DNA of 64,000 nucleotides from Pseudomonas sp. 10S4. GTDB lineage: Bacteria; Pseudomonadota; Gammaproteobacteria; Pseudomonadales; Pseudomonadaceae. The stretch lies in assembly GCF_034344865.1 (NCBI RefSeq), contig NZ_CP133774.1, forward strand, positions 1,240,001-1,304,000. Direction: 5' to 3'. How positions within the stretch are numbered: position 1 is the stretch's first letter; every line of letters starts with the position of its first letter. The notes beneath the pieces were generated by a model that was not told the origin of the DNA, ran no database searches, and was given only the letters and a program-made list of their open reading frames with translations. Of the stretch, positions 1 through 64,000 are shown piece after piece. The position numbers and the translations under genes were made by a program.

Positions 1-1205
1 GCGTGCAAGCCGGTTACCCGCGCACCGAAGACCTGAACGGTTACCAGCAGGAAGGCTTCGGCCCGATGGACCGTACCGTGACGCCGAACGGCCGTCGCGC
101 CAGCACCGCTCGCGGTTACCTGGACACAGCCAAGAAGCGTTCGACCCTGACCATCGTTACCCACGCTCTGACCGACAAGATTCTGTTTGAAGGCAAGCGT
201 GCAGTCGGCGTGCGTTACTTGATCGGCGCCGCTGAAGAGCGCGTTGAAGCCAAGGCCCGCAAAGAAGTGCTGCTGTGCTCCGGCGCCATCGCTTCGCCGC
301 AGATTCTGCAACGCTCCGGCGTCGGCCCGGCCGAACTGCTGAACAAGCTCGACATCCCGGTGGTCCACGATCTGCCAGGCGTCGGCGAAAACCTACAGGA
401 TCACCTTGAGCTGTACCTGCAATACGCTTGCACCCAACCGGTCTCGCTGTACCCGTCGCTGCTCTGGTACAACCAGCCAGCCATCGGTGCCGAGTGGCTG
501 TTCAACGGTACCGGTATCGGCGCCAGCAACCAGTTCGAAGCCGGCGGTTTCATCCGTACCCGCGAAGAATTCGATTGGCCGAACATCCAGTACCACTTCC
601 TGCCGGTCGCGATTAACTACAACGGCAGCAACGGTGTGAAAGAGCACGGCTTCCAGGCGCACATGGGTTCCATGCGTTCGCCGAGTCGCGGTCGAATCCA
701 GGCCAAGTCCAAGGATCCGCGCGAGTACCCAAGCATCCTGTTCAACTACATGGCCACCGAGCAAGACTGGCAGGAGTTCCGCGATGGCATCCGCCTGACC
801 CGTGAAATCATGCAGCAGCCTGCACTGGACGCCTACCGTGGCCGCGAAATCAGCCCGGGCATCGACGTGCAAACCGATGAGCAGCTCGACCAGTTCATCC
901 GCGAACACGCCGAGACCGCGTTCCACCCGTCCTGCTCCTGCAAAATGGGCACCGACGACATGGCCGTGGTTGACGCTGAAGGTCGCGTACACGGCATGCA
1001 GAGCCTGCGGGTGGTCGATGCCTCGATCATGCCGATCATCACTACCGGCAACCTGAACGCACCAACGATCATGATTGCCGAGAAAATCGCCGACAAGATC
1101 CGTGGTCGTCAGCCATTGCCGCGTAGCAAGGCTGCTTACTTCGTGGCCGGTGATGCACCGGTGCGTGGCAAGCCGCTGCGGGATGTGAGCCCTACTGCCC
1201 AGTAA
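1..1205 (+). CDS. betA: choline dehydrogenase, C-terminal part (5' end outside window)
   Basis: About 400 residues of a GMC-family FAD oxidoreductase are visible, and the reading frame is open to the left edge, so the N-terminal FAD-binding (GxGxxG) segment lies outside. The GMC C-terminal signature HPSCSCKMG carries the active-site histidine, and the end of the protein ([18 protein letters not shown]) is characteristic of BetA. The family oxidises choline to betaine aldehyde and on to the osmoprotectant glycine betaine at the inner membrane. In pseudomonads betA usually follows betI and betB, which would lie to the left. A REP pair follows the stop. Confidence 0.95.
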
Positions 1206-1227
1206 GACCGTTACACCGCGGCGCAGC

Positions 1228-1324
1228 CTTCGCGAGCAAGCCCGCTCCCACATTGGATCTCCAGTGAACACAGCATTTGTGAACACAGATGATCCAACGT
1301 GGGAGCGGGCTTGCTCGCGAAGGG
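1228..1324. repeat. REP/BIME pair (class A)
   Basis: Two head-to-head copies of the class A core (GTGGGAGCGGGCTTGCTCGC) separated by about 45 bases form a long inverted repeat between betA and the next gene. This matches Pseudomonas REP elements. Confidence 0.85.
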
Positions 1325-1491
1325 GCCCGACCAGACAGCACATCTTCTCCTGACCCACCTCGGGTAAACCTTTCCTACACCGTTTCAAGCTTGATCCTAC
1401 CCCCGCGCAGGCCTAATCTAGCGCCACGCAAACGTTTCACTCCCCCTCGCCACACCGATACGCCGCTTCTCCCTACCAAGGAGGTTCTCGA

Positions 1492-2934
1492 ATGTTCGAT
1501 TTCCACCCCCAGCTCAAGCAGCGTTTTGCTGCGTTGCGCACGGGCGCTGAATTCTTTTCGCTGCGTTATGTACGCGAGTCCGGCCAATACCTCTCGGTGC
1601 GCAAGAACGTCGCCGAGCCGCCGAGCCTGAGCCGTGACGAAGGCGCGATGCTGACCGTTCGAGTCAACGGCGTCGAAGCCTACGCCGCGACCAACGACCT
1701 CTCGCAACAAGGCCTGCAAGCTGCGCTGGAGAAGGCCGAGCAACAAGCCCGTCGACTCAAGCCCCACGCCTTGCTCGACCTGAGCACCCAAGTGCTCTCC
1801 AGCGACCGCGCCGACTACTTTTCGCCGAACTTCGACCAGCCCTTCCCGTCCCTGAGCGACTGCTACCAGCTACTCGGCGCCGAATCCGCTGCCGTGCCGA
1901 AGGACGAGCGACTGGTGAACTGGCAGGTCAGCATCGGCATCACCAACGTCGAGCAAATCTACCTCAGCAGCGCCGGCGCCGAATTGCGCCAGGCCCAGCG
2001 TTTCGTCTACCCGAGCCTGGAAGTCACCGCCTACGACGGCAGCGATAGCCAGACTCGCACCTTGGGCCGCGAGAACTTCGGTCAACAGGGCGGTTTTGAT
2101 GTGGTCAGCCGCTGCGGCCTGGTCGGCGCCGGCCCGAAAATCGCCGATCAAGCGCTGCAATTGCTGTTGGCGCCGAACACGCCACAAGGCCCGCGCGACC
2201 TGCTGTTGATGCCGGACCAGATGATGCTGCAGATCCACGAATCCATCGGCCACCCGCTGGAACTGGACCGTATCCTCGGCGACGAGCGCAATTACGCCGG
2301 CACCAGTTTCGTCAAGGCAGAAGACTTCGGCAGCCTGCAATACGGCTCCAAATTGCTCAACGTAACCTTCGACCCGGACATTCCCGAGCAGCTTGCCAGC
2401 TACGGTCATGACGACGACGGTACCGCCGCGAGCAAACAATTTCTGATCAAAGAAGGCCTGCTGCTGCGTCCATTGGGCGGCGCGCTGTCGCAATTCCGTG
2501 CCGACATGGACGGTGTCGCCAACAGTCGCGCCTGCAGCTGGAACCGTGCGCCGATCGATCGCATGGCCAACCTGAATATCGAGCCCGGCGATCAACCGTT
2601 GGAGAAGCTGATCGGCAATATCGAAAACGGCATTTTGATGAGCACCAACCGTTCCTGGTCCATCGACGATGCGCGCAACAAGTTCCAGTTCGGTTGCGAG
2701 TGGGGTCAGTTGATCGAGAACGGCGAGCTTAAAGGCGTGGTCAAGAACCCGAATTACCGGGCGATTTCCTCACACTTCTGGAAGAACCTCAGCGCCGTCG
2801 GCGACGCCAACACCGTCAAAGTCCTGGGCACGCCGAACTGCGGCAAGGGCGAGCCAAACCAGGTGATCCGCGTCGGCCATGCGTCGCCGGCCTGCGTGTT
2901 CAGCAATGTTGATGTGTTTGGGGGAGATGCCTGA
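1492..2934 (+). CDS. TldD/PmbA family metallopeptidase, TldD-like subunit
   Basis: This 480-residue protein belongs to the TldD/PmbA (peptidase U62) family. It carries the zinc motif HExxxH as HESIGH at residues 249-254, the feature that separates the catalytic TldD-type partner from the PmbA-type partner. A strong Shine-Dalgarno (AAGGAGG) lies about 8 bases before the ATG. The next gene overlaps its stop and encodes the PmbA-like partner, so a heterodimeric protease is expected. The sequence around the motif (HPLELDRILGDERN) differs from the E. coli TldD pattern I know (HGLEGD), so this is probably a paralogous pair and the substrate is unknown. Confidence 0.88.
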   Translation: MFDFHPQLKQRFAALRTGAEFFSLRYVRESGQYLSVRKNVAEPPSLSRDEGAMLTVRVNGVEAYAATNDLSQQGLQAALEKAEQQARRLKPHALLDLSTQVLSSDRADYFSPNFDQPFPSLSDCYQLLGAESAAVPKDERLVNWQVSIGITNVEQIYLSSAGAELRQAQRFVYPSLEVTAYDGSDSQTRTLGRENFGQQGGFDVVSRCGLVGAGPKIADQALQLLLAPNTPQGPRDLLLMPDQMMLQIHESIGHPLELDRILGDERNYAGTSFVKAEDFGSLQYGSKLLNVTFDPDIPEQLASYGHDDDGTAASKQFLIKEGLLLRPLGGALSQFRADMDGVANSRACSWNRAPIDRMANLNIEPGDQPLEKLIGNIENGILMSTNRSWSIDDARNKFQFGCEWGQLIENGELKGVVKNPNYRAISSHFWKNLSAVGDANTVKVLGTPNCGKGEPNQVIRVGHASPACVFSNVDVFGGDA

Positions 2935-4270
2935 TGACGACTTCAAAAATCAGGCCGATGCATTCAAGGCCTTGGTCCACTGGTTGCGTGACGCGATTCG
3001 CGAGCCAGAGCTATTCACTCTCAGCTACGCCGCCGAGTCCTCGGCCTTCGTGCGCTTCAACCATGCCAAGGTCCGTCAGGCCGGGCAGGTGCAGCAGGCG
3101 AGTGTCGGTTTCAAACTGATCAACGAAGGTCGCCACGCCGACCTGAACATTACGCTCTCCGGTGATGCTGAAACCGATGTTCAGCGTCTGGCCGAAGGTC
3201 TGCAACAGCTGCGCGAAACCCTGCCGCTGCTGCCGCCGGACCCGTATCTGATGCTCAACCACAACGGCTGGCAGAGCAAAAACGTGCAGGACCATCCGCT
3301 GCCGGACACCGAGCAGGTCGTGGCTGAAATCACCCAGGCTGCCGAAGGGCTGGATCTGGTGGGTTTCTATGCCGCCGGGCCGATCAGTCGCGGTTTCGCC
3401 AGTTCTTCGGGCGCGTTCGGCTGGCATCAGGCCAACAGCTTCAACTTCGATTTCAGCCTGTTCCATGAAAACGGCCAGGCAGTGAAGGCCAGTTACGCCG
3501 GGCACGACTGGAACAGCGAAGGCTTTGCCAAGCGCTTCCAGCAGGCGCGCGAGCAATTGGCGTTTCTCGGTCGGCCGCTGCGCACCTTGGCACCGGGTCA
3601 GTACCGAGCTTACCTGGCGCCAGCGGCTGTGGAAGAAATCATGGGCATGCTCGGCTGGGGCGGTTTCTCGGCGCAGTCGATTGCCAGTAAAGGCAGTCCG
3701 TTGCAGAAGCTCTACGCCGGCGACCAATCGTTCAGCACGCTGGTCTCGCTGGATGAAAAGGTCAGCGGCTCCCTGAGTCCGGCGTTTTCCGGCGAAGGTT
3801 ATCCGCGTAGCGATCTGGGCTTGATCGTCGAAGGCAAGGCCGGCGCGCAAATGGTCAGCTCACGCAGTGCGGCTGAGTATGGCCTGACGGCCAACGGTGC
3901 CGGTGGTGGTGAAATGCCGAGCGCGTTAAACATGGCGGCTGGCACGTTGCCTGAAGCCGAGATTCTCAAGCAACTGGGCACAGGGTTGTACATCAGCAAC
4001 CTCTGGTACCTGAACTACTCGGATCAACCGGCGGCGCGACTGACCGGCATGACCCGGTTTGCGACCTTCTGGGTCGAGCACGGCGAGATTCAGGCCCCGG
4101 TCAGCACCATGCGTTTTGATGACAGCGCCTACAGCCTGCTCGGTTCGCAGCTGGAAGCGTTGACCCAAGAGCGCGAGTTGCTGCTGTCGGCGAGTACTTA
4201 CAGTCAGCGGGCGACAGCCTCGGCGGTATTGCCGGGTGCGCTCGTCAGCCGACTCACTTTAACGCTGTAA
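2927..4270 (+). CDS. TldD/PmbA family protein, PmbA-like subunit
   Basis: A 447-residue PmbA-type partner that lacks HExxxH. I placed the start at the ATG at 2927, which overlaps the upstream stop by 8 bases (translational coupling) and sits directly after a GGGGGAG purine run. Frames opening further upstream would run well into the neighbour. In the family, PmbA pairs with TldD and shapes the proteolytic chamber. The substrate cannot be told from the sequence. A class B REP follows. Confidence 0.85.
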   Translation: MPDDDFKNQADAFKALVHWLRDAIREPELFTLSYAAESSAFVRFNHAKVRQAGQVQQASVGFKLINEGRHADLNITLSGDAETDVQRLAEGLQQLRETLPLLPPDPYLMLNHNGWQSKNVQDHPLPDTEQVVAEITQAAEGLDLVGFYAAGPISRGFASSSGAFGWHQANSFNFDFSLFHENGQAVKASYAGHDWNSEGFAKRFQQAREQLAFLGRPLRTLAPGQYRAYLAPAAVEEIMGMLGWGGFSAQSIASKGSPLQKLYAGDQSFSTLVSLDEKVSGSLSPAFSGEGYPRSDLGLIVEGKAGAQMVSSRSAAEYGLTANGAGGGEMPSALNMAAGTLPEAEILKQLGTGLYISNLWYLNYSDQPAARLTGMTRFATFWVEHGEIQAPVSTMRFDDSAYSLLGSQLEALTQERELLLSASTYSQRATASAVLPGALVSRLTLTL

Positions 4271-4297
4271 ACACACACCCCGGCACACCGAAGACCC

Positions 4298-4430
4298 TGT
4301 GGCGAGGGGCTTGCCCCCGTTGGGCTGCGAAGCGGCCCCAGATCGGCAAACGCGGTTCGTCAGATAGACTGCATTCGCTGGATTTACGACTGCTTCGCAG
4401 CCGAACGGGGGCGAGCCCCCTCGCCACAAT
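4298..4430. repeat. REP/BIME pair (class B)
   Basis: Class B inverted pair: outer arms GTGGCGAGGGGCTTGCCCCC and its complement, inner arms around CTGCGAAGCGGCCC, about 130 bases in total, filling the gap before the MFS gene. Confidence 0.85.
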
Positions 4431-4485
4431 GGTTCCCTTTTGCCATGGATCGCGCACTATCTGACTCACACTAACAAGAGGTCCC

Positions 4486-5913
4486 ATGCCCAACCGCCCG
4501 CCCCTCGACCCTGTCACCGCCCGCTGGTTGCCGTGGGTCGTGGCCATTGCCTTCTTCATGCAGTCCCTTGACGGGACGATCCTCAACACGGCCCTGCCGG
4601 CCATGGCCCTGGACCTCGCGGAAAACCCGCTGCGCATGCAAGGCGTGATCATTGCCTACATGCTCACCGTTGCCTTGCTGATCCCCGCCTCGGGCTGGAT
4701 CGCCGACCGCTTCGGCACCAAGAAAATCTTCTTCGGCGCGATCCTGTTGTTCAGCCTCGGCTCACTGCTCTGCGCCCTGTCGCCCAACCTGACGATGCTG
4801 ATCGGTTCGCGGGTCATTCAAGGTCTGGGCGGCGCCTTGATGCTGCCGGTGGGCAGGCTGGTGGTGCTGCGGGCTTACCCGCGCTCGGAGCTCGTGCGGA
4901 TCATGGGCTTCATCACCATTCCCGGACTGCTCGGCCCATTGATGGGGCCAACCACCGGCGGCTGGATGGTGCAATACCTGTCGTGGCACTGGATCTTTTT
5001 GGTCAACCTGCCCGTGGGGCTGATCGGCTGCTACGCGGTGTGGAAATTCATCCCGGACCTGCGCGGCACCGAGCGCACCCGTTTCGACGGCGTCGGCTTC
5101 CTGCTGTTCGGTGCCTCGATGGTGCTGATCACCATCGCCATGGAAGGCCTCGGTGAACTGCACCTGCCGCACTTGCGCGTGATGTTGTTGCTGGTGGCCG
5201 GCATGGCGTGTCTCGCGGCGTACTGGCTGCGTGCCGGGCGCATCGACAATCCATTGTTCTCGCCGTCACTGTTCAAGACCCGGACCTTCGCTGTCGGCAT
5301 CCTCGGTAACCTGTTCGCCCGACTCGGCGGTGGTGCATTGCCGTTTCTGGTGCCGTTGCTGCTGCAAGTGGCACTGGGTTATTCACCGTCACAGGCCGGG
5401 ATGAGCATGCTGCCGCTGTCGGCAGCGGCAATGCTGGCCAAGTGGGTAGCGCGGCCGATCATCGAACGTCTGGGTTACCGCATTGTGCTCACCGGCAACA
5501 CGCTGTTTCTGGGGATTATGCTGGCCGCCATGGGCCTGGTCAGCGAACAGACACCGTACTGGTTGCTGCTGGCGATGCTGTCCATTCTCGGCGCGATCAA
5601 CTCCCTGCAGTTCACCGCGATGAACACCGTCACCCTGATCGACCTCGACGATGCCAGCGCCAGCAGCGGCAACAGTTTGCTGTCGGTGGTCGCGCAGTTG
5701 TCCCTGGGCCTTGGCGTGGCTTGCGCGGGTGCGCTGCTGGGCGGCTTCACGGCAGAGGTCGGAAATGATGGTGTGGACACCGTACTGGGCGCGTTCCAAT
5801 TGACCTTTGTGACCGTCGGCATCATGGCGATGCTGGCCGCGACGATCTTCTCGCAACTCTCAAAGGAAGACGGACGGCGTGCCAAGCGTCCGGAAGAACA
5901 CATAGAGCCTTAG
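4486..5913 (+). CDS. mdtD: MFS multidrug transporter, DHA2 (MdtD/EmrB-like) family
   Basis: A 475-residue inner-membrane protein with many hydrophobic segments. The N-terminal sequence DGTILNTALPAMA is the typical TM1 motif of 14-TM DHA2 drug:proton antiporters, and the TM2-3 loop carries the MFS motif (GWIADRFGTKK). It closely resembles proteins annotated MdtD. The family exports drugs in exchange for protons. No fusion or outer-membrane partner is adjacent, so the substrate is open. The start ATG follows a purine-rich AAGAGG. Confidence 0.85.
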   Translation: MPNRPPLDPVTARWLPWVVAIAFFMQSLDGTILNTALPAMALDLAENPLRMQGVIIAYMLTVALLIPASGWIADRFGTKKIFFGAILLFSLGSLLCALSPNLTMLIGSRVIQGLGGALMLPVGRLVVLRAYPRSELVRIMGFITIPGLLGPLMGPTTGGWMVQYLSWHWIFLVNLPVGLIGCYAVWKFIPDLRGTERTRFDGVGFLLFGASMVLITIAMEGLGELHLPHLRVMLLLVAGMACLAAYWLRAGRIDNPLFSPSLFKTRTFAVGILGNLFARLGGGALPFLVPLLLQVALGYSPSQAGMSMLPLSAAAMLAKWVARPIIERLGYRIVLTGNTLFLGIMLAAMGLVSEQTPYWLLLAMLSILGAINSLQFTAMNTVTLIDLDDASASSGNSLLSVVAQLSLGLGVACAGALLGGFTAEVGNDGVDTVLGAFQLTFVTVGIMAMLAATIFSQLSKEDGRRAKRPEEHIEP

Positions 5914-5970
5914 GGCGAATGGCCACGGGACTGATACACTGCGCGACATTTTGTTTTGCAGGCCAGTCCC

Positions 5971-7356
5971 GTGACCACCATCGCCACCGCTTTTAATACT
6001 TTGCCGCTGTCCGCCGCCATGCTGGCTAACCTCGACTCCCTCGGTTATGCCCAGATGACGCCGATCCAGGCGCAAAGCTTGCCGGTGATCCTCAAGGGGA
6101 TGGACCTGATCGCGCAAGCCAAGACCGGCAGCGGCAAGACCGCTGCCTTCGGTATCGGTCTGCTGAACCCGATCAATCCGCGCTTCTTCGGTTGCCAGGC
6201 GCTGGTCATCTGCCCGACTCGCGAGTTGGCTGACCAGGTTGCCAAGGAGCTCCGTCGTCTGGCCCGCGCCGAAGACAACATCAAGATCCTGACATTGTGC
6301 GGCGGCGTGTCCTTCGGCCCGCAGATCGGCTCGCTGGAGCACGGCGCGCACATCATCGTCGGCACCCCGGGCCGCATCCAGCAGCACTTGCGCAAAGGTT
6401 CGCTGGTGCTGCACGGCCTGAACACCCTGATCCTCGACGAAGCCGACCGCATGCTCGACATGGGTTTCTACGACTCCATCGAAGAAATCATTGCCCAGAC
6501 CCCGGAGCGTCGCCAGACCCTGTTGTTCTCGGCCACCTACCCGTCGGGCATCAAGCAATTGGCCGCGAAGTTCATGCGCAACCCGCAGATCGTCAAAGCC
6601 GAAGCGTTCCACGACGACACGCAGATCGAACAGCGTTTCTACGAAATATCCCCGGACGAGCGCATGAGCGCCGTGACCAAAGTGCTCGGTCACTTCCGCC
6701 CGGCGTCTTGCGTGGCGTTCTGCTACACCAAGCAGCAGGTTCAGGAAACCGTTGATCACCTGACCTCCAAAGGCATTTCCGCCGTCGGCCTGCATGGCGA
6801 TCTGGAACAGCGTGACCGCGACCAGGTGTTGGCGATGTTCTCCAACCGCAGTACTTCGGTACTGGTTGCCACCGACGTAGCCGCCCGTGGTCTGGACATC
6901 GATGCGCTGGACATGGTGATCAACGTCGAACTGGCCCGTGACTCGGAAATCCACATCCACCGTGTTGGCCGTACTGGCCGCGCCGGTGAGAAAGGCATTG
7001 CGATCAGCCTGGTGGCGCCGTCCGAAGCCATCCGCGCGCAAGCCATCGAGAAGCTGCAACAGTCGCCGTTGAACTGGGATCAGATCGACAACCTCACCTC
7101 CCAGGGTGGCGGTCCGCTGCTGCCGGTGATGAGCACGTTGTGCATCGGCGCTGGCCGTAAAGACAAGGTTCGCCCGGGTGACATTCTCGGCGCACTGACG
7201 GGCGACGCGGGTATTCCGGGCGCTCAGGTGGGCAAGATTGCGATCTTCGACTTCCAGGCGTATGTGGCTGTGGAACGCGGGATCGCCAAGCAAGCCTTGC
7301 AGCGTTTGAACGACGGCAAGATCAAGGGCCGTTCGTTGCGCGTGCGTATCTTGTAA
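5971..7356 (+). CDS. dbpA: ATP-dependent RNA helicase DbpA
   Basis: A DEAD-box helicase of 461 residues. It has the Q motif near residue 30, Walker A AKTGSGKT around 50-57, DEAD box with [11 protein letters not shown], the helicase C motifs (RGLDI, HRVGRTGR), and a C-terminal DbpA RNA-binding domain (GRKDKVRPGDILGALTG). DbpA acts on hairpin 92 of 23S rRNA in 50S subunit assembly. I chose the GTG at 5971 because homologues begin (M/V)TTxATAF; an upstream TTG at 5956 adds five unlikely residues. Confidence 0.94.
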   Translation: MTTIATAFNTLPLSAAMLANLDSLGYAQMTPIQAQSLPVILKGMDLIAQAKTGSGKTAAFGIGLLNPINPRFFGCQALVICPTRELADQVAKELRRLARAEDNIKILTLCGGVSFGPQIGSLEHGAHIIVGTPGRIQQHLRKGSLVLHGLNTLILDEADRMLDMGFYDSIEEIIAQTPERRQTLLFSATYPSGIKQLAAKFMRNPQIVKAEAFHDDTQIEQRFYEISPDERMSAVTKVLGHFRPASCVAFCYTKQQVQETVDHLTSKGISAVGLHGDLEQRDRDQVLAMFSNRSTSVLVATDVAARGLDIDALDMVINVELARDSEIHIHRVGRTGRAGEKGIAISLVAPSEAIRAQAIEKLQQSPLNWDQIDNLTSQGGGPLLPVMSTLCIGAGRKDKVRPGDILGALTGDAGIPGAQVGKIAIFDFQAYVAVERGIAKQALQRLNDGKIKGRSLRVRIL

Positions 7357-7382
7357 GGGATCGTCTGGCTGACAGAGATCAA

Positions 7383-7477
7383 ATGTGGGAGCGGGCTTGC
7401 TCGCGAAGGCGGACTGACAAACAACATCCATGTTGAATGTGCCGGCCGCTTCGCGAGCAAGCCCGCTCCCACATTGG
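7383..7477. repeat. REP/BIME pair (class A)
   Basis: Head-to-head class A copies (ATGTGGGAGCGGGCTTGCTC and complement) between dbpA and the flavoprotein gene. Confidence 0.85.
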
Positions 7478-7515
7478 TTTGTCGGTGAATCTGAATTTTG
7501 TGTGAGGACACCGTT

Positions 7516-8694
7516 TTGCGCTCTACCGAAGTCGTGATCATTGGCGCTGGCGCCGCAGGGTTAATGTGTGCGCTGACCGCCGCCGGGCGCGGGCGCAAGG
7601 TGATGTTGCTCGACCACGCTAACAAGGCCGGCAAGAAAATCCTGATGTCGGGCGGTGGCCGCTGCAATTTCACCAATATGTACACCGAACCGAGCAATTT
7701 TCTCTCGCAGAACGAACACTTCTGCAAATCCGCACTGGCGCGCTACACCCAGTGGGATTTCATCGGCATGGTCGCCAAACACGGCGTGCCGTACCACGAG
7801 AAAAAACTCGGCCAGTTGTTCTGCGATAACAAATCCAGCGACATCCTCGAAATGCTGCTCAACGAGTGCGATCAGGTCGGCGTCAGCCTGCACCTGGACA
7901 CCTCGATCCAGAGCATCGAGAAACTCGAAAGCGGTTATCTGCTGGACACCACGCTCGGTCAACTGACCTGCGAATCGCTGGTGATTGCCACTGGCGGCCT
8001 GTCGATCCCGACCCTGGGCGCGACCGGTTTCGGCTATCAAGTGGCCAAGCAGTTCGGCCACGACTTGCTGCCGACCCGCGCTGGCCTGGTGCCGTTCACC
8101 ATCACCGATCAGCTCAAAGAGCTGTGCACGGAGCTGTCCGGTACATCGGTGGATTGCCTGGTGAGCTGCAACGAGCAGAGCTTTCGCGAGAACATCCTGT
8201 TCACTCATCGTGGCCTTAGCGGCCCGGCGATTTTGCAGATTTCTTCGTTCTGGGAATCCGGCGACACGGTAGAAATCAACCTGATGCCGGACCACGACGT
8301 GCCGACCTGGCTGCAACAGCAACAGGCCGAACGCCCGAATAGCGAATTGAAAACCCTGCTGGGGGAAATCTTCACCAAGAAGATGGCCAACCTGCTGGCG
8401 GACAACTGGTTCGTTTCCAAACCGATGAAGCAATACACCCACGCGGAAATTGCCGACATCGCCGAAAAACTGGCGAGCTGGAAAGTGGTGCCGGCCGGCA
8501 CCGAAGGCTACCGTACTGCCGAAGTGACCTTGGGCGGGGTCGATACCAATGAGGTGTCGTCCAAGACCATGGAATCGCTGAAAAGCCCCGGCCTGTACTT
8601 CATCGGCGAAGTGCTGGACGTCACCGGGCATCTGGGCGGTTTCAACTTCCAATGGGCCTGGGCTTCGGGTTACGCGGCTGCACAATTCGTCTGA
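7516..8694 (+). CDS. NAD(P)/FAD-dependent oxidoreductase, HI0933/YhiN family
   Basis: A 392-residue flavoprotein opening with the Rossmann motif VVIIGAGAAGLMCA and carrying the HI0933-family signatures KKILMSGGGRCNFTN and, at the end, LDVTGHLGGFNFQWAWASG. Family members bind FAD and the physiological reaction is not settled. I chose the TTG at 7516, which lies 7 bases after GAGGA; the upstream TTG at 7498 would swallow that ribosome-binding site. The gene stands alone between two REP pairs. Confidence 0.85.
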   Translation: MRSTEVVIIGAGAAGLMCALTAAGRGRKVMLLDHANKAGKKILMSGGGRCNFTNMYTEPSNFLSQNEHFCKSALARYTQWDFIGMVAKHGVPYHEKKLGQLFCDNKSSDILEMLLNECDQVGVSLHLDTSIQSIEKLESGYLLDTTLGQLTCESLVIATGGLSIPTLGATGFGYQVAKQFGHDLLPTRAGLVPFTITDQLKELCTELSGTSVDCLVSCNEQSFRENILFTHRGLSGPAILQISSFWESGDTVEINLMPDHDVPTWLQQQQAERPNSELKTLLGEIFTKKMANLLADNWFVSKPMKQYTHAEIADIAEKLASWKVVPAGTEGYRTAEVTLGGVDTNEVSSKTMESLKSPGLYFIGEVLDVTGHLGGFNFQWAWASGYAAAQFV

Positions 8695-8711
8695 TTTATC
8701 GCGTTATCGTT

Positions 8712-8803
8712 CTTCGCGGGCAAGCCTCGCTCCTACAGGTTCGAGGCTTGCCGTAGTTTTATATACGACGCAAAACTTGTAGGAGCGAGGCTTGCCCGCG
8801 AAG
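8712..8803. repeat. REP/BIME pair (class C)
   Basis: Inverted pair of class C: CTTCGCGGGCAAGCCTCGCT and its complement ending in GCCCGCGAAG, spaced by about 35 bases. Confidence 0.85.
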
Positions 8804-8927
8804 ACGCCCGGACAGACAACAAACAATGCAGGGAACAAATATTGCTGTCAGATGTGATCGGCGCCATTGCGTCGGCGTCATTACTGGCTCAATTTAGCGT
8901 CATCGCCTCGGAAGGCCCTCGCACTTC

Positions 8928-11111
8928 ATGTCATCGACCCCTTTTAGTCAGTCTCTGCGTCGTCTCTGGGCGCTGGATAAATTCAGCTACAGCGTGCGGG
9001 TGTTCATCGCCCTGACCGGCAGCATGGCCGTTTGTTGGTATCAGGATGAAATGGGGCTGTTGATCCCGTTGTTCCTGGGCATCATCGCCAGCGCCCTGGC
9101 CGAAACCGACGACAGTTGGCAGGGCCGCCTCAACGCGCTGGCCGTAACGCTGGTGTGTTTCAGCATCGCCGCGTTCTCGGTCGAATTGCTCTTCCCCTAC
9201 CCCATCATATTTATCATCGCCCTGGCGCTTGCCGCCTTCGGCCTGACCATGCTCGGCGCCCTCGGCGAACGCTATGGCGCAATTGCCTCGGCGACGCTGA
9301 TTCTGTCGGTCTACACCATGATCGGTGTGGATCAGCGCGGCGGCGCAGTGACTGATTTCTGGCACGAGCCGGTGCTGTTGGTGGCCGGCGCAGCCTGGTA
9401 CGGTTTGCTCTCGGTGTTGTGGCAGGCGATGTTTTCCAACCAACCGGTGCAGCAGAGCCTGGCGCGGTTGTTCCGGGAATTGGGTTTTTACCTGAAGCTT
9501 AAATCGTCGCTGTTCGAACCGATCCGGCAGATGGACGTGGAAGCACGACGCCTGGAACTGGCGCAGCAAAACGGTCGAGTGGTCGCTGCGCTGAACGTCG
9601 CCAAGGAAATCATCCTGCACCGGGTCGGCAACGGTCGGCCGGGCTCGAAAGTCAGCCGTTACCTCAAGCTGTACTTCCTTGCTCAAGACATCCACGAGCG
9701 CGCCAGTTCTTCGCACTACCCTTACAACGCCCTGGCCGACGCGTTCTTCCACAGCGACGTGATGTTCCGCTGCCAGCGTCTGCTGCGCCAGCAAGGCAAA
9801 GCCTGCCGGGCGCTGGCCGAATCGATCCAGATGCGTCAGCCCTTTGTTTATGACGCCAGTTTCGCCGAAGCCCTGAGCGACCTGCACGCCTCCCTCGAGC
9901 ACCTGCGCATCCAGAGCAACCCGGCCTGGCGCGGTTTGCTGCGCTCATTGCGCGCACTCGCCGCCAACCTCGGCACCCTCGACCGTTTGCTCAGTGACGC
10001 CAGCAACCCCGACGCCCTCGCCGACGCCACCGACAGCAGCCTGCTCGACCGTTCGCCGCGCAACCTCAAGGATGTGTGGATTCGTTTGCGCACACAGCTG
10101 ACGCCGACCTCGTTGCTGTTCCGCCACGCCCTGCGCTTGCCCCTGGCCTTGAGCATCGGCTATGGCATGGTGCATTTGATCCACCCATCCCAAGGTTACT
10201 GGATCATCCTCACCACGCTGTTTGTCTGTCAGCCGAACTACGGCGCAACCCGCCGCAAACTCGGCCAGCGGATCATCGGCACCGCCATCGGCCTGACCCT
10301 GGCCTGGGCGTTGTTCGACCTGTTCCCGAGCCCGTTGATCCAGTCGTGCTTCGCCATCGCTGCCGGGGTGGTGTTCTTTATCAACCGCACCACCCGCTAC
10401 ACCCTGGCGACCGCAGCGATCACCTTGATGGTGCTGTTCTGCTTCAACCAGGTGGGCGACGGTTACGGGCTGTTCCTGCCGCGACTGTTCGATACCTTGC
10501 TCGGCAGCCTGATCGCCGGGCTGGCGGTGTTCCTGTTCCTGCCGGACTGGCAGGGCCGACGCCTGAATAAAGTGCTGGCCAACACCCTGACCTGCAACAG
10601 CATTTACCTGCGCCAGATCATGCAGCAATACGCCGCCGGTAAAAGCGATGACTTGGCCTATCGCCTGGCCCGACGCAACGCGCACAACGCCGACGCAGCG
10701 CTGTCGACCACGCTGGCGAACATGCTCATGGAGCCGGGGCATTTCCGGAAGGAAGCGGATGTCGGTTTCCGTTTTCTGGTGTTGTCCCACACGTTGCTGA
10801 GCTACTTGTCAGGCCTGGGCGCGCACCGCGAGACCCAACTGCCGCCGGATGTCCGTGAGCAGTTGATCGACGGCGCCGGGGTGAGCCTGGCAGCGAGCAT
10901 CGATGAGATCGCCCAAGGGCTGGCGAGCAAACTGCCGATTGCGATTCAGAGCGATGAGGAAGAAGCGCTGGCTAATACGCTGGAGCAGATGCCGGATGAG
11001 ATTGATGAAGGTCAGCGCTTGGTGCAAACGCAGTTGGCGTTGATCTGCCGGCAGTTGGGGCCGTTGCGGACGTTGGCGGCGCATTTGATCAAGGATACGA
11101 GCGAGGGTTAA
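8928..11111 (+). CDS. yccS: YccS/FUSC family inner-membrane protein
   Basis: A 727-residue protein with two bundles of hydrophobic segments (roughly residues 20-160 and 395-535), each followed by a large hydrophilic, helical region. That is the duplicated FUSC/YccS layout (related to AaeB and YhfK). The second bundle holds the conserved motif around YWIILTTLFVCQPNYGATRRK. The family is thought to export aromatic or other small organic acids, but YccS itself has no firm function. No partner membrane-fusion gene is adjacent. Confidence 0.85.
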   Translation: MSSTPFSQSLRRLWALDKFSYSVRVFIALTGSMAVCWYQDEMGLLIPLFLGIIASALAETDDSWQGRLNALAVTLVCFSIAAFSVELLFPYPIIFIIALALAAFGLTMLGALGERYGAIASATLILSVYTMIGVDQRGGAVTDFWHEPVLLVAGAAWYGLLSVLWQAMFSNQPVQQSLARLFRELGFYLKLKSSLFEPIRQMDVEARRLELAQQNGRVVAALNVAKEIILHRVGNGRPGSKVSRYLKLYFLAQDIHERASSSHYPYNALADAFFHSDVMFRCQRLLRQQGKACRALAESIQMRQPFVYDASFAEALSDLHASLEHLRIQSNPAWRGLLRSLRALAANLGTLDRLLSDASNPDALADATDSSLLDRSPRNLKDVWIRLRTQLTPTSLLFRHALRLPLALSIGYGMVHLIHPSQGYWIILTTLFVCQPNYGATRRKLGQRIIGTAIGLTLAWALFDLFPSPLIQSCFAIAAGVVFFINRTTRYTLATAAITLMVLFCFNQVGDGYGLFLPRLFDTLLGSLIAGLAVFLFLPDWQGRRLNKVLANTLTCNSIYLRQIMQQYAAGKSDDLAYRLARRNAHNADAALSTTLANMLMEPGHFRKEADVGFRFLVLSHTLLSYLSGLGAHRETQLPPDVREQLIDGAGVSLAASIDEIAQGLASKLPIAIQSDEEEALANTLEQMPDEIDEGQRLVQTQLALICRQLGPLRTLAAHLIKDTSEG

Positions 11112-11196
11112 GCCTTGCGGTGACTGGGCTCGCGATGAGGCCAGCCACACCGCCAATCAACTTGCAGCCTGAAGCTTGAAGCTTGCCGCTGCCCCC

Positions 11197-11934
11197 TCAC
11201 ATCCCATGCTGCTTCATCAACCGCTCATAACTCCCATCCGCCTTCATCGCCGCAATCTCCCGATCAAAACCCGCCACAATTTGCTCATGCTCCGGGTTCT
11301 TCAGGCTGACCAGAATATGCAGGCTGTTTTCACTCAGCGGCTTGGGTAAAAATTCGACCGAGTTACGCACCTTGGCCGATTCACGCGCCAGGTAGTAGCG
11401 GGCGACGTACTCATCTTCCAGGGTCAGCTTGACCCGGTCGGCCGCGAGCATGCGCACGGCCATGGCGAAGTTATGTACAGGGACTTTCTGCAACGCTGCA
11501 TCCTCATCGAATTCCGATGAGTAGGCGTAACCCCGCACCACCGCGATCGGGTAGGTGTGCAGTTGCTGAAGGTTGTTGTATTCGATCGGCGCGTCTTTGC
11601 GCTTGATGAAGCGCACGCGGTTGAGCAAGTACTCATCGGAAAACTGGCCAAGCTTGGTGCGCTCGTCGTTGTACCAGGCGTTGACCAGCACGTCGTAACG
11701 ACCCTCGCCCACCCCCAGCAAGGCTCGCGCCCAGGGCACCTGCTCGAAATCGCTGGCATAGCCGGCCCGGGCCAGCGCGGTACTGACGATGTCCGTGGCC
11801 AACCCACCATTGACCAGCGTGGCATCGGTAAAGGGCGGCCAGGCATCGGCCACCAGACGCAGCTTTTCCGCTGCCGCGTACTGAGTCAGCAACAGCAATC
11901 CAATCAAAGCAAAAGCTCGATGCAATCGCGGCAT
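11197..11934 (-). CDS. periplasmic solute-binding protein, family 3 (orphan)
   Basis: A 245-residue protein with a signal peptide ending near AAAEK, then the bacterial extracellular solute-binding family 3 fold (LRLVADAWPPFTDATL, GRYDVLVNAW). The family binds amino acids or similar ligands for ABC importers, but no permease or ATPase gene is nearby, so it may serve a remote transporter or a signalling role. A similar orphan lies at 38.5 kb. Confidence 0.8.
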   Translation of the reverse strand: MPRLHRAFALIGLLLLTQYAAAEKLRLVADAWPPFTDATLVNGGLATDIVSTALARAGYASDFEQVPWARALLGVGEGRYDVLVNAWYNDERTKLGQFSDEYLLNRVRFIKRKDAPIEYNNLQQLHTYPIAVVRGYAYSSEFDEDAALQKVPVHNFAMAVRMLAADRVKLTLEDEYVARYYLARESAKVRNSVEFLPKPLSENSLHILVSLKNPEHEQIVAGFDREIAAMKADGSYERLMKQHGM

Positions 11935-12191
11935 GCTAGAAAATCCTTAGCGGGCGGGCTGCCCGACGTGTTTTTCAGCCAAAACTCCAAGACTTCGTTA
12001 CCGACTTGCCGGTACTAAACCTTAGCTCATTGAAGCCACTGCACAGCGCTTACTTGCAGATTACACAAAGAAGACAACACCGCACGAAATGAATGATGGC
12101 ATTTTGGCCTTTGTCACAGATTGCTCTGCCATCAAGACATCTTTCGTCAGGGCGCTTAGTATCTGAGGGACGTTGTTCAAGGAATGTGAAG

Positions 12192-12644
12192 ATGACAATT
12201 GAGTGGGTCTGCAAACATCACAGCGATCTGGGTAAAGAACAGCTGTATGCCCTTTTGAAACTGCGTGCCGAGGTATTCGTCGTCGAGCAGCAGTGTGTCT
12301 ACCAGGATGTCGATGGCCAGGATCTGGAAGGCGACACCTGCCATTTGATGGGGTGGGATGGCGAACGGCTGGTGGCGTATCTGCGTTTGCTCGACCCGGA
12401 GCTGCAGGGTGGCGATGTGGTGATCGGTCGGGTGGTGACCGCGCCAGAAAGTCGTGGCCAGGGGCTGGGGCATGAAATGATGGACCAGGCATTAAAGCAG
12501 GCTGAAAAGCGCTGGCCTGAGGTGCCGATCTATCTCTCGGCCCAGGCGCATTTGCAGGGGTATTACGGGCGGTACGGGTTTGTGGTGGCGGGAGAGGAGT
12601 ATGTCGAGGATGGCATTCCGCACATCGGGATGCGTCGTTCCTGA
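12192..12644 (+). CDS. elaA: GNAT family N-acetyltransferase, ElaA-like
   Basis: A 150-residue acetyltransferase of the ElaA subfamily: LRAEVFVVEQQCVYQDVDGQD at the front and the acetyl-CoA loop VVTAPESRGQGLGHEMM (the Q/RxxGxG/A motif). The start is the ATG at 12192, preceded by CAAGGAA; an open frame continues upstream to 12093 but those residues do not resemble the family. The substrate is unknown. Confidence 0.88.
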   Translation: MTIEWVCKHHSDLGKEQLYALLKLRAEVFVVEQQCVYQDVDGQDLEGDTCHLMGWDGERLVAYLRLLDPELQGGDVVIGRVVTAPESRGQGLGHEMMDQALKQAEKRWPEVPIYLSAQAHLQGYYGRYGFVVAGEEYVEDGIPHIGMRRS

Positions 12645-12650
12645 GGGCCT

Positions 12651-12752
12651 CTTCGCGGGCAAGTCGGATCGCCGCACCGCTCGCTCCTACAGAATTTCGG
12701 TTGCTCGCATGATTTGCGCACATACCGTAGGAGCGAGGCTTGCCCGCGAAGG
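12651..12752. repeat. REP/BIME pair (class C, one arm interrupted)
   Basis: The right copy is a clean class C core. The left copy reads CTTCGCGGGCAAG then about 15 extra bases before GCTCGCTCCTAC, so the core is split. Confidence 0.7.
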
Positions 12753-12776
12753 CGTCAGAACAGGCGCCACGAAATC

Positions 12777-13073
12777 TCAGGGATATTCCAACACCGCTTT
12801 AATCTGCCGCAAATTGCGCTCAATCCAACCCCGATCAATCGCTCCCCACTCACGAATCCGATAACGCCCCGCATGGTTACGCGCGCCGTCTTCCTGCTCG
12901 AACTCACACACAATATCCAGATCCGCCAGCGCCGCGATGGTGTCCTGGGCTGTGCGCCGAGGCATGCCGGTCACTTCGGTCAATGCCGGGACACTGCTGG
13001 CCAATCCGCTGTCGATCAGGTACGCCACGTATAGCCGGCGGTAGAAGCTGCTTTTGGTCTTGCTGACATCCAT
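12777..13073 (-). CDS. small winged helix-turn-helix protein
   Basis: A 98-residue basic protein. Residues about 20-65 read as a winged HTH (SVPALTEVTGMPRRTAQDTI, then a wing rich in charged residues with GARNHAGRYRI). It lies 24 bases downstream of the YgjP-like peptidase gene on the same strand, so they are probably co-transcribed. I do not recognise a named regulator; targets are unknown. Confidence 0.75.
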   Translation of the reverse strand: MDVSKTKSSFYRRLYVAYLIDSGLASSVPALTEVTGMPRRTAQDTIAALADLDIVCEFEQEDGARNHAGRYRIREWGAIDRGWIERNLRQIKAVLEYP

Positions 13074-13097
13074 CCATATACTCCTGATCTTGATCTT

Positions 13098-13589
13098 TTA
13101 TTGCATATCCCGCCAAGTCAGATAAACCCGCAAATCAAACTCGACCTGGTGATACCCCGGCAACATGTGTTCGCACAGCTTGTAGAACGCCTTGTTGTGA
13201 TCCGACTCTTTGAAATGCGCGAGTTCATGCACCACGATCATTTTCAAAAACTCCGACGGCGCTTCCTTGAACAGCGAAGCAACGCGAATCTCTTTCTTGG
13301 CCTTGAGCTTGCCGCCCTGCACCCGGGAAATCGTGGTGTGCAGGCCGAGGGCGCGATGGGTCAGGTCCAGGCGGTTATCGAATAACACCTTGTCGATGGC
13401 CGGGGCATTACGCAGGTATTCCTGCTTCAGGTCCAGGGCATAGGTGTACAACGCCTTGTCGCTTTGCACGCCGTGTTTCTGCGGGTAACGCTGGCTCAGG
13501 TAGTCGCTCAGCCGACCTTCAGCGATCAGCTGGCGCACCTGGTCCTGCAACGCTGCGGGGTAGGCCTGGAGGTATTTCAACGCGGTCAT
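13098..13589 (-). CDS. YgjP-like M48-type metallopeptidase domain protein
   Basis: A 163-residue protein with the zinc motif HELAH (residues 121-125) followed by a third histidine at 131 (HFKESDHNKAFY), as in YgjP/WLM-like metallopeptidases. I start at the ATG at 13589; a GTG seven codons upstream (13610) is possible but less like homologues. No signal peptide, so cytoplasmic. Its substrate is unknown. Confidence 0.82.
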   Translation of the reverse strand: MTALKYLQAYPAALQDQVRQLIAEGRLSDYLSQRYPQKHGVQSDKALYTYALDLKQEYLRNAPAIDKVLFDNRLDLTHRALGLHTTISRVQGGKLKAKKEIRVASLFKEAPSEFLKMIVVHELAHFKESDHNKAFYKLCEHMLPGYHQVEFDLRVYLTWRDMQ

Positions 13590-13634
13590 TGGGCAGGCAA
13601 CACGAATCACGAAAAGGTCGCCAGTGTAGCGAAT

Positions 13635-15758
13635 TCAGCTGGGTAGCGCGCTCCAGTCGAAGGGCTGCACAAACTCACCCGCGTCTTCGGCCGTCAGCGG
13701 CCGCGCCACCAGGAATCCCTGCACGTACTCGCAGCCATTGGCCTGCAGCCACTCATATTGCGCAACCGTTTCCACCCCTTCGGCGATCACCAGCAGACCG
13801 TACTCCTTGCACAGATCGATAACCGTGCGCACCAGCGACGCGTCCCGTGACGACTCTGGCAACCGGGCAATCAGATGGCGGTCGAGCTTGAGGGTGTCCA
13901 GTTCCAGATCCCGTAGATGGGAGAGCGAACATGGCCCCGAGCCGAAGTCGTCCAGCGCTACCCTCACGCCGAGGTTGTGCAGTAAACGCAGCTGCTTGCG
14001 GGTTTCATCCGGGTTGATCGTCAACGCCTCCTCGGTGACCTCAACCTCCATCTGGCGCGGCTGCAAGCCATGGCGCTCCAGCACTTGGCGTAACTCTGTG
14101 ACCAGGTTAGGCATACCGAACTGCGTACTGCTCAAACTCACCCCTACCACCAGATCCTCGGCAAACAAGGTTTCCCAGGCTTTGCGCTGCTTGGCGCTGC
14201 GGTGATAGATCCAGCTGCCCAGTCGACTGATCAACCGCGCCTCTTCCAGTAATGGCAAAAACAACCCCGGTGGAACATCGCCGACACTCGGATGCTGCCA
14301 GCGCAGCAACGCCTCGAAGCCGCGAATCTGTCCACCATTGATTGCCACTTGCGGTTGATATACCAAGTTGAAATCACGGTTTTCAATGGCCGTGCGCACG
14401 CTTTCTTCAAGCATCAAACGCGAGCGCGCCCGGCCGTTCATTTCGTGATCGTAGAAGCGATATTGCTGACGCCCGGCGCGTTTGGCTTCGTACATCGCAA
14501 TGTCGGACGCCCGCAACAGACCGTCGAGATTCGAACCGCAATCCGGGTACGTGGCAATGCCGATGCTGGCGCCGAGGGCGATGTCCAACCCTTCGATCTG
14601 CTGACAGATCGACACTCGCTCGATCAGCTTCTCGGCAATCTTCGCCGCTTGTTCGGGGAACTCCAGATCCAGCAGCGCCGTGAACTCATCGCCGCCCATG
14701 CGCGCCAGAATATCGAAGGGCCGCAGGCAAGACTTCAACTGCTCGGACACCCAGCGCAACACCCGATCACCGGCATCGTGACCAAGGGAATCATTGACCC
14801 GTTTGAAACCGTCAAGGTCGAGGTACAGCAACACCCAGGCGCTATCGGAACGTTCGCCGCGCAGCAGCAGGTTTTCCACGGTCTGGTAAAAGCCCCGCCG
14901 ATTGAGCAGCCCGGTCAGCGGATCGGTGACGGCCTGGAACTCCAGTTGCTGATGCAGGTGCCGCACCACCGACATGTCCAGCACCGTTACCACCATCGCG
15001 TGCTGCTCGGAGGGCAATGGCGCACAGGACAACGCCACCGGTACTTGTTGGCCCGGCGCCGTGCGCAGCAGCGCGTCGTGCAGGCGCAGGGTTTCACCGC
15101 GTTTGTAGCCGATATACAGGTCGGAATCGGACCAGATCGGAATATGCGGCTTTTGCAGAAAATCCAGAAACTCCCGGCCCTGCAAATCCTTGACCGTGGC
15201 ATTGAGCAGCCGCGACATCGCCGGGTTGGCAAAGCGAATGAGGCCGTCCTCGCCCACCACCAGAATGCCTTCGGCGGCGTTGTCCAGCACCGAGGCGTTA
15301 AAGGCACGAGCCACTTCCAGATCATGGCTCAAGCGCTGCAACGCCCGACGGTTGCGCTGATGCTCAAGCAACGCCTGGACCTTGGGCTTGAGGATTTGCG
15401 GGTCGAAGGGTTTGAACAGGTAATCCACCGCACCACTGGCATAACCCTTGATCACGGCGTCCTGGGACTGTTCGTTGGCGGTGAGAAAAATGATTGGCGT
15501 AAGACGGGTACGCTGACTGCCACGCATCAACCGCGCGACTTCAAAGCCGTCCATGCCCGGCATCTGCACATCCAGCAGCACCAGGTCGACTTCGTGTTCA
15601 AGGAGCAAACTGAGTGCCTCGAAGCCCGAGGCGGCGGTCATGACCTGCCAGTCCTGGCGCTGCAACAAGGCGCGCATGCTGATCAGGTTTTCAGGGTAAT
15701 CATCAACAATCAAAAGGACAGAGTTGCCTTCACCTGGCGTGGGTTGCGCGCATTCCAT
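13635..15758 (-). CDS. response regulator with REC-PAS-GGDEF-EAL domains
   Basis: A 707-residue cyclic-di-GMP protein. REC at about 13-130 has the phospho-acceptor Asp63 and Lys117. A PAS domain (about 150-265) follows. The GGDEF motif (355-359) is intact with an RxxD inhibitory site at 346-349 exactly five residues upstream. The EAL domain (about 445-695) keeps EAL (482-484), Glu573, DD 603-604, Lys624, AEGVE and the final Gln, but the metal-binding Asn of the usual VNLS motif is Ser541. Synthase activity looks possible and phosphodiesterase activity may be reduced. No cognate kinase is adjacent. Confidence 0.9.
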   Translation of the reverse strand: MECAQPTPGEGNSVLLIVDDYPENLISMRALLQRQDWQVMTAASGFEALSLLLEHEVDLVLLDVQMPGMDGFEVARLMRGSQRTRLTPIIFLTANEQSQDAVIKGYASGAVDYLFKPFDPQILKPKVQALLEHQRNRRALQRLSHDLEVARAFNASVLDNAAEGILVVGEDGLIRFANPAMSRLLNATVKDLQGREFLDFLQKPHIPIWSDSDLYIGYKRGETLRLHDALLRTAPGQQVPVALSCAPLPSEQHAMVVTVLDMSVVRHLHQQLEFQAVTDPLTGLLNRRGFYQTVENLLLRGERSDSAWVLLYLDLDGFKRVNDSLGHDAGDRVLRWVSEQLKSCLRPFDILARMGGDEFTALLDLEFPEQAAKIAEKLIERVSICQQIEGLDIALGASIGIATYPDCGSNLDGLLRASDIAMYEAKRAGRQQYRFYDHEMNGRARSRLMLEESVRTAIENRDFNLVYQPQVAINGGQIRGFEALLRWQHPSVGDVPPGLFLPLLEEARLISRLGSWIYHRSAKQRKAWETLFAEDLVVGVSLSSTQFGMPNLVTELRQVLERHGLQPRQMEVEVTEEALTINPDETRKQLRLLHNLGVRVALDDFGSGPCSLSHLRDLELDTLKLDRHLIARLPESSRDASLVRTVIDLCKEYGLLVIAEGVETVAQYEWLQANGCEYVQGFLVARPLTAEDAGEFVQPFDWSALPS

Positions 15759-16080
15759 GCTGCTTCTCTTGTTCGGGGCGACAGGCCGGTTTCTCGTGAA
15801 AACCGGACAAATACTGAGCCTTCACTCTAGACCCGGATGCGCAAAAGCAGTAGGTGTCATCGCGCCATCATTTAACCAAAGCGTCCATAAGCCGACTAAC
15901 GGTCGGCTCTACAGCCCCCTGAAACCGGGAAAGATGGCGTTTTGACAGGATATTGACGCCAATCATCTGCCAAATGGGCATTAACAAAGTTACCGACTAC
16001 GCTTATAAAGGCACCCCTCCAAGCCCCGTACTAGAGCTATTGGCACGGGTGTGCAGCATGAATTTGTGGAAACTTTGTCT
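15759..16080. other. divergent intergenic region with a small hairpin
   Basis: This 322-base gap separates the c-di-GMP gene (leftward) from the alginate lyase (rightward), so both promoters should lie here. The only structure I see is AGCCGAC/GTCGGCT at 15890-15908 with a 5-base loop and no T run, so it is not a clear terminator. No REP copy and no convincing -35/-10 pair. Confidence 0.4.
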
Positions 16081-16749
16081 ATGATCGATCTCGCAACATG
16101 GAACCTTAGTGTTCCTGTCGGCAATCCGCCGTACACCGTTGAAACAGCCAAACTGGTGGACGGTTTCAAGGACCAATACTTCCATTCCAATACCGGCACC
16201 CTGTTTTTCTGGTCACCGGTCACAGGCTCCAAAACCGAAAACGCAAAATACCCCCGCACCGAACTTCGCGAAACCTACAGCAACGGCACCCTGCGTAACT
16301 GGCTCTACCCGGAAGCCGATAATTCGCTGCGTGCCACCCTTGTGGTCAATCAGGTGCCGAGTTCCGGCAAAATCGTCATTGGCCAGATCCACGCCTATGA
16401 AAGCCAGAAACCCTTGATCAAGCTTGAGTACCAGTTCAAGACCAGCACACAGACCGGCAACATCGTCGCCAAAGTGCGCATGCACCCTGATGACGGCGAG
16501 GGTCGGGTCATCACCATCGCTAGCGGCGTGAAGCTGGATCAGGAGTTTAACTACCTCATTCACCTGAGCCCTGGCGGTCAGTTGGGCATCAGCGCCGCGG
16601 GTTATCAGTGGGACACCGACATCAGCGCGACATGGCGCGACAAGCCGCTGTACTTCAAGGCTGGGGTCTATGTGCAGGACAACACCGGGTACACCAGCGA
16701 AGGCGGGAAAGTGACATTCAGCAAGCTGGATATTGATCACGACAAGTAA
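16081..16749 (+). CDS. polysaccharide lyase family 7 (alginate lyase-like)
   Basis: A 222-residue single-domain PL7 protein with the three family motifs intact: YPRTELRE (R/T-ELR), GQIH and YFKAGVYVQ. These strands form the alginate-cleaving groove by beta-elimination. The start is the ATG at 16081, since homologues begin MIDLATWNLSVPVG. No signal peptide is present, unlike periplasmic AlgL (family 5), so secretion is unclear. The ribosome-binding site is weak. Confidence 0.85.
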   Translation: MIDLATWNLSVPVGNPPYTVETAKLVDGFKDQYFHSNTGTLFFWSPVTGSKTENAKYPRTELRETYSNGTLRNWLYPEADNSLRATLVVNQVPSSGKIVIGQIHAYESQKPLIKLEYQFKTSTQTGNIVAKVRMHPDDGEGRVITIASGVKLDQEFNYLIHLSPGGQLGISAAGYQWDTDISATWRDKPLYFKAGVYVQDNTGYTSEGGKVTFSKLDIDHDK

Positions 16750-16767
16750 GTCATTGGCGCCGATCAT

Positions 16768-17003
16768 TGTGGCGAGGGGCTTGCTGTGGCGAGGGGGCTC
16801 GCCCCCGTTGGGCTGCGCAGCAGCCCCCATCACTCTCAAGCCTTCCGCAAATCCTGTAGGAAACCACCCATCGTGGCGAGGGAGCTTGCTCCCGCCGGGC
16901 TGCGAAGCAGCCCCATCCATCTGCCACCGCATTCCTACAGCCACACCACAACGCCCGGTTTACGCCGGCTGCGCCGCCGAACGGGGCAAGCCCCTCGCCA
17001 CAA
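16768..17003. repeat. REP cluster (class B), one copy truncated by another
   Basis: Three class B copies. The first (GTGGCGAGGGGCTTGC) stops abruptly where a second complete copy begins; a third lies near 16874 and the closing inverted arm ends at 17003. The junction looks like a REP inserted in or recombined with another REP. Confidence 0.8.
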
Positions 17004-17126
17004 TGACTGCACTACGGTCCTACACCCCGGTTGCAGCCACCAAAATCGCCGCTTATAGTTCGCCCCGTCGCTGACAGCAGTCGGCGATAGGGTTTCGCAG
17101 CCCTACAGCGCAACGGTAACCAAGCT

Positions 17127-17277
17127 CCATAACAAACGATGGTCGTTTTCACGCCCGCAGTTCGTTTTATGGTGGCTGCGTGTGGGAGACCTTCGGGTCT
17201 GCCGGGTTCCTTGTGCCTCGGTCTGCGAACCCGCACGCAGCTACCACCCATTCGATTCGCAGCGAAAAGTAGTAGCT
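17127..17277 (+). ncRNA. candidate structured leader RNA, copy 1
   Basis: Predicted fold from the sequence: a 12-bp stem P1 (17171-17182 with 17234-17245, one G-U pair) encloses hairpin P2 (AGACC-TTCG-GGTCT, 17187-17200) and hairpin P3 (CGGGTTC/GAACCCG, 17203-17233), giving a three-way junction. A short hairpin P4 follows at 17251-17266, and CATAA/TTATG (17128-17171) may form an upstream stem. The same layout with compensatory changes lies at 58802-58953. It ends about 28 bases before the start of the small gene at 17306. I cannot assign it to a known RNA family. Confidence 0.6.
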
Positions 17278-17305
17278 CTTCTTTTATGCACAGGAAGATT
17301 TACTT

Positions 17306-17590
17306 ATGACAATGAACAACCCGCCTCGCCGCTTCACCCCCATGTCCCAATTCGCCACCGACTGCCCTGTCTTGTTCATCGATAGCGAAGCTCCGATCCG
17401 CGAACTCCATAGTTGCGTCAGCGAACGCCTCAACGCCGTCCTCAAATACCTCAACCTCATGGCCTGCACCAGCCTGCCGGACTACGCCGAGAACGACATC
17501 AACACCGTCACCAACATCGCCCGGATCCTGATCCAGGATGTGCGTGATGTATTTCGGGTGATTGAACAGCGTGGGCTTGACGAGAAATAG
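17306..17590 (+). CDS. small hypothetical protein (94 aa) behind the structured leader
   Basis: A 94-residue acidic protein, no signal peptide or membrane segment. The first 40 residues look unstructured and proline-rich; the rest is predicted helical (SERLNAVLKYLNLMACT, then NDINTVTNIARILIQDVRDVF). AGGAAG lies 9 bases before the ATG. It vaguely resembles small Pseudomonas DUF3077-type proteins, but I cannot confirm that. It shares its leader type with the DUF6124-like gene at 58979. Function unknown. Confidence 0.75.
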   Translation: MTMNNPPRRFTPMSQFATDCPVLFIDSEAPIRELHSCVSERLNAVLKYLNLMACTSLPDYAENDINTVTNIARILIQDVRDVFRVIEQRGLDEK

Positions 17591-17713
17591 AGCCGCTGAA
17601 ACAAGATTAATGTCACCTAAATCGGACTTTTCGGTCTCAAGCCTTAAAAATGTCCGTTATGGCTGACAGTTGATTCGCCCAGATTATCTGCGCCGCGTAA
17701 AAACCTCCGGACA

Positions 17714-17741
17714 TAAAAAACCCGCCTCTCGGCGGGTTTCT
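17714..17741. terminator. bidirectional rho-independent terminator
   Basis: AAACCCGCC-TCTC-GGCGGGTTT with A runs on the left and T on the right, between the converging small gene and fba. It can serve fba (minus strand) and possibly the plus strand. Confidence 0.85.
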
Positions 17742-17766
17742 TATCAACGCTGTTTAACGCTCAGGC

Positions 17767-18831
17767 TTAGTTAACCTTAGCGTTCAACTCACCCTTCAAA
17801 TACCGCTGATACATCGCTTCCAACGAGATCGGCTTGATCTTCGAAGCATTACCCGCCGTACCAAACGCTTCATAACGCGCGATACACACATCACGCATCG
17901 CCGTCACGGTCGCGCCGAAGAACTTACGCGGATCAAACTCGCTCGGGTTGGTGGCCATCAGGCGACGCATCGCACCGGTGGATGCCAAACGCAGGTCGGT
18001 GTCGATGTTGACCTTGCGCACGCCGTGCTTGATGCCTTCGACGATTTCTTCAACCGGGACACCGTAGGTTTCTTTGATGTCGCCGCCGTACTGGTTGATG
18101 ATCGCCAGCCAGTCTTGTGGCACGGAAGACGAACCGTGCATCACCAGGTGGGTGTTCGGGATGCGTTTGTGGATTTCTTTGATGCGGTCGATGGCCAGCA
18201 CGTCGCCGGTAGGCGGCTTGGTGAACTTGTAGGCGCCGTGGCTGGTGCCGATGGCGATGGCCAGGGCGTCGACTTGGGTGCGTTTGACGAAGTCAGCGGC
18301 TTCTTCCGGGTCGGTCAGCATTTGGCTGTGATCCAGAACGCCTTCGGCGCCGATGCCGTCTTCTTCACCGGCCATGCCGGTTTCCAGCGAACCCAGGCAG
18401 CCCAGCTCGCCTTCTACCGAAACGCCGCAGGCGTGAGCCATGGCCACGGTTTGTTGGGTGACGCGGATGTTGTAGTCGTAGTCGGTCGGGGTCTTGCCGT
18501 CTTCGCCCAGGGAACCGTCCATCATCACCGAGCTGAAGCCCAGTTGGATGGAGCGCTGGCAGACGTCAGGGCTGGTGCCGTGGTCCTGGTGCATGCACAC
18601 CGGGATGTGCGGGAATTCTTCGATTGCCGCCAGGATCAGGTGACGCAGGAACGGGGCGCCTGCGTATTTGCGGGCACCGGCCGAAGCCTGGACGATCACC
18701 GGGGAGTCAGTCTTGTCAGCGGCTTCCATGATGGCGCGCATCTGTTCAAGGTTGTTGACGTTGAAGGCTGGAACGCCGTAGCCGAACTCGGCTGCGTGGT
18801 CCAGCATCTGGCGCATGCTGATAAGTGCCAT
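17767..18831 (-). CDS. fba: class II fructose-1,6-bisphosphate aldolase
   Basis: A 354-residue class II (zinc) aldolase of the long 'Calvin cycle' subtype, with the zinc/active-site signature [12 protein letters not shown] and the C-terminal glycine-rich phosphate-binding loops ([18 protein letters not shown]). It interconverts fructose-1,6-bisphosphate with glyceraldehyde-3-phosphate and dihydroxyacetone phosphate. It lies downstream of pgk, epd and tkt on the same strand, with two small lipoprotein genes between. A strong terminator follows. Confidence 0.95.
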
Positions 18832-18973
18832 TGTGTGTGTCTCTCCCGGTTTGGGTCGTTAATCATGCCAGCCTGCCGTAGCGGCGGCGGCTATTCAAGT
18901 TATTGCAGATCGGGGGTTGGTCCGGTCCGCTCATTCGGTGTTGCAAAAATCTGTAGAACCTACACAGAACCTT

Positions 18974-19067
18974 TGTGGGAGCGGGCTTGCTCGCGAATGC
19001 GGTTCAACATTCAACATTGATGCAAGCTGACCCGCCGCCTTCGCGAGCAAGCCCGCTCCCACATTGG
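18974..19067. repeat. REP/BIME pair (class A)
   Basis: Head-to-head class A cores (TGTGGGAGCGGGCTTGCTCG and complement) between the MliC-like gene and fba. Confidence 0.85.
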
Positions 19068-19093
19068 GTTCTCCGTGAATCAAATCAATCGCC

Positions 19094-19426
19094 TTACTGC
19101 GCTTTACAGCCGCGGCCAATCAAATCGTTGGTGGCGACCCAGTACACCAGGCCTTCCTCACCTTTTACGTGAAACGCCAGCATGTCATTGCTGTAAAGCG
19201 ACCCTTCGGCGCCCGGCTCAAGCTTCAAGCGGTAGACCTGATCGGCTCCGCCGAGGCGCACGTCGACTTCCTTGCGGCTGTCGTCAGTGTAGCGCCAGAG
19301 CACTTTGGCCTGGCTGTCGCAGGTCCAGGTGGTCCAGTTGTCCGTCGATTCGGCAGGCTTGAACAGGTTGAAATTTGAGCAACCTGCCAGCAACGCCAAC
19401 GCCATGACGGCGATAAAACCTTTCAT
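19094..19426 (-). CDS. MliC family lipoprotein (lysozyme inhibitor-like)
   Basis: A 110-residue lipoprotein with lipobox LLAGC after a short signal peptide (MKGFIAVMALA). The body has the MliC/PliC pattern of a conserved WTCD cysteine near the front and a C-terminal cysteine (IGRGCKAQ), with LKLEPGAEGSLYSNDMLAFHVKGEEG between. The family inhibits C-type lysozyme from the cell envelope. I start at the ATG at 19426 because an upstream open frame lacks a signal sequence. Confidence 0.78.
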   Translation of the reverse strand: MKGFIAVMALALLAGCSNFNLFKPAESTDNWTTWTCDSQAKVLWRYTDDSRKEVDVRLGGADQVYRLKLEPGAEGSLYSNDMLAFHVKGEEGLVYWVATNDLIGRGCKAQ

Positions 19427-19482
19427 CCGTGTTCCTCGACCGACGGCGCACGCCGCCGGCCTTGAGTAAAGAGTCAGACCCG

Positions 19483-19704
19483 TCAAGGGCAGCCACGTTC
19501 CTTGGCGGGAGTCTGTGTCTCGTATTTGTCCAGGCCATCCGGCCCGGAGCGCTTGTTGAGCACCGGGTTGGTTTCTGCCTGCCAGTCGGCCTGGTAGCAA
19601 CCTTTATCCGACGCAGACGGCGCGGGTTCCGGCGTGGCTTTCGGGTTACTCCCGCAAGCCGCCAGGGAACCTGCGACGATCAACAGCGCTAGCGTCCTGA
19701 CCAT
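19483..19704 (-). CDS. small putative lipoprotein (73 aa)
   Basis: The ATG at 19704 follows AAAGGAGTG. The protein has a signal peptide with lipobox SLAACGS, a proline/alanine-rich linker, and a short cysteine-containing tail (DKGCYQADWQ ... AKERGCP). No known domain. It lies between pgk and the MliC-like gene on the same strand. Confidence 0.7.
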   Translation of the reverse strand: MVRTLALLIVAGSLAACGSNPKATPEPAPSASDKGCYQADWQAETNPVLNKRSGPDGLDKYETQTPAKERGCP

Positions 19705-19738
19705 GTAAACACTCCTTTGCCTGGTCATTTGGGTGGCC

Positions 19739-20902
19739 TCAGGCCTTGGCCCGGCTTTCCAGGACTTCAACGGCTGGCAGAACCTTGCCTTCGACGAATT
19801 CGAGGAAGGCGCCACCACCGGTAGAAATGTAGGAGATCTGATCGGCAACGCCATGTTTATCGATGGCGGCCAGGGTGTCGCCGCCGCCCGCGATGGAGAA
19901 CGCCGAGCTTTCAGCGATGGCCTGGGCCAGCACTTTGGTACCGTTACCGAACTGGTCGAATTCGAACACGCCCACCGGGCCGTTCCACAAAATGGTCTTG
20001 GACGACTTCAACAGCTCGGCGAAATTCGCCGCGGTCTGTGGGCCGATGTCCAGGATCATATCGTCGGCGGCTACGTCAGCGATCAGCTTGACGGTCGCAG
20101 TCGCGCTTTCAGCGAATTCCTTGGCAACCACAACGTCCACTGGCAGCGGCACGCTGACTTTGGCAGCGATGGCTCGGGCGGTGTCCAGCAAATCAGGCTC
20201 GTACAGCGACTTGCCCACCGGGTGACCGGCAGCAGCCAGGAAGGTGTTGGCAATGCCGCCGCCAACGATCAACTGGTTGCAGATCTGGCTCAAGCTATTG
20301 AGCACGTCGAGTTTGGTCGAGACCTTGGAACCGGCAACGATCGCTGCCATTGGCTGGGCCGGGGCGCCGAGGGCTTTGCCCAGTGCGTCCAGTTCAGCGG
20401 CCAGCAACGGACCAGCAGCAGCGACTTTGGCGAACTTGGCCACGCCGTGGGTCGAACCCTCGGCACGGTGAGCGGTGCCGAAGGCGTCCATCACGAACAC
20501 GTCGCACAGGGCGGCGTATTGCTGGGCCAGTTCGTCAGCGTTCTTTTTCTCGCCTTTGTTGAAGCGTACGTTTTCGAACAGCACGATGTCGCCGGCCTTC
20601 ACGTCAACGCCGCCCAGGTAGTCGGACACCAGCGGCACTTCGCGGCCCAGGGCCTTGCTCAGGTAGTCGGCGACTGGCTTGAGGCTGTTCTCGGCCGAGA
20701 ACTCGCCTTCAGTCGGACGGCCAAGGTGCGAACAGACCATCACGGCCGCGCCTTTTTCCAGGGCCAGCTTGATGGTCGGCAGCGAAGCCAGGATACGCGC
20801 ATCGCTGGTGACAACACCGTCCTTGATTGGGACGTTGAGGTCTTCGCGGATCAGTACGCGCTTACCTTGCAGATCGAGGTCGGTCATCTTCAACACGGTC
20901 AT
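19739..20902 (-). CDS. pgk: phosphoglycerate kinase
   Basis: A 387-residue PGK: N-terminal [15 protein letters not shown], substrate residues in [14 protein letters not shown] and [13 protein letters not shown], and C-terminal nucleotide loop [15 protein letters not shown]. It transfers phosphate between 1,3-bisphosphoglycerate and ADP. The start at 20902 gives the usual length; it lies 17 bases after the epd stop, consistent with an epd-pgk operon. Confidence 0.96.
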
Positions 20903-20919
20903 GGGTCGCAATTCCTGAG

Positions 20920-21984
20920 TTACTGTTTTGAAGTAGCTGGTTTTGAAGTAGCTGTTTGCAGATAGTGTTCTGCAACGTCCAGCATTCGGTTGGCAAACCC
21001 CCATTCGTTGTCGAACCAGGCCAGGATGTTCACCAGCCGTGGGCCGGAAACACGGGTCTGACTGGCATCGACGATGGCCGAATGTGGGTCATGGTTGAAA
21101 TCACAACTGGCGTGAGGCAACTCGGTGTAGGCCAGCAGGCCTTTGAGCGGGCCGCTGGTGGCGGCCTCACGCAGAATCCGGTTGACCTCGGTGGCATCGG
21201 TGTCGCTCACGGTCTGCATCGTTATGTCGAGGCAAGACACGTTCACCGTCGGCACCCGTACGGCTTTGGCCTGAATTCGCCCGGCAAGTTCCGGCAGCAG
21301 GCGTTCGATGCCGCGCGCCAGACCAGTGGACACCGGGATCACCGACTGGAACGCCGAACGGGTCCGGCGCAGGTCTTCGTGGTGATAGGCGTCGATCACC
21401 GGCTGATCGTTCATCGCCGAGTGGATGGTGGTGATCGACACGTATTCCAGGCCAATGGCCTGATCCAGCAGGCGCAACAGCGGCACGCCGCAGTTGGTAG
21501 TACAGGACGCGTTGGACACCAGCAGTTCGTCGCCGGTCAGGCAATCCTGGTTCACGCCGTAGACGATGGTGGCGTCGACATCTGCTTCGCTGGCCATCGG
21601 CTGGGAAAACAGCACGCGTGGGGCGCCGGCGTCAAGGAAACGCTGGCCGTCTTCACGGGTGTGGTAAGCGCCGGAGCACTCCAGCACCAGATCGACGCCC
21701 AGGGACGCCCAATCGATGCCTTCGGGGATAGCACTGCGCAGGACCTTCACGCAGTTGCCTTGAATATGCAGACAATCGCCCTCAACCCGCACTTCACCGG
21801 GGAAACGCCCGTGAGTAGAGTCGAAGCGTGTCAGGTATTCGATGCTGGCCATGTCAGCCAGATCGTTGATCGCGACAATTTCAAACCCAGCCGTCGAGCC
21901 TCGCTCAAACAACGCACGCAAGACGCAACGACCAATCCGGCCGTAGCCGTTGAGTGCAACTTTGTAAGGACGCGGTTGAGGCAT
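20920..21984 (-). CDS. epd: erythrose-4-phosphate dehydrogenase
   Basis: A 354-residue GAPDH-superfamily enzyme: NAD-binding [17 protein letters not shown], catalytic cysteine in SNASCTTNC, and the [11 protein letters not shown] end. Synteny (tkt-epd-pgk) and sequence favour Epd, which makes 4-phosphoerythronate for pyridoxal phosphate synthesis, over a glycolytic GAPDH. The last codons contain a 15-base direct duplication (TTTTGAAGTAGCTGG region, about 20927-20956) that encodes a repeated TSKPA/TSKQ tail. Confidence 0.9.
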
Positions 21985-22038
21985 GGGGTTCTCGATTACC
22001 GTGGTGAATCCGTCAGTGTTGTGGTGATTGGACCAACG

Positions 22039-22106
22039 CCATCGCGAGCAAGCTCGCTCCCACAGGGAAATGTATTCCAATGTGGGAGCGAGCCTGCTCG
22101 CGATGG
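22039..22106. repeat. REP/BIME pair (class A variant)
   Basis: Closely spaced inverted cores ATCGCGAGCAAGCTCGCTCC and GGGAGCGAGCCTGCTCGCGAT between tkt and epd, separated by about 20 bases. Confidence 0.85.
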
Positions 22107-22135
22107 CGTCAGCCCGGACAACACAACTGTCGGAC

Positions 22136-24132
22136 TTAGTCTTCCAGCAGCTCTTCAGCCTGACCCAGGATGTTTTCCAGGGTGAAGCCGAACTCTTCGA
22201 ACAAGGCTGGCGCAGGCGCCGACTCGCCGTAGGTGGTCATGCCGATCACGCGACCTTCCAGGCCCACGTATTTGTACCAGTAGTCCGCGTGAGCGGCTTC
22301 GATGGCGATACGGGCGCTGACTTGCAACGGCAGGACTGCTTGCTTGTAGCCTGCATCCTGAGCATCGAACACGCTGGTGCACGGCATCGAAACAACCCGC
22401 ACCTTGCGACCTTGCTCGGTCAGCTTGTCGTAAGCCTGAACCGTCAGGCCCACTTCGGAACCGGTGGAGATCAGGATCAGCTCAGGCTCGCCTGCACAGT
22501 CCTTCAACACATAACCGCCACGGGCGATGTCGGCGATCTGGCCGGCATCACGGGTTTGGTGCTGCAGGTTCTGACGCGAGAAGATCAGCGCCGAAGGGCC
22601 GTCCTTGCGTTCCAGAGCCAGTTTCCAGCAAACCGCCGATTCAACGGCATCGGCTGGACGCCAGGTGTCGAGGTTCGGGGTGCTGCGCAGGCTGGTCAGT
22701 TGCTCGACTGGCTGGTGAGTCGGGCCGTCTTCGCCCAGACCGATGGAGTCGTGGGTGTAGACGAACACCACGCGCTTCTTCATCAGCGAGGCCATACGTA
22801 CCGCGTTGCGCGCGTATTCCATGAACATCAGGAACGTTGCGCCGTAAGGCACAAGACCGCCGTGCAGGGACACGCCGTTCATGATCGCGCTCATGCCGAA
22901 CTCGCGAACGCCGTAGTACATGTAGTTGCCGCTGGCGTCTTCAGCCGAGACACCTTTGCAACCTTTCCACAGGGTCAGGTTGGAACCGGCCAGGTCAGCG
23001 GAGCCGCCCAGCAGTTCAGGCAACAGCGGGCCGTAGGCATTCAGTGCGTTCTGGCTGGCTTTACGGCTGGCGATGGTTTCGCCTTTGGCCGCGACTTCAG
23101 CGATGTAAGCAGACGCTTTTTCAGCGAAGTCAGCCGGCAGTTCGCCGCTCAGACGACGAACCAGTTCGTTGGCCAGCTCAGGGAAAGCAGCGGAGTAAGC
23201 AGCGAAACGCTGATCCCACTCGGCTTCGGTCGCGCGACCAGCTTCCTTGGCGTCCCACTCGGCATAAATGTCAGCCGGGATTTCGAACGGTGCGTAGTTC
23301 CAGTTCAGCGCCTTGCGGGTCAGAGCGATTTCCGCGTCACCCAACGGGGCGCCGTGGCAGTCTTCTTTACCTTGCTTGTTCGGCGAACCGAAGCCGATCG
23401 TGGTCTTGCAGCAGATCAGCGTTGGCTGAGCGCTTTTACGAGCGGTTTCGATCGCAGTCTTGATCTCTTCCGGGTCGTGACCGTCGAGTTGCGGATCACC
23501 TGCCAGTTGTAGGCTTCGAAACGTTTCGGCGTGTCATCGGTGAACCAGCCTTCGACTTCGCCGTCGATGGAGATGCCGTTGTCATCGTAGAAAGCAATCA
23601 GTTTACCCAGGCCCAACGTACCGGCCAGGGAGCCGACTTCGTGGGAAATACCTTCCATCATGCAGCCATCACCCAGGAACACGTAGGTGTGGTGATCAAC
23701 GATGTTGTGGCCAGGACGGTTGAACTGCGCCGCCATGACTTTTTCTGCCAGGGCAAAACCTACGCCGTTGGCCAGGCCTTGGCCCAGTGGACCAGTGGTG
23801 GTTTCAACGCCCGGGGTGTAGCCGAATTCCGGGTGGCCCGGGGTACGGCTGTGCAGTTGGCGGAAGTTTTTCAGGTCATCGATCGACAGGTCGTAGCCGG
23901 TCAGGTGCAGCAACGAGTAAACCAGCATCGAACCATGACCGTTGGACATCACGAAGCGGTCACGGTCGGCGAACGATGGATTGCTCGGGTTGTGCTTCAG
24001 GTAGTCACGCCAAAGTACTTCGGCGATATCCGCCATACCCATAGGGGCACCGGGATGGCCGCTGTTGGCTTTTTGCACGGCATCCATGCTGAGGGCACGA
24101 ATGGCGTTGGCACGCTCACGACGGCTTGGCAT
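22136..24132 (-). CDS. tkt: transketolase (single-base frameshift)
   Basis: Joining two frames gives a full-length transketolase of about 665 residues: [18 protein letters not shown] start, thiamine-diphosphate motif (GDGCMMEG ... [10 protein letters not shown]), and the C-terminal [23 protein letters not shown]. Homology runs to VIRN, then resumes as [13 protein letters not shown] in another frame; one base is missing between 23487 and 23488 (the text GTCGAGTTG should read GTCGACGTTG). The enzyme is central to the pentose phosphate pathway, so a true knockout with everything else intact is unlikely. The start ATG at 24132 follows AGGAG. Confidence 0.92.
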
Positions 24133-24324
24133 CGCTGATCTCCTGGGGTTTGAATAAATTGAAACGGAAAAAAGGCGAGCATTTTCCCTCACCCACCCGC
24201 CTCGGGGCAATGACAGATAGTCATCTGGAGGTGTTTTTCCGGTGGATAAAGTCGCATTCGCCTGGTGAAACCTTTCCGCACACGTTTTGTAGGAGGTCCC
24301 TTTGCCCGAGAAGTGCCATCTATC

Positions 24325-24354
24325 GAGCAATATCAAAACTTTTTGATATTGCTC
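24325..24354. promoter_or_regulatory. perfect palindrome, probable SahR operator
   Basis: GAGCAATATCAAAA, two central bases CT, then the exact reverse complement TTTTGATATTGCTC: 14-bp perfect arms, ending 38 bases before the sahR start and between the divergent tkt and sahR genes. ArsR-family repressors bind such AT-rich palindromes at their own promoters. It has no T run and is too AT-rich for a terminator. Confidence 0.75.
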
Positions 24355-24392
24355 TTGCAGGGTTTTCTGACCGTCACTAGACTGCTGGCCTT

Positions 24393-25388
24393 ATGAATTT
24401 ACGTGTGCCTTCCATTCAACATGACGATTGCGATGAGCTGGCGGCCCTGTGCAAGGCTGGCGGCGATCCTCTGCGGCTGAATGTATTGCGCGCGCTGGCC
24501 AACGATTCGTTTGGCGTGCTGGAGCTGGCGCAGATCTTCGGCATGGGGCAATCCGGCATGAGTCACCACCTCAAGGTGTTGGCCCAGGCTGAACTGGTGG
24601 CGACCCGCCGTGAAGGCAACGCGATTTTCTACCGTCGCGCCCTGCCCCACACCGACCTGCTGGGCGGCAAGCTGCACGCAGCCTTGCTGGAAGAAGTGGA
24701 TAACCTGACCCTGCCGGCCGATGTGCAGTCGCGGATCGGTCAGGTCCATGGGCAACGGGCGGCGGCCAGCCAGGACTTTTTCTCACGGGTAGCGGAGAAG
24801 TTTCGCGCCCAGCAAGACTTGATCGCCGGCCTGCCGCAGTACCGCGAAAGCGTGGTGGCGTTGCTCGACAAGCTGAGTTTCAGTGAAGGCGCCACCGCCA
24901 TTGAAGTTGGCCCTGGCGACGGCGGTTTTCTGCCGGAACTGGCGCGCCGCTTCACCCAGGTGACCGCGCTGGACAACAGCGCGGCGATGCTCGAACTGGC
25001 GCGCCAGGTCTGCGAACGTGAAACGCTGACTAATGTCAGCCTGCAATTGGCCGATGCACTGAACGGTGTAAGCCTTACCGCCGATTGCGTTGTACTGAAC
25101 ATGGTGCTTCACCATTTCGCAGCACCGGCCGAAGCACTAAAGCACATGGCCGGTTTGCTGCAACCAGGCGGTAGCCTGTTAGTGACAGAGTTATGTAGCC
25201 ACAACCAGAGTTGGGCCAGGGAGGCCTGCGGTGATCTGTGGTTGGGGTTTGAACAGGACGATTTGGCCCGTTGGGCCACCGCTGCGGGACTCGTTCCCGG
25301 GGAAAGCCTCTATGTAGGCTTACGCAATGGTTTCCAGATCCAGGTCCGCCATTTTCAGCGACCGGCTGGCGACACTCACCATCGGTAA
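24393..25388 (+). CDS. sahR: ArsR-family regulator fused to an SAM-binding methyltransferase domain (SahR-like)
   Basis: A 331-residue protein. Residues about 10-100 are an ArsR winged HTH (DPLRLNVLRALANDSFGVLELAQIF, GMSHHLKVLAQAELVATRREGN). Residues about 160-320 are a class I methyltransferase fold with motif I AIEVGPGDGGFLPELARR. It lacks the paired metal-binding cysteines of metalloregulators. This architecture, next to metK, fits SahR, the S-adenosylhomocysteine-responsive repressor of methionine-cycle genes. metK begins 18 bases after its stop, so they form an operon under the palindrome at 24325. Confidence 0.85.
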   Translation: MNLRVPSIQHDDCDELAALCKAGGDPLRLNVLRALANDSFGVLELAQIFGMGQSGMSHHLKVLAQAELVATRREGNAIFYRRALPHTDLLGGKLHAALLEEVDNLTLPADVQSRIGQVHGQRAAASQDFFSRVAEKFRAQQDLIAGLPQYRESVVALLDKLSFSEGATAIEVGPGDGGFLPELARRFTQVTALDNSAAMLELARQVCERETLTNVSLQLADALNGVSLTADCVVLNMVLHHFAAPAEALKHMAGLLQPGGSLLVTELCSHNQSWAREACGDLWLGFEQDDLARWATAAGLVPGESLYVGLRNGFQIQVRHFQRPAGDTHHR

Positions 25389-25406
25389 ATTCAGGAAAAC
25401 ATCGAG

Positions 25407-26597
25407 ATGAGCGAATACTCCCTCTTCACCTCCGAGTCCGTGTCTGAAGGGCATCCGGATAAAATCGCCGACCAGATTTCCGATGCAGTGCTGGACGCCA
25501 TCATTGCTGAAGACAAGTTCGCCCGCGTTGCGTGCGAAACCATGGTCAAAACCGGCGTTGCCATCATCGCAGGTGAAGTCACCACGTCGGCCTGGGTCGA
25601 CCTGGAAGACATCGTCCGTAACGTGATTCTCGATATCGGCTACAACAGCTCCGACGTCGGCTTCGACGGCGCGACCTGCGGCGTGATGAACATCATCGGC
25701 AAGCAGTCCCCTGACATCAACCAGGGTGTTGACCGTGCCAAGCCTGAAGATCAGGGTGCCGGCGACCAGGGCCTGATGTTCGGCTACGCCAGCAACGAAA
25801 CCGACGTGCTGATGCCAGCACCGATCACTTTCTCGCACCAACTGGTTCAGCGCCAGGCCGAAGCCCGTAAATCCGGCCTGCTGCCTTGGCTGCGCCCGGA
25901 CGCCAAGTCGCAAGTGACTTGCCGTTACGAAGGCGGCAAGGTTGTCGGTATCGACGCTGTTGTTCTGTCGACCCAGCACAACCCTGAAGTGTCGTACAAA
26001 GACCTGCGCGAAGGCGTGATGGAGCTGATCGTCAAGCACGTGCTGCCTGCCGAATTGCTGTCCAAGGACACCCAGTTCCACATCAACCCGACTGGCCAGT
26101 TCATCATCGGTGGCCCGGTTGGCGACTGCGGCCTGACCGGTCGCAAGATCATCGTCGACAGCTACGGCGGCATGGCTCGCCACGGCGGCGGCGCGTTCTC
26201 CGGTAAAGATCCATCGAAGGTTGACCGTTCGGCGGCCTACGCCGGTCGTTACGTGGCCAAGAACATCGTTGCGGCCGGCCTGGCAGAGCGTTGCGAGATT
26301 CAGGTTTCCTACGCAATCGGTGTTGCTCAGCCTACGTCGATCTCGTTGAACACCTTCGGCACCGGCAAAATCAGCGACGACAAAATCGTCAAACTGGTTC
26401 GCGAAGTGTTCGACCTGCGTCCATACGCAATCACCACCATGCTCGACCTGCTGCACCCGATGTACCAGGAAACTGCAGCGTACGGCCACTTCGGTCGCAC
26501 TCCGCAAACCAAGACTGTTGGCGAAGATACTTTCACAACCTTCACCTGGGAAAAAACCGACCGCGCCGACGATTTGCGTCTGGCTGCCGGCCTGTAA
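25407..26597 (+). CDS. metK: S-adenosylmethionine synthetase
   Basis: A 396-residue Met[19 protein letters not shown] near the N-terminus, the ATP motif [12 protein letters not shown], and the phosphate loop [20 protein letters not shown]. It makes SAM from methionine and ATP. It follows sahR by 18 bases and ends at a strong terminator. Confidence 0.97.
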
Positions 26598-26615
26598 GAC
26601 TTTCCTGGCGGTACC

Positions 26616-26650
26616 AAAAGCCCCGCACGGTTCGCCGTGCGGGGCTTTTT
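26616..26650 (+). terminator. rho-independent terminator after metK
   Basis: AAAAGCCCCGCACGG-TTCG-CCGTGCGGGGCTTTTT: a 15-bp stem with a UUCG loop and T run, 18 bases after the metK stop. Confidence 0.93.
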
Positions 26651-26667
26651 ATTGGAACGCGATCAAC

Positions 26668-26697
26668 TGTGGGAGCGGGCTTGCTCGCGAAGAGGCC
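26668..26697. repeat. single REP (class A)
   Basis: A lone class A core (TGTGGGAGCGGGCTTGCTCG) without an inverted partner, after the metK terminator. Confidence 0.7.
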
Positions 26698-26780
26698 AGC
26701 CAGGTCACCCAGCCACATCCTGCAAAACACCCACCCTTTGCACCTCTCAATATTGACCTAGCCTTCAAGCATCCCAATGA

Positions 26781-28469
<1,689 letters not shown>

Positions 28470-28568
28470 CGACCAACAATGCCTGTCAGCCTGGGAACCC
28501 AATGGTGGCGCTGCGCTCAAACAGCCCATTGCCACATCGACCCGATTGCCTCTTCGAATGGAGCTTTT

Positions 28569-28964
28569 ATGAAATTTCTTTCACCGCTCGCCCTGTTGAC
28601 CCTTTGCAGCGTGCTGGCCGCTCCACTGATGGCTGCTGAAGAAATCCCGGAACTGACCGGCTGCGCGGCCAAGAAACAGGGCATCGTCAACCAGATCGAA
28701 CAGGCCAAAAGCCGCGGCAATGCCGATCAGCAAGCCGGCCTGGAGACCGCCCTGAGCGAAGTCACCGCCCACTGCACCGACGCCTCCCTGAAGAAGGAAC
28801 GCGAAAACAAGGTGCTCGACGCCAAGCATGAAGTCAGCACGCGTCAGGCTGATCTCGACAAGGCCATGAAAAAAGGCGATGCCGACAAGATCAACAAACG
28901 CAAAGACAAACTCGCCGATTCCCGCAAGGAATTGCAGGATGCGTTGGACGAATTGGATAAGTAA
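28569..28964 (+). CDS. DUF1090 family periplasmic protein
   Basis: A 131-residue exported protein with a signal peptide ending at LMAAEE. The mature part is highly charged and mostly helical (probable coiled coil), with two cysteines (GCAAKKQGI and AHCTDASLKKERE) as in DUF1090/YqjC proteins. Function unknown. The ATG at 28569 gives the signal peptide. Confidence 0.85.
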   Translation: MKFLSPLALLTLCSVLAAPLMAAEEIPELTGCAAKKQGIVNQIEQAKSRGNADQQAGLETALSEVTAHCTDASLKKERENKVLDAKHEVSTRQADLDKAMKKGDADKINKRKDKLADSRKELQDALDELDK

Positions 28965-28988
28965 GTTTCCGGCTGCGCCAGGGAGCTT

Positions 28989-29122
28989 TTGTGGCGAGGG
29001 GCTTGCCCCCGCTGGGTCGCGAAGCGGCCCCAAAATCAGCAGACGCGGATAATCAGATAGACCGCGCGGGCCGAATTGACGACTGCTTCGCAGCCGAACG
29101 GGGCAAGCCCCCTCGCCACAGG
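28989..29122. repeat. REP/BIME pair (class B)
   Basis: Outer arms TGTGGCGAGGGGCTTGCCCC and complement, inner arms around GCGAAGCGGCCCC, between converging genes. Confidence 0.85.
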
Positions 29123-29139
29123 GAATACACACCGCTAGA

Positions 29140-29589
29140 TCAATGATCCCGAAACTGTTTATGGCATGCACTACAGGCATCTTCGACTTTCTGCACTGCC
29201 GGCCCAAGATTGCTCGCCTGGTAAGGCTGAACCTTGCTGGCAACCACCAATTCACCGGTGGCGCCTTCAAGGTTGCGGGCCATTTCCTGGAAGCGTGCCT
29301 GCTGCTGCCACACATTGTCCTTGGCGCTGGTGTGATCTTCTTCGCGCACCTGCGGGAAATGCTTCCACGGTTCGTGGGACAGCGAATCAAGTTTCACCGC
29401 ACCATCGGCAAATTTCGGCCCGTCGAACGGAATGCGCCCACGCAACATGCCACCCAGGTCTTCGCCGGTCTTGAGCATTTGCTTGAAAATCGCCTTGCGC
29501 TGACCCAACGGCGAGTTCGGGTCAACACCGCCGCAAGCGGACAGGGTCAGGCAGGCCAGCAATACAACAGAAAGTCTTTTAAGAGTCAT
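29140..29589 (-). CDS. cytochrome c' family lipoprotein
   Basis: A 149-residue protein with a lipoprotein signal (LTLSACGG) and, at the C-terminus, the haem motif CSACH followed by KQFRDH, the position typical of four-helix cytochrome c'. Family members bind gases such as NO or act as electron carriers in the periplasm. It converges on the DUF1090 gene across a REP pair. Confidence 0.85.
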   Translation of the reverse strand: MTLKRLSVVLLACLTLSACGGVDPNSPLGQRKAIFKQMLKTGEDLGGMLRGRIPFDGPKFADGAVKLDSLSHEPWKHFPQVREEDHTSAKDNVWQQQARFQEMARNLEGATGELVVASKVQPYQASNLGPAVQKVEDACSACHKQFRDH

Positions 29590-29717
29590 GGTGGCTTCAG
29601 GTCACGGGGAACGGCGGCCAGTATCCTCGCGTCATCGTTAAAGACCAATAGCCCTATTATCAATAAGGGTTGTTTGAGCGCATGGAGCACTCAGGCAACC
29701 GTCAAAGGAATTACTCC

Positions 29718-30893
29718 ATGAACAGCCGTTTCAAGGCCTGGCAACATTGCCTGGCCTGGACCCTTCCGATGGTGGCCGTGCTCGCAGGCTGCACCGGGGG
29801 CGACAACAAGCCGAAAACCCACGCGCTGGCCACTTACACCAGCGCCACTTGGGATGCGCTACCGGCCGTGTCAGACAACGACCTGGTGGCCGGCTTCGGC
29901 TCCTGGCGCAGCGCCTGCACCCGACTCAAGGCCGACCCGGTCTGGGGCTCGACCTGCGCGGCATCCGCGACCGTGCCGCAAACCGCCGATGACATTCGTG
30001 GCTTCCTCAAGCAGAACCTGGAGGTCTACGGCCTGCGTGCCGCCAATGACAATCCCAACGGCCTGATCACCGGCTATTACGAGCCCGTGTACCCCGGCAG
30101 CCTGACCCAGACTGAAGTGGCAAACATCCCGGTGTACGGCGTGCCCGACGACATGATCATTGTGTCCCTGGACAGCATTTACCCGGAACTCAAGGGCAAA
30201 CGCCTGCGCGGACGGCTCGAAGGTCGCGTGCTCAAGCCGTATGACGACGCCGCCACCATCGAGAGCAAAGGGGTCAAGGCACCGGTCGTTGCCTGGCTGA
30301 CCGACCCGATGAACCTGCAATTCCTGCAAATCCAGGGTTCCGGGCGTATCCAGCTCGACGACGGCCGCCAATTGCGCATCGCCTATGCAGACCAGAACGG
30401 CCACCCCTATCGACCGATCGGCCGCTGGCTGGTGGATCAGGGTGAACTGAAGAAAGAAGACGTGACCATGGGCGCTATCAGCACTTGGGCTAAAGCGAAC
30501 CCGTCTCGTATTCCGCAACTGCTGGGCAGCAACCCGAGCTACGTGTTTTTCACCCGTAATCCAGACAGCAATGAAGGCCCGCGTGGCTCGCTGAACGTGC
30601 CACTGACTGCGGGTTACAGCGCAGCGGTGGATCGCAAGGTGATTCCGCTGGGCAGCCTGTTGTGGTTATCGACCACTAAACCGGACGGCACCGCACTGGT
30701 ACGCCCGGTGGCAGCTCAAGATACCGGCGGTGCGATTGCTGGCGAGGTTCGCGCGGACTTGTTCTGGGGCACAGGCGAGGCGGCCGGGCAACTGGCCGGG
30801 GACATGAAACAGCAAGGGCAGATCTGGATGTTGTGGCCAAAAGGCGCAGCATTACCGCAAGTGCCGCAGGTGGCTGATGCGGTGAAACCTTGA
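29718..30893 (+). CDS. mltA: membrane-bound lytic murein transglycosylase A
   Basis: A 391-residue MltA: lipobox VLAGCTG, the MltA domain (GLITGYYEPVYPGSLTQ, FLQIQGSGRIQLDDG) and the C-terminal 3D domain with catalytic Asp in AAQDTGGAIAG. It cleaves peptidoglycan to 1,6-anhydromuramyl products at the outer membrane. The ATG at 29718 follows AAAGGAA. Confidence 0.95.
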   Translation: MNSRFKAWQHCLAWTLPMVAVLAGCTGGDNKPKTHALATYTSATWDALPAVSDNDLVAGFGSWRSACTRLKADPVWGSTCAASATVPQTADDIRGFLKQNLEVYGLRAANDNPNGLITGYYEPVYPGSLTQTEVANIPVYGVPDDMIIVSLDSIYPELKGKRLRGRLEGRVLKPYDDAATIESKGVKAPVVAWLTDPMNLQFLQIQGSGRIQLDDGRQLRIAYADQNGHPYRPIGRWLVDQGELKKEDVTMGAISTWAKANPSRIPQLLGSNPSYVFFTRNPDSNEGPRGSLNVPLTAGYSAAVDRKVIPLGSLLWLSTTKPDGTALVRPVAAQDTGGAIAGEVRADLFWGTGEAAGQLAGDMKQQGQIWMLWPKGAALPQVPQVADAVKP

Positions 30894-30917
30894 GCCATCT
30901 ATTGGCAGTTAGATAGC

Positions 30918-30986
30918 TATCGCGAGCAAGCTCGCTCCCACAGGGAAATGCATTCCAATGTGGGAGCGAGCCTGCTCGCGATGAGG
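30918..30986. repeat. REP/BIME pair (class A variant)
   Basis: Cores TATCGCGAGCAAGCTCGCTC and GGGAGCGAGCCTGCTCGCGA spaced by about 20 bases, nearly identical to the pair at 22039. Confidence 0.85.
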
Positions 30987-31021
30987 CCAGGACAGACACC
31001 GATGATTCTGGCTAAAACGCC

Positions 31022-31405
31022 TCAGATCGACACAAAAAAGAAACTGGCAATCAACCCCATCCCCACAAACCACACCAGCGACCGCAAGATCGCCCAATCC
31101 GCCAGGTAGCAAATGATGTACAGCAGGCGACTGGTGATAAACATCACCGCCAGCACGTTGACCGTCACCAACTGCGCCGTCCCCACCAAATGCGCCACGA
31201 TCACCGCCGCCGCAAACGCCGGTGTCACTTCGAAGCTATTCAACTGCGCCGCATGTGCACGCCTGCCCAAACCATTCAGCGACTCGAGAAAGTCCCGGGG
31301 ATCATGGTTGTCTTTGAGATTGAACCCGCCACTGGCCTTGGCGACGCCCGTGCAGATATAGGGCAGGAAAATCGCAATCATCACGCACCACAGAGCAACC
31401 GTCAT
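31022..31405 (-). CDS. MAPEG family membrane protein
   Basis: A 127-residue protein with four hydrophobic segments, and the MAPEG pattern of a GRRAHAAQLNSFE loop and SRLLYIICYLADW helix. The family includes microsomal glutathione S-transferase-like enzymes; bacterial members such as this have no settled role. It lies 41 bases downstream of the EamA-type transporter gene on the same strand. Confidence 0.82.
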   Translation of the reverse strand: MTVALWCVMIAIFLPYICTGVAKASGGFNLKDNHDPRDFLESLNGLGRRAHAAQLNSFEVTPAFAAAVIVAHLVGTAQLVTVNVLAVMFITSRLLYIICYLADWAILRSLVWFVGMGLIASFFFVSI

Positions 31406-31446
31406 AAAGCAGTCCTTTCTTCAGTTTTTAGAAATTCGGGGGCCAG

Positions 31447-32280
31447 TCAAAACTTCATCACCAGCATGCCGATCAGTACCAACCCGCAAGCTAAGAGCCG
31501 TGGCCGGCCGAAAGGTTCTTTCAGATACCGCATGCCGAACAGCACCACCAGAATCACACTGATCTCACGCAGCGCCGCCGCTTCGGCAATCGAGCCCAGT
31601 TGCATCGCCCACAGCACCAAAGCGTAGCTGAACAACACACAGAACCCGACCGCCAACCCCAGTCGCCACTGTTCACGCCAGAACAGCATGAACGCTCGTC
31701 GCTTACGCACCAGTGCCAGCAACGGGAACGGCCAGGCGCTGAGCAACGTGACCCAGACCAAATAGTCCAGCGGATGAGACCAGCGCCGTAACGCCTGGCC
31801 ATCGATGAAGGTGTAGCAGCCGATACACAGGCCGATCAACGCCACCACCGGCAGCATCGACCACGGCAGCCGCGCACCGCCACCACCCTGCCAGAGCAGG
31901 CACAGCATGCCGAACGGGATCAGCAAAATGCCGAAGATCTGCTGATTCGTCAGCACTTCGCCGGCAAAGATCAGCGTCAACGCCAGCACCACCAGTGGTG
32001 ACAGACCGCGCATCAGCGGATAGACCAGCCCCAGGTCACCGACCCGATAGGCCTGAATCAGCAAGTAGCGATAGAGCAACTCGAACGCTGCCGACGCCAG
32101 AATCCACGGCCAGATTTCTATCGGTGGCAGATTCACGAACGGCAACATCACCGCGACAAACAGCATCGCCACCGAGTCCATGCAAGCCACTACCAGCAAC
32201 CGTTCGGCGCTGAATTTGATCAGGGTATTCCACGCCGCGTGCAACAGCGCCGCCACCAATACCAACGCCGTCGCAAGCAC
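31447..32280 (-). CDS. EamA/DMT family transporter
   Basis: A 277-residue protein of about ten hydrophobic helices in two EamA repeats (LLHAAWNTLIKFSAE at the first, AAALREISVILVVLFG at the second). Drug/metabolite transporters export small metabolites; the substrate is not evident. Likely an operon with the MAPEG gene. Confidence 0.82.
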   Translation of the reverse strand: MLATALVLVAALLHAAWNTLIKFSAERLLVVACMDSVAMLFVAVMLPFVNLPPIEIWPWILASAAFELLYRYLLIQAYRVGDLGLVYPLMRGLSPLVVLALTLIFAGEVLTNQQIFGILLIPFGMLCLLWQGGGGARLPWSMLPVVALIGLCIGCYTFIDGQALRRWSHPLDYLVWVTLLSAWPFPLLALVRKRRAFMLFWREQWRLGLAVGFCVLFSYALVLWAMQLGSIAEAAALREISVILVVLFGMRYLKEPFGRPRLLACGLVLIGMLVMKF

Positions 32281-32312
32281 GGCTTACTCCTTTTTATGTT
32301 CCCCACACACCC

Positions 32313-32392
32313 GTAGGAGCTGCCGAAGGCTGCGATCTTTTGATCTTAAAAAAGCCAACATCAAAAGATCGCAGCCTTCGGCAGCTCCTACA
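32313..32392. repeat. REP/BIME pair (class D)
   Basis: A near-perfect inverted repeat: GTAGGAGCTGCCGAAGGCTG through GATCTTTTGATCTT and the complement, with a short centre, between divergent transporter genes. Confidence 0.85.
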
Positions 32393-32578
32393 GGGGAAGG
32401 TCCGGAGAATTGATTCGCCATATGTCCGCAGCTGTTTATACTGCAAGCGACCACGCCGCACTCAGTTGCGCACAGACTAATTCCAATAATTTTTGCCACC
32501 GCCCGCGCTCATCGAGCACGGTCGTCGGCATGCGTATGCCTGATCACAGCGTCAAGACTACTGACAGAGACCTTGCGC

Positions 32579-33748
32579 ATGCCACTCGCCTTGCTTGCCC
32601 TCGCTGTTGCCGCGTTCGGCATCGGCACCACTGAATTCGTCATCATGGGCTTGCTGCCCGATGTCGCCCGCGACCTCGCCGCGAGCATTCCCCACGCCGG
32701 CCTGTTGATCACCGGCTACGCCCTGGGCGTGGTGTTCGGCGCACCGATCCTGGCGATCGGCACCGCCAACATGCCGCGCAAAGCTACGCTGCTGGGGATG
32801 ACGTTGATGTTCATACTCGGCAACATCCTCTGCGCCCTGGCGCCGAACTACGCGACGCTGATGGCCGCGCGGGTGGTCACCGCGTTGTGCCACGGTGCAT
32901 TTTTCGGCATCGGCTCGGTGGTCGCGGCAGGCTTGGTGGCGCCAAACAAACGGGCTCAGGCAATTGCCATGATGTTCACCGGTTTGACCCTGGCCAACGT
33001 ACTCGGCGTGCCATTGGGTACAGCGCTCGGGCAATACGCCGGTTGGCGCTCGACGTTCTGGGCGGTGTCGGTGATTGGCGTGATCGCCGCCATTGCCCAG
33101 TGGGTGTGGTTACCGAAAGACATCGCCATGGAGAAGGCCAACCTAGCCAGCGAGTTCAAGGTGCTGGGCAAGGTCAATGTGCTGCTGGCTCTGGGCATGA
33201 GCGTGTTGGCCTCCACCAGTTTGTTCAGCGTGTTCACTTACATCGCGCCGATCCTGCAAGACATCACCGGCGTCAGCCCTCACGGCATAACCATCATGCT
33301 GCTGTTGTTCGGCGTAGGCCTGACGGCGGGCAGTATGCTCGGTGGTCGGTTGGCGGACAGCCGTTTGCTGCCTTCGCTGGTGGGTATGGCCTTGGCTGTT
33401 GCGGTGGTGTTGGCGGCGTTTAGTCAGACCAGCCATTCGGTAATTCCGGCGGCGATTACGTTGGTGCTGTGGGGCATATTTGCGTTTGCCCTGTGCCCGA
33501 TTCTGCAATTGCTGATTATCGATCAGGCGCATGAGGCGCCAAATCTCGGCTCAACGTTGAACCAAAGCGCATTCAACCTCGGCAACGCGGCCGGCGCTTG
33601 GATTGGCGGGCTGGTGGTTGCCAGTGGCGCGGACCTGGCGGACTTGCCGTGGACGGGGGCGCTGGTCAGTGGCTTGACGGTGCTGACGGCGTTCTTCTAC
33701 ATCTACCTGCAACGCCGGGGCGCGGCGGCGGTCAATGTGTCCGGCTGA
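32579..33748 (+). CDS. MFS transporter, DHA1 (AraJ/sugar-efflux-like) family
   Basis: A 389-residue 12-TM protein. The opening MPLALLALAVAAFGIGTTEFVIMGLLPDVA segment is typical of DHA1 exporters of the AraJ/YdeA/PbuE group (sugar or purine efflux). I start at the ATG at 32579; a TTG two codons upstream is possible. The substrate is not evident. Confidence 0.85.
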   Translation: MPLALLALAVAAFGIGTTEFVIMGLLPDVARDLAASIPHAGLLITGYALGVVFGAPILAIGTANMPRKATLLGMTLMFILGNILCALAPNYATLMAARVVTALCHGAFFGIGSVVAAGLVAPNKRAQAIAMMFTGLTLANVLGVPLGTALGQYAGWRSTFWAVSVIGVIAAIAQWVWLPKDIAMEKANLASEFKVLGKVNVLLALGMSVLASTSLFSVFTYIAPILQDITGVSPHGITIMLLLFGVGLTAGSMLGGRLADSRLLPSLVGMALAVAVVLAAFSQTSHSVIPAAITLVLWGIFAFALCPILQLLIIDQAHEAPNLGSTLNQSAFNLGNAAGAWIGGLVVASGADLADLPWTGALVSGLTVLTAFFYIYLQRRGAAAVNVSG

Positions 33749-33761
33749 TCGCCTCAGTCTT

Positions 33762-33884
33762 TGTGGCGAGGGAGCTTGCTCCCGCTGGGGTGCGAAGCAG
33801 CCCTAAAACCTGCCCGCACGGTGCAACAAAACAATCCATTACGACTGCTGCGCAGCCGAGCGGGAGCAAGCTCCCTCGCCACAG
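33762..33884. repeat. REP/BIME pair (class B)
   Basis: Outer arms TGTGGCGAGGGAGCTTGCTC and complement, inner arms around GTGCGAAGCAGCCC. Confidence 0.85.
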
Positions 33885-33952
33885 GGGAATGTCTTTGTGT
33901 CCAACGGCTGTGGCAATCCATCCAACCCATCGCACGACCCGCATCGTGCACA

Positions 33953-34108
33953 ACTTTACCGCTGGGCCCGGAACGCGATCTGATCTTGAGCATCACCTAC
34001 ATTGTGGTGCTGTCGTCGATCCTGTTGCAGGGTTTGAGCATCGGCAAACTGGTCAAGCACGTGACCAAGGGCGAGCCTGCGCCAACGGCACAGGCTGAGC
34101 ATCACTGA
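33953..34108 (+). pseudogene. 3' remnant of a sodium:proton antiporter gene
   Basis: The frame reads LPLGPERDLILSITYIVVLS followed by SILLQGLSIGKLVK, which matches the last helix and tail of NhaP/CPA1-type antiporters as I recall them. Upstream, the frame runs into REP sequence with no further family similarity, so only about 50 C-terminal codons survive. It ends one base before the converging FNT gene. Probably the scar of a deletion. Confidence 0.6.
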
Positions 34109-34996
34109 TCATTTTTTGATCTTTTGCGGTTCGGGCTCTGCGGCCTGATCCGCAGACTTCTTCGGCGCGCCGCTTTCACTGCGGATCTGCGCATGGCTGA
34201 TCAGCGCAAAGATGAAGCTGCCGCCAATGATGTTGCCCGCCAGTGTCGGCCCGGCAAACACCAGCCAGAAATCCTTCCACGGTAGCTCGCCGGCAAACAC
34301 CAGATACGACACTTCTGCCGAACCAACGACGATGTGGGTGAAATCCCCCAGCGCCATCAGGTAGGTGATGAGGATGATGATCCACATCTTGGCGCTTTCC
34401 ATGGACGGAATCATCCAGACCATAGTGGCGATCATCCAGCCGGAAATGATGCCTTTGGAAAACATCTGGCTGGCGCTGTTTTCCATGATCTTGCGACCGA
34501 TATCGAGGAAGGCCAGGTCGGTCTTGGAGTCGAAAATCGGCAGGTGCAACATTACGTAAGCCACCAACAACGTACCGCACAGGTTGCCGAACAGCACCAC
34601 GCTCCAGAGGCGCAGCAGTCGACCGACATTGTTTAGTGTGGGTTTGGTCATGATCGGCAGCACCGCCGTCAGGGTGTTTTCGGTGAACAGTTGCTGGCGC
34701 GCCAGAATGACCGCGAGGAAACCGGCGCAGTAGCCGAAACTGGCGATCACCTTGAAGCCGTCACCGTCCGGCAGGCGGGAGTTGAGCAGCCCCACGGCCA
34801 TTAGCGACAGGCCCATGGTCAGGCCGGCAGCGAGGGCTGACCACCAGAGTGCGGCGACACTGCGCTCGAGTTCCTGATCACCTTGGGTGCGGATGATTTC
34901 GTGCAGCACCGCCGCGCGAGGCGGCTGGTTGCGGTCGGCTTCGTGTTGTTCTTCAGCCGAGAGGTTCGGGGTCTTGCCGTCTTTTTGAGTGTCCAT
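34109..34996 (-). CDS. formate/nitrite transporter (FNT) family protein
   Basis: A 295-residue protein: a charged N-terminal arm of about 60 residues, then six hydrophobic helices with FNT features (GFLAVILARQQLFTENTLTAV, LFGNLCGTLLVAY, AGPTLAGNIIGGSFIF). FNT channels pass formate, nitrite or related anions. The long hydrophilic arm resembles YfdC-type members. Start at the ATG 34996. Confidence 0.85.
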   Translation of the reverse strand: MDTQKDGKTPNLSAEEQHEADRNQPPRAAVLHEIIRTQGDQELERSVAALWWSALAAGLTMGLSLMAVGLLNSRLPDGDGFKVIASFGYCAGFLAVILARQQLFTENTLTAVLPIMTKPTLNNVGRLLRLWSVVLFGNLCGTLLVAYVMLHLPIFDSKTDLAFLDIGRKIMENSASQMFSKGIISGWMIATMVWMIPSMESAKMWIIILITYLMALGDFTHIVVGSAEVSYLVFAGELPWKDFWLVFAGPTLAGNIIGGSFIFALISHAQIRSESGAPKKSADQAAEPEPQKIKK

Positions 34997-35080
34997 GGAG
35001 CTCCGCAACCGTGGCGTGTCATTTAGGTACGACACGCGGGGTTCGGAGCTGTTCAGTGTCCACCGAAACGAAACCGTTTC

Positions 35081-35168
35081 TGTAGGAGCGAGGCTCGCCC
35101 GCGAAGGGTTCACCTCGGTTTTGGGGGTGACGCAAATGACGCCTTCGCGAGCAAGCTTCGCTCCTACG
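35081..35168. repeat. REP/BIME pair (class C)
   Basis: Cores TGTAGGAGCGAGGCTCGCCC and the complement ending GCTTCGCTCCTACGG between the thioesterase and FNT genes. Confidence 0.8.
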
Positions 35169-35177
35169 GGGCTCGCA

Positions 35178-35582
35178 TTACTCGCTGATGCCATCACCCT
35201 TGAACTGGTCTTTGACGTACATGATCTCGGTGCGGCCATGCGGCGCTGGCAAGCCGTCTTCGCCCAGATTCACGAAGACCATCTTCTCCACCGTCAGGAT
35301 GCTTTTGCGAGTGATCTTGTTGCGCACTTCGCAGGTCAACGTGATCGAGGTGCGGCCGAACTCGGTGGCGGTGATGCCCAATTCGATGATGTCGCCCTGG
35401 CGTGAGGCGCTGACAAAGTTGATTTCGGAAATGTACTTGGTGACCACGCGCTGATTGCTCAGCTGGACGATGGCGTAGATCGCCGCTTCTTCGTCGATCC
35501 AGCGCAACAGACTACCGCCGAACAGCGTGCCGTTAGGGTTAAGGTCTTCGGGTTTTACCCATTTGCGGGTGTGGAAATTCAT
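35178..35582 (-). CDS. acyl-CoA thioesterase, hotdog fold
   Basis: A 134-residue single hotdog-domain protein with the YciA/ACOT-type motif NPNGTLFGGSLLRWIDEEAA (Asn and Asp active-site region). It hydrolyses acyl-CoA thioesters; chain preference unknown. I start at the ATG at 35582, five bases after AGGAG, rather than the GTG two codons upstream. Confidence 0.85.
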   Translation of the reverse strand: MNFHTRKWVKPEDLNPNGTLFGGSLLRWIDEEAAIYAIVQLSNQRVVTKYISEINFVSASRQGDIIELGITATEFGRTSITLTCEVRNKITRKSILTVEKMVFVNLGEDGLPAPHGRTEIMYVKDQFKGDGISE

Positions 35583-35701
35583 GTTCACTCCTGAGCGTCT
35601 TGCCGAATGATGGGCGCCATCATGGCAGAGCCCGACCTAGAGCTCTATCAAGCATCGCCTATGGTCCCGATTACCGTTCAGACATTGACCAACAGAAACG
35701 C

Positions 35702-35730
35702 TTTAGAAGATGAGATTAGCCCGCTATAAT
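35702..35730 (+). promoter_or_regulatory. probable sigma-70 promoter for ahcY
   Basis: A consensus -10 box TATAAT at 35725-35730 with TTTAGA (4/6 of TTGACA) at 35702-35707, spacing 17. Transcription would begin about 45 bases before the riboswitch. Confidence 0.65.
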
Positions 35731-35752
35731 CGCCCCCGTTTCAAAACGGTAA

Positions 35753-37313
<1,561 letters not shown>

Positions 37314-37337
37314 CAGGCGCTGATTGTTCGCTCTCCC

Positions 37338-37429
37338 TGTGGGAGCGACTTTGCTCGCGATGAGGGCGTGTCAGTCGATGTAAATGTTGCCTGACACTCT
37401 GCCATCGCGAGCAAGCTCGCTCCCACATG
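37338..37429. repeat. REP/BIME pair (class A variant)
   Basis: Cores CTGTGGGAGCGACTTTGCTC and complement (CGAGCAAGCTCGCTCCCACA) between ahcY and metF. Confidence 0.8.
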
Positions 37430-37472
37430 GGAAAGTGCAGCCTCGAAGGTTCCTGTTACCAAGGATATGACC

Positions 37473-38318
37473 ATGTCCCAAGATCGTCGCTTCAGCTTCG
37501 AGTTCTTCCCGACCAAGACCGATGCTGGGCATGAAAAACTGCTCGCCACTGCCCGTCAACTGGCGACCTATAACCCCGATTTCTTTTCCTGCACCTATGG
37601 CGCTGGCGGTTCGACCCGTGATCGCACCATCAACACCGTGTTGCAGCTTGAAAGCGAAGTCAAAGTCCCTGCCGCGCCGCATTTGTCTTGCGTTGGCGAC
37701 AGCAAGGACGACCTGCGTGGCCTGCTGACGCAATACAAGGCAGCCGGCATCACCCGCATCGTTGCCCTGCGCGGTGACCTGCCTTCGGGCATGGGCATGG
37801 CCAGCGGTGAACTGCGCCACGCCAACGACCTGGTTGAATTCATTCGTGAAGAGACCGGCGATCATTTCCACATCGAAGTCGCCGCTTACCCGGAAATGCA
37901 TCCGCAAGCGCGCAATTTCGAAGACGATATCGCCAACTTCGTGCGCAAGGCCAACGCAGGCGCCGACAGTGCGATCACCCAGTACTTCTTCAACGCCGAC
38001 AGCTACTTCTACTTCGTCGAGCGTGTACGGGCAGCGGGTGTGAACATCCCGATCGTGCCGGGGATCATGCCGATCACCAACTACAGCAAACTCGCGCGCT
38101 TCTCCGATGCCTGCGGTGCGGAAATCCCGCGCTGGATCCGCAAGCAACTGGAAGCCTACGGCGATGACACCCAGAGCATTCAAGGCTTTGGTGAGCAAGT
38201 CATCACCGAGATGTGCGAACACCTGCTGCAAGGCGGCGCTCCAGGGTTGCATTTCTACACGCTGAACCAGGCTGAGCCGAGCCTGGCGGTGTGGAATAAC
38301 CTGAAGTTGCCGCGTTAA
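37473..38318 (+). CDS. metF: 5,10-methylenetetrahydrofolate reductase
   Basis: A 281-residue MetF: RRFSFEFFPTKTDAG opening with the catalytic glutamate, CTYGAGGSTRDRT, and the FAD region LRGDLPSG. It makes 5-methyl-THF for homocysteine remethylation, the next step after AhcY. I prefer the second ATG (37473), 7 bases after AAGGA; the first (37467) is only one base from it. Confidence 0.94.
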   Translation: MSQDRRFSFEFFPTKTDAGHEKLLATARQLATYNPDFFSCTYGAGGSTRDRTINTVLQLESEVKVPAAPHLSCVGDSKDDLRGLLTQYKAAGITRIVALRGDLPSGMGMASGELRHANDLVEFIREETGDHFHIEVAAYPEMHPQARNFEDDIANFVRKANAGADSAITQYFFNADSYFYFVERVRAAGVNIPIVPGIMPITNYSKLARFSDACGAEIPRWIRKQLEAYGDDTQSIQGFGEQVITEMCEHLLQGGAPGLHFYTLNQAEPSLAVWNNLKLPR

Positions 38319-38334
38319 AAGACGTTAAAGCAAG

Positions 38335-38417
38335 ATCAAAAGATCGCAGCCTTCGGCAGCTCCTACAGGATGAACGCAATCCCATCTAGGGGTTGCCGAA
38401 GGCTGCGATCTTTTGCT
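38335..38417. repeat. REP/BIME pair (class D)
   Basis: Inverted copies of GATCGCAGCCTTCGGCAGCT and the complement; the right copy is slightly degenerate (GGGGTTGCCGAAGGCTGCGA). Confidence 0.8.
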
Positions 38418-38510
38418 TTCAACGCCCTTTTATTGTGCGCCAACACACTGAGTTAGAGCTTCTGCGGCCAGTTTCTGGCTCTTTCCGGTTTCTCGTCGTA
38501 ATCTCAAGCA

Positions 38511-39326
38511 ATGCCTTTGATCGCGCAGTTCATGACCGTGCTTCTTTTCACTTGCCTGAGCTTTGCCGCTCGGGGCGAGAAATTGCGCATTGTCACGGAA
38601 CCGTGGGCACCGTACGTGTATGAGGAAAACGGCAAATCCCTGGGCCTGGACTACGAAACCACCGCCATTGTCTTCAAACGCCTGGGTATCGAAGTGGAAT
38701 GGCAGTTCCTGCCCTGGAAGCGCTGCCTGTCGATGCTCGAAACCGGCCAGGCCGACGGCGCGCTGGACATCTTCCACAGCGATGAACGCGACGCCACCCT
38801 GCTCTACCCCAGCGAACCGCTCTCGGAAGTCGAGTTCGTGATGTTCTACTCCAATGAGCATCCTCACCCATTCAGCACGCTCAACGACCTGAAAGGCCTG
38901 ACCATCGGCACCTCGCCGGGTTATCTCTACAGCCCGGACTTCAGCGGTTCGACGCTGTTTACCCGCGAGCCGGCGCCGACCCACGAAGCCAACTTCGGCA
39001 AACTGATACGCGGACGCATCGACCTGTTGATCACTGATAGGCGGGTCGGCCAGCATTTGCTGGATGAGCTGAACATCCGCGATCAGATCACCGAGAACCC
39101 CACGGTCATCAGCCACCAGAGCCAATACCTGGCGGTACGACGCAACGCCGGCATGGATTTGCTGGTGCAGCGTTTCGGTGCCGAGCTCAAGCGCTTCAAG
39201 CGCGAACCCGCCTACGCTGAGCTGAGCGCTCACTATGGCGCCAGCCCGGCCCCCGATGTGCAAACGACAAGCGCCAGCGCCGCCCGCGCAAAAACCGTTG
39301 AGCAGCAGGAAAGCGGCGCGCAGTGA
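38511..39326 (+). CDS. periplasmic solute-binding protein, family 3 (orphan)
   Basis: A 271-residue exported protein (signal peptide ending near AARGEK) with the family 3 fold (LRIVTEPWAPYVYEENGKSLGL, ETGQADGALDIFHSDERDA). The C-terminal 35 residues are low-complexity (TTSASAARAKTVEQQESG). As with the one at 11.2 kb, no ABC permease is nearby. Confidence 0.8.
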   Translation: MPLIAQFMTVLLFTCLSFAARGEKLRIVTEPWAPYVYEENGKSLGLDYETTAIVFKRLGIEVEWQFLPWKRCLSMLETGQADGALDIFHSDERDATLLYPSEPLSEVEFVMFYSNEHPHPFSTLNDLKGLTIGTSPGYLYSPDFSGSTLFTREPAPTHEANFGKLIRGRIDLLITDRRVGQHLLDELNIRDQITENPTVISHQSQYLAVRRNAGMDLLVQRFGAELKRFKREPAYAELSAHYGASPAPDVQTTSASAARAKTVEQQESGAQ

Positions 39327-39548
39327 TTGCTCTGTTATACTCCGGCCTTCCCGCCAGGCTCACGCCCGGACGCTCGGACTTGTTCAAGGCATCTCGACCC
39401 CGCTACAGCGCAGCTTTTCAGCCCGCGCGAGCGCTCCAGACGAGCCTTCAAGCCCCAGCAGGACCGGACGGGATTGCGTCCTCTTAAACGCCATTCGCGC
39501 CAGGCAAGACTCCCATTGGGCCAAGCCCTAACTAAAACAGGATTACTC

Positions 39549-41437
39549 ATGTCCTTTGCTTCCCTCGGTCTCTCCGAGGCTTTAGTCCGCGCCATCGAGG
39601 CAGCGGGCTATACCGAGCCTACTCCGGTGCAACAGCGGGCCATTCCCGCCGTGTTGCAAGGTCGCGACCTGATGGTCGCGGCACAGACAGGTACTGGTAA
39701 AACCGGCGGCTTCGCCCTTCCGATTCTGGAGCGGTTGTTCCCTAACGGTCACCCGGACAAATCCCAGCGTCACGGCCCGCGCCAACCACGCGTACTGGTC
39801 CTGACCCCTACCCGCGAACTCGCGGCTCAAGTACACGAGAGCTTCAAGGTCTATGCCCGTGACCTGAAGTTCGTCAGCGCCTGCATCTTCGGCGGCGTCG
39901 GCATGAACCCACAGGTTCAGGCCATGTCCCGCGGTGTTGACGTGCTGGTGGCCTGTCCGGCCGCCTGCTCGACCTCGCCGGCCAAGGCAGCGTCGATTTG
40001 TCCCACGTGGAAATCCTCGTGCTGGACGAAGCCGACCGCATGCTCGACATGGGCTTTGTCCATGACGTGAAAAAGGTCCTTGCCCGTCTGCCGAGCAAAC
40101 GCCAGAACCTGCTGTTCTCGGCGACCTTCTCCAAAGACATCACCGACCTCGCCGGCAAGTTGCTGCACAACCCGGAACGCATCGAAGTCACGCCGCCGAA
40201 CACCACGGTCGAGCGAATCGAACAGCGCGTATTCCGCCTGGCTGCCAGCCACAAGCGTTCGCTGCTGGCGCACCTGATTACTGCTGGCGCCTGGGAACAG
40301 GTTCTGGTCTTCACCCGCACCAAGCACGGCGCCAACCGCCTGGCCGAGTACCTGGACAAACACGGCCTCAGCGCCGTCGCCATCCACGGTAACAAGAGCC
40401 AGAACGCTCGCACCAAAGCCCTGGCCGACTTCAAGGCCGGTGAAGTGCGCATCCTGGTAGCGACCGACATCGCCGCTCGTGGCCTCGACATTGACCAGTT
40501 GCCACACGTGGTCAACTTCGAACTGCCGAACGTCGACGAAGACTACGTGCACCGTATCGGCCGTACTGGCCGTGCCGGTCGTTCGGGCGAGGCGATCTCG
40601 CTGGTTGCCCCGGACGAAGAAAAGCTGCTGAAAAGCATCGAGCGTATGACCAAGCAGAAGATTGCCGACGGCAACCTGATGGGCTTCGACTCCAGCGCAG
40701 TAGAAGCTGAAAAGCCAGAAGTTCGCGAGCGTCCGGATGTGCGTAACCCGCGCAACCCACGTGGCCCGCGCGGCGATGGCCCGAACGGCACTGGCGGTGG
40801 CGGCGGTCGTAAAGACAAAGGCAAGGACAAGGGCGGCAAGGAAAAACCTGCTGCCACTGGCCGTGGCGATCGCCCAGCCCGTGAACACAAGCCACGCGAA
40901 GGCACCCCGGCTCGCGAACAACAGCGTCCAGCACCACGCGCTGCCGCCGCTGATCGTGCTCCGGACGAGTTCCTGGACGATGACGTAGATAACTTCGGTA
41001 ACCGCGTTGACTACGTGCCTCAAGCCAAACCGGCTCAGGGTCGTGGTCGTCGTCCGAGTGCTCCGGCACAAGGCACGGCCGCTGCTGGCGCCGGCGCAGG
41101 TGCTCCACGCACCGGCGGCAAGCCACAAGGTCGTCAAAGCGGTCCGCGCAGCAGCGACGGCGCAACCACCGGCACACCGCCGGCCAAGCGCAGTGGCCCA
41201 CGCAACGGCGCTCCACGTGACGGTCAGGCCCGTCGCGAAGAGTCCCGCAACCGCCGCCCGGCCCGTACCGACGACCAACCTCGTTCGGAACCGGCCGTGC
41301 AGAACCCGCGTGGCCCGGCGCCGAAGATTATCCATAAAGAGTCGAAAACCGATCGTTTCCCGACTCCTGAGCAACTGGATCAACTGCCCGGCCGTCCGCG
41401 CGGCGAGAAACCAGCGTTGCTGACCCGCAATCGCTAA
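39549..41437 (+). CDS. rhlE: DEAD-box RNA helicase RhlE (single-base frameshift)
   Basis: Joined, this is a 629-residue RhlE-type helicase: Walker [10 protein letters not shown] near residue 45, [28 protein letters not shown], and a roughly 210-residue C-terminal tail rich in R, G, P and K that is probably disordered and RNA-binding. The break is after VACP: one G is missing from the GG at 39959-39960 (homologues read [12 protein letters not shown]). RhlE acts in ribosome maturation and RNA turnover, often at low temperature. The ATG 39549 follows AGGA. Confidence 0.92.
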
Positions 41438-41452
41438 GTTTTTGAAGTAAAC

Positions 41453-41489
41453 AAAAAATGCCCCGGATCGCGAGATCCGGGGCATTTTT
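41453..41489 (+). terminator. rho-independent terminator after rhlE
   Basis: ATGCCCCGGATC-GCGA-GATCCGGGGCAT followed by TTTTTG and preceded by an A run, 20 bases after the stop. Confidence 0.92.
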
Positions 41490-41532
41490 GTTTTCCGGGA
41501 TGAACATAAATCCCCAACCCACCGGAGATCCC

Positions 41533-41763
41533 CTGCGGAAGCGAGCTTGCTCGCGATAGCGTTAAAACAGTCAGTAGAGATGCGGAATGTTAATCCCCCA
41601 TCGCGAGCAAGCCCGCTCCCACAATGGATCTTCAGTGAACACAGATTTTGTGTACGACAGGGATCAAATGTGGGAGCGGGCTTGCTCGCGAAGGCGGCGT
41701 GTCAGTCGACATCAATGTTGAATGCTCAACCGTATTCGCGATGCAAGCCCGCTCCCACAGGGG
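41533..41763. repeat. REP cluster (class A, four copies)
   Basis: Four alternating class A cores (near 41535, 41600, 41669 and 41740); the last is degenerate (CGCGATGCAAGCCCGCTCCC). With the flanking terminators this fills most of the 480-base gap between rhlE and yceI, which otherwise shows no gene. Confidence 0.82.
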
Positions 41764-41797
41764 GTTTGCGGCGGTCATGGAGATTTTGGCAGGCAAT

Positions 41798-41834
41798 AAA
41801 AAACGCCCCCGATCATGAGATTGGGGGCGTTTTT
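41798..41834. terminator. rho-independent terminator near yceI
   Basis: AAAACGCCCCCGATC-ATGA-GATTGGGGGCGTTTTT, a long stem flanked by A and T runs on both sides. It lies 85 bases beyond the yceI stop (minus strand) and could act in either direction. Confidence 0.85.
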
Positions 41835-41855
41835 GTGTGCGCGGCGAAAAGCTTT

Positions 41856-41910
41856 TGTAGGAGCTGGCGAAGCCTGCGATCTTTTGATCTTAAAAGATCG
41901 CAGCCTGCGG
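41856..41910. repeat. REP (class D, short)
   Basis: TGTAGGAGCTGGCGAAGCCT followed by GCGATCTTTTGATC and a truncated inverted partner GATCGCAGCCTGCGG, directly after yceI. Confidence 0.75.
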
Positions 41911-41918
41911 TCTCAGCA

Positions 41919-42512
41919 TTACTTCGCTTTAACACCTTCAAACGTAATGTACAGATCAACCGCGTCGGACTGTGGACCCAGGTCCATCATCTTGCCGAAA
42001 TCAGAGCGTTTGATGCTGGTGGTGCCTTCGAAGCCGGCACGGTAGCCGCCCCATGGATCCTTGCCTTCACCCAGGAAAGTGGCTTTGACCACGATTGGTT
42101 TGGTCACGCCGTGCAGGGTCAAGTCACCGGTTACGTCAGCAGTATCTTTGCCAGCGGCGTTTTTGCCGGTGGATTTGACGCTGGTGGAGACGAACGTGGC
42201 CTTGGCGAAGGTGCTCACTTCCAGGAAGTCTTTGCTGGAGATGTGCTTGTCGCGCTCAGCATTGTTGGTGAAAACGCTGGCGGTGTTCACGTTGAACTCG
42301 ATCTTGCTGTCTTCTGGCTTGGCAGCGTCAAAGCTGAACTTGCCGTCGATGTCCTTGAAAGTACCGGTGATGTAGCTGTAGCCCAGGTGGCTGATCTTGA
42401 AGTCGACGAAAGCATGCTGACCCGTCTTGTCGACGACATAGTCAGCAGCCATTACGTTAGCGGACAGCAGAGCAGAACCAATTGCCAGAGCAGCGAGAGT
42501 CTTTTTCAACAT
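41919..42512 (-). CDS. yceI: YceI family periplasmic protein
   Basis: A 197-residue exported protein: signal peptide to NVMAAD, then the YceI lipocalin-like barrel ([46 protein letters not shown]). The family binds isoprenoid chains. It lies 31 bases after the cytochrome b561 gene, an arrangement conserved as yceJ-yceI. Confidence 0.92.
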
Positions 42513-42543
42513 GTTTTGTATTCCTAGGGGGCTAAGTGGAATG

Positions 42544-43095
42544 TCAGGCCTTGCGACCGAGCATTCGTTTCAGAGTCACATCACGGTCGATAAAGTGGTG
42601 CTTCAATGCTGCCAACGCATGGAGACCGGAAAAAATTACCAGTGCCCACGCCAGATACAGATGAATCGCACCGGCGGTATCTGCCTGGTCCGGTAGTCCG
42701 GAAACCAGTGCAGGTACTTCAAACCAGTCAAACACCGGAATCCCGACGCCTTCTGCGGTGGAAATCAGGTAACCGGCAATCATCACAGCGAACAAACAGA
42801 GGTACAGAAAACCATGGCCAAGCTTGGCGCCGAGGCGCGTCATGCGGCTGTAGCTGGTCAAGGTTGGCGGCGGTGGGCTGATGAAGCGCCACAACACGCG
42901 CAACACCATGAAACCCAGCAGCAGCAAACCGATGCTCTTGTGGATATCCGGGCCTGCCTTGCGCCAAGGGTCGTAGTAGCCGAGATCGACCATCCACAGG
43001 CCCAGGGCGAACATACCGAACACTGCCAGCGCTATGCCCCAGTGCAGGAAGATGCTGACCCAGCCATAGCGAGAAGTAGAGTTTCGTAGTTGCAT
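42544..43095 (-). CDS. yceJ: cytochrome b561 family protein (YceJ-like)
   Basis: A 183-residue membrane protein with four hydrophobic helices and paired histidines for two b haems ([58 protein letters not shown]). It passes electrons from the quinone pool; operon with yceI. Confidence 0.9.
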
Positions 43096-43235
43096 TGCCG
43101 AGTCCCTGTAAGTTCTGGCCCAAGACTATCGAGTTATCTATCGATTTAAAGCGGAAAATTTCGCTTTGAAATATCGAGAAATACGATCAAGAGTCTGAAA
43201 TAGCCGAGTTAAGGAGAGATTAAAGACCAATGTGT

Positions 43236-43276
43236 AATAAAAAATGAAGGCCAACCAAAGAACACCTCGGCCTTCA
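43236..43276 (-). terminator. second rho-independent terminator on the minus strand
   Basis: Read on the minus strand: TGAAGGCC, a 16-base loop, GGCCTTCA, then TTTTTT. It lies about 40 bases beyond the first terminator of the amine oxidase gene. Confidence 0.6.
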
Positions 43277-43313
43277 GGTTTATTCGATGCTTGATGTCGG
43301 TTTTCTTCGGGCA

Positions 43314-43345
43314 TAAAAAAACGCGGCATTTACGCCGCGTTTCTT
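43314..43345 (-). terminator. rho-independent terminator after the amine oxidase gene
   Basis: On the minus strand AAACGCGGC-loop-GCCGCGTTT followed by seven T, 13 bases past the stop. Confidence 0.88.
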
Positions 43346-43357
43346 TAGTCCCAACGC

Positions 43358-45141
43358 TTACTGCGCTTTGGTGTCAGTGGCTGCCGGGGTGGTTGCTGCC
43401 GGGGCAGTTTCAGCAGGCTTGGCCGCTGGCTTCTTCGCGGGTGTGGTTTTCTTCACCGGAGCCTTTTTGGCCTCGGTTTTAGCCGCAGGCTTCTTCGCCG
43501 CCGGTTTGGTCGCGGCTTTTTTGGCTGGCTCGGCTTTCACCGGCACTACGGGTTTCGGTGCTTCAACCGGAGCAGGGACTGGCGCCGGAGCTGGTGCAGG
43601 TACCGGGGCTGGAGCAACCGGCGCTACTGGCTCTGGTGCCTTGGTCGGTGCTGGTTTGTCGTCAGAACCACCGAACAGATTGGTGAAGAAATTACCTTTC
43701 TTCGCCACTACCGCGCCTGCCGCAGCAGTCGCTACCGCCGCCGGGACAACTTTCACCGGCTCAAACGACTTGCCTGCCGCGAGGTCTTCAACCTGACTGG
43801 CCGCACGCTCACCGGTACGCAACGCACCTTCCAGAGTGCCCGGGTACAAGGTGTCGGTGTGTTCGCCCGCAAAGGCTACGCGTTGCAGCGGACGCTCCCA
43901 CAGGCGCCAGTATTTGCTGATCTGACCCGGACCGAAGGCCAGGTAAGCGCCACCCGTCGACGGGTCGGTGCTGTAGCGGCGGATTTCATAACCGGTAAAC
44001 GAACCGCGCGCCTGTGGATAAAAAGCGTGCAGACGAATCAGCACCTGATCAGCCATCTGCTTGTCGCCGAAGGCCTGCATCACCCGTGCGTTGTCGCCGG
44101 AAATGTTGATCACAACGTTGGCGCCGCCCTTCAGGGCCGGTTCTATCCACAACAGGCCCAAGCCGACGTTGCTGTAGATCTCGCCGGACATCCGCGCCTT
44201 GCTTTCCCACACCGGCGTCTTGAACTTCAGCATGATCTGGTCGCGCCAGCCGTAGTTGGTGCCTTTGATCGCGCCCATGTGCTGCGCATCCAGCGCCGGG
44301 ATCATGTCGATCTTGCTCAGTGCGCGCAATGGCACCGCCAGCACAACATAATCAGCCTGGTAGCCGACGCTGCCGACTTTGACGGTTACGCCGTCCTTGT
44401 CCTGGGTGATCGAAGAAACCGGGGAGTTGGTCTTGATGGTTTTCAGCTGTTTGACGAAGGCCTGGGCCAACACCGCGCTGCCACCGATCAGGCGCGAAGC
44501 GCGCAGGTCACGGTCGGAAACGCCACGGTACACACGGCTCTGTTGTGCGAAATACAGCAGCGACAGGCGCGAAGGTTCGTCATAACGGCTACGAATCTGC
44601 TGATTCACCAACTGACGAGCCGTAGCCGGCAGGTTCAGACGATCGAGCCAGTTGGACACGTTGATCTGGTCCAGGGCGAACAGTGTGCTGTTGGCCGCCG
44701 GGTTTAGCGGGTCAGTGATCGAGCTCGCCAGATCATCCAGGGTCTTTTCGTAGCGCTTGATCGCTTCGGCGGTGGCCGGCTGCTTGGTGGCCAGGTCGGC
44801 AGCGGTGAAGTATTCGCCGTCGATCAAGTAGCCCGGCGTGCGCACGAACTCAGGCGCCGGCGAGGTGCCGAGCTTGAAGGTCGATACGTATTTGTTCAGC
44901 ACCGGTTGGGTCTTGTCGTTGCCGATCCACTCGCTGGTGGCCATGCCGGAGCGACCGCCCAGGCTTGGCTTGGCTTCCAGCACGGTGACCTGCCAGCCTT
45001 TATTTTGCAGTTCGTAAGCGGCGGTCAGGCCCGAAAGCCCGCCGCCGATCACGATCGTGCGGTTTTATCCTTGGCCAGCGCCGAAACGCTGAACAGCCCC
45101 AACATCACCAGCGCACAGGCGCGCAGCCAACCAGCAGACAT
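43358..45141 (-). CDS. FAD-dependent amine oxidase with H1-like tail (single-base frameshift)
   Basis: Joined, about 594 residues. The ATG at 45141 opens a signal peptide (LVMLGLFSVSALAK); one base is missing near 45062, then VIGGGLSGLTAAYELQNKGW begins the FAD Rossmann fold of a flavin amine oxidase ending with RVAFAGEHTDTLYPGTLEGA. After about residue 470 comes a roughly 120-residue tail of A, P, K and V repeats (APAPVPAPAPAP then KKAATKPAAKKPAAK), like histone H1/AlgP tails. An exported polyamine- or amine-oxidase-like role is inferred; substrate unknown. Confidence 0.85.
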
Positions 45142-45364
45142 TCAGCGAACTCCGGAAAATACACGAGAAAAAAGCAGTTTTACGGGCCAATCGACCCAAA
45201 GAACCGCGAAGAATACGTTAGCCATCAAAACGCCGCCAGCGACGTCTACCGCCCCCTACAAAGTAGCTCAATCGACACAATGGGTTGTCCCGGCGCGAAG
45301 CATTGCATAGGCTTGCGCGATTGTTTGCCCGCGCCTGCCGCGGACCGCCTCGAGGAGACTGTAA

Positions 45365-46771
45365 ATGGGCCTGAATAATCAGTGGATGCAACGGGACCTG
45401 GCCGTGTTGTGGCACCCCTGCACCCAGATGAAAGACCACGAACAGCTGCCGCTGATCCCGATCAAGCGCGGTGAAGGCATCTGGCTGGAAGACTTCGAAG
45501 GTAAACGCTACCTCGACGCCGTCAGTTCCTGGTGGGTCAACGTGTTCGGCCACGCCAACCCGCGGATCAACCAGCGCATCAAGGACCAGGTCGATCAACT
45601 GGAGCACGTGATCCTCGCCGGTTTCAGCCATCAGCCGGTGATCGAGTTGTCCGAGCGCCTGGTGAAGATGACCCCGGAAGGCCTTACCCGGTGCTTCTAC
45701 GCCGATAACGGTTCGTCCTGCATCGAGGTCGCGCTGAAAATGAGCTTTCACTACTGGCTCAACCGCGGCCAGCCGAACAAGAAGCGCTTCGTCACCCTGA
45801 CCAACGGCTACCACGGTGAGACCATGGCGGCGATGGCAGTGGGCGACGTGCCGCTGTTCACCGAAACCTACAAAGCGTTGCTGATGGACACCATCAAGGT
45901 GCCGAGCCCGGATTGCTACCTGCGCCCCGAAGGCATGAGCTGGGAAAAACACTCGCGCAACATGTTCGCCGCCATGGAACAGACCCTGGCCGAGAACCAT
46001 GACACCGTCGCCGCGGTGATCCTCGAGCCGTTGATTCAAGGCGCGGGCGGCATGCGCATGTACCACCCGGTGTACCTGAAACTGCTGCGCGAGGCTTGCG
46101 ACCGCTATGGTGTGCACCTGATCCACGACGAAATCGCCGTCGGCTTCGGCCGCACCGGGACGATGTTCGCCTGCGAACAGGCCGGCATCCGCCCGGACTT
46201 CCTCTGCCTGTCCAAGGCCCTGACCGGCGGCTACCTGCCGTTGGCGGCCGTGTTGACCACCGATGATGTCTACAGCGCGTTCTACGACGACTACCCGACC
46301 CTGCGCGCCTTCCTGCATTCCCACAGCTACACCGGCAATCCGCTGGCGTGCGCGGCGGCATTGGCGACGCTGGATATCTTCGAAGAAGACAACGTCATCG
46401 AAAACAACAAGGCCCTGGCCCAGCGCATGGCGACCTCTACCGCGCACCTGGTGGATCACCCGAACGTTGCGGAAGTGCGCCAGACCGGCATGGTGCTGGC
46501 CATCGAGATGGTCAAGGACAAAGCCACCAAAGAAGCCTACCCATGGCAGGAGCGTCGCGGCTTGAAAGTGTTCAAGCATGCGTTGGAGCGCGGTGCTTTA
46601 CTTCGACCGCTGGGCAGCGTGGTGTATTTCCTGCCGCCGTACGTGATAACGCCGGAGCAGATCGACTTTTTGGCTGAAGTGGCCAGTGAAGGGATCGATA
46701 TCGCGACCCGTGACAGCGTCAGCGTTTCGGTGCCGAAAGAGTTTCACCCGGGCTTCCGTGATCCGGGCTAA
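45365..46771 (+). CDS. bioA: adenosylmethionine-8-amino-7-oxononanoate aminotransferase
   Basis: A 468-residue class III aminotransferase with the BioA hallmark WHPCTQMKDHE and SSWWVNVFGHANPRIN, and the PLP lysine Lys284 in CLSKALTGGYLPLAA. It uses SAM as amino donor to make 7,8-diaminopelargonate in biotin synthesis. It stands apart from other bio genes, as is usual in pseudomonads. ATG preceded by GAGGAG. Confidence 0.95.
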   Translation: MGLNNQWMQRDLAVLWHPCTQMKDHEQLPLIPIKRGEGIWLEDFEGKRYLDAVSSWWVNVFGHANPRINQRIKDQVDQLEHVILAGFSHQPVIELSERLVKMTPEGLTRCFYADNGSSCIEVALKMSFHYWLNRGQPNKKRFVTLTNGYHGETMAAMAVGDVPLFTETYKALLMDTIKVPSPDCYLRPEGMSWEKHSRNMFAAMEQTLAENHDTVAAVILEPLIQGAGGMRMYHPVYLKLLREACDRYGVHLIHDEIAVGFGRTGTMFACEQAGIRPDFLCLSKALTGGYLPLAAVLTTDDVYSAFYDDYPTLRAFLHSHSYTGNPLACAAALATLDIFEEDNVIENNKALAQRMATSTAHLVDHPNVAEVRQTGMVLAIEMVKDKATKEAYPWQERRGLKVFKHALERGALLRPLGSVVYFLPPYVITPEQIDFLAEVASEGIDIATRDSVSVSVPKEFHPGFRDPG

Positions 46772-46788
46772 CAGTCACTGAATAACCC

Positions 46789-46920
46789 TGTGGCGAGGGG
46801 CTTGCCCCGCTGGAGGCCGAAGGACTCCCAACCCCATCCAACGCGGTGTATCAGAAATACCGCGTTGACTGGGCTTACGACTGCTTCGCAGCCGAGCGGG
46901 AGCAAGCTCCCTCGCCACAA
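46789..46920. repeat. REP/BIME pair (class B)
   Basis: Outer arms TGTGGCGAGGGGCTTGCCCC and GAGCAAGCTCCCTCGCCACA, filling the gap between bioA and rsmE. Confidence 0.82.
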
Positions 46921-46974
46921 AAGCTGATCACCAACCTGTGCCAAGCTTCATTCGACTTTTTACAGAGACCCAAG

Positions 46975-47693
46975 ATGAGACTGTCCCGCTTCTTTATCGA
47001 CGCCCCCTGAGCACCGGCGAGCACGAGTTGCCCGAAGCCCAGGCGCATTACATCAGCCGCGTGTTGCGCATGGCCGAGGGTGATGCGGTGCAATTGTTCG
47101 ATGGCTCGGGCCACGAGTTTCGCGGCACGCTGGCAGACGTTGGCAAGAAACGCGTCACGGTGCAGATCGATGAAAGCTTCAGCGGGCAAATCGAGTCGCC
47201 GCTACAGATCCACCTCGGCCAGGGTTTGTCCCGTGGCGAGCGCATGGACTGGGCGATTCAGAAAGCCACCGAACTGGGCGTCACCGAAATCACCCCGATC
47301 TTCACCGACCGCTGCGAAGTCCGCCTCAAGGACGAACGCGCCGACAAACGCCGGCTGCACTGGCGCCAAGTGGCGATCAGCGCCTGCGAGCAGTGTGGGC
47401 GCTCAACGGTGCCGGTGATTCATCCGCCAATGCTGCTGGCGGATTGGTTGAAGCAGACTGAGGCCGAGTTGAAGTTGGTATTGCACCCGGTGGCGGAACC
47501 GTTGGTGAGTCATGCCAAGCCTGGGACGTTGGCATTCCTGATTGGCCCGGAGGGTGGGTTGTCGGATGTGGAAGTGGATCAGGCCAAGGCCAGCGGTTTC
47601 CACGCCGCCCGCCTCGGTCCTCGGGTGTTGCGCACCGAGACCGCGCCGGTGGTGGCGTTGGCGGTGGCCCAGCAGTTATGGGGTGACTTCTAG
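46975..47693 (+). CDS. rsmE: 16S rRNA m3U1498 methyltransferase RsmE (single-base frameshift)
   Basis: The ATG at 46975 reads MRLSRFFIDAP, then a stop; the homologous continuation LSTGEHELPEAQAHYISRVLR is in another frame. One C is missing from the C5 run at 47003-47007, and restoring it gives 239 residues. The SPOUT knot is intact (FLIGPEGGLSDVEVDQA, LGPRVLRTETAPVVAL). The enzyme methylates U1498 of 16S rRNA. Confidence 0.92.
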
Positions 47694-47697
47694 GGCC

Positions 47698-47820
47698 CTG
47701 TGGCGAGGGGCCTTGCCCCCGTTGGGTCGCGAAGCGGCCCTAATCTTTTCAACCACACATCGCACTGACCGGATGACGACTGCTGCGCAGCCGAACGGGG
47801 GCAAGCCCCTCGCCACAGGT
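47698..47820. repeat. REP/BIME pair (class B)
   Basis: Outer arms TGTGGCGAGGGGCCTTGCCC and complement, immediately after the rsmE stop and reaching the end of trhA. Confidence 0.82.
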
Positions 47821-48438
47821 TCAAAGGACATAAAACAATATCGCCACAAAGTGCAGCAAGCTCCCGGCAATCACGAACAAATGCCAGATCCCATGGGCAT
47901 GCCGCAGGCGATGGTCCAGGGCAAAAAAGATAATCCCCACGGTGTACAACACCCCGCCCGACGCCAGCCAGACAAATCCGGCAGTGCCCAGCGCCGCAAG
48001 CAGCGGTTTGACCGCTACCAACACGATCCAGCCCATCACCGCGTAAATCACGATCGACAGAATCCGCGCTTCAGAACGCGGTTTGATCTCTTGCAGGATG
48101 CCAATCAGCGCCAGCCCCCAAACGATCCCGAACAACGTCCAGCCCCACGCCCCGCGCAAGGTCACCAGACAGAACGGCGTATAGCTGCCGGCGATCAGCA
48201 GATAGATCGAAAAGTGATCAACCTTCTGCATGATCTCTTTCTTGCGCCCGCGCACGCTGTGGTACACGGTCGAGGCGCTGTAGAGCACCAGCAAGGTGAA
48301 CCCGTAAATCGCCACGCTGACGATCTTCCACGGGTTACCGTCCATGCCGGCGATCACCAGCATCCACACCACCCCGACAAACGCCGCCACCGCCCCGACC
48401 AAATGGGTCCAGGCGTTCAATCTTTCCCCGTGGTACAT
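47821..48438 (-). CDS. trhA: PAQR/hemolysin III family membrane protein TrhA
   Basis: A 205-residue seven-helix protein with the HlyIII/PAQR motifs: RLNAWTHLVGA, a conserved S-H pair (SASTVYHSV), DHFSIYLLIAGSYTPF and the last-helix HGIWHLFVIAGSLLHF. The histidines form a metal site. In bacteria TrhA influences membrane energetics and fluidity. Confidence 0.9.
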   Translation of the reverse strand: MYHGERLNAWTHLVGAVAAFVGVVWMLVIAGMDGNPWKIVSVAIYGFTLLVLYSASTVYHSVRGRKKEIMQKVDHFSIYLLIAGSYTPFCLVTLRGAWGWTLFGIVWGLALIGILQEIKPRSEARILSIVIYAVMGWIVLVAVKPLLAALGTAGFVWLASGGVLYTVGIIFFALDHRLRHAHGIWHLFVIAGSLLHFVAILFYVL

Positions 48439-48536
48439 GTATCGCTCACCTCAAAATTCGTTGTTGCATTACGCAAGGCTCAGCCCTTGAGACTAAAAGC
48501 GCAATGTTTCAAGACACATATCCCCATTGGCGCTGC

Positions 48537-48640
48537 GTAGGAGCTGCCGAGAGAAACGAGGCTGCGATCTTTTGATCTTGATTTCCGGCGCCCTTAAAGA
48601 CGCCAAAGATCAAAAGATCGCGGCCTTCGGCAGCTCCTAC
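48537..48640. repeat. REP/BIME pair (class D)
   Basis: GTAGGAGCTGCCGA and GGCTGCGATCTTTTGATCTT with the complement; the left arm carries a small insertion (GAGAAACGA). Confidence 0.78.
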
Positions 48641-48702
48641 AAAGGCCTGCGTGCGCCGGAGGAATTGGGCACAATCGAGCCATTCGAATAAGAGTCCGGC
48701 CC

Positions 48703-49617
48703 ATGCTGATCGACGAAGAGTTGACCCTGAAAAAGCTCGAGGTGTTCCTCGCCTTCATGCGCACCGGCAACCTGGCCCGGGCCGCCGCCGAGTTGCAGAC
48801 CAGCAACGTGAGCGTGCACCGGGCGATTCACTCGCTGGAAAGCGCCCTGCGCTGCCCGCTGTTCAAGCATGAAGGTCGCAACCTGACGCCACTGGAAAGC
48901 GCCTACGTGCTGGAAGAGCGGGCACAGAAGTTGATTCAGGACGTGGTCGAAACAGTACGCCTGACCCGCGAAGCCGCCGGATTTTCGGCTGAGCGCTTCA
49001 AACTTGGCTCGCTGTATTCACTGACGGTGAAGACCGTGCCGCAGCTGATCATGGGCCTGAAGATCCGCCGCAGCGAACTCAACATCGACTTGATCCTCGG
49101 CTCCAACATCGACCTGTTGTACAAGCTCAAGAACATGGAAGTCGACGCGATCCTGGTGTCCTTGGACGACAGCGTCAACGACCCGGACTGCGAGCAAATC
49201 CAACTGTTCTCCGACGACATCTTCCTCGCTACCCCGGCGGATTCGAAATTCGCCCAACGGACGGAAGTCGACCTCGCGGAAGTGCGCGACGAAACCTTCA
49301 TCACCCTGACCCAGGGCTTCGCCACGCACCAGGACGGGATTCGCGTGTTCAAGCAGGCGGGGTTCGAGCCGAAAGTGGCGATGCAGGTCAACGACATCTT
49401 CACCCTGCTGAGCATGGTCAGCTCGGGGGTGGGTTATGCGTTGCTGCCAGGAAGGATTGCGGCGGTGTATGAGAACCGGGTGAAGCTGATTCCATTGCAG
49501 GAAAAGTACCGGTTGCAGCAGCACATTGGCGTGGTGTTCTTGAAGGCCAAGGAACGCGATCCGAATTTGCTGGCGCTGTTAGCCGAGTGTCGGATGTATG
49601 CCAATCGCCAGGCTTGA
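48703..49617 (+). CDS. mdcR: LysR-family regulator of malonate decarboxylase
   Basis: A 304-residue LysR protein with an N-terminal winged HTH (LEVFLAFMRTGNLARAAAELQTSNVSVHRAIHSLE) and a C-terminal ligand domain. Its sequence and position convergent with madM identify MdcR, which responds to malonate and activates the mdc operon. A matching palindrome lies upstream of mdcA (57066-57088). Confidence 0.88.
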   Translation: MLIDEELTLKKLEVFLAFMRTGNLARAAAELQTSNVSVHRAIHSLESALRCPLFKHEGRNLTPLESAYVLEERAQKLIQDVVETVRLTREAAGFSAERFKLGSLYSLTVKTVPQLIMGLKIRRSELNIDLILGSNIDLLYKLKNMEVDAILVSLDDSVNDPDCEQIQLFSDDIFLATPADSKFAQRTEVDLAEVRDETFITLTQGFATHQDGIRVFKQAGFEPKVAMQVNDIFTLLSMVSSGVGYALLPGRIAAVYENRVKLIPLQEKYRLQQHIGVVFLKAKERDPNLLALLAECRMYANRQA

Positions 49618-49622
49618 GACCT

Positions 49623-49755
49623 TGTGGCGAGGGAGCTTGCTCCCGCTCGGGTGCGGAGCACCCGCAATCCCAGACCACCGGATGTACCTGATACACCTCG
49701 GTGGTAGTGGTTGGGGCTGCTGCGCAGCCCAGCGGGAGCAAGCTCCTCGCCACAA
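49623..49755. repeat. REP/BIME pair (class B)
   Basis: Outer arms TGTGGCGAGGGAGCTTGCTC and complement between convergent mdcR and madM. Confidence 0.82.
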
Positions 49756-49768
49756 AAGCAGTCAGGGC

Positions 49769-50533
49769 TTAACCCATAATCCCGCGAACAATGAAGTACA
49801 ACAACGAAGGCCCCAGCAAGCACCCAAGCCCGGTGTGGAACGTCGCGGTCAACGCGCCGTAAGGCACCAACCGCCGATCCGTCGCCGCCAGCCCGGCCGT
49901 GACACCGCTGACCGTCCCGGCCAACCCGCCAAACACCATCGCCGAACGCGGGTTATCCAGCCCCATCCACTTGGCTGCCATCGGCGTGCCGACCATCACC
50001 AGAATCGCCTTGATCAGCCCGGTGGCAATCGACAACGCCACCACATCCGAACTCGCCCCAATCGCCGCCCCGGTCACTGGCCCGACGATGTACGTCACCG
50101 CGCCCGCGCCGATGGTGGTCATGCTGATCGCATCGCGATAGCCGAACGCCCAGGCGATGCTCGCCCCGACAATGAACGGCAGGATCGTGCCTAGCAGCAG
50201 CGCAACCGCGCCGATCAACCCGGCCTTTTTCGCTTCGGTGGCCTGCACTTCAAACGCCGTGGCAACGATGGCAAAGTCCCGCAGCATCGCGCCGCCCATC
50301 AAACCGATGCCGGAGAACAACGACAGATCCGCCAGGCCTTTTTGCCCGCCGGTCATGGTGCCGCCGACCCAGGCCAGTACCAGGCCGATGACGATGGCAA
50401 TCGCCGAGCCGTGAATCCGTCCGAACGTCAGGCGTTTGGACACCACCACCGACACCCACATGATGATGCCGACGAAAGCGAACGCGGTCACCAGGCTGTT
50501 ATTGGTCAGGCCTTTATCAATGAGTTCCCACAT
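49769..50533 (-). CDS. madM: malonate transporter subunit MadM
   Basis: A 254-residue polytopic protein (about eight hydrophobic segments), matching MadM: FSGIGLMGGAMLRDFAIVATAF, TIGAGAVTYIVGPVTGAAIGASSDV. With MadL it forms a sodium-dependent malonate importer. It begins one base after the madL stop and ends the mdc operon. Confidence 0.92.
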   Translation of the reverse strand: MWELIDKGLTNNSLVTAFAFVGIIMWVSVVVSKRLTFGRIHGSAIAIVIGLVLAWVGGTMTGGQKGLADLSLFSGIGLMGGAMLRDFAIVATAFEVQATEAKKAGLIGAVALLLGTILPFIVGASIAWAFGYRDAISMTTIGAGAVTYIVGPVTGAAIGASSDVVALSIATGLIKAILVMVGTPMAAKWMGLDNPRSAMVFGGLAGTVSGVTAGLAATDRRLVPYGALTATFHTGLGCLLGPSLLYFIVRGIMG

Positions 50534-50534
50534 A

Positions 50535-50951
50535 TCAGCGGCCTCCTACGGGCGTGCCAACCGGCGTGACTTCCGCCGGTTCATCGGGCAAGGGTTCACC
50601 TTTATGGGTCCTGCTGATCAGGGCAATGGTGCAGCCGCAGACCACCACCGAACCAATAGCCGCCAGCACCGCCACCGGACCGCCGTGCAGCGCGGTCACG
50701 ACGTTCTGTTGCGCGGCCATCGCCACCACCACCGGAATGTACATCGCGCCCCAGAAGCCGACGCCCATCTCGCAGTCCTTGGTCATGCCGCCGCGTTTTT
50801 GCATCCACAACCGCGCGCAGATCAACAGGATCATCGCGATCCCGACCCCGCCGACGTTGGACTTGACGCCCAATAACACGCCAAGCGCATCCCCCAGTAT
50901 CACCCCTGCCAGCGTACAAATCGCCAGCAGCGCCACACCGTAAATAATCAT
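50535..50951 (-). CDS. madL: malonate transporter subunit MadL
   Basis: A 138-residue membrane protein with four hydrophobic segments (YGVALLAICTLAGVILGDALG, VNVGGVGIAMILL-like helix). I start at the ATG at 50951 since the upstream extension is hydrophilic and unlike the family. It lies 67 bases after mdcH. Confidence 0.9.
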   Translation of the reverse strand: MIIYGVALLAICTLAGVILGDALGVLLGVKSNVGGVGIAMILLICARLWMQKRGGMTKDCEMGVGFWGAMYIPVVVAMAAQQNVVTALHGGPVAVLAAIGSVVVCGCTIALISRTHKGEPLPDEPAEVTPVGTPVGGR

Positions 50952-51018
50952 TGTTGTAGTCCTCAAAGTGCATCGTCGAAGTTGTTGTTTTTGTGCTTCG
51001 CAAGCCTGAGTCGGTGTT

Positions 51019-51930
51019 CTAGGGTTGGCGGTTTCCCTCCTCACGCAGCAACGCTTGCAAGGTATCCAGGCGGGCACCGTCGAAGGCAATGACGGTGCCT
51101 TGCTCGAACACCCGGCGCGCCAGCCCGGTCAGTACTGATCCGGGCGGCAGTTCGATTTGTAGACGTACGCCGCGCTCGTAGGCGCTTTGCACCGTGCCGC
51201 GCCAATCGACGACTCGGCACATGTTGAAAGCGAGGTCGTCGCGCAACGCTTCAAGGTTGATGATGGGCCGTGCGCGACTGCCGCTCAGGTAGCCCATCGT
51301 CGGCGTTTTCAATGTCACTTTGGCGAAGGCTTCTGCCAGGGTTTTCGCCGGAGAGTCCAGTAGCGGGCAGTGCGATGGCACGCTAACAGCCAGACGTTTG
51401 GCCAGACCTGCACCGCGACCTTTCGCCAACTCGGCAACCGCTTTCATCGCCCCGTCGCTGCCGGCAATCACCACCTGGTTATCGGCGTTGATATTGGCCA
51501 GATAGACCGGCGTGTCGGCGCTGTGCACCTGCGCCAGCAAGCTTTCCACTGTGGATAAATCGAGACCGATGATCGCGGTCATGCCATAGCCCTGTGGATA
51601 AGCCTGTTGCATCAGTTCACCGCGCAGGCTGACCAGATGCAGGGCATCGCTGAATTCCAAGGCGCCGGCAATGACTGCTGCCGGGTAGGCGCCGATGGAC
51701 AATCCCGCCACGTAATCAGCCGTCGAAGACAACTGCCGTGAAGCAGCCACTCCGGCGATTAGCAGGCAAAGCTGAACCGCCCTAGTCGACTTCAACGACT
51801 CGGCAGAATCCAGCAGCAGCACGTCTTCGCCCAAGGTTTCACTCGCCTCGTCCACCGACTCCCGAGGCAAGCGATGAAGCATGCCCGGCTGCTGCGCGCC
51901 CTGGCCGGGAAACACCAGCAAGCTGCTCAC
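51019..51930 (-). CDS. mdcH: malonate decarboxylase subunit epsilon (malonyl-S-ACP transacylase)
   Basis: A 303-residue FabD-like transacylase: LLVFPGQGAQQPGM opening and nucleophile Ser78 in GLSIGAYPAA. It malonylates the MdcC prosthetic group to charge the enzyme. The GTG start at 51930 overlaps the mdcG stop by 3 bases (GTGA), a sign of coupled translation. Confidence 0.93.
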   Translation of the reverse strand: MSSLLVFPGQGAQQPGMLHRLPRESVDEASETLGEDVLLLDSAESLKSTRAVQLCLLIAGVAASRQLSSTADYVAGLSIGAYPAAVIAGALEFSDALHLVSLRGELMQQAYPQGYGMTAIIGLDLSTVESLLAQVHSADTPVYLANINADNQVVIAGSDGAMKAVAELAKGRGAGLAKRLAVSVPSHCPLLDSPAKTLAEAFAKVTLKTPTMGYLSGSRARPIINLEALRDDLAFNMCRVVDWRGTVQSAYERGVRLQIELPPGSVLTGLARRVFEQGTVIAFDGARLDTLQALLREEGNRQP

Positions 51931-52544
51931 GCTGCTCGCTCCTGAGGGTTCCAGGGATCAAGCACCAGACAGGCTTCAATTGCGTTTTTCAGCAGGATTC
52001 GCTGCGAAGGGCCGGCCCATTCGCGCAAGGCGATGGCACCGTGAGGTGTCTGCAATTGCATATCCACCCGGCACGCAGCGGTATCAAAAATCTTCACCAG
52101 TTCCTGAGCCTGTTCACGACTCATCGGTTGCGGCGTGCGCAGGATCAAGTCGAGGTCGCTGTGCTCATGCAACGCCTCAACACCACTGGCCAATTCAAAC
52201 CCCGCGCTACCGCTGATACCCCAGACCCAACCGCTGATATCAAGCATCGCGCGCAATTGAGTCAGCGCACGCAATACCGGCAGATCCCGATCAATCGAGA
52301 CATGACAAAGATCTTCGGGTTTTACCCGACGCTGAATCGCATCGACCGACATCGCCGTCGCATAACGCTGTTCACGCAACGGCCCGCGCACACCAACCGC
52401 AACCTGACCCACCACGCTCAACGCACGCCGAACCACCACAGGCTGACCGGCACTCAGCGATTCGATCACCCACGCAGGCGCGTCCAAAGGCAACTGCTCC
52501 GGGGTCATGCCCCAGAGCAGGTCGTGGGCCAGAAACGTGTTCAC
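51927..52544 (-). CDS. mdcG: phosphoribosyl-dephospho-CoA transferase (MdcC holo-ACP synthase)
   Basis: A 205-residue nucleotidyltransferase-like protein with GISGSAGFELASG and SDLDLIL, the metal-binding pattern of the family. It attaches 2'-(5''-triphosphoribosyl)-3'-dephospho-CoA to MdcC. The GTG start at 52544 overlaps the mdcE stop (GTGA). Confidence 0.9.
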   Translation of the reverse strand: MNTFLAHDLLWGMTPEQLPLDAPAWVIESLSAGQPVVVRRALSVVGQVAVGVRGPLREQRYATAMSVDAIQRRVKPEDLCHVSIDRDLPVLRALTQLRAMLDISGWVWGISGSAGFELASGVEALHEHSDLDLILRTPQPMSREQAQELVKIFDTAACRVDMQLQTPHGAIALREWAGPSQRILLKNAIEACLVLDPWNPQERAA

Positions 52545-53329
52545 CACTGCGCTCTCAGCAGTTCGCGAACCTTGCTCGATGCCGCCCGGTTGCTGGCGCC
52601 CAAGCGGGTGCTCAGGTCGCGGCCCTTCGCGGCGACATCGCTGATCGCCAGGCTCAGGCATTCAGTCACTCGCGTCAGATCCTGCACCGTCGGCTGCTCA
52701 ATCTGTTCCACCGACAAGGTTTCCCAAAGCAACCCGAGGCTCGCATAGCTGTCGATGTCATACGCCATCGGCGGCACGCTGGCGGCCAAGGCTTCCAGTT
52801 CTTCGACACTGCGCAAGGTCACCCGCGCTGCCGACGCCTTGCCCATGGCATGCACCATCACGCCCGGATCACGCAGGGCGATCAGTCGATTGGCTTGATA
52901 ACCATGGGCCAAAAATGCCCCGGACATTGCCTTGCCCACCAGTAAACCAATCACCGCATGGCCGGCCAATCGGGCGCGAGCGTAGCTGTCCGCCGCCCCG
53001 GCCAATGCTTGGTGAATGCCGAGGGCTTCTTCACGGCGACCGTAGGCTTGGCTCGGCACATCGACGATGGCGATCACGGCGCGCTTGTTCGGTTTATCAA
53101 CGTCAGCGGCGATCACTTCATCCACAGCCTTGGCCAGGCCCCAGCCTTCCAACAGGCCGACTTCACCATTGCGAGCACGGGGAAAACGGTTTTCGGGGTC
53201 GGTCACCACGGCAATAAACCGCACCGGTTGATCACCCAAAACACCGTCGGCAACCTTCAACGAAGCAGGCAAACCGTCGACCGGTTGTGCCCCGTTGCTC
53301 AAGGCGTTGAACCAGTTCAAACCTCTCAT
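52541..53329 (-). CDS. mdcE: malonate decarboxylase subunit gamma
   Basis: A 262-residue carboxyltransferase-like subunit (FIAVVTDPENRFPRARNGEVGLLEGWGLA; GHAVIGLLVGKAMSGAFLAHG). With MdcD it decarboxylates malonyl-S-ACP. Its ATG overlaps the mdcD stop (ATGA). Confidence 0.93.
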   Translation of the reverse strand: MRGLNWFNALSNGAQPVDGLPASLKVADGVLGDQPVRFIAVVTDPENRFPRARNGEVGLLEGWGLAKAVDEVIAADVDKPNKRAVIAIVDVPSQAYGRREEALGIHQALAGAADSYARARLAGHAVIGLLVGKAMSGAFLAHGYQANRLIALRDPGVMVHAMGKASAARVTLRSVEELEALAASVPPMAYDIDSYASLGLLWETLSVEQIEQPTVQDLTRVTECLSLAISDVAAKGRDLSTRLGASNRAASSKVRELLRAQW

Positions 53330-54168
53330 GAGCGTTCTCCTTGATACAGATCGCGAACCACTGACGGCTCGATTTGCGGTTCGGCGTCCAGCCGGGCCAA
53401 GCGCTGCAAGAACAGCTCAGCCTGTTGGCTACGTTGCTGCGCCGGCAAACCCTGCTTGAGCAATTCGCTGACCTGCTGCTGAATCTGCACCACGTCGTCA
53501 GCGACATAGCGATCCACCAAACCACTGGCAAAACGCTGCTCGCCACCGGTCAGGCTCCAAATGAAAGGACGATCCCGAGAGTCGTATTCCTCAAGCCCGG
53601 CTTCTTGCTCGATCACCTGCGGGCCATTCAGGCCAAGCCGCGCTTCCTGGGTCACCAGCAAATAACTGCACAACCCGGCCGCAATCGACATCCCGCCAAA
53701 ACAACCGACGCTGCCGGCCACGACGCCAACCACCGGTTGGTACTGGCGCAGATCGACAATCGCCGCGTGAATATCGGCAATCGCCGCCAACCCGAGATTG
53801 GCTTCCTGCAAACGCACGCCACCGGTTTCCAGCAGCAGCACAGCGCGGGTTGGAATGCCTTTGCGGTTATCTTCAGCGGCCAGCTCCAGCGCACCGGAAA
53901 TTTTGGCTCCGCCGACTTCGCCGAGGCTGCCGCCCTGAAAGGCGCCTTCAATCGCGGCAATCACCACCGGCAAACCGCCGATGCTGCCCTTGGCGATCAC
54001 CACGCCGTCATCGGCTTGCGGCACTACGCCTTGGCGCGACAGCCATGGCGACATGACCCGTTGAAACGGGTCGAGCAATTCGCGGAAGGTGCCGGCGTCG
54101 AGCAAGGCTTTCGCCCGTTGCCGGGCGCCGAGTTCCACGAAGCTGTGCTTGTTAAGGAGATCAGTCAT
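53326..54168 (-). CDS. mdcD: malonate decarboxylase subunit beta
   Basis: A 280-residue carboxyltransferase-fold subunit (GGLPVVIAAIEGAFQGGSLGEVGGAKISGALELA; GSVGCFGGMSIAAGLCSYLL). I start at the ATG 54168, which overlaps the mdcC stop by 8 bases; upstream frame extension is not family-like. Confidence 0.93.
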   Translation of the reverse strand: MTDLLNKHSFVELGARQRAKALLDAGTFRELLDPFQRVMSPWLSRQGVVPQADDGVVIAKGSIGGLPVVIAAIEGAFQGGSLGEVGGAKISGALELAAEDNRKGIPTRAVLLLETGGVRLQEANLGLAAIADIHAAIVDLRQYQPVVGVVAGSVGCFGGMSIAAGLCSYLLVTQEARLGLNGPQVIEQEAGLEEYDSRDRPFIWSLTGGEQRFASGLVDRYVADDVVQIQQQVSELLKQGLPAQQRSQQAELFLQRLARLDAEPQIEPSVVRDLYQGERS

Positions 54169-54460
54169 GGCCGATCTCCTCAAAGCCTTGTTCCAGACGT
54201 AAGCGCACCACGCCCGGCGTCGCGCCGAAGTCGTGAATATCAATCGCCATCGCTGGCGGTGTCTGGCCGTCAAACATCCGCGCAAACAGGTGCTGCCAGC
54301 GCTGTTCCGCGCCATTCACCGAGGTCTGCACCTGGATCGTCAACTTGCCGGCCACACCCGGTTCGATCAGCACTTCCAGATCGCCCGAGCCGACGCAGCC
54401 CACCAGCGTGCGGCCCTTGGGCGGCTGCCCGGCGGGGAATTCAAAGGATAAGGTTTCCAT
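54161..54460 (-). CDS. mdcC: malonate decarboxylase acyl carrier protein (subunit delta)
   Basis: A 99-residue carrier protein. Ser25 in the VGCVGSGDLEVL motif is the expected attachment site of the dephospho-CoA-type prosthetic group. Its ATG overlaps the mdcB TGA by one base. Confidence 0.93.
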   Translation of the reverse strand: METLSFEFPAGQPPKGRTLVGCVGSGDLEVLIEPGVAGKLTIQVQTSVNGAEQRWQHLFARMFDGQTPPAMAIDIHDFGATPGVVRLRLEQGFEEIGHD

Positions 54461-55318
54461 CAGAAAGCTCCGGACTCGATGCGGTCGATAAACAGGCAGG
54501 CGGCGAGCAAGTCGGCGGCGCCGCCGGGCGAGGCGTTCAACGCGATTAATTGTTCATCCAACTCATGCAACCGGCGACGACCACCGAGGCTGGCGCTACC
54601 GCCCGCGTCGAGTACGGCTTGGGCGCCGAGTTGCATGGTGTGCAAACCTTCTTCACCAGCGCGATAGAGCACGCAGGTGTCGGCCAGTTGGGTCATGATC
54701 GCTAGCAACGCGTCGAGGCGAGCGTTCTGTTCCCCGTGGCCCGAGGCGCGGCTGCGTTGGAGTTGCGGTAGAGCGCGTTGCAGCACCGAAGGGAAGCCGA
54801 GTTGTGCTTCCTCACGGGCGCCGCGTGCGCCGTAACGCTGGGCGACTTGGGCGCCGTGGCTCAACGGACGTGGGGCGTAGCGGTCTTCGAGCAAAGCAAG
54901 GCGCGCAGCACGCAAAGTCACTGCGCTTGCCTTGGTGTTCGTGGATTCCAGTGCCGCAGCAGCGACCAACAAACCCAACGCCCAAATCGCCCCGCGATGG
55001 GTATTCACACCGTTGGTGGTGGCGAGCATCGCTTGCTCCCCTTCCCGGCCAATCCGCCCGAGAGCTTCGCGCAGCGGTAAACCGACGTCGCCGAATTCGA
55101 TGGCCACTTCGGCCATTTCCTTGAACGCCGGCCACAAGGACAGCGCCGAGGCGTGCATCAGCCCAAGGTGCAAATCGGTATGCTGCGCCGTTGCCGCGAC
55201 GATCCACCAGCGCCGGTTTTGGCGACAGGTCCGCTTCGTCGATCAGCGCGTCCACCGCTAGGTCCGCCAGCCGTTCGGCCAAACTCAGTGTTTTGGTTTG
55301 CAGGTTAAGTGCGTGCAT
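54460..55318 (-). CDS. mdcB: triphosphoribosyl-dephospho-CoA synthase MdcB (single-base frameshift)
   Basis: Starts [20 protein letters not shown] directly after the mdcA stop. Homology runs to VDRRGNGA, then continues as [20 protein letters not shown] in another frame; one extra base (probably the C at 55183, plus strand) explains it. The corrected length is about 285 residues, normal for the CitG/MdcB family, which builds the prosthetic-group precursor from ATP and dephospho-CoA. Confidence 0.9.
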
Positions 55319-56989
55319 TTACCAGCTCCTGAACTTGGCGGGAGGGTTGTAGAGGCCACCAGACCACTCGACCAGATCGGCCACGCTTTTCGCCGCGAGC
55401 AGTTCGCGGGTGGCGTCGGTGCGGCGGATGCCGAGGTCTTCGGGCAAGGCGATCAAGCCTTCACGGCGCATACGGGCGGTGTCTTTCGGGTTGTGGCGCA
55501 TGCCGATGACGGTCACCCCGGCGACGGCGGCGATCATCGCTTGGCGTTCTTCCAGCGAACGGGCCTTGTACAAATAGGCGATGCCTTCTTCGGTCAGCAG
55601 GTGCGTGACGTCGTCGCCGTAAATCATGATCGGCGCCAGCGGCATGCCGCTTTTGCGCGCCACTTCCACCGCGTCGAGGGTTTCGACGAAGGTCGGTTTG
55701 CCGCCCTCCTGGAAGGTCTCGACCATTTGCACCACGAGTTTCTTGCCGCGCTCCAGCAAGGCTTCCGGTGCATCGTCGTGGCGCATGTCGAGCCAGGCAG
55801 GCGTGCTGTGGCGGCGACCGCGCGGGTCGTGGCCCATGTTCGGCGCACCACCGAAACCGGCCAGCCGTCCGCGAGTCACCGTGGAGGAATGACCGTCGCC
55901 ATCGACTTGCAGGGTCGCGCCGATAAACAAGTCCACCGCGTACTGCCCGGCCAATTGGCAGAACATCCGGTTGGAACGCAGCGAACCGTCACGCCCGGTG
56001 AAGAACACGTCGGGCCGGGCGGCAATGTAGTTTTCCATCCCCAGTTCGGTGCCAAAGCAATGCACGCTTTCGACCCAGCCGCTTTCGATGGCCGGGATCA
56101 GGGTTGGGTGCGGGTTGAGGGTCCAGTTGCGGCAGATCTTGCCTTTGAGGCCGAGGGATTCACCGTAGGTGGGCAGGATCAATTCGATGGCGGCGGTGTT
56201 GAAACCGATGCCGTGGTTCAGGGACTGGACGTTGTGTTTTTCGTAGATCCCGCGGATCGCCATCATCGCCATCAACACGTGCACAGGCTTGATGTGGCGT
56301 GGGTCGCGGGTGAACAGCGGTTCGATGTAGAACGGCTTATCGGCCACCACGACGAAATCGACCCAGGAGGCCGGGATGTCGACGCGAGGCAGGTCAGTGA
56401 CGTCGTCCACCAATTGATTGACCTGGACAATGACGATGCCGTCGCTGAAGGCGGCTGGTTCGATCAATGCCGGAGTGTCTTCAGTGCTCGCGCCGGTGTA
56501 GATGTTGCCGGCGCGGTCGGCCATGAAACCGGCCGAGAGCACGACGTTGGGAATCAGGTCCACCACCAGCCGCGCGTAGAGTTCGATGTAGGTGTGGATC
56601 GCGCCGATTTCCAGCAAGCCGTCTTCCAGCAACTGGCTGATGCGCAGGCTCTGGGTACCGGCGAAGGAAAAATCGAGCTTGCGGGCAATGCCGCGTTCGA
56701 ACAGGTCCAGGTGCTCAGCGCGGCCGACGCTGGGCATGATCATGTGCAGGTCATGCAGCTTGGCGGGGTCAGCCTTGACCAGCGAGCGGGACAGGAAATC
56801 CGCCTGCTTCTGGTTATTGCCCTCCAACACCACACGGTCGCCGGGCAGGATCAACGCCTCCAGCGCCGCAACGATCTTGTCGGTGGGCAACACCACACCG
56901 TCAGCCAGATCCTTGACCAACGCCAGACGCCGCTGCTTCTCGCTGCGCCGCCGCGTCCATCGCGAGTCGGGGGATATTGTTGTTGTCAT
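55319..56989 (-). CDS. mdcA: malonate decarboxylase subunit alpha
   Basis: A 556-residue acetyl-S-ACP:malonate ACP transferase. Visible features include SVGRAEHLDLFERGIARKLDFSFAGTQ, FTGRDGSLRSNRMFCQLAGQYAVDLF and GGAPNMGHDPRGRRHSTPAWL. It moves MdcC from acetyl to malonyl charge. The ATG at 56989 (MTTTISPDSRW) gives the usual length. It is the first gene of the operon. Confidence 0.95.
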   Translation of the reverse strand: MTTTISPDSRWTRRRSEKQRRLALVKDLADGVVLPTDKIVAALEALILPGDRVVLEGNNQKQADFLSRSLVKADPAKLHDLHMIMPSVGRAEHLDLFERGIARKLDFSFAGTQSLRISQLLEDGLLEIGAIHTYIELYARLVVDLIPNVVLSAGFMADRAGNIYTGASTEDTPALIEPAAFSDGIVIVQVNQLVDDVTDLPRVDIPASWVDFVVVADKPFYIEPLFTRDPRHIKPVHVLMAMMAIRGIYEKHNVQSLNHGIGFNTAAIELILPTYGESLGLKGKICRNWTLNPHPTLIPAIESGWVESVHCFGTELGMENYIAARPDVFFTGRDGSLRSNRMFCQLAGQYAVDLFIGATLQVDGDGHSSTVTRGRLAGFGGAPNMGHDPRGRRHSTPAWLDMRHDDAPEALLERGKKLVVQMVETFQEGGKPTFVETLDAVEVARKSGMPLAPIMIYGDDVTHLLTEEGIAYLYKARSLEERQAMIAAVAGVTVIGMRHNPKDTARMRREGLIALPEDLGIRRTDATRELLAAKSVADLVEWSGGLYNPPAKFRSW

Positions 56990-57065
56990 GACCACTCCAC
57001 GGGTTCGCTGTCGTGGGGTAACCATAGGAGGGATGTGTCAGGGCATCAATCAAGCGCAGTGTTGG

Positions 57066-57088
57066 ATCGTTACGCTCACCGTAATGAT
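57066..57088. promoter_or_regulatory. candidate MdcR operator upstream of mdcA
   Basis: ATCGTTACG-CTCAC-CGTAATGAT: 9-base arms matching at 8 positions, about 77 bases before mdcA. Its dyad and position fit a LysR activator site. No other site of this form is seen near mdcR. Confidence 0.55.
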
Positions 57089-57099
57089 CACGCAAACCC

Positions 57100-57350
57100 C
57101 TGTGGCGAGGGAGCTTGCTCCCGTTCGGCTGCGCAGCAGTCATAAAACCATGACGCGCGGTGCACCTGACACACCTCGGTTGCAGGGGTTGGGGCCGCTT
57201 CGCGACCCAGCGGGAGCAAGCTCCCTCGCCACAGCATTGCCCGGTCAGGTCTGCGGTGAATTGAAGGCCGCCATCGCGAGCAAGCTCGCTCCCACATTTA
57301 ATCTGCGGCGTGCACAAAACCTGTGGGCGCGGGCTTGCTCGCGAAGGGGC
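57100..57350. repeat. REP cluster (class B pair then class A pair)
   Basis: A class B inverted pair (57100-57235, TGTGGCGAGGGAGCTTGCTC arms) followed by class A cores at about 57273 and 57328. They fill the gap between the HEPN gene and the mdc promoter; no gene is seen there. Confidence 0.8.
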
Positions 57351-57405
57351 CAGAACAATCACCACAACTTTCAATGACAGAGCATCACAACCCGGCCATC
57401 TGCTG

Positions 57406-57810
57406 CTACACACGAATCAGAAGCTGCTCAGCACTTTCCAACAGCTGCGCCAGCAACGCCGGATCTTCATCCATATAGCCTTCGTACTCCGCCAGGTTCC
57501 GTCGCTCATGACACAGGGCGAACAACCGAACCTGTACTTTGCCAATATCAGCCGTATGAACCAGGCACTGAAACACCAGATATCGCTTGTCCGAACGGTA
57601 GCCACACAAGCGAAGCGCCGTCAGTGCAAGCGCATGGGCAGCGTTGTAAGCCAGGTCGAACCGACTCGCGAAGGACAGCGAAGGCGTTTGCGCATCTTTC
57701 AATCGATCCACCGCCGAACGCAGCAGCCCTTCGCACTCCTTGCGGTCCGACGGCTCGGCTTTCAGTCCACCGCTACGTAACAGGTTCTCCAGATTCTCGT
57801 TGCTGCCCAT
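57406..57810 (-). CDS. HEPN-like domain protein, partner of HTH-MNT
   Basis: A 134-residue, mostly helical protein with HEPN-type features: FDLAYNAAHALALTALRLCGYRSDKRYLVFQCL and the end motif RRNLAEYEGYMDED. The HEPN RNase motif (Arg, 4-6 residues, His) is not present in that segment: Glu stands where His would be. It overlaps the HTH-MNT gene by 38 bases, so the two are translated together. A toxin-antitoxin-like or regulatory pair is likely; activity is uncertain. Confidence 0.72.
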   Translation of the reverse strand: MGSNENLENLLRSGGLKAEPSDRKECEGLLRSAVDRLKDAQTPSLSFASRFDLAYNAAHALALTALRLCGYRSDKRYLVFQCLVHTADIGKVQVRLFALCHERRNLAEYEGYMDEDPALLAQLLESAEQLLIRV

Positions 57811-58402
57811 CCTTGGACTCCAAAGGGTTTTGCCCCATCAGGTTGATCTTGTCCTGCTGCGCTACCCGCACGACAAAGCTGTTTTCAGCCGCCAGTTTTG
57901 CGGCCCAGTCGCCGGGGGTGTAGAGCGTCGGGTTGAGGACGCGGCCCAGTTGTTCCTCCAGAGGCATGAGCCGCTCCATCACTTCACTGTAGTGGAGGCT
58001 TTCGCCGATCAGCATGAGATCAATGTCACTGGATGCGTTTGCCGAGTCCTTGGCGATGGAACCGTACACAAAGGCCCAGGTGATCTGTTCGGCAAAGGGT
58101 TGCAGCGCTTGGCGCAGAGGCTCGGCAATACCAAAGGTCTTGCGGGCGATGCCCAGCAGTTCGGCATAGATCGGGCAGTCGGGATTGGCTTGATAGTGGG
58201 TCTGGTTACCCTGGCGTGTCAGGGTCAGCACGCCGGCCTGCTGCAACCGATCCAGCTCGCGCATGAGGCTGCCTTTACCTACTTGTGCCCAGCGGGCGAT
58301 CTCGTTGGCGTAAAAACTGCGGTCGGGTTTGCCGAACAATAAGCCCAGTACTTTTTGCTGAGTAGTTGTGAACAAGGCTTGGCTGAGGGAAAGGTTTTTC
58401 AC
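57773..58402 (-). CDS. HTH domain fused to MNT nucleotidyltransferase
   Basis: A 209-residue protein. Residues about 10-75 form a winged HTH (QQKVLGLLFGKPDRSFYANEIA, GSLMRELDRLQQAGVLTLTRQGNQTHY). Residues about 105-190 are a minimal nucleotidyltransferase with Gly114-Ser115 and Asp126/Asp128 (YGSIAKDSANASSDIDLMLIG), intact for catalysis. MNT proteins paired with HEPN proteins can act as antitoxins that AMPylate the toxin; here the HTH suggests autoregulation. Confidence 0.78.
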   Translation of the reverse strand: MKNLSLSQALFTTTQQKVLGLLFGKPDRSFYANEIARWAQVGKGSLMRELDRLQQAGVLTLTRQGNQTHYQANPDCPIYAELLGIARKTFGIAEPLRQALQPFAEQITWAFVYGSIAKDSANASSDIDLMLIGESLHYSEVMERLMPLEEQLGRVLNPTLYTPGDWAAKLAAENSFVVRVAQQDKINLMGQNPLESKDGQQRESGEPVT

Positions 58403-58463
58403 AGTGGCAACCGATGAGTCCCAAAAAGGGAACGATAGGTCCCTTTTTGGGAATCTTCAACCC

Positions 58464-58594
58464 TGTGGCGAGGGGCTCGCCCCGTTCGGCTGCGCAGCAG
58501 TCGTAAAACCATTGCGCGCGGTGTACCTGATACATCTCGGTTGCAGGTTTTGGGGCTGCTTCGCAACCCAACGGGGGCAAGCCCCCTCGCCACA
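58464..58594. repeat. REP/BIME pair (class B)
   Basis: Outer arms TGTGGCGAGGGGCTCGCCCC and GGGGGCAAGCCCCCTCGCCA upstream of the HTH-MNT gene. Confidence 0.82.
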
Positions 58595-58801
58595 ACAGCG
58601 CTGGCTGCCGATTGGGGTTTTGTGTTTAAACGTTTGTCCGTATGAACGGCTGGAGGCTACACAGTCTGGCGTCGCTGCCTACAGCAATGCCGGAAGCCGC
58701 TGACTGGTGGGGTTTTGCGTTGATCTTTATCGTTTGTGGGTCGCTGAAAACTCAGCGAACGGGATTGGAACCCCCGGGTGTTAACGAGGCAAAAACGCCT
58801 T

Positions 58802-58953
58802 TCATAACGTATGCTTGCGCACCTTTAATGGGTGCACTCCGTTATGGCGGCTGTGCGCGGGAGACCTTAGTGTCTGTCGGGTTTTGTCCGTTTGCCCGGG
58901 TTCCAACCCGCGTACAGCTGCCACCCCATCGATTGGAACCCGATGGAGCAGCT
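58802..58953 (+). ncRNA. candidate structured leader RNA, copy 2
   Basis: Same layout as 17127-17277. P0: CATAACG/CGTTATG (58803-58846) with inner GCACC/GGTGC. P1: 58846-58857 with 58911-58922, 12 bp with two G-U pairs. P2: AGAC/GTCT (58862-58875). P3: CGGGTT/AACCCG (58878-58910), abutting P1 exactly as in copy 1. P4: CCATCG/CGATGG (58926-58946). Relative to copy 1, P1 has three double compensatory changes. It ends about 25 bases before the DUF6124-like ATG. Confidence 0.62.
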
Positions 58954-58978
58954 GAAACTCATTAAATGGAGCTTCACT

Positions 58979-59354
58979 ATGTTCAAACCTACCCCCAATC
59001 CCCGGAATCCGGCACCGATTCCCAAACATCCCTCGATGCAGAAAAAATGAAAGAAGCCGCCGACCGCGCCTTCGCTCACTACTTCCCCCGGCTGACGAAA
59101 AACCGGCCAAGCGCCGTAAACACCAGCTCTTCAACGTCGCCCCCGACATCGACGCCGAAGCCCTGCTCGCCAACGCCTCCGAAGACTTGCTGTCCATCAG
59201 CGCGATTGCCGTCAACCTGGCGGACGATGTGGAAGGCTCACGCCGCTCGGTGGCCTTGGCCCTTAGTCGATTGGCGGATGGGGTGCAGTTGTTGGTGGAG
59301 CAGGCGTTGGATCATTACGAGGCGTTGCAGATGCAGATGCGCGCCAAGGTCTAG
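58979..59354 (+). CDS. DUF6124-like small protein (two single-base frameshifts)
   Basis: MFKPTPNP opens the frame at 58979; PESGTDSQTSLDAEKMKEAADRAFAHYF follows in a second frame, and ADEKPAKRRKHQLFNVAPDIDAEALLAN to the end (MRAKV) in a third. Each step is explained by one missing C, in the C4 run at 59000-59003 and the C5 run at 59085-59089. Corrected length is about 125 residues, matching DUF6124 proteins of Pseudomonas, which are helical and of unknown function. It follows structured leader copy 2. Confidence 0.75.
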
Positions 59355-59363
59355 CGCATAACC

Positions 59364-59398
59364 CCTGTGGCGAGGGAGCTTGCTCCCTCGCCACAGGG
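59364..59398. repeat. minimal REP hairpin (class B)
   Basis: CTGTGGCGAGGGAGCTTGCT directly followed by its arm CCCTCGCCACAG: a class B element reduced to one hairpin, between convergent DUF6124-like and chpC genes. It may also terminate transcription, but lacks a T run. Confidence 0.7.
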
Positions 59399-59404
59399 TA
59401 CGGG

Positions 59405-59860
59405 TCAGACCAACCCGGCACTCACAAGTAACTCCTCAAGCGCCAGCAAGTCAGGCACTTTCGCCACTTGCTCCCCCACCTGCACCGCCGCCTGTTCCAG
59501 CGAACACAACGGCACATCGACATAGCTCAACTGGCTATCGAGCTTGTAAGACCGCGGAATCCCCTGCACCAGCAGTGCAATGAACTTCAACTCCGGCCGT
59601 CCTCCAAGGGCATTGAGGATGACGATCCGCGCGCGCTCGCCAATCACCACTTTATTGCCACACGCCGACTCGAAACTCAGCAACGGAATCTGCCGATCCC
59701 GCCACGTCACCAGCCCCAAGTACCACGGCGGTGTATCGAGGTCGAACGCCCCCGGCTGATAGTCGATCAACTCCGCAACGGCGACGTTGGGCAGGATCAA
59801 ATTGCGATCTGCCAAGGGCAGCAACAGCCCGGTGAGGTTGCTGGTGCGGTGCTCAAGCAT
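59405..59860 (-). CDS. chpC: CheW-like protein ChpC
   Basis: A 151-residue CheW-domain protein (GLLLPLADRNLILPNVAVAELIDY, PPWYLGLVTWRDRQIPLLSFE). Its ATG overlaps the chpA stop by 8 bases. In P. aeruginosa ChpC is an accessory coupling protein of the Pil-Chp system that controls twitching motility and cAMP. Here it directly follows chpA; chpB is absent between them. Confidence 0.88.
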   Translation of the reverse strand: MLEHRTSNLTGLLLPLADRNLILPNVAVAELIDYQPGAFDLDTPPWYLGLVTWRDRQIPLLSFESACGNKVVIGERARIVILNALGGRPELKFIALLVQGIPRSYKLDSQLSYVDVPLCSLEQAAVQVGEQVAKVPDLLALEELLVSAGLV

Positions 59861-62800
59861 GGGTTTTGCTCCACAGGGCGATGCTTTCGAGCAGCACCGA
59901 TTCCTGGTATGGCTTGCCGAGGTAGTCGTTGACGCCGATGGCCATGGCGCGGTCGCGGTGTTTCTGGCCGGTGCGCGAGGTGATCATGATGATCGGCAGG
60001 TGCTGCAATCGTTCGTCGGCACGGACCTGGGTCGCCACTTCGAAGCCGTCCATGCGTGGCATTTCGATGTCCAGCAACATCACGTCGGGCAGGTGATCTT
60101 CGAGCAGCAGCATGGCGTCGACCCCGTCCTTGGCGGTCAGCACGTTCATGCCGTGGCGTTCGAGCAAGCGGCTGGTGACTTTGCGCACGGTCACCGAGTC
60201 GTCGACCACCAACACCAGCAGCGGCTTGTGCGGCTCGGCTTCAACCTCTTGAGTCATCGACTGTTGCGGCACACGCGCCTGCATGGCGCGAATCGGCGCC
60301 AGCAAATCCAGAATCAGCACCACCCGGCCGTCACCGAGAATCGTCGCCCCGGACAAGCCCTGCACCGCCGCAAATTGCGGACCGAGGCTTTTGACCACAA
60401 TCTCGCGAGTACCGGCCATGGAATCGACTTGCACGGCGATGTACCGCTCGTTGCATTGCACCAGCAACACCGGCAACGGCAAGCTCTGGCCCAGCAGTTT
60501 CGGCCGAGTGCTGGTTTTCAGCAGTTCGCCGAGGTAGCACAGCTCATAGTGCTGGCCGGCGTATTTGTAGGTCGGCGGATCGAGCCGGTAATGCCCTTCG
60601 AGTTCGTTGGGCAGCACACGGACGATGCCGTCGATGGTGTTCAGCGGGATCGCGTATTGATCATCAATGCACTGCACCATCAGCGCCCGATTGACCGACA
60701 CGGTGAATGGCAGGCGAATGCGGAAATGCACGCCCTGCCCCGCCGTCGAGTCGATGCTCATCGTGCCACCGAGTTGCCGCACCTCTTCATGCACCACGTC
60801 CATGCCGACGCCTCGCCCGGAAATCTGGGTGATTTTTTCAGCGGTGGAGAACCCCGGTTGCAGGATGAATTGCAGCACGTCACGGTCGCTGATGTTGCTG
60901 TCCGGCGCGAGCATGCCGCGCTTGATCGCCTTGCGCCGCACCGCATCCAACGGCACTCCGGCACCATCGTCGCGGATGTCGAAAATGATGTCGCCACCCT
61001 CACGGGACAGGTCGAGGGTGATCCGCCCCTGGGCCGGTTTACCCGCCGCGATCCGCGCTTCGGTGGATTCCAGACCGTGATCCACGGCGTTGCGCAGCAT
61101 GTGTTCCAGCGGCGGCGCCATGCGTTCCAGCACGTTGCGATCCATCTCGCCTTCAGCGTTGCCGACGACGAATTCCACGTCCTTGCCCAGCTCGCTGGAC
61201 ACCTGGCGGACGATGCGTTTCAAACGCGGCAGCATCCGTTCGAACGGCACCATGCGCGTACGCATCAGGCCTTCCTGCAATTCGGTGTTGATGCGGCCCT
61301 GCTGTTGCAGCAGGTTTTCCGCGTCCTGATTGCGCCGGTCGAGGGTTTCCTTGAGGTCGAGCAAGTCGGAGGCGGATTCGAACAGTGCCCGAGACAGTTG
61401 CTGCAATTGCGAATGACGGTCCATTTCCAGCGGATCGAATTCTTCGTAGCCCAGGCGTTCAGCTTCTACCTGCTGACGGCTGAGAATCCGCCCCTGGGTT
61501 TCGGTGTCGAGGCGACGCAACTGGTCGCGCATCCGCTCGATGGTGGTTTCCATCTCGCTCAGGGCCACGCGGGCATCGTTGACCTGCTGCTCGATACGGC
61601 CACGGAAGATCGAGGTTTCCCCGGCCAGGTTGACCAAGTCGTCGAGCAATTCCGCCGAAACCTTGACCATGTCGGCGCCGGCATCAGGCGTTGGCGTCTC
61701 GACTTTGACCGTGGCCGGTGCCACCACTGGCGCCTCGGGCACGGCCGGGTGGCTGAAGTTCTTGATCGCATCGATCAGCCGATCCGCCGGCGGGCAAGGT
61801 TCCCCGGCGCGAGTGGCGTCGAGCATCTGCGCCAACCGGTCGTGACTGCTTTGCAACAGCGTGAACAGCGCCGTCGTCGGTTGCAGCACCCCGGCCGACA
61901 GGCCTTCGTAGAGAAACTCCAGTTCGTGGGCCAGGTCGCCAATCGGGGCGATTTCCACCATCCGCGCGCCGCCCTTGAGGGTGTGCAGGTCGCGCAGCAG
62001 GGTCTCGACTTCCTGTCGATTCGACGGCTCGGCCTGCCAGCGCACCAGCGCCGCGCCGGAGTTTTCGATGATGTCGAAACCTTCCTCGAGGAAGATTTCC
62101 AGTAGCTCCGGATCGTGGCCCGGCGAATCATGATCGTGCGTCGGTTCGACGGTTTCAGCCGTGCCGGCATTGCCGTGGCGGAACGCGCGAATCGCTTCGA
62201 TCAGCTCGTTCGGGTCGTCTAAAGGCTTTTGCTTTTGCAATTGCTCAAGCAACACCGCCAGTCGGTCATGGCTGGTTTGCAGCAACTGGGCCAGTGCTTC
62301 GCTGTGGCTGTAGCGGCGATCCACCAGGCCTTCATAAAGGTGTTCCAGTTCGTGGGCCAGGTTACCGACCGGCACGACTTCGGCCATCCGCGCGCCGCCC
62401 TTGAGGGTGTGCAAATCCCGCTGCAACGACGATAGCGGCGCGGCGTTGTCCGGGTCGCTCAACCAGCGCTGCAACGCCTGGCCGGCGCTTTCGAGGATAT
62501 CCATCGCTTCTTCGAGGAAGATCGAAACGATCTCGTCATTCTGCTCAATCCGAGTCGAGGACTGCGCCAGCTCAGCGGTGGCACTGCCCAGTTCGCGAAT
62601 GCTCAACGTCCGGCTGCCGTCGCTGCGGATCAGCCCCGTGGCCGACGGGTCGAGGCTTGTATCGAGCAAATCGCGCAAGGCCCGGACGCGCTCCGGTTGC
62701 GAACTGACTTCCTGGCCGGCGGCCAGTTCGTCGAGCATATTGATCAGCGCTTCATGGGCACTTTGCGCTTCATGGAAAAACCCGTCGCTGACCGCCAGGC

Positions 62801-64000
62801 TGCTTTCTTCCACCGCGCCATACAGGTCGAGCAGCGCTTCGCAGAGTTCGTCCACCGGGTGCAGATCGGCGAGGTGCGCGCCTTCGCCCAGGGTGGTCAG
62901 TTCGTCCAGCAGCGCGCTGAGTTCCTGGCGCTCGCCGGGGTGTTGCTGCCAACGGCGCAACAGGCTTTCGGCATCCAGCAGGATGTCCATGCCCTGGGCC
63001 AGGAAGTTGTTGATCAGTTGCGGATCGCGCTTGATCCGCAAGCCTCTGTTTGGTGCTGTAAGAATGGAATGCAGGTGTTCTTCCAATAACGTGTGAGTGC
63101 GCTCGATCAACGAACGAGCGCCGGGAATCTCGCCCAGCGGATCAGTCTTGAGTTGGCGCAATCCGAGGCGGAACAGCCCTTCGGCTTCCAGTAGCAACTC
63201 GACTTCATCCAGGTCCAGGGCGATCAAGTGCGCCTTGTACTCGCGGGCCAGTTGGTCCAGCGGCGCCGCCAGTTCGACAATCGGCAACACACCAGCCATC
63301 GAGGCGCTGCCCTTGAGCGTATGCAAGGCCCGCTGCAACTCGTCGCTGGCTTGCAGTGGCACATGTTCGGCGGCCTGATCGAGAAAACGATTGAGGCTGG
63401 CGAGATGGGTTTCGGCCTCTTTGCGGAAGATCTCCAGCAGCAACGGATCGAGGGCGGCGACGTCTTGGGTGTCCTCATCCGACAGCGACCCATCGCCCTT
63501 GGCCAAGGCGTGCGCCCGAGCGGCCAAGCGGTCCACGTCGTCGCGTTGACGCTGGGCATTGGCGGCAAATTCGGTGACCAGTTCCGGCAGCAGGTTCAGC
63601 GCGTCAGTCAGCAACTGTTGCACTGCTGGTCCCGGCTCGACGCTGTGTTCCAGCACCCGGTTCAGCAGGTTTTCCATCGCCCAGGCCAGCTCGCCCAGCA
63701 CCAATGCGCGGACCATCCGGCCACTGCCCTTCAAGGTGTGGAAGGCCCGGCGTAGCTCACTTAATGCGCCTGTGTGATCAGCGTTGGCCGACCAGCGCGG
63801 CAGGTATTCGTGCAGGGCTTCCAGCACCTCTTCAGTTTCTTCGAGGAAGACTTCCCGCAGCTCATCGTCCACCGGCTCTTCGTCCATTGGCGGCGGCAAC
63901 AGGCTGCCCGGCGTATTCAGGGCCGGTGGATTGACGGCAGAAATCGGGCTAGCCAGCACATCGGCCAACGACTGCACCGTCTCGGGGTCGTCCAGTTCCT
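59853..64000 (-). CDS. chpA: hybrid histidine kinase ChpA (PilL), C-terminal 1380 residues
   Basis: The frame is open to the right edge, so the N-terminus is missing. Counting from the codon at 63977: Hpt domains with phospho-histidines His80, His219, His523 and His665 (HTLKGS/G), plus a degenerate Hpt near 340-390 without the motif; CheA dimer/ATPase with N-box HMLRNAVDHGLE (959-970), DDGAG and GRGVGMD; a CheW domain (about 1090-1235); and a REC domain with Asp1303. It is the central kinase of the Pil-Chp type IV pilus pathway. Confidence 0.93.
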   Translation of the reverse strand, partial: ELDDPETVQSLADVLASPISAVNPPALNTPGSLLPPPMDEEPVDDELREVFLEETEEVLEALHEYLPRWSANADHTGALSELRRAFHTLKGSGRMVRALVLGELAWAMENLLNRVLEHSVEPGPAVQQLLTDALNLLPELVTEFAANAQRQRDDVDRLAARAHALAKGDGSLSDEDTQDVAALDPLLLEIFRKEAETHLASLNRFLDQAAEHVPLQASDELQRALHTLKGSASMAGVLPIVELAAPLDQLAREYKAHLIALDLDEVELLLEAEGLFRLGLRQLKTDPLGEIPGARSLIERTHTLLEEHLHSILTAPNRGLRIKRDPQLINNFLAQGMDILLDAESLLRRWQQHPGERQELSALLDELTTLGEGAHLADLHPVDELCEALLDLYGAVEESSLAVSDGFFHEAQSAHEALINMLDELAAGQEVSSQPERVRALRDLLDTSLDPSATGLIRSDGSRTLSIRELGSATAELAQSSTRIEQNDEIVSIFLEEAMDILESAGQALQRWLSDPDNAAPLSSLQRDLHTLKGGARMAEVVPVGNLAHELEHLYEGLVDRRYSHSEALAQLLQTSHDRLAVLLEQLQKQKPLDDPNELIEAIRAFRHGNAGTAETVEPTHDHDSPGHDPELLEIFLEEGFDIIENSGAALVRWQAEPSNRQEVETLLRDLHTLKGGARMVEIAPIGDLAHELEFLYEGLSAGVLQPTTALFTLLQSSHDRLAQMLDATRAGEPCPPADRLIDAIKNFSHPAVPEAPVVAPATVKVETPTPDAGADMVKVSAELLDDLVNLAGETSIFRGRIEQQVNDARVALSEMETTIERMRDQLRRLDTETQGRILSRQQVEAERLGYEEFDPLEMDRHSQLQQLSRALFESASDLLDLKETLDRRNQDAENLLQQQGRINTELQEGLMRTRMVPFERMLPRLKRIVRQVSSELGKDVEFVVGNAEGEMDRNVLERMAPPLEHMLRNAVDHGLESTEARIAAGKPAQGRITLDLSREGGDIIFDIRDDGAGVPLDAVRRKAIKRGMLAPDSNISDRDVLQFILQPGFSTAEKITQISGRGVGMDVVHEEVRQLGGTMSIDSTAGQGVHFRIRLPFTVSVNRALMVQCIDDQYAIPLNTIDGIVRVLPNELEGHYRLDPPTYKYAGQHYELCYLGELLKTSTRPKLLGQSLPLPVLLVQCNERYIAVQVDSMAGTREIVVKSLGPQFAAVQGLSGATILGDGRVVLILDLLAPIRAMQARVPQQSMTQEVEAEPHKPLLVLVVDDSVTVRKVTSRLLERHGMNVLTAKDGVDAMLLLEDHLPDVMLLDIEMPRMDGFEVATQVRADERLQHLPIIMITSRTGQKHRDRAMAIGVNDYLGKPYQESVLLESIALWSKTHA

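Follow-up and report, generated by a model that had tools for sequence, protein, structure and literature searches.

C4-type antisense RNA cassettes before small genes of a Pseudomonas chromosome

Known C4 systems and the two leaders of the window

In coliphage P1, icd/ant is silenced by the C4 antisense RNA. The phage's GenBank record (AF234172) annotates the target sites a1 and b1 upstream of c4, a2 directly after it, and b2 before icd. The C4 match extends to 48422, leaving 47 nt before icd, which begins at 48470. According to PMC5320573, RNase P processes the C4 RNA of phages P1 and P7 to about 77 nt by cleavage on the 5′ side of helix P1, the b′ segment partly covers the ribosome binding site, and the a′ segment gives specificity. 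The same source reports 21 C4-like sRNAs (Group 1) in Acinetobacter baumannii AB5075, with signs of processing at a GG motif, and suggests that they act in trans. In the Gifsy-1 prophage of Salmonella, the leader RNA IsrK exerts its effect on the transcript downstream and activates orf45-anrP, in which a small ORF is coupled to anrP (PMC4825925). IsrK is complementary to a downstream RNA, STnc1160, which was likened to the CI RNA of satellite phage P4; titration of the C4-like STnc1160 by IsrK was considered there, although one co-expression result did not fit simple titration. The P4 CI RNA itself (with seqA and seqC) is an antisense immunity RNA flanked by its targets, and is described as acting by transcription termination (PMC4825925). 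Weinberg et al. 2010 (PMC2864571) list the families RF01695 (C4) and c4-a1b1 and, as cited in PMC5320573, predicted C4 in Pseudomonadales among others. An isrK-C4 transcript was reported in Burkholderia cenocepacia (PMC4603805).

The window analyzed here is a 64,000-nt stretch of the Pseudomonas sp. 10S4 chromosome. Its initial annotation described two leaders, at 17127-17277 and 58802-58953, that fold alike before small genes and for which no named family was thought to fit. Both segments match RF01695 above the gathering score of 45 on the + strand, copy 1 with 86.1 bits at 17165-17251 and copy 2 with 60.0 bits at 58840-58928. These matches delimit the conserved unit more narrowly than the bounds first given. 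The Rfam search proposed in the initial annotation returned a known element, the very outcome that it had named as counting against its reading.

The folding itself was described correctly. Both leaders fold better than each of 200 dinucleotide shuffles, with z values of -3.18 (copy 1) and -4.42 (copy 2) for the 150-nt segments and of -6.05 and -5.32 for the 87- and 89-nt cores. Helix P1 has 17 bp instead of the 12 bp first counted; in copy 1, 17170-17186 pairs with 17230-17246. The three double substitutions that distinguish the two copies in this helix are present in the sequence. They are pairs 4, 10, and 12 counting from the outer U-A pair, while the numbers 3, 9, and 11 in the initial annotation were counted from the next pair inward. 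The hairpin named P4 exists as well, and it is better described as a small stem displaying the target site a2.

Covariation was assessed by aligning the genome's 47 C4 copies. It was found that 20 of the 27 pairs have changed on both sides and that 95.0% of the cells pair. Five measures were compared with those of 500 shuffles, a control in which the relatedness of the copies is not kept, and no shuffle matched the observed value for any of them. In a second control, sliding the partners by one to three columns lowered the pairing to 34-42%. P3 is the weakest helix, with 83.8% of the cells paired and double changes in two of its five pairs. The fold scores and this covariation support the earlier proposal of a selected RNA structure common to both leaders. 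A new ligand-sensing leader would also present a conserved three-way junction before small genes. This reading is extremely improbable given the C4 match, and because the loops are variable and follow their targets, whereas a binding pocket would be conserved. An unnamed riboswitch-like leader was rejected on the Rfam C4 match to both copies. The element is best read as a putative antisense RNA acting on the neighboring Shine-Dalgarno sequence, rather than as a plain cis leader.

The copy-1 cassette (17053-17590, + strand) starts with a c4-a1b1 leader, whose stem-loops display the target a1, at 17053-17108 (RF03163, 23.3 bits, E 0.00075; below the gathering score of 46.7). A candidate -10-like hexamer, TATAGT, lies at 17054-17059; it is suggested by phage P1 and by the aligned leaders, and promoter scans found no site at their threshold. 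A transcript start near 17127 or 58802 is doubtful, since the c4-a1b1 matches begin about 75 nt further upstream (17053 and 58727). The a1 site TTCGCAG (17094-17100) is complementary at seven of seven positions to the a′ segment CTGCGAA (17223-17229). The latter is also complementary to the a2 target TTCGCAG (17256-17262) in the loop of the P4 hairpin, and scores 18 against a non-cognate mean of 11.25 (sd 2.8). The b′ loop of P3 (TTCCTTGTGC, 17207-17216) is complementary with one bulge to the b2 target (GCACAGGAAG, 17288-17297), which is the Shine-Dalgarno sequence of the copy-1 gene. Its longest unbroken run scores a moderate 16.5, the non-cognate mean being 11.5 (sd 2.6). No good b1 was found for copy 1. 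With R1, a model made from the genome's own copies, copy 1 scores 97 bits, its own sequence being included in the R1 alignment.

The copy-2 cassette (58727-59354, + strand) has a c4-a1b1 leader at 58727-58780 (RF03163, 40.7 bits, E 4.3e-9), again below 46.7 bits. It is overlapped by a weak isrK match of 25.6 bits, for which the cut-off is 50. The a1 site (TTGGAACCC, 58765-58773) is complementary at nine of nine positions to the a′ segment (GGGTTCCAA, 58898-58906), which scores 23 against the complementary a2 target (TTGGAACCC, 58933-58941). Part of the b′ loop (TCCGTTTG, 58887-58894) forms an 8-nt run, with wobble pairs, with the b2 target at the Shine-Dalgarno sequence (TAAATGGA, 58963-58970). 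The score of 15.0 is weak on its own beside the non-cognate mean of 11.5 (sd 2.6). Apart from the leaders falling short of the c4-a1b1 cut-off, both window copies have the sequence features of C4.

That the leaders precede small genes holds fully for copy 1, whose gene is an intact ORF of 94 aa (17306-17590). In copy 2, the downstream sequence is a broken gene of the DUF6124 type (58979-59354) lying in three reading frames. Its DUF6124 domain (85.8 bits; contig 1299127-1299315, window 59127-59315) is out of frame with the ATG at 58979. Two paralogous DUF6124 genes (L039 and L041; in the window, 58979-59354) switch reading frame within a short run of C that they have in common (TACTTCCCCCG), which may represent either shared decay or a programmed frameshift.

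How does this arrangement compare with immI (c4-icd-ant) of phages P1 and P7? The covariance model, the three helices, the a′ and b′ segments with a1-b1 upstream and a2-b2 downstream, the position of b2 near the ribosome binding site, and the ATG about 50 nt after C4 are the same. Unlike in the phages, there are dozens of copies on a bacterial chromosome, copy 1 lacks a good b1, and the downstream genes tested encode DUF6124, DUF3077, Bro-N, or unnamed proteins instead of icd/ant. Genes of the icd/ant type were found neither after copy 1, whose product matched no Pfam or NCBIfam family over cut-off, nor after copy 2, with its broken DUF6124 gene. The window resembles Gifsy-1 in having a leader RNA complementary to a downstream RNA, but its isrK match is weak and limited to copy 2. 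It resembles P4 in having an antisense RNA with targets on both sides, but b2 lies at the Shine-Dalgarno sequence whereas CI is described as a terminator of transcription. It is likely, as part of the best explanation of these sequences, that each of the two leaders is a copy of the immI switch on the chromosome.

I propose the following mechanism. One transcript would carry the leader with a1 (often also b1), C4, a2, b2 at the Shine-Dalgarno sequence, and the small gene. RNase P probably cuts C4 out at the 5′ side of helix P1. Pairing of a′ with a2 and of the b′ loop with b2 would then block translation of the downstream gene. The a1-b1 sites of the leader may compete for C4 and so release the block, as proposed for IsrK of Gifsy-1; this is the least certain step. 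The promoter, the RNase P cut, the repression, and the release are modeled on phage P1, Salmonella, and Acinetobacter. In the genome, about 46 dispersed cassettes would operate in this way, each keyed to its own target. The sequences make it probable that every cassette codes for an antisense RNA that keeps the gene behind it from being translated.

Cassettes of the genome and the matching of loops to targets

The genome (7.27 Mb, a single contig) has 46 C4 sequences above the RF01695 cut-off and one at 40.6 bits. The 47 copies lie on both strands (24 and 23) with a median spacing of 114 kb, dispersed before genes for DUF6124, DUF3077, Bro-N, or unnamed small proteins. In 45 of the 47 cassettes, C4 is followed by an ATG at a distance of 44-55 nt (median 51). 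The gene starts were picked by hand, and a few of the frames behind these ATGs are short; the starts of L022, which has no ATG at the expected place, and L041 were also set by hand. By blastp, the 46 downstream products form clusters of 31, 9, and 2 and four singletons, which are short or broken frames. Ten representative products were compared with Pfam, giving DUF6124 (two), DUF3077 (two), Bro-N (two), and no match (four). The Bro-N cassettes are L002 and L047, the latter being the one with the C4 below cut-off. Conversely, the genome has 36 DUF6124 matches, two of them belonging to a single gene, and 31 of the 36 are preceded on their own strand by a C4 no more than 450 bp away. The same is true of four of the six DUF3077 matches.

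Homology between cassettes typically begins about 170 nt upstream of the C4 start and continues to about 480 nt downstream of it (medians of 132 pairwise matches), and the longest matches reach 0.7-0.9 kb. This compact shared stretch of leader, C4, and gene is taken as the probable unit of copying. The c4-a1b1 family was found over cut-off in four of five other cassettes tested (L003, L005, L008, and L036, not L001), and also in coliphage P1. At least two cassettes (L005 and the viral-contig locus L226) have a short leader ORF that shares an ATGA overlap with the following gene, reminiscent of icd/ant of phage P1. Similar short leader ORFs are present in other cassettes. Two loci have unusual layouts. 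L028 (contig 3080860-3080947) has a C4 with no gene after it, and a repeat-like sequence (gtggcgagggagcttgctccc) lies about 60-80 nt downstream of this C4; the repeat-like sequence is also present near both window copies. L019 and L020 (contig 2413142-2413983) lie in tandem, 757 bp apart, as two C4-DUF6124 cassettes whose loop and target keys differ.

Does each C4 fit its own gene better than the genes of other cassettes? The best complementary run was scored for 46 cassettes with own and swapped partners, leaving out L028, which has no gene. For b′-b2, own pairs scored 19.64 and swapped pairs 11.66 (z 20.5); for a′-a2, the scores were 17.92 and 11.40 (z 16.8). In neither case did any of 10,000 permutations reach the observed value. 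The upstream target copies (positions -70 to -35) gave z values of 11.6 and 10.9 in the same cassettes. Control segments with no pairing to the downstream region gave -1.3 (P2) and 0.8 (5′ strand of P1). The permutation test is regarded as conservative, since relatedness among the cassettes raises the swapped scores. Over the 46 cassettes, a′ and b′ are complementary to a2 and b2 at the ribosome binding site. The own target is uniquely the best for b′ in 26 of the 46 cassettes, and for a′ in only six, because a′ types are shared among cassettes. When slices at fixed offsets were compared, all 46 b′ loops differed from each other, while there were 27 different a′ 8-mers. The pair L001 and L007 is illustrative; their C4 sequences are 99% alike outside the loop and the 70 nt before C4 are identical, and the loop and b2 differ together. 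Family identity, RNA structure, cognate complementarity and its diversification, and the association with small genes can be read directly from the sequences.

Such diverse loops in many copies may suggest sRNAs that mainly regulate unlinked mRNAs, as was suggested for the Acinetobacter baumannii RNAs (PMC5320573), which also share with the present ones the occurrence of many copies with variable loops in one genome. In the available text of PMC5320573, possible targets are proposed and a cognate downstream gene is not described, whereas the C4 RNAs here are tied to their own genes. The loops fit the adjacent Shine-Dalgarno sequences, and in a search covering the cassettes only, cross-matches to other cassettes were found in one of 2070 pairs at a threshold passed by 12 of the 46 cognate pairs. 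A mainly trans-acting role is thus quite unlikely, and I favor regulation of the adjacent gene.

Besides these pairings, a recurring GTGG(C/T)AGCTCC-like segment lies about 20-30 nt after C4 in many cassettes (17270-17279 in copy 1). A weaker pairing signal exists between the 3′ strand of P1 and positions 12-34 after C4 (z 4.0), and between this segment and the Shine-Dalgarno sequence (z 2.9). Pairing of the segment with either partner may possibly add a further layer to the switch.

The copy-1 protein and its relatives

The copy-1 protein has no family over cut-off in Pfam or NCBIfam. Its assignment to DUF3077 or DUF6124 was rejected, as no Pfam match passed the cut-off. Pfam gave just a sub-threshold HisKA_3 match (E 0.072), and the profile comparison with DUF6124 was not significant (E 0.057, probability about 1%). 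Its structural model has two long helices and short strands (mean pLDDT 72.3). Foldseek found no fold relative of this model (best E 0.62), and the sequence search against solved structures found none. The model of a DUF6124 protein from a viral contig (mean pLDDT 75.1) likewise had no fold relative by Foldseek (best E 0.45), and the DUF6124 sequence search against solved structures gave nothing below E 0.3.

Eighty relatives of the copy-1 protein were found, all in Pseudomonas. In 68 of them, a C4 is present at the customary distance of about 50 nt upstream of the gene; the exception in position is L148, where the gene start has been deleted and C4 kept. This agrees with the mention in the initial annotation of similar sequences before small genes in other pseudomonads. 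Within this family, b′-b2 matching gave z values of 15.3 (69 sequences including copy 1) and 10.5 (38 distinct sequences). The a′-a2 value was only 0.1-0.2; a′ is constant within the family and so gives no covariation evidence there. As in the window, the fba gene is included in 11 of the 80 relative stretches. The ten of these stretches with a C4 carry at least three b′ types, and the distances to fba differ; thus, the fba-linked cassettes need not represent one site.

C4 is absent in the other 12 relatives, of which L133 is at a contig edge and L146 is a truncated gene. In the remaining ten, the a1 hairpin stays, C4 is gone or a remnant as judged by eye, and the gene is intact. Therefore, C4 is not needed to keep the gene. 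The dN/dS ratio is about 0.2 overall, 0.20 for genes with C4 (65 genes) and 0.23 for those without (10 genes). For this calculation, L149-L151 were left out because of stop codons or frameshifts, leaving 77 of the 80 usable, and then L133 and L146.

These values bear on a type I toxin-antitoxin reading, in which C4 is the antitoxin RNA, the small protein is a toxin, and the orthogonal loops make each cassette self-sufficient. An antisense RNA over the Shine-Dalgarno sequence of a small gene in compact dispersed units, and broken genes with C4 kept (copy 2 and L148), are what such a system may leave. There are also precedents, since Icd of phage P1 inhibits cell division (PMC8198154) and Salmonella AntQ is toxic (PMC4825925). 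However, the ten intact genes with a missing or remnant C4 are under nearly the same purifying selection as the others, which argues against a strong toxin unless the gene is silent. Moreover, the models predict, with modest confidence, helical proteins unlike small membrane peptides, and PADLOC gave no match among the five proteins tested. I consider toxin-antitoxin cassettes unlikely.

Equally unlikely is the reading that the cassettes are selfish or decaying relics, non-autonomous units from prophages and satellites with no current role. Consistent with decay, L008, L026, L039, and copy 2 have short or shifted reading frames, and L028 has no gene after its C4. In contrast, purifying selection on the copy-1 protein and the coordinated change of loop and target indicate that many cassettes are maintained.

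Distribution and viral cassettes

C4 over cut-off was found in 137 of 149 Pseudomonas genomes including this one, and a hand count gave at least 27 copies per genome in 34 of the 149. Among 274 genomes drawn from the class, only 18 including this one have a C4 over cut-off, and the others of the 18 have one to six copies. Outside the genus, two of 20 loci were too short to read. Five downstream proteins from these loci were compared with Pfam, giving one AntA, one Rha, and three with no match over cut-off. AntA and Rha are phage regulators.

Viral contigs were scanned with one exact pattern of the P1 strand, and 80 of the resulting 112 stretches were studied. Model R1 gave 92 matches over the 82 loci searched in the viral set. 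Of these matches, 81 were scored, the other 11 being near-duplicates, cut off, or weak. Loops and targets match in the viral cassettes as well (z 22.4 and 20.5 for the 81 cassettes). Three loci, L225 (2950-10142), L226, and L232, look like P4-type satellites, with an integrase, an AlpA-like gene, a C4 with an ORF of 52-53 aa, and primase-like genes, as named by reading of the sequences. The isrK family is over cut-off in L225 and L226. In prophage DVM-2008, a C4 lies before orf1, which adjoins the prtR repressor gene; the orf1 product and a DUF6124 protein encoded in this genome share 48.3% identity. A search with a single DUF6124 protein found just two viral loci and one phage record.

Given that the c4 RNA of P1 and P7 underlies heteroimmunity (PMC12197685) and that viral contigs and P4-like satellites also carry C4 cassettes, the solitary chromosomal cassettes might be an immunity archive silencing incoming phages or satellites of the same specificity. 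At the middle threshold, five of 3726 host-virus pairs pass against one of 2070 host-host pairs. This is tiny beside the 12 of 46 cognate pairs, and four of the five involve a single host cassette, L008. A looser threshold is passed by 13 of 3726 host-virus pairs, 4 of 2070 host-host pairs, and 21 of 46 cognate pairs. The viral sample is small and picked by one exact P1-strand pattern, from contigs whose hosts are not established. In this sample, a general matching of host loops to viral targets is not supported (five of 3726 pairs, four from L008), and an immunity archive seems rather improbable compared with switches serving their own genes.

Since the known genes in the slot after C4 include antirepressor-type regulators (phage P1 ant, AntA, Rha, and Bro-N), my best guess is that the downstream small proteins are small regulators of phage origin. 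A broader scenario is offered tentatively. Phage-type switches may have been taken up genus-wide by Pseudomonas chromosomes and have multiplied there to dozens per genome, about 40 of them mutually orthogonal in one cell, with selection against cross-talk changing loop and target together following every duplication. They might control small helical proteins that are domesticated antirepressors or modulators of prophages and satellites. In the open-licence literature, as covered by titles and the starts of abstracts, no description of chromosomal C4-DUF cassettes in Pseudomonas was found. The RNA family is known, and I did not find its expanded, mutually distinct, gene-linked chromosomal form described.

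The cassettes represent a natural library of dozens of cognate pairs of antisense RNA and target in one cell. They make it testable how orthogonal RNA regulators arise after duplication, for example with L001 and L007 or the tandem L019 and L020. They also give a first functional handle on DUF6124 and DUF3077, whose mRNAs are probably kept from translation by an antisense RNA of phage type, and connect small DUF genes on Pseudomonas chromosomes with the immunity regions found in P1-like phages and P4-like satellites. Apart from the C4 cassettes, the window has an SAH riboswitch (RF01057) at 35781-35879 on the + strand, with 63.9 bits against a gathering score of 37.
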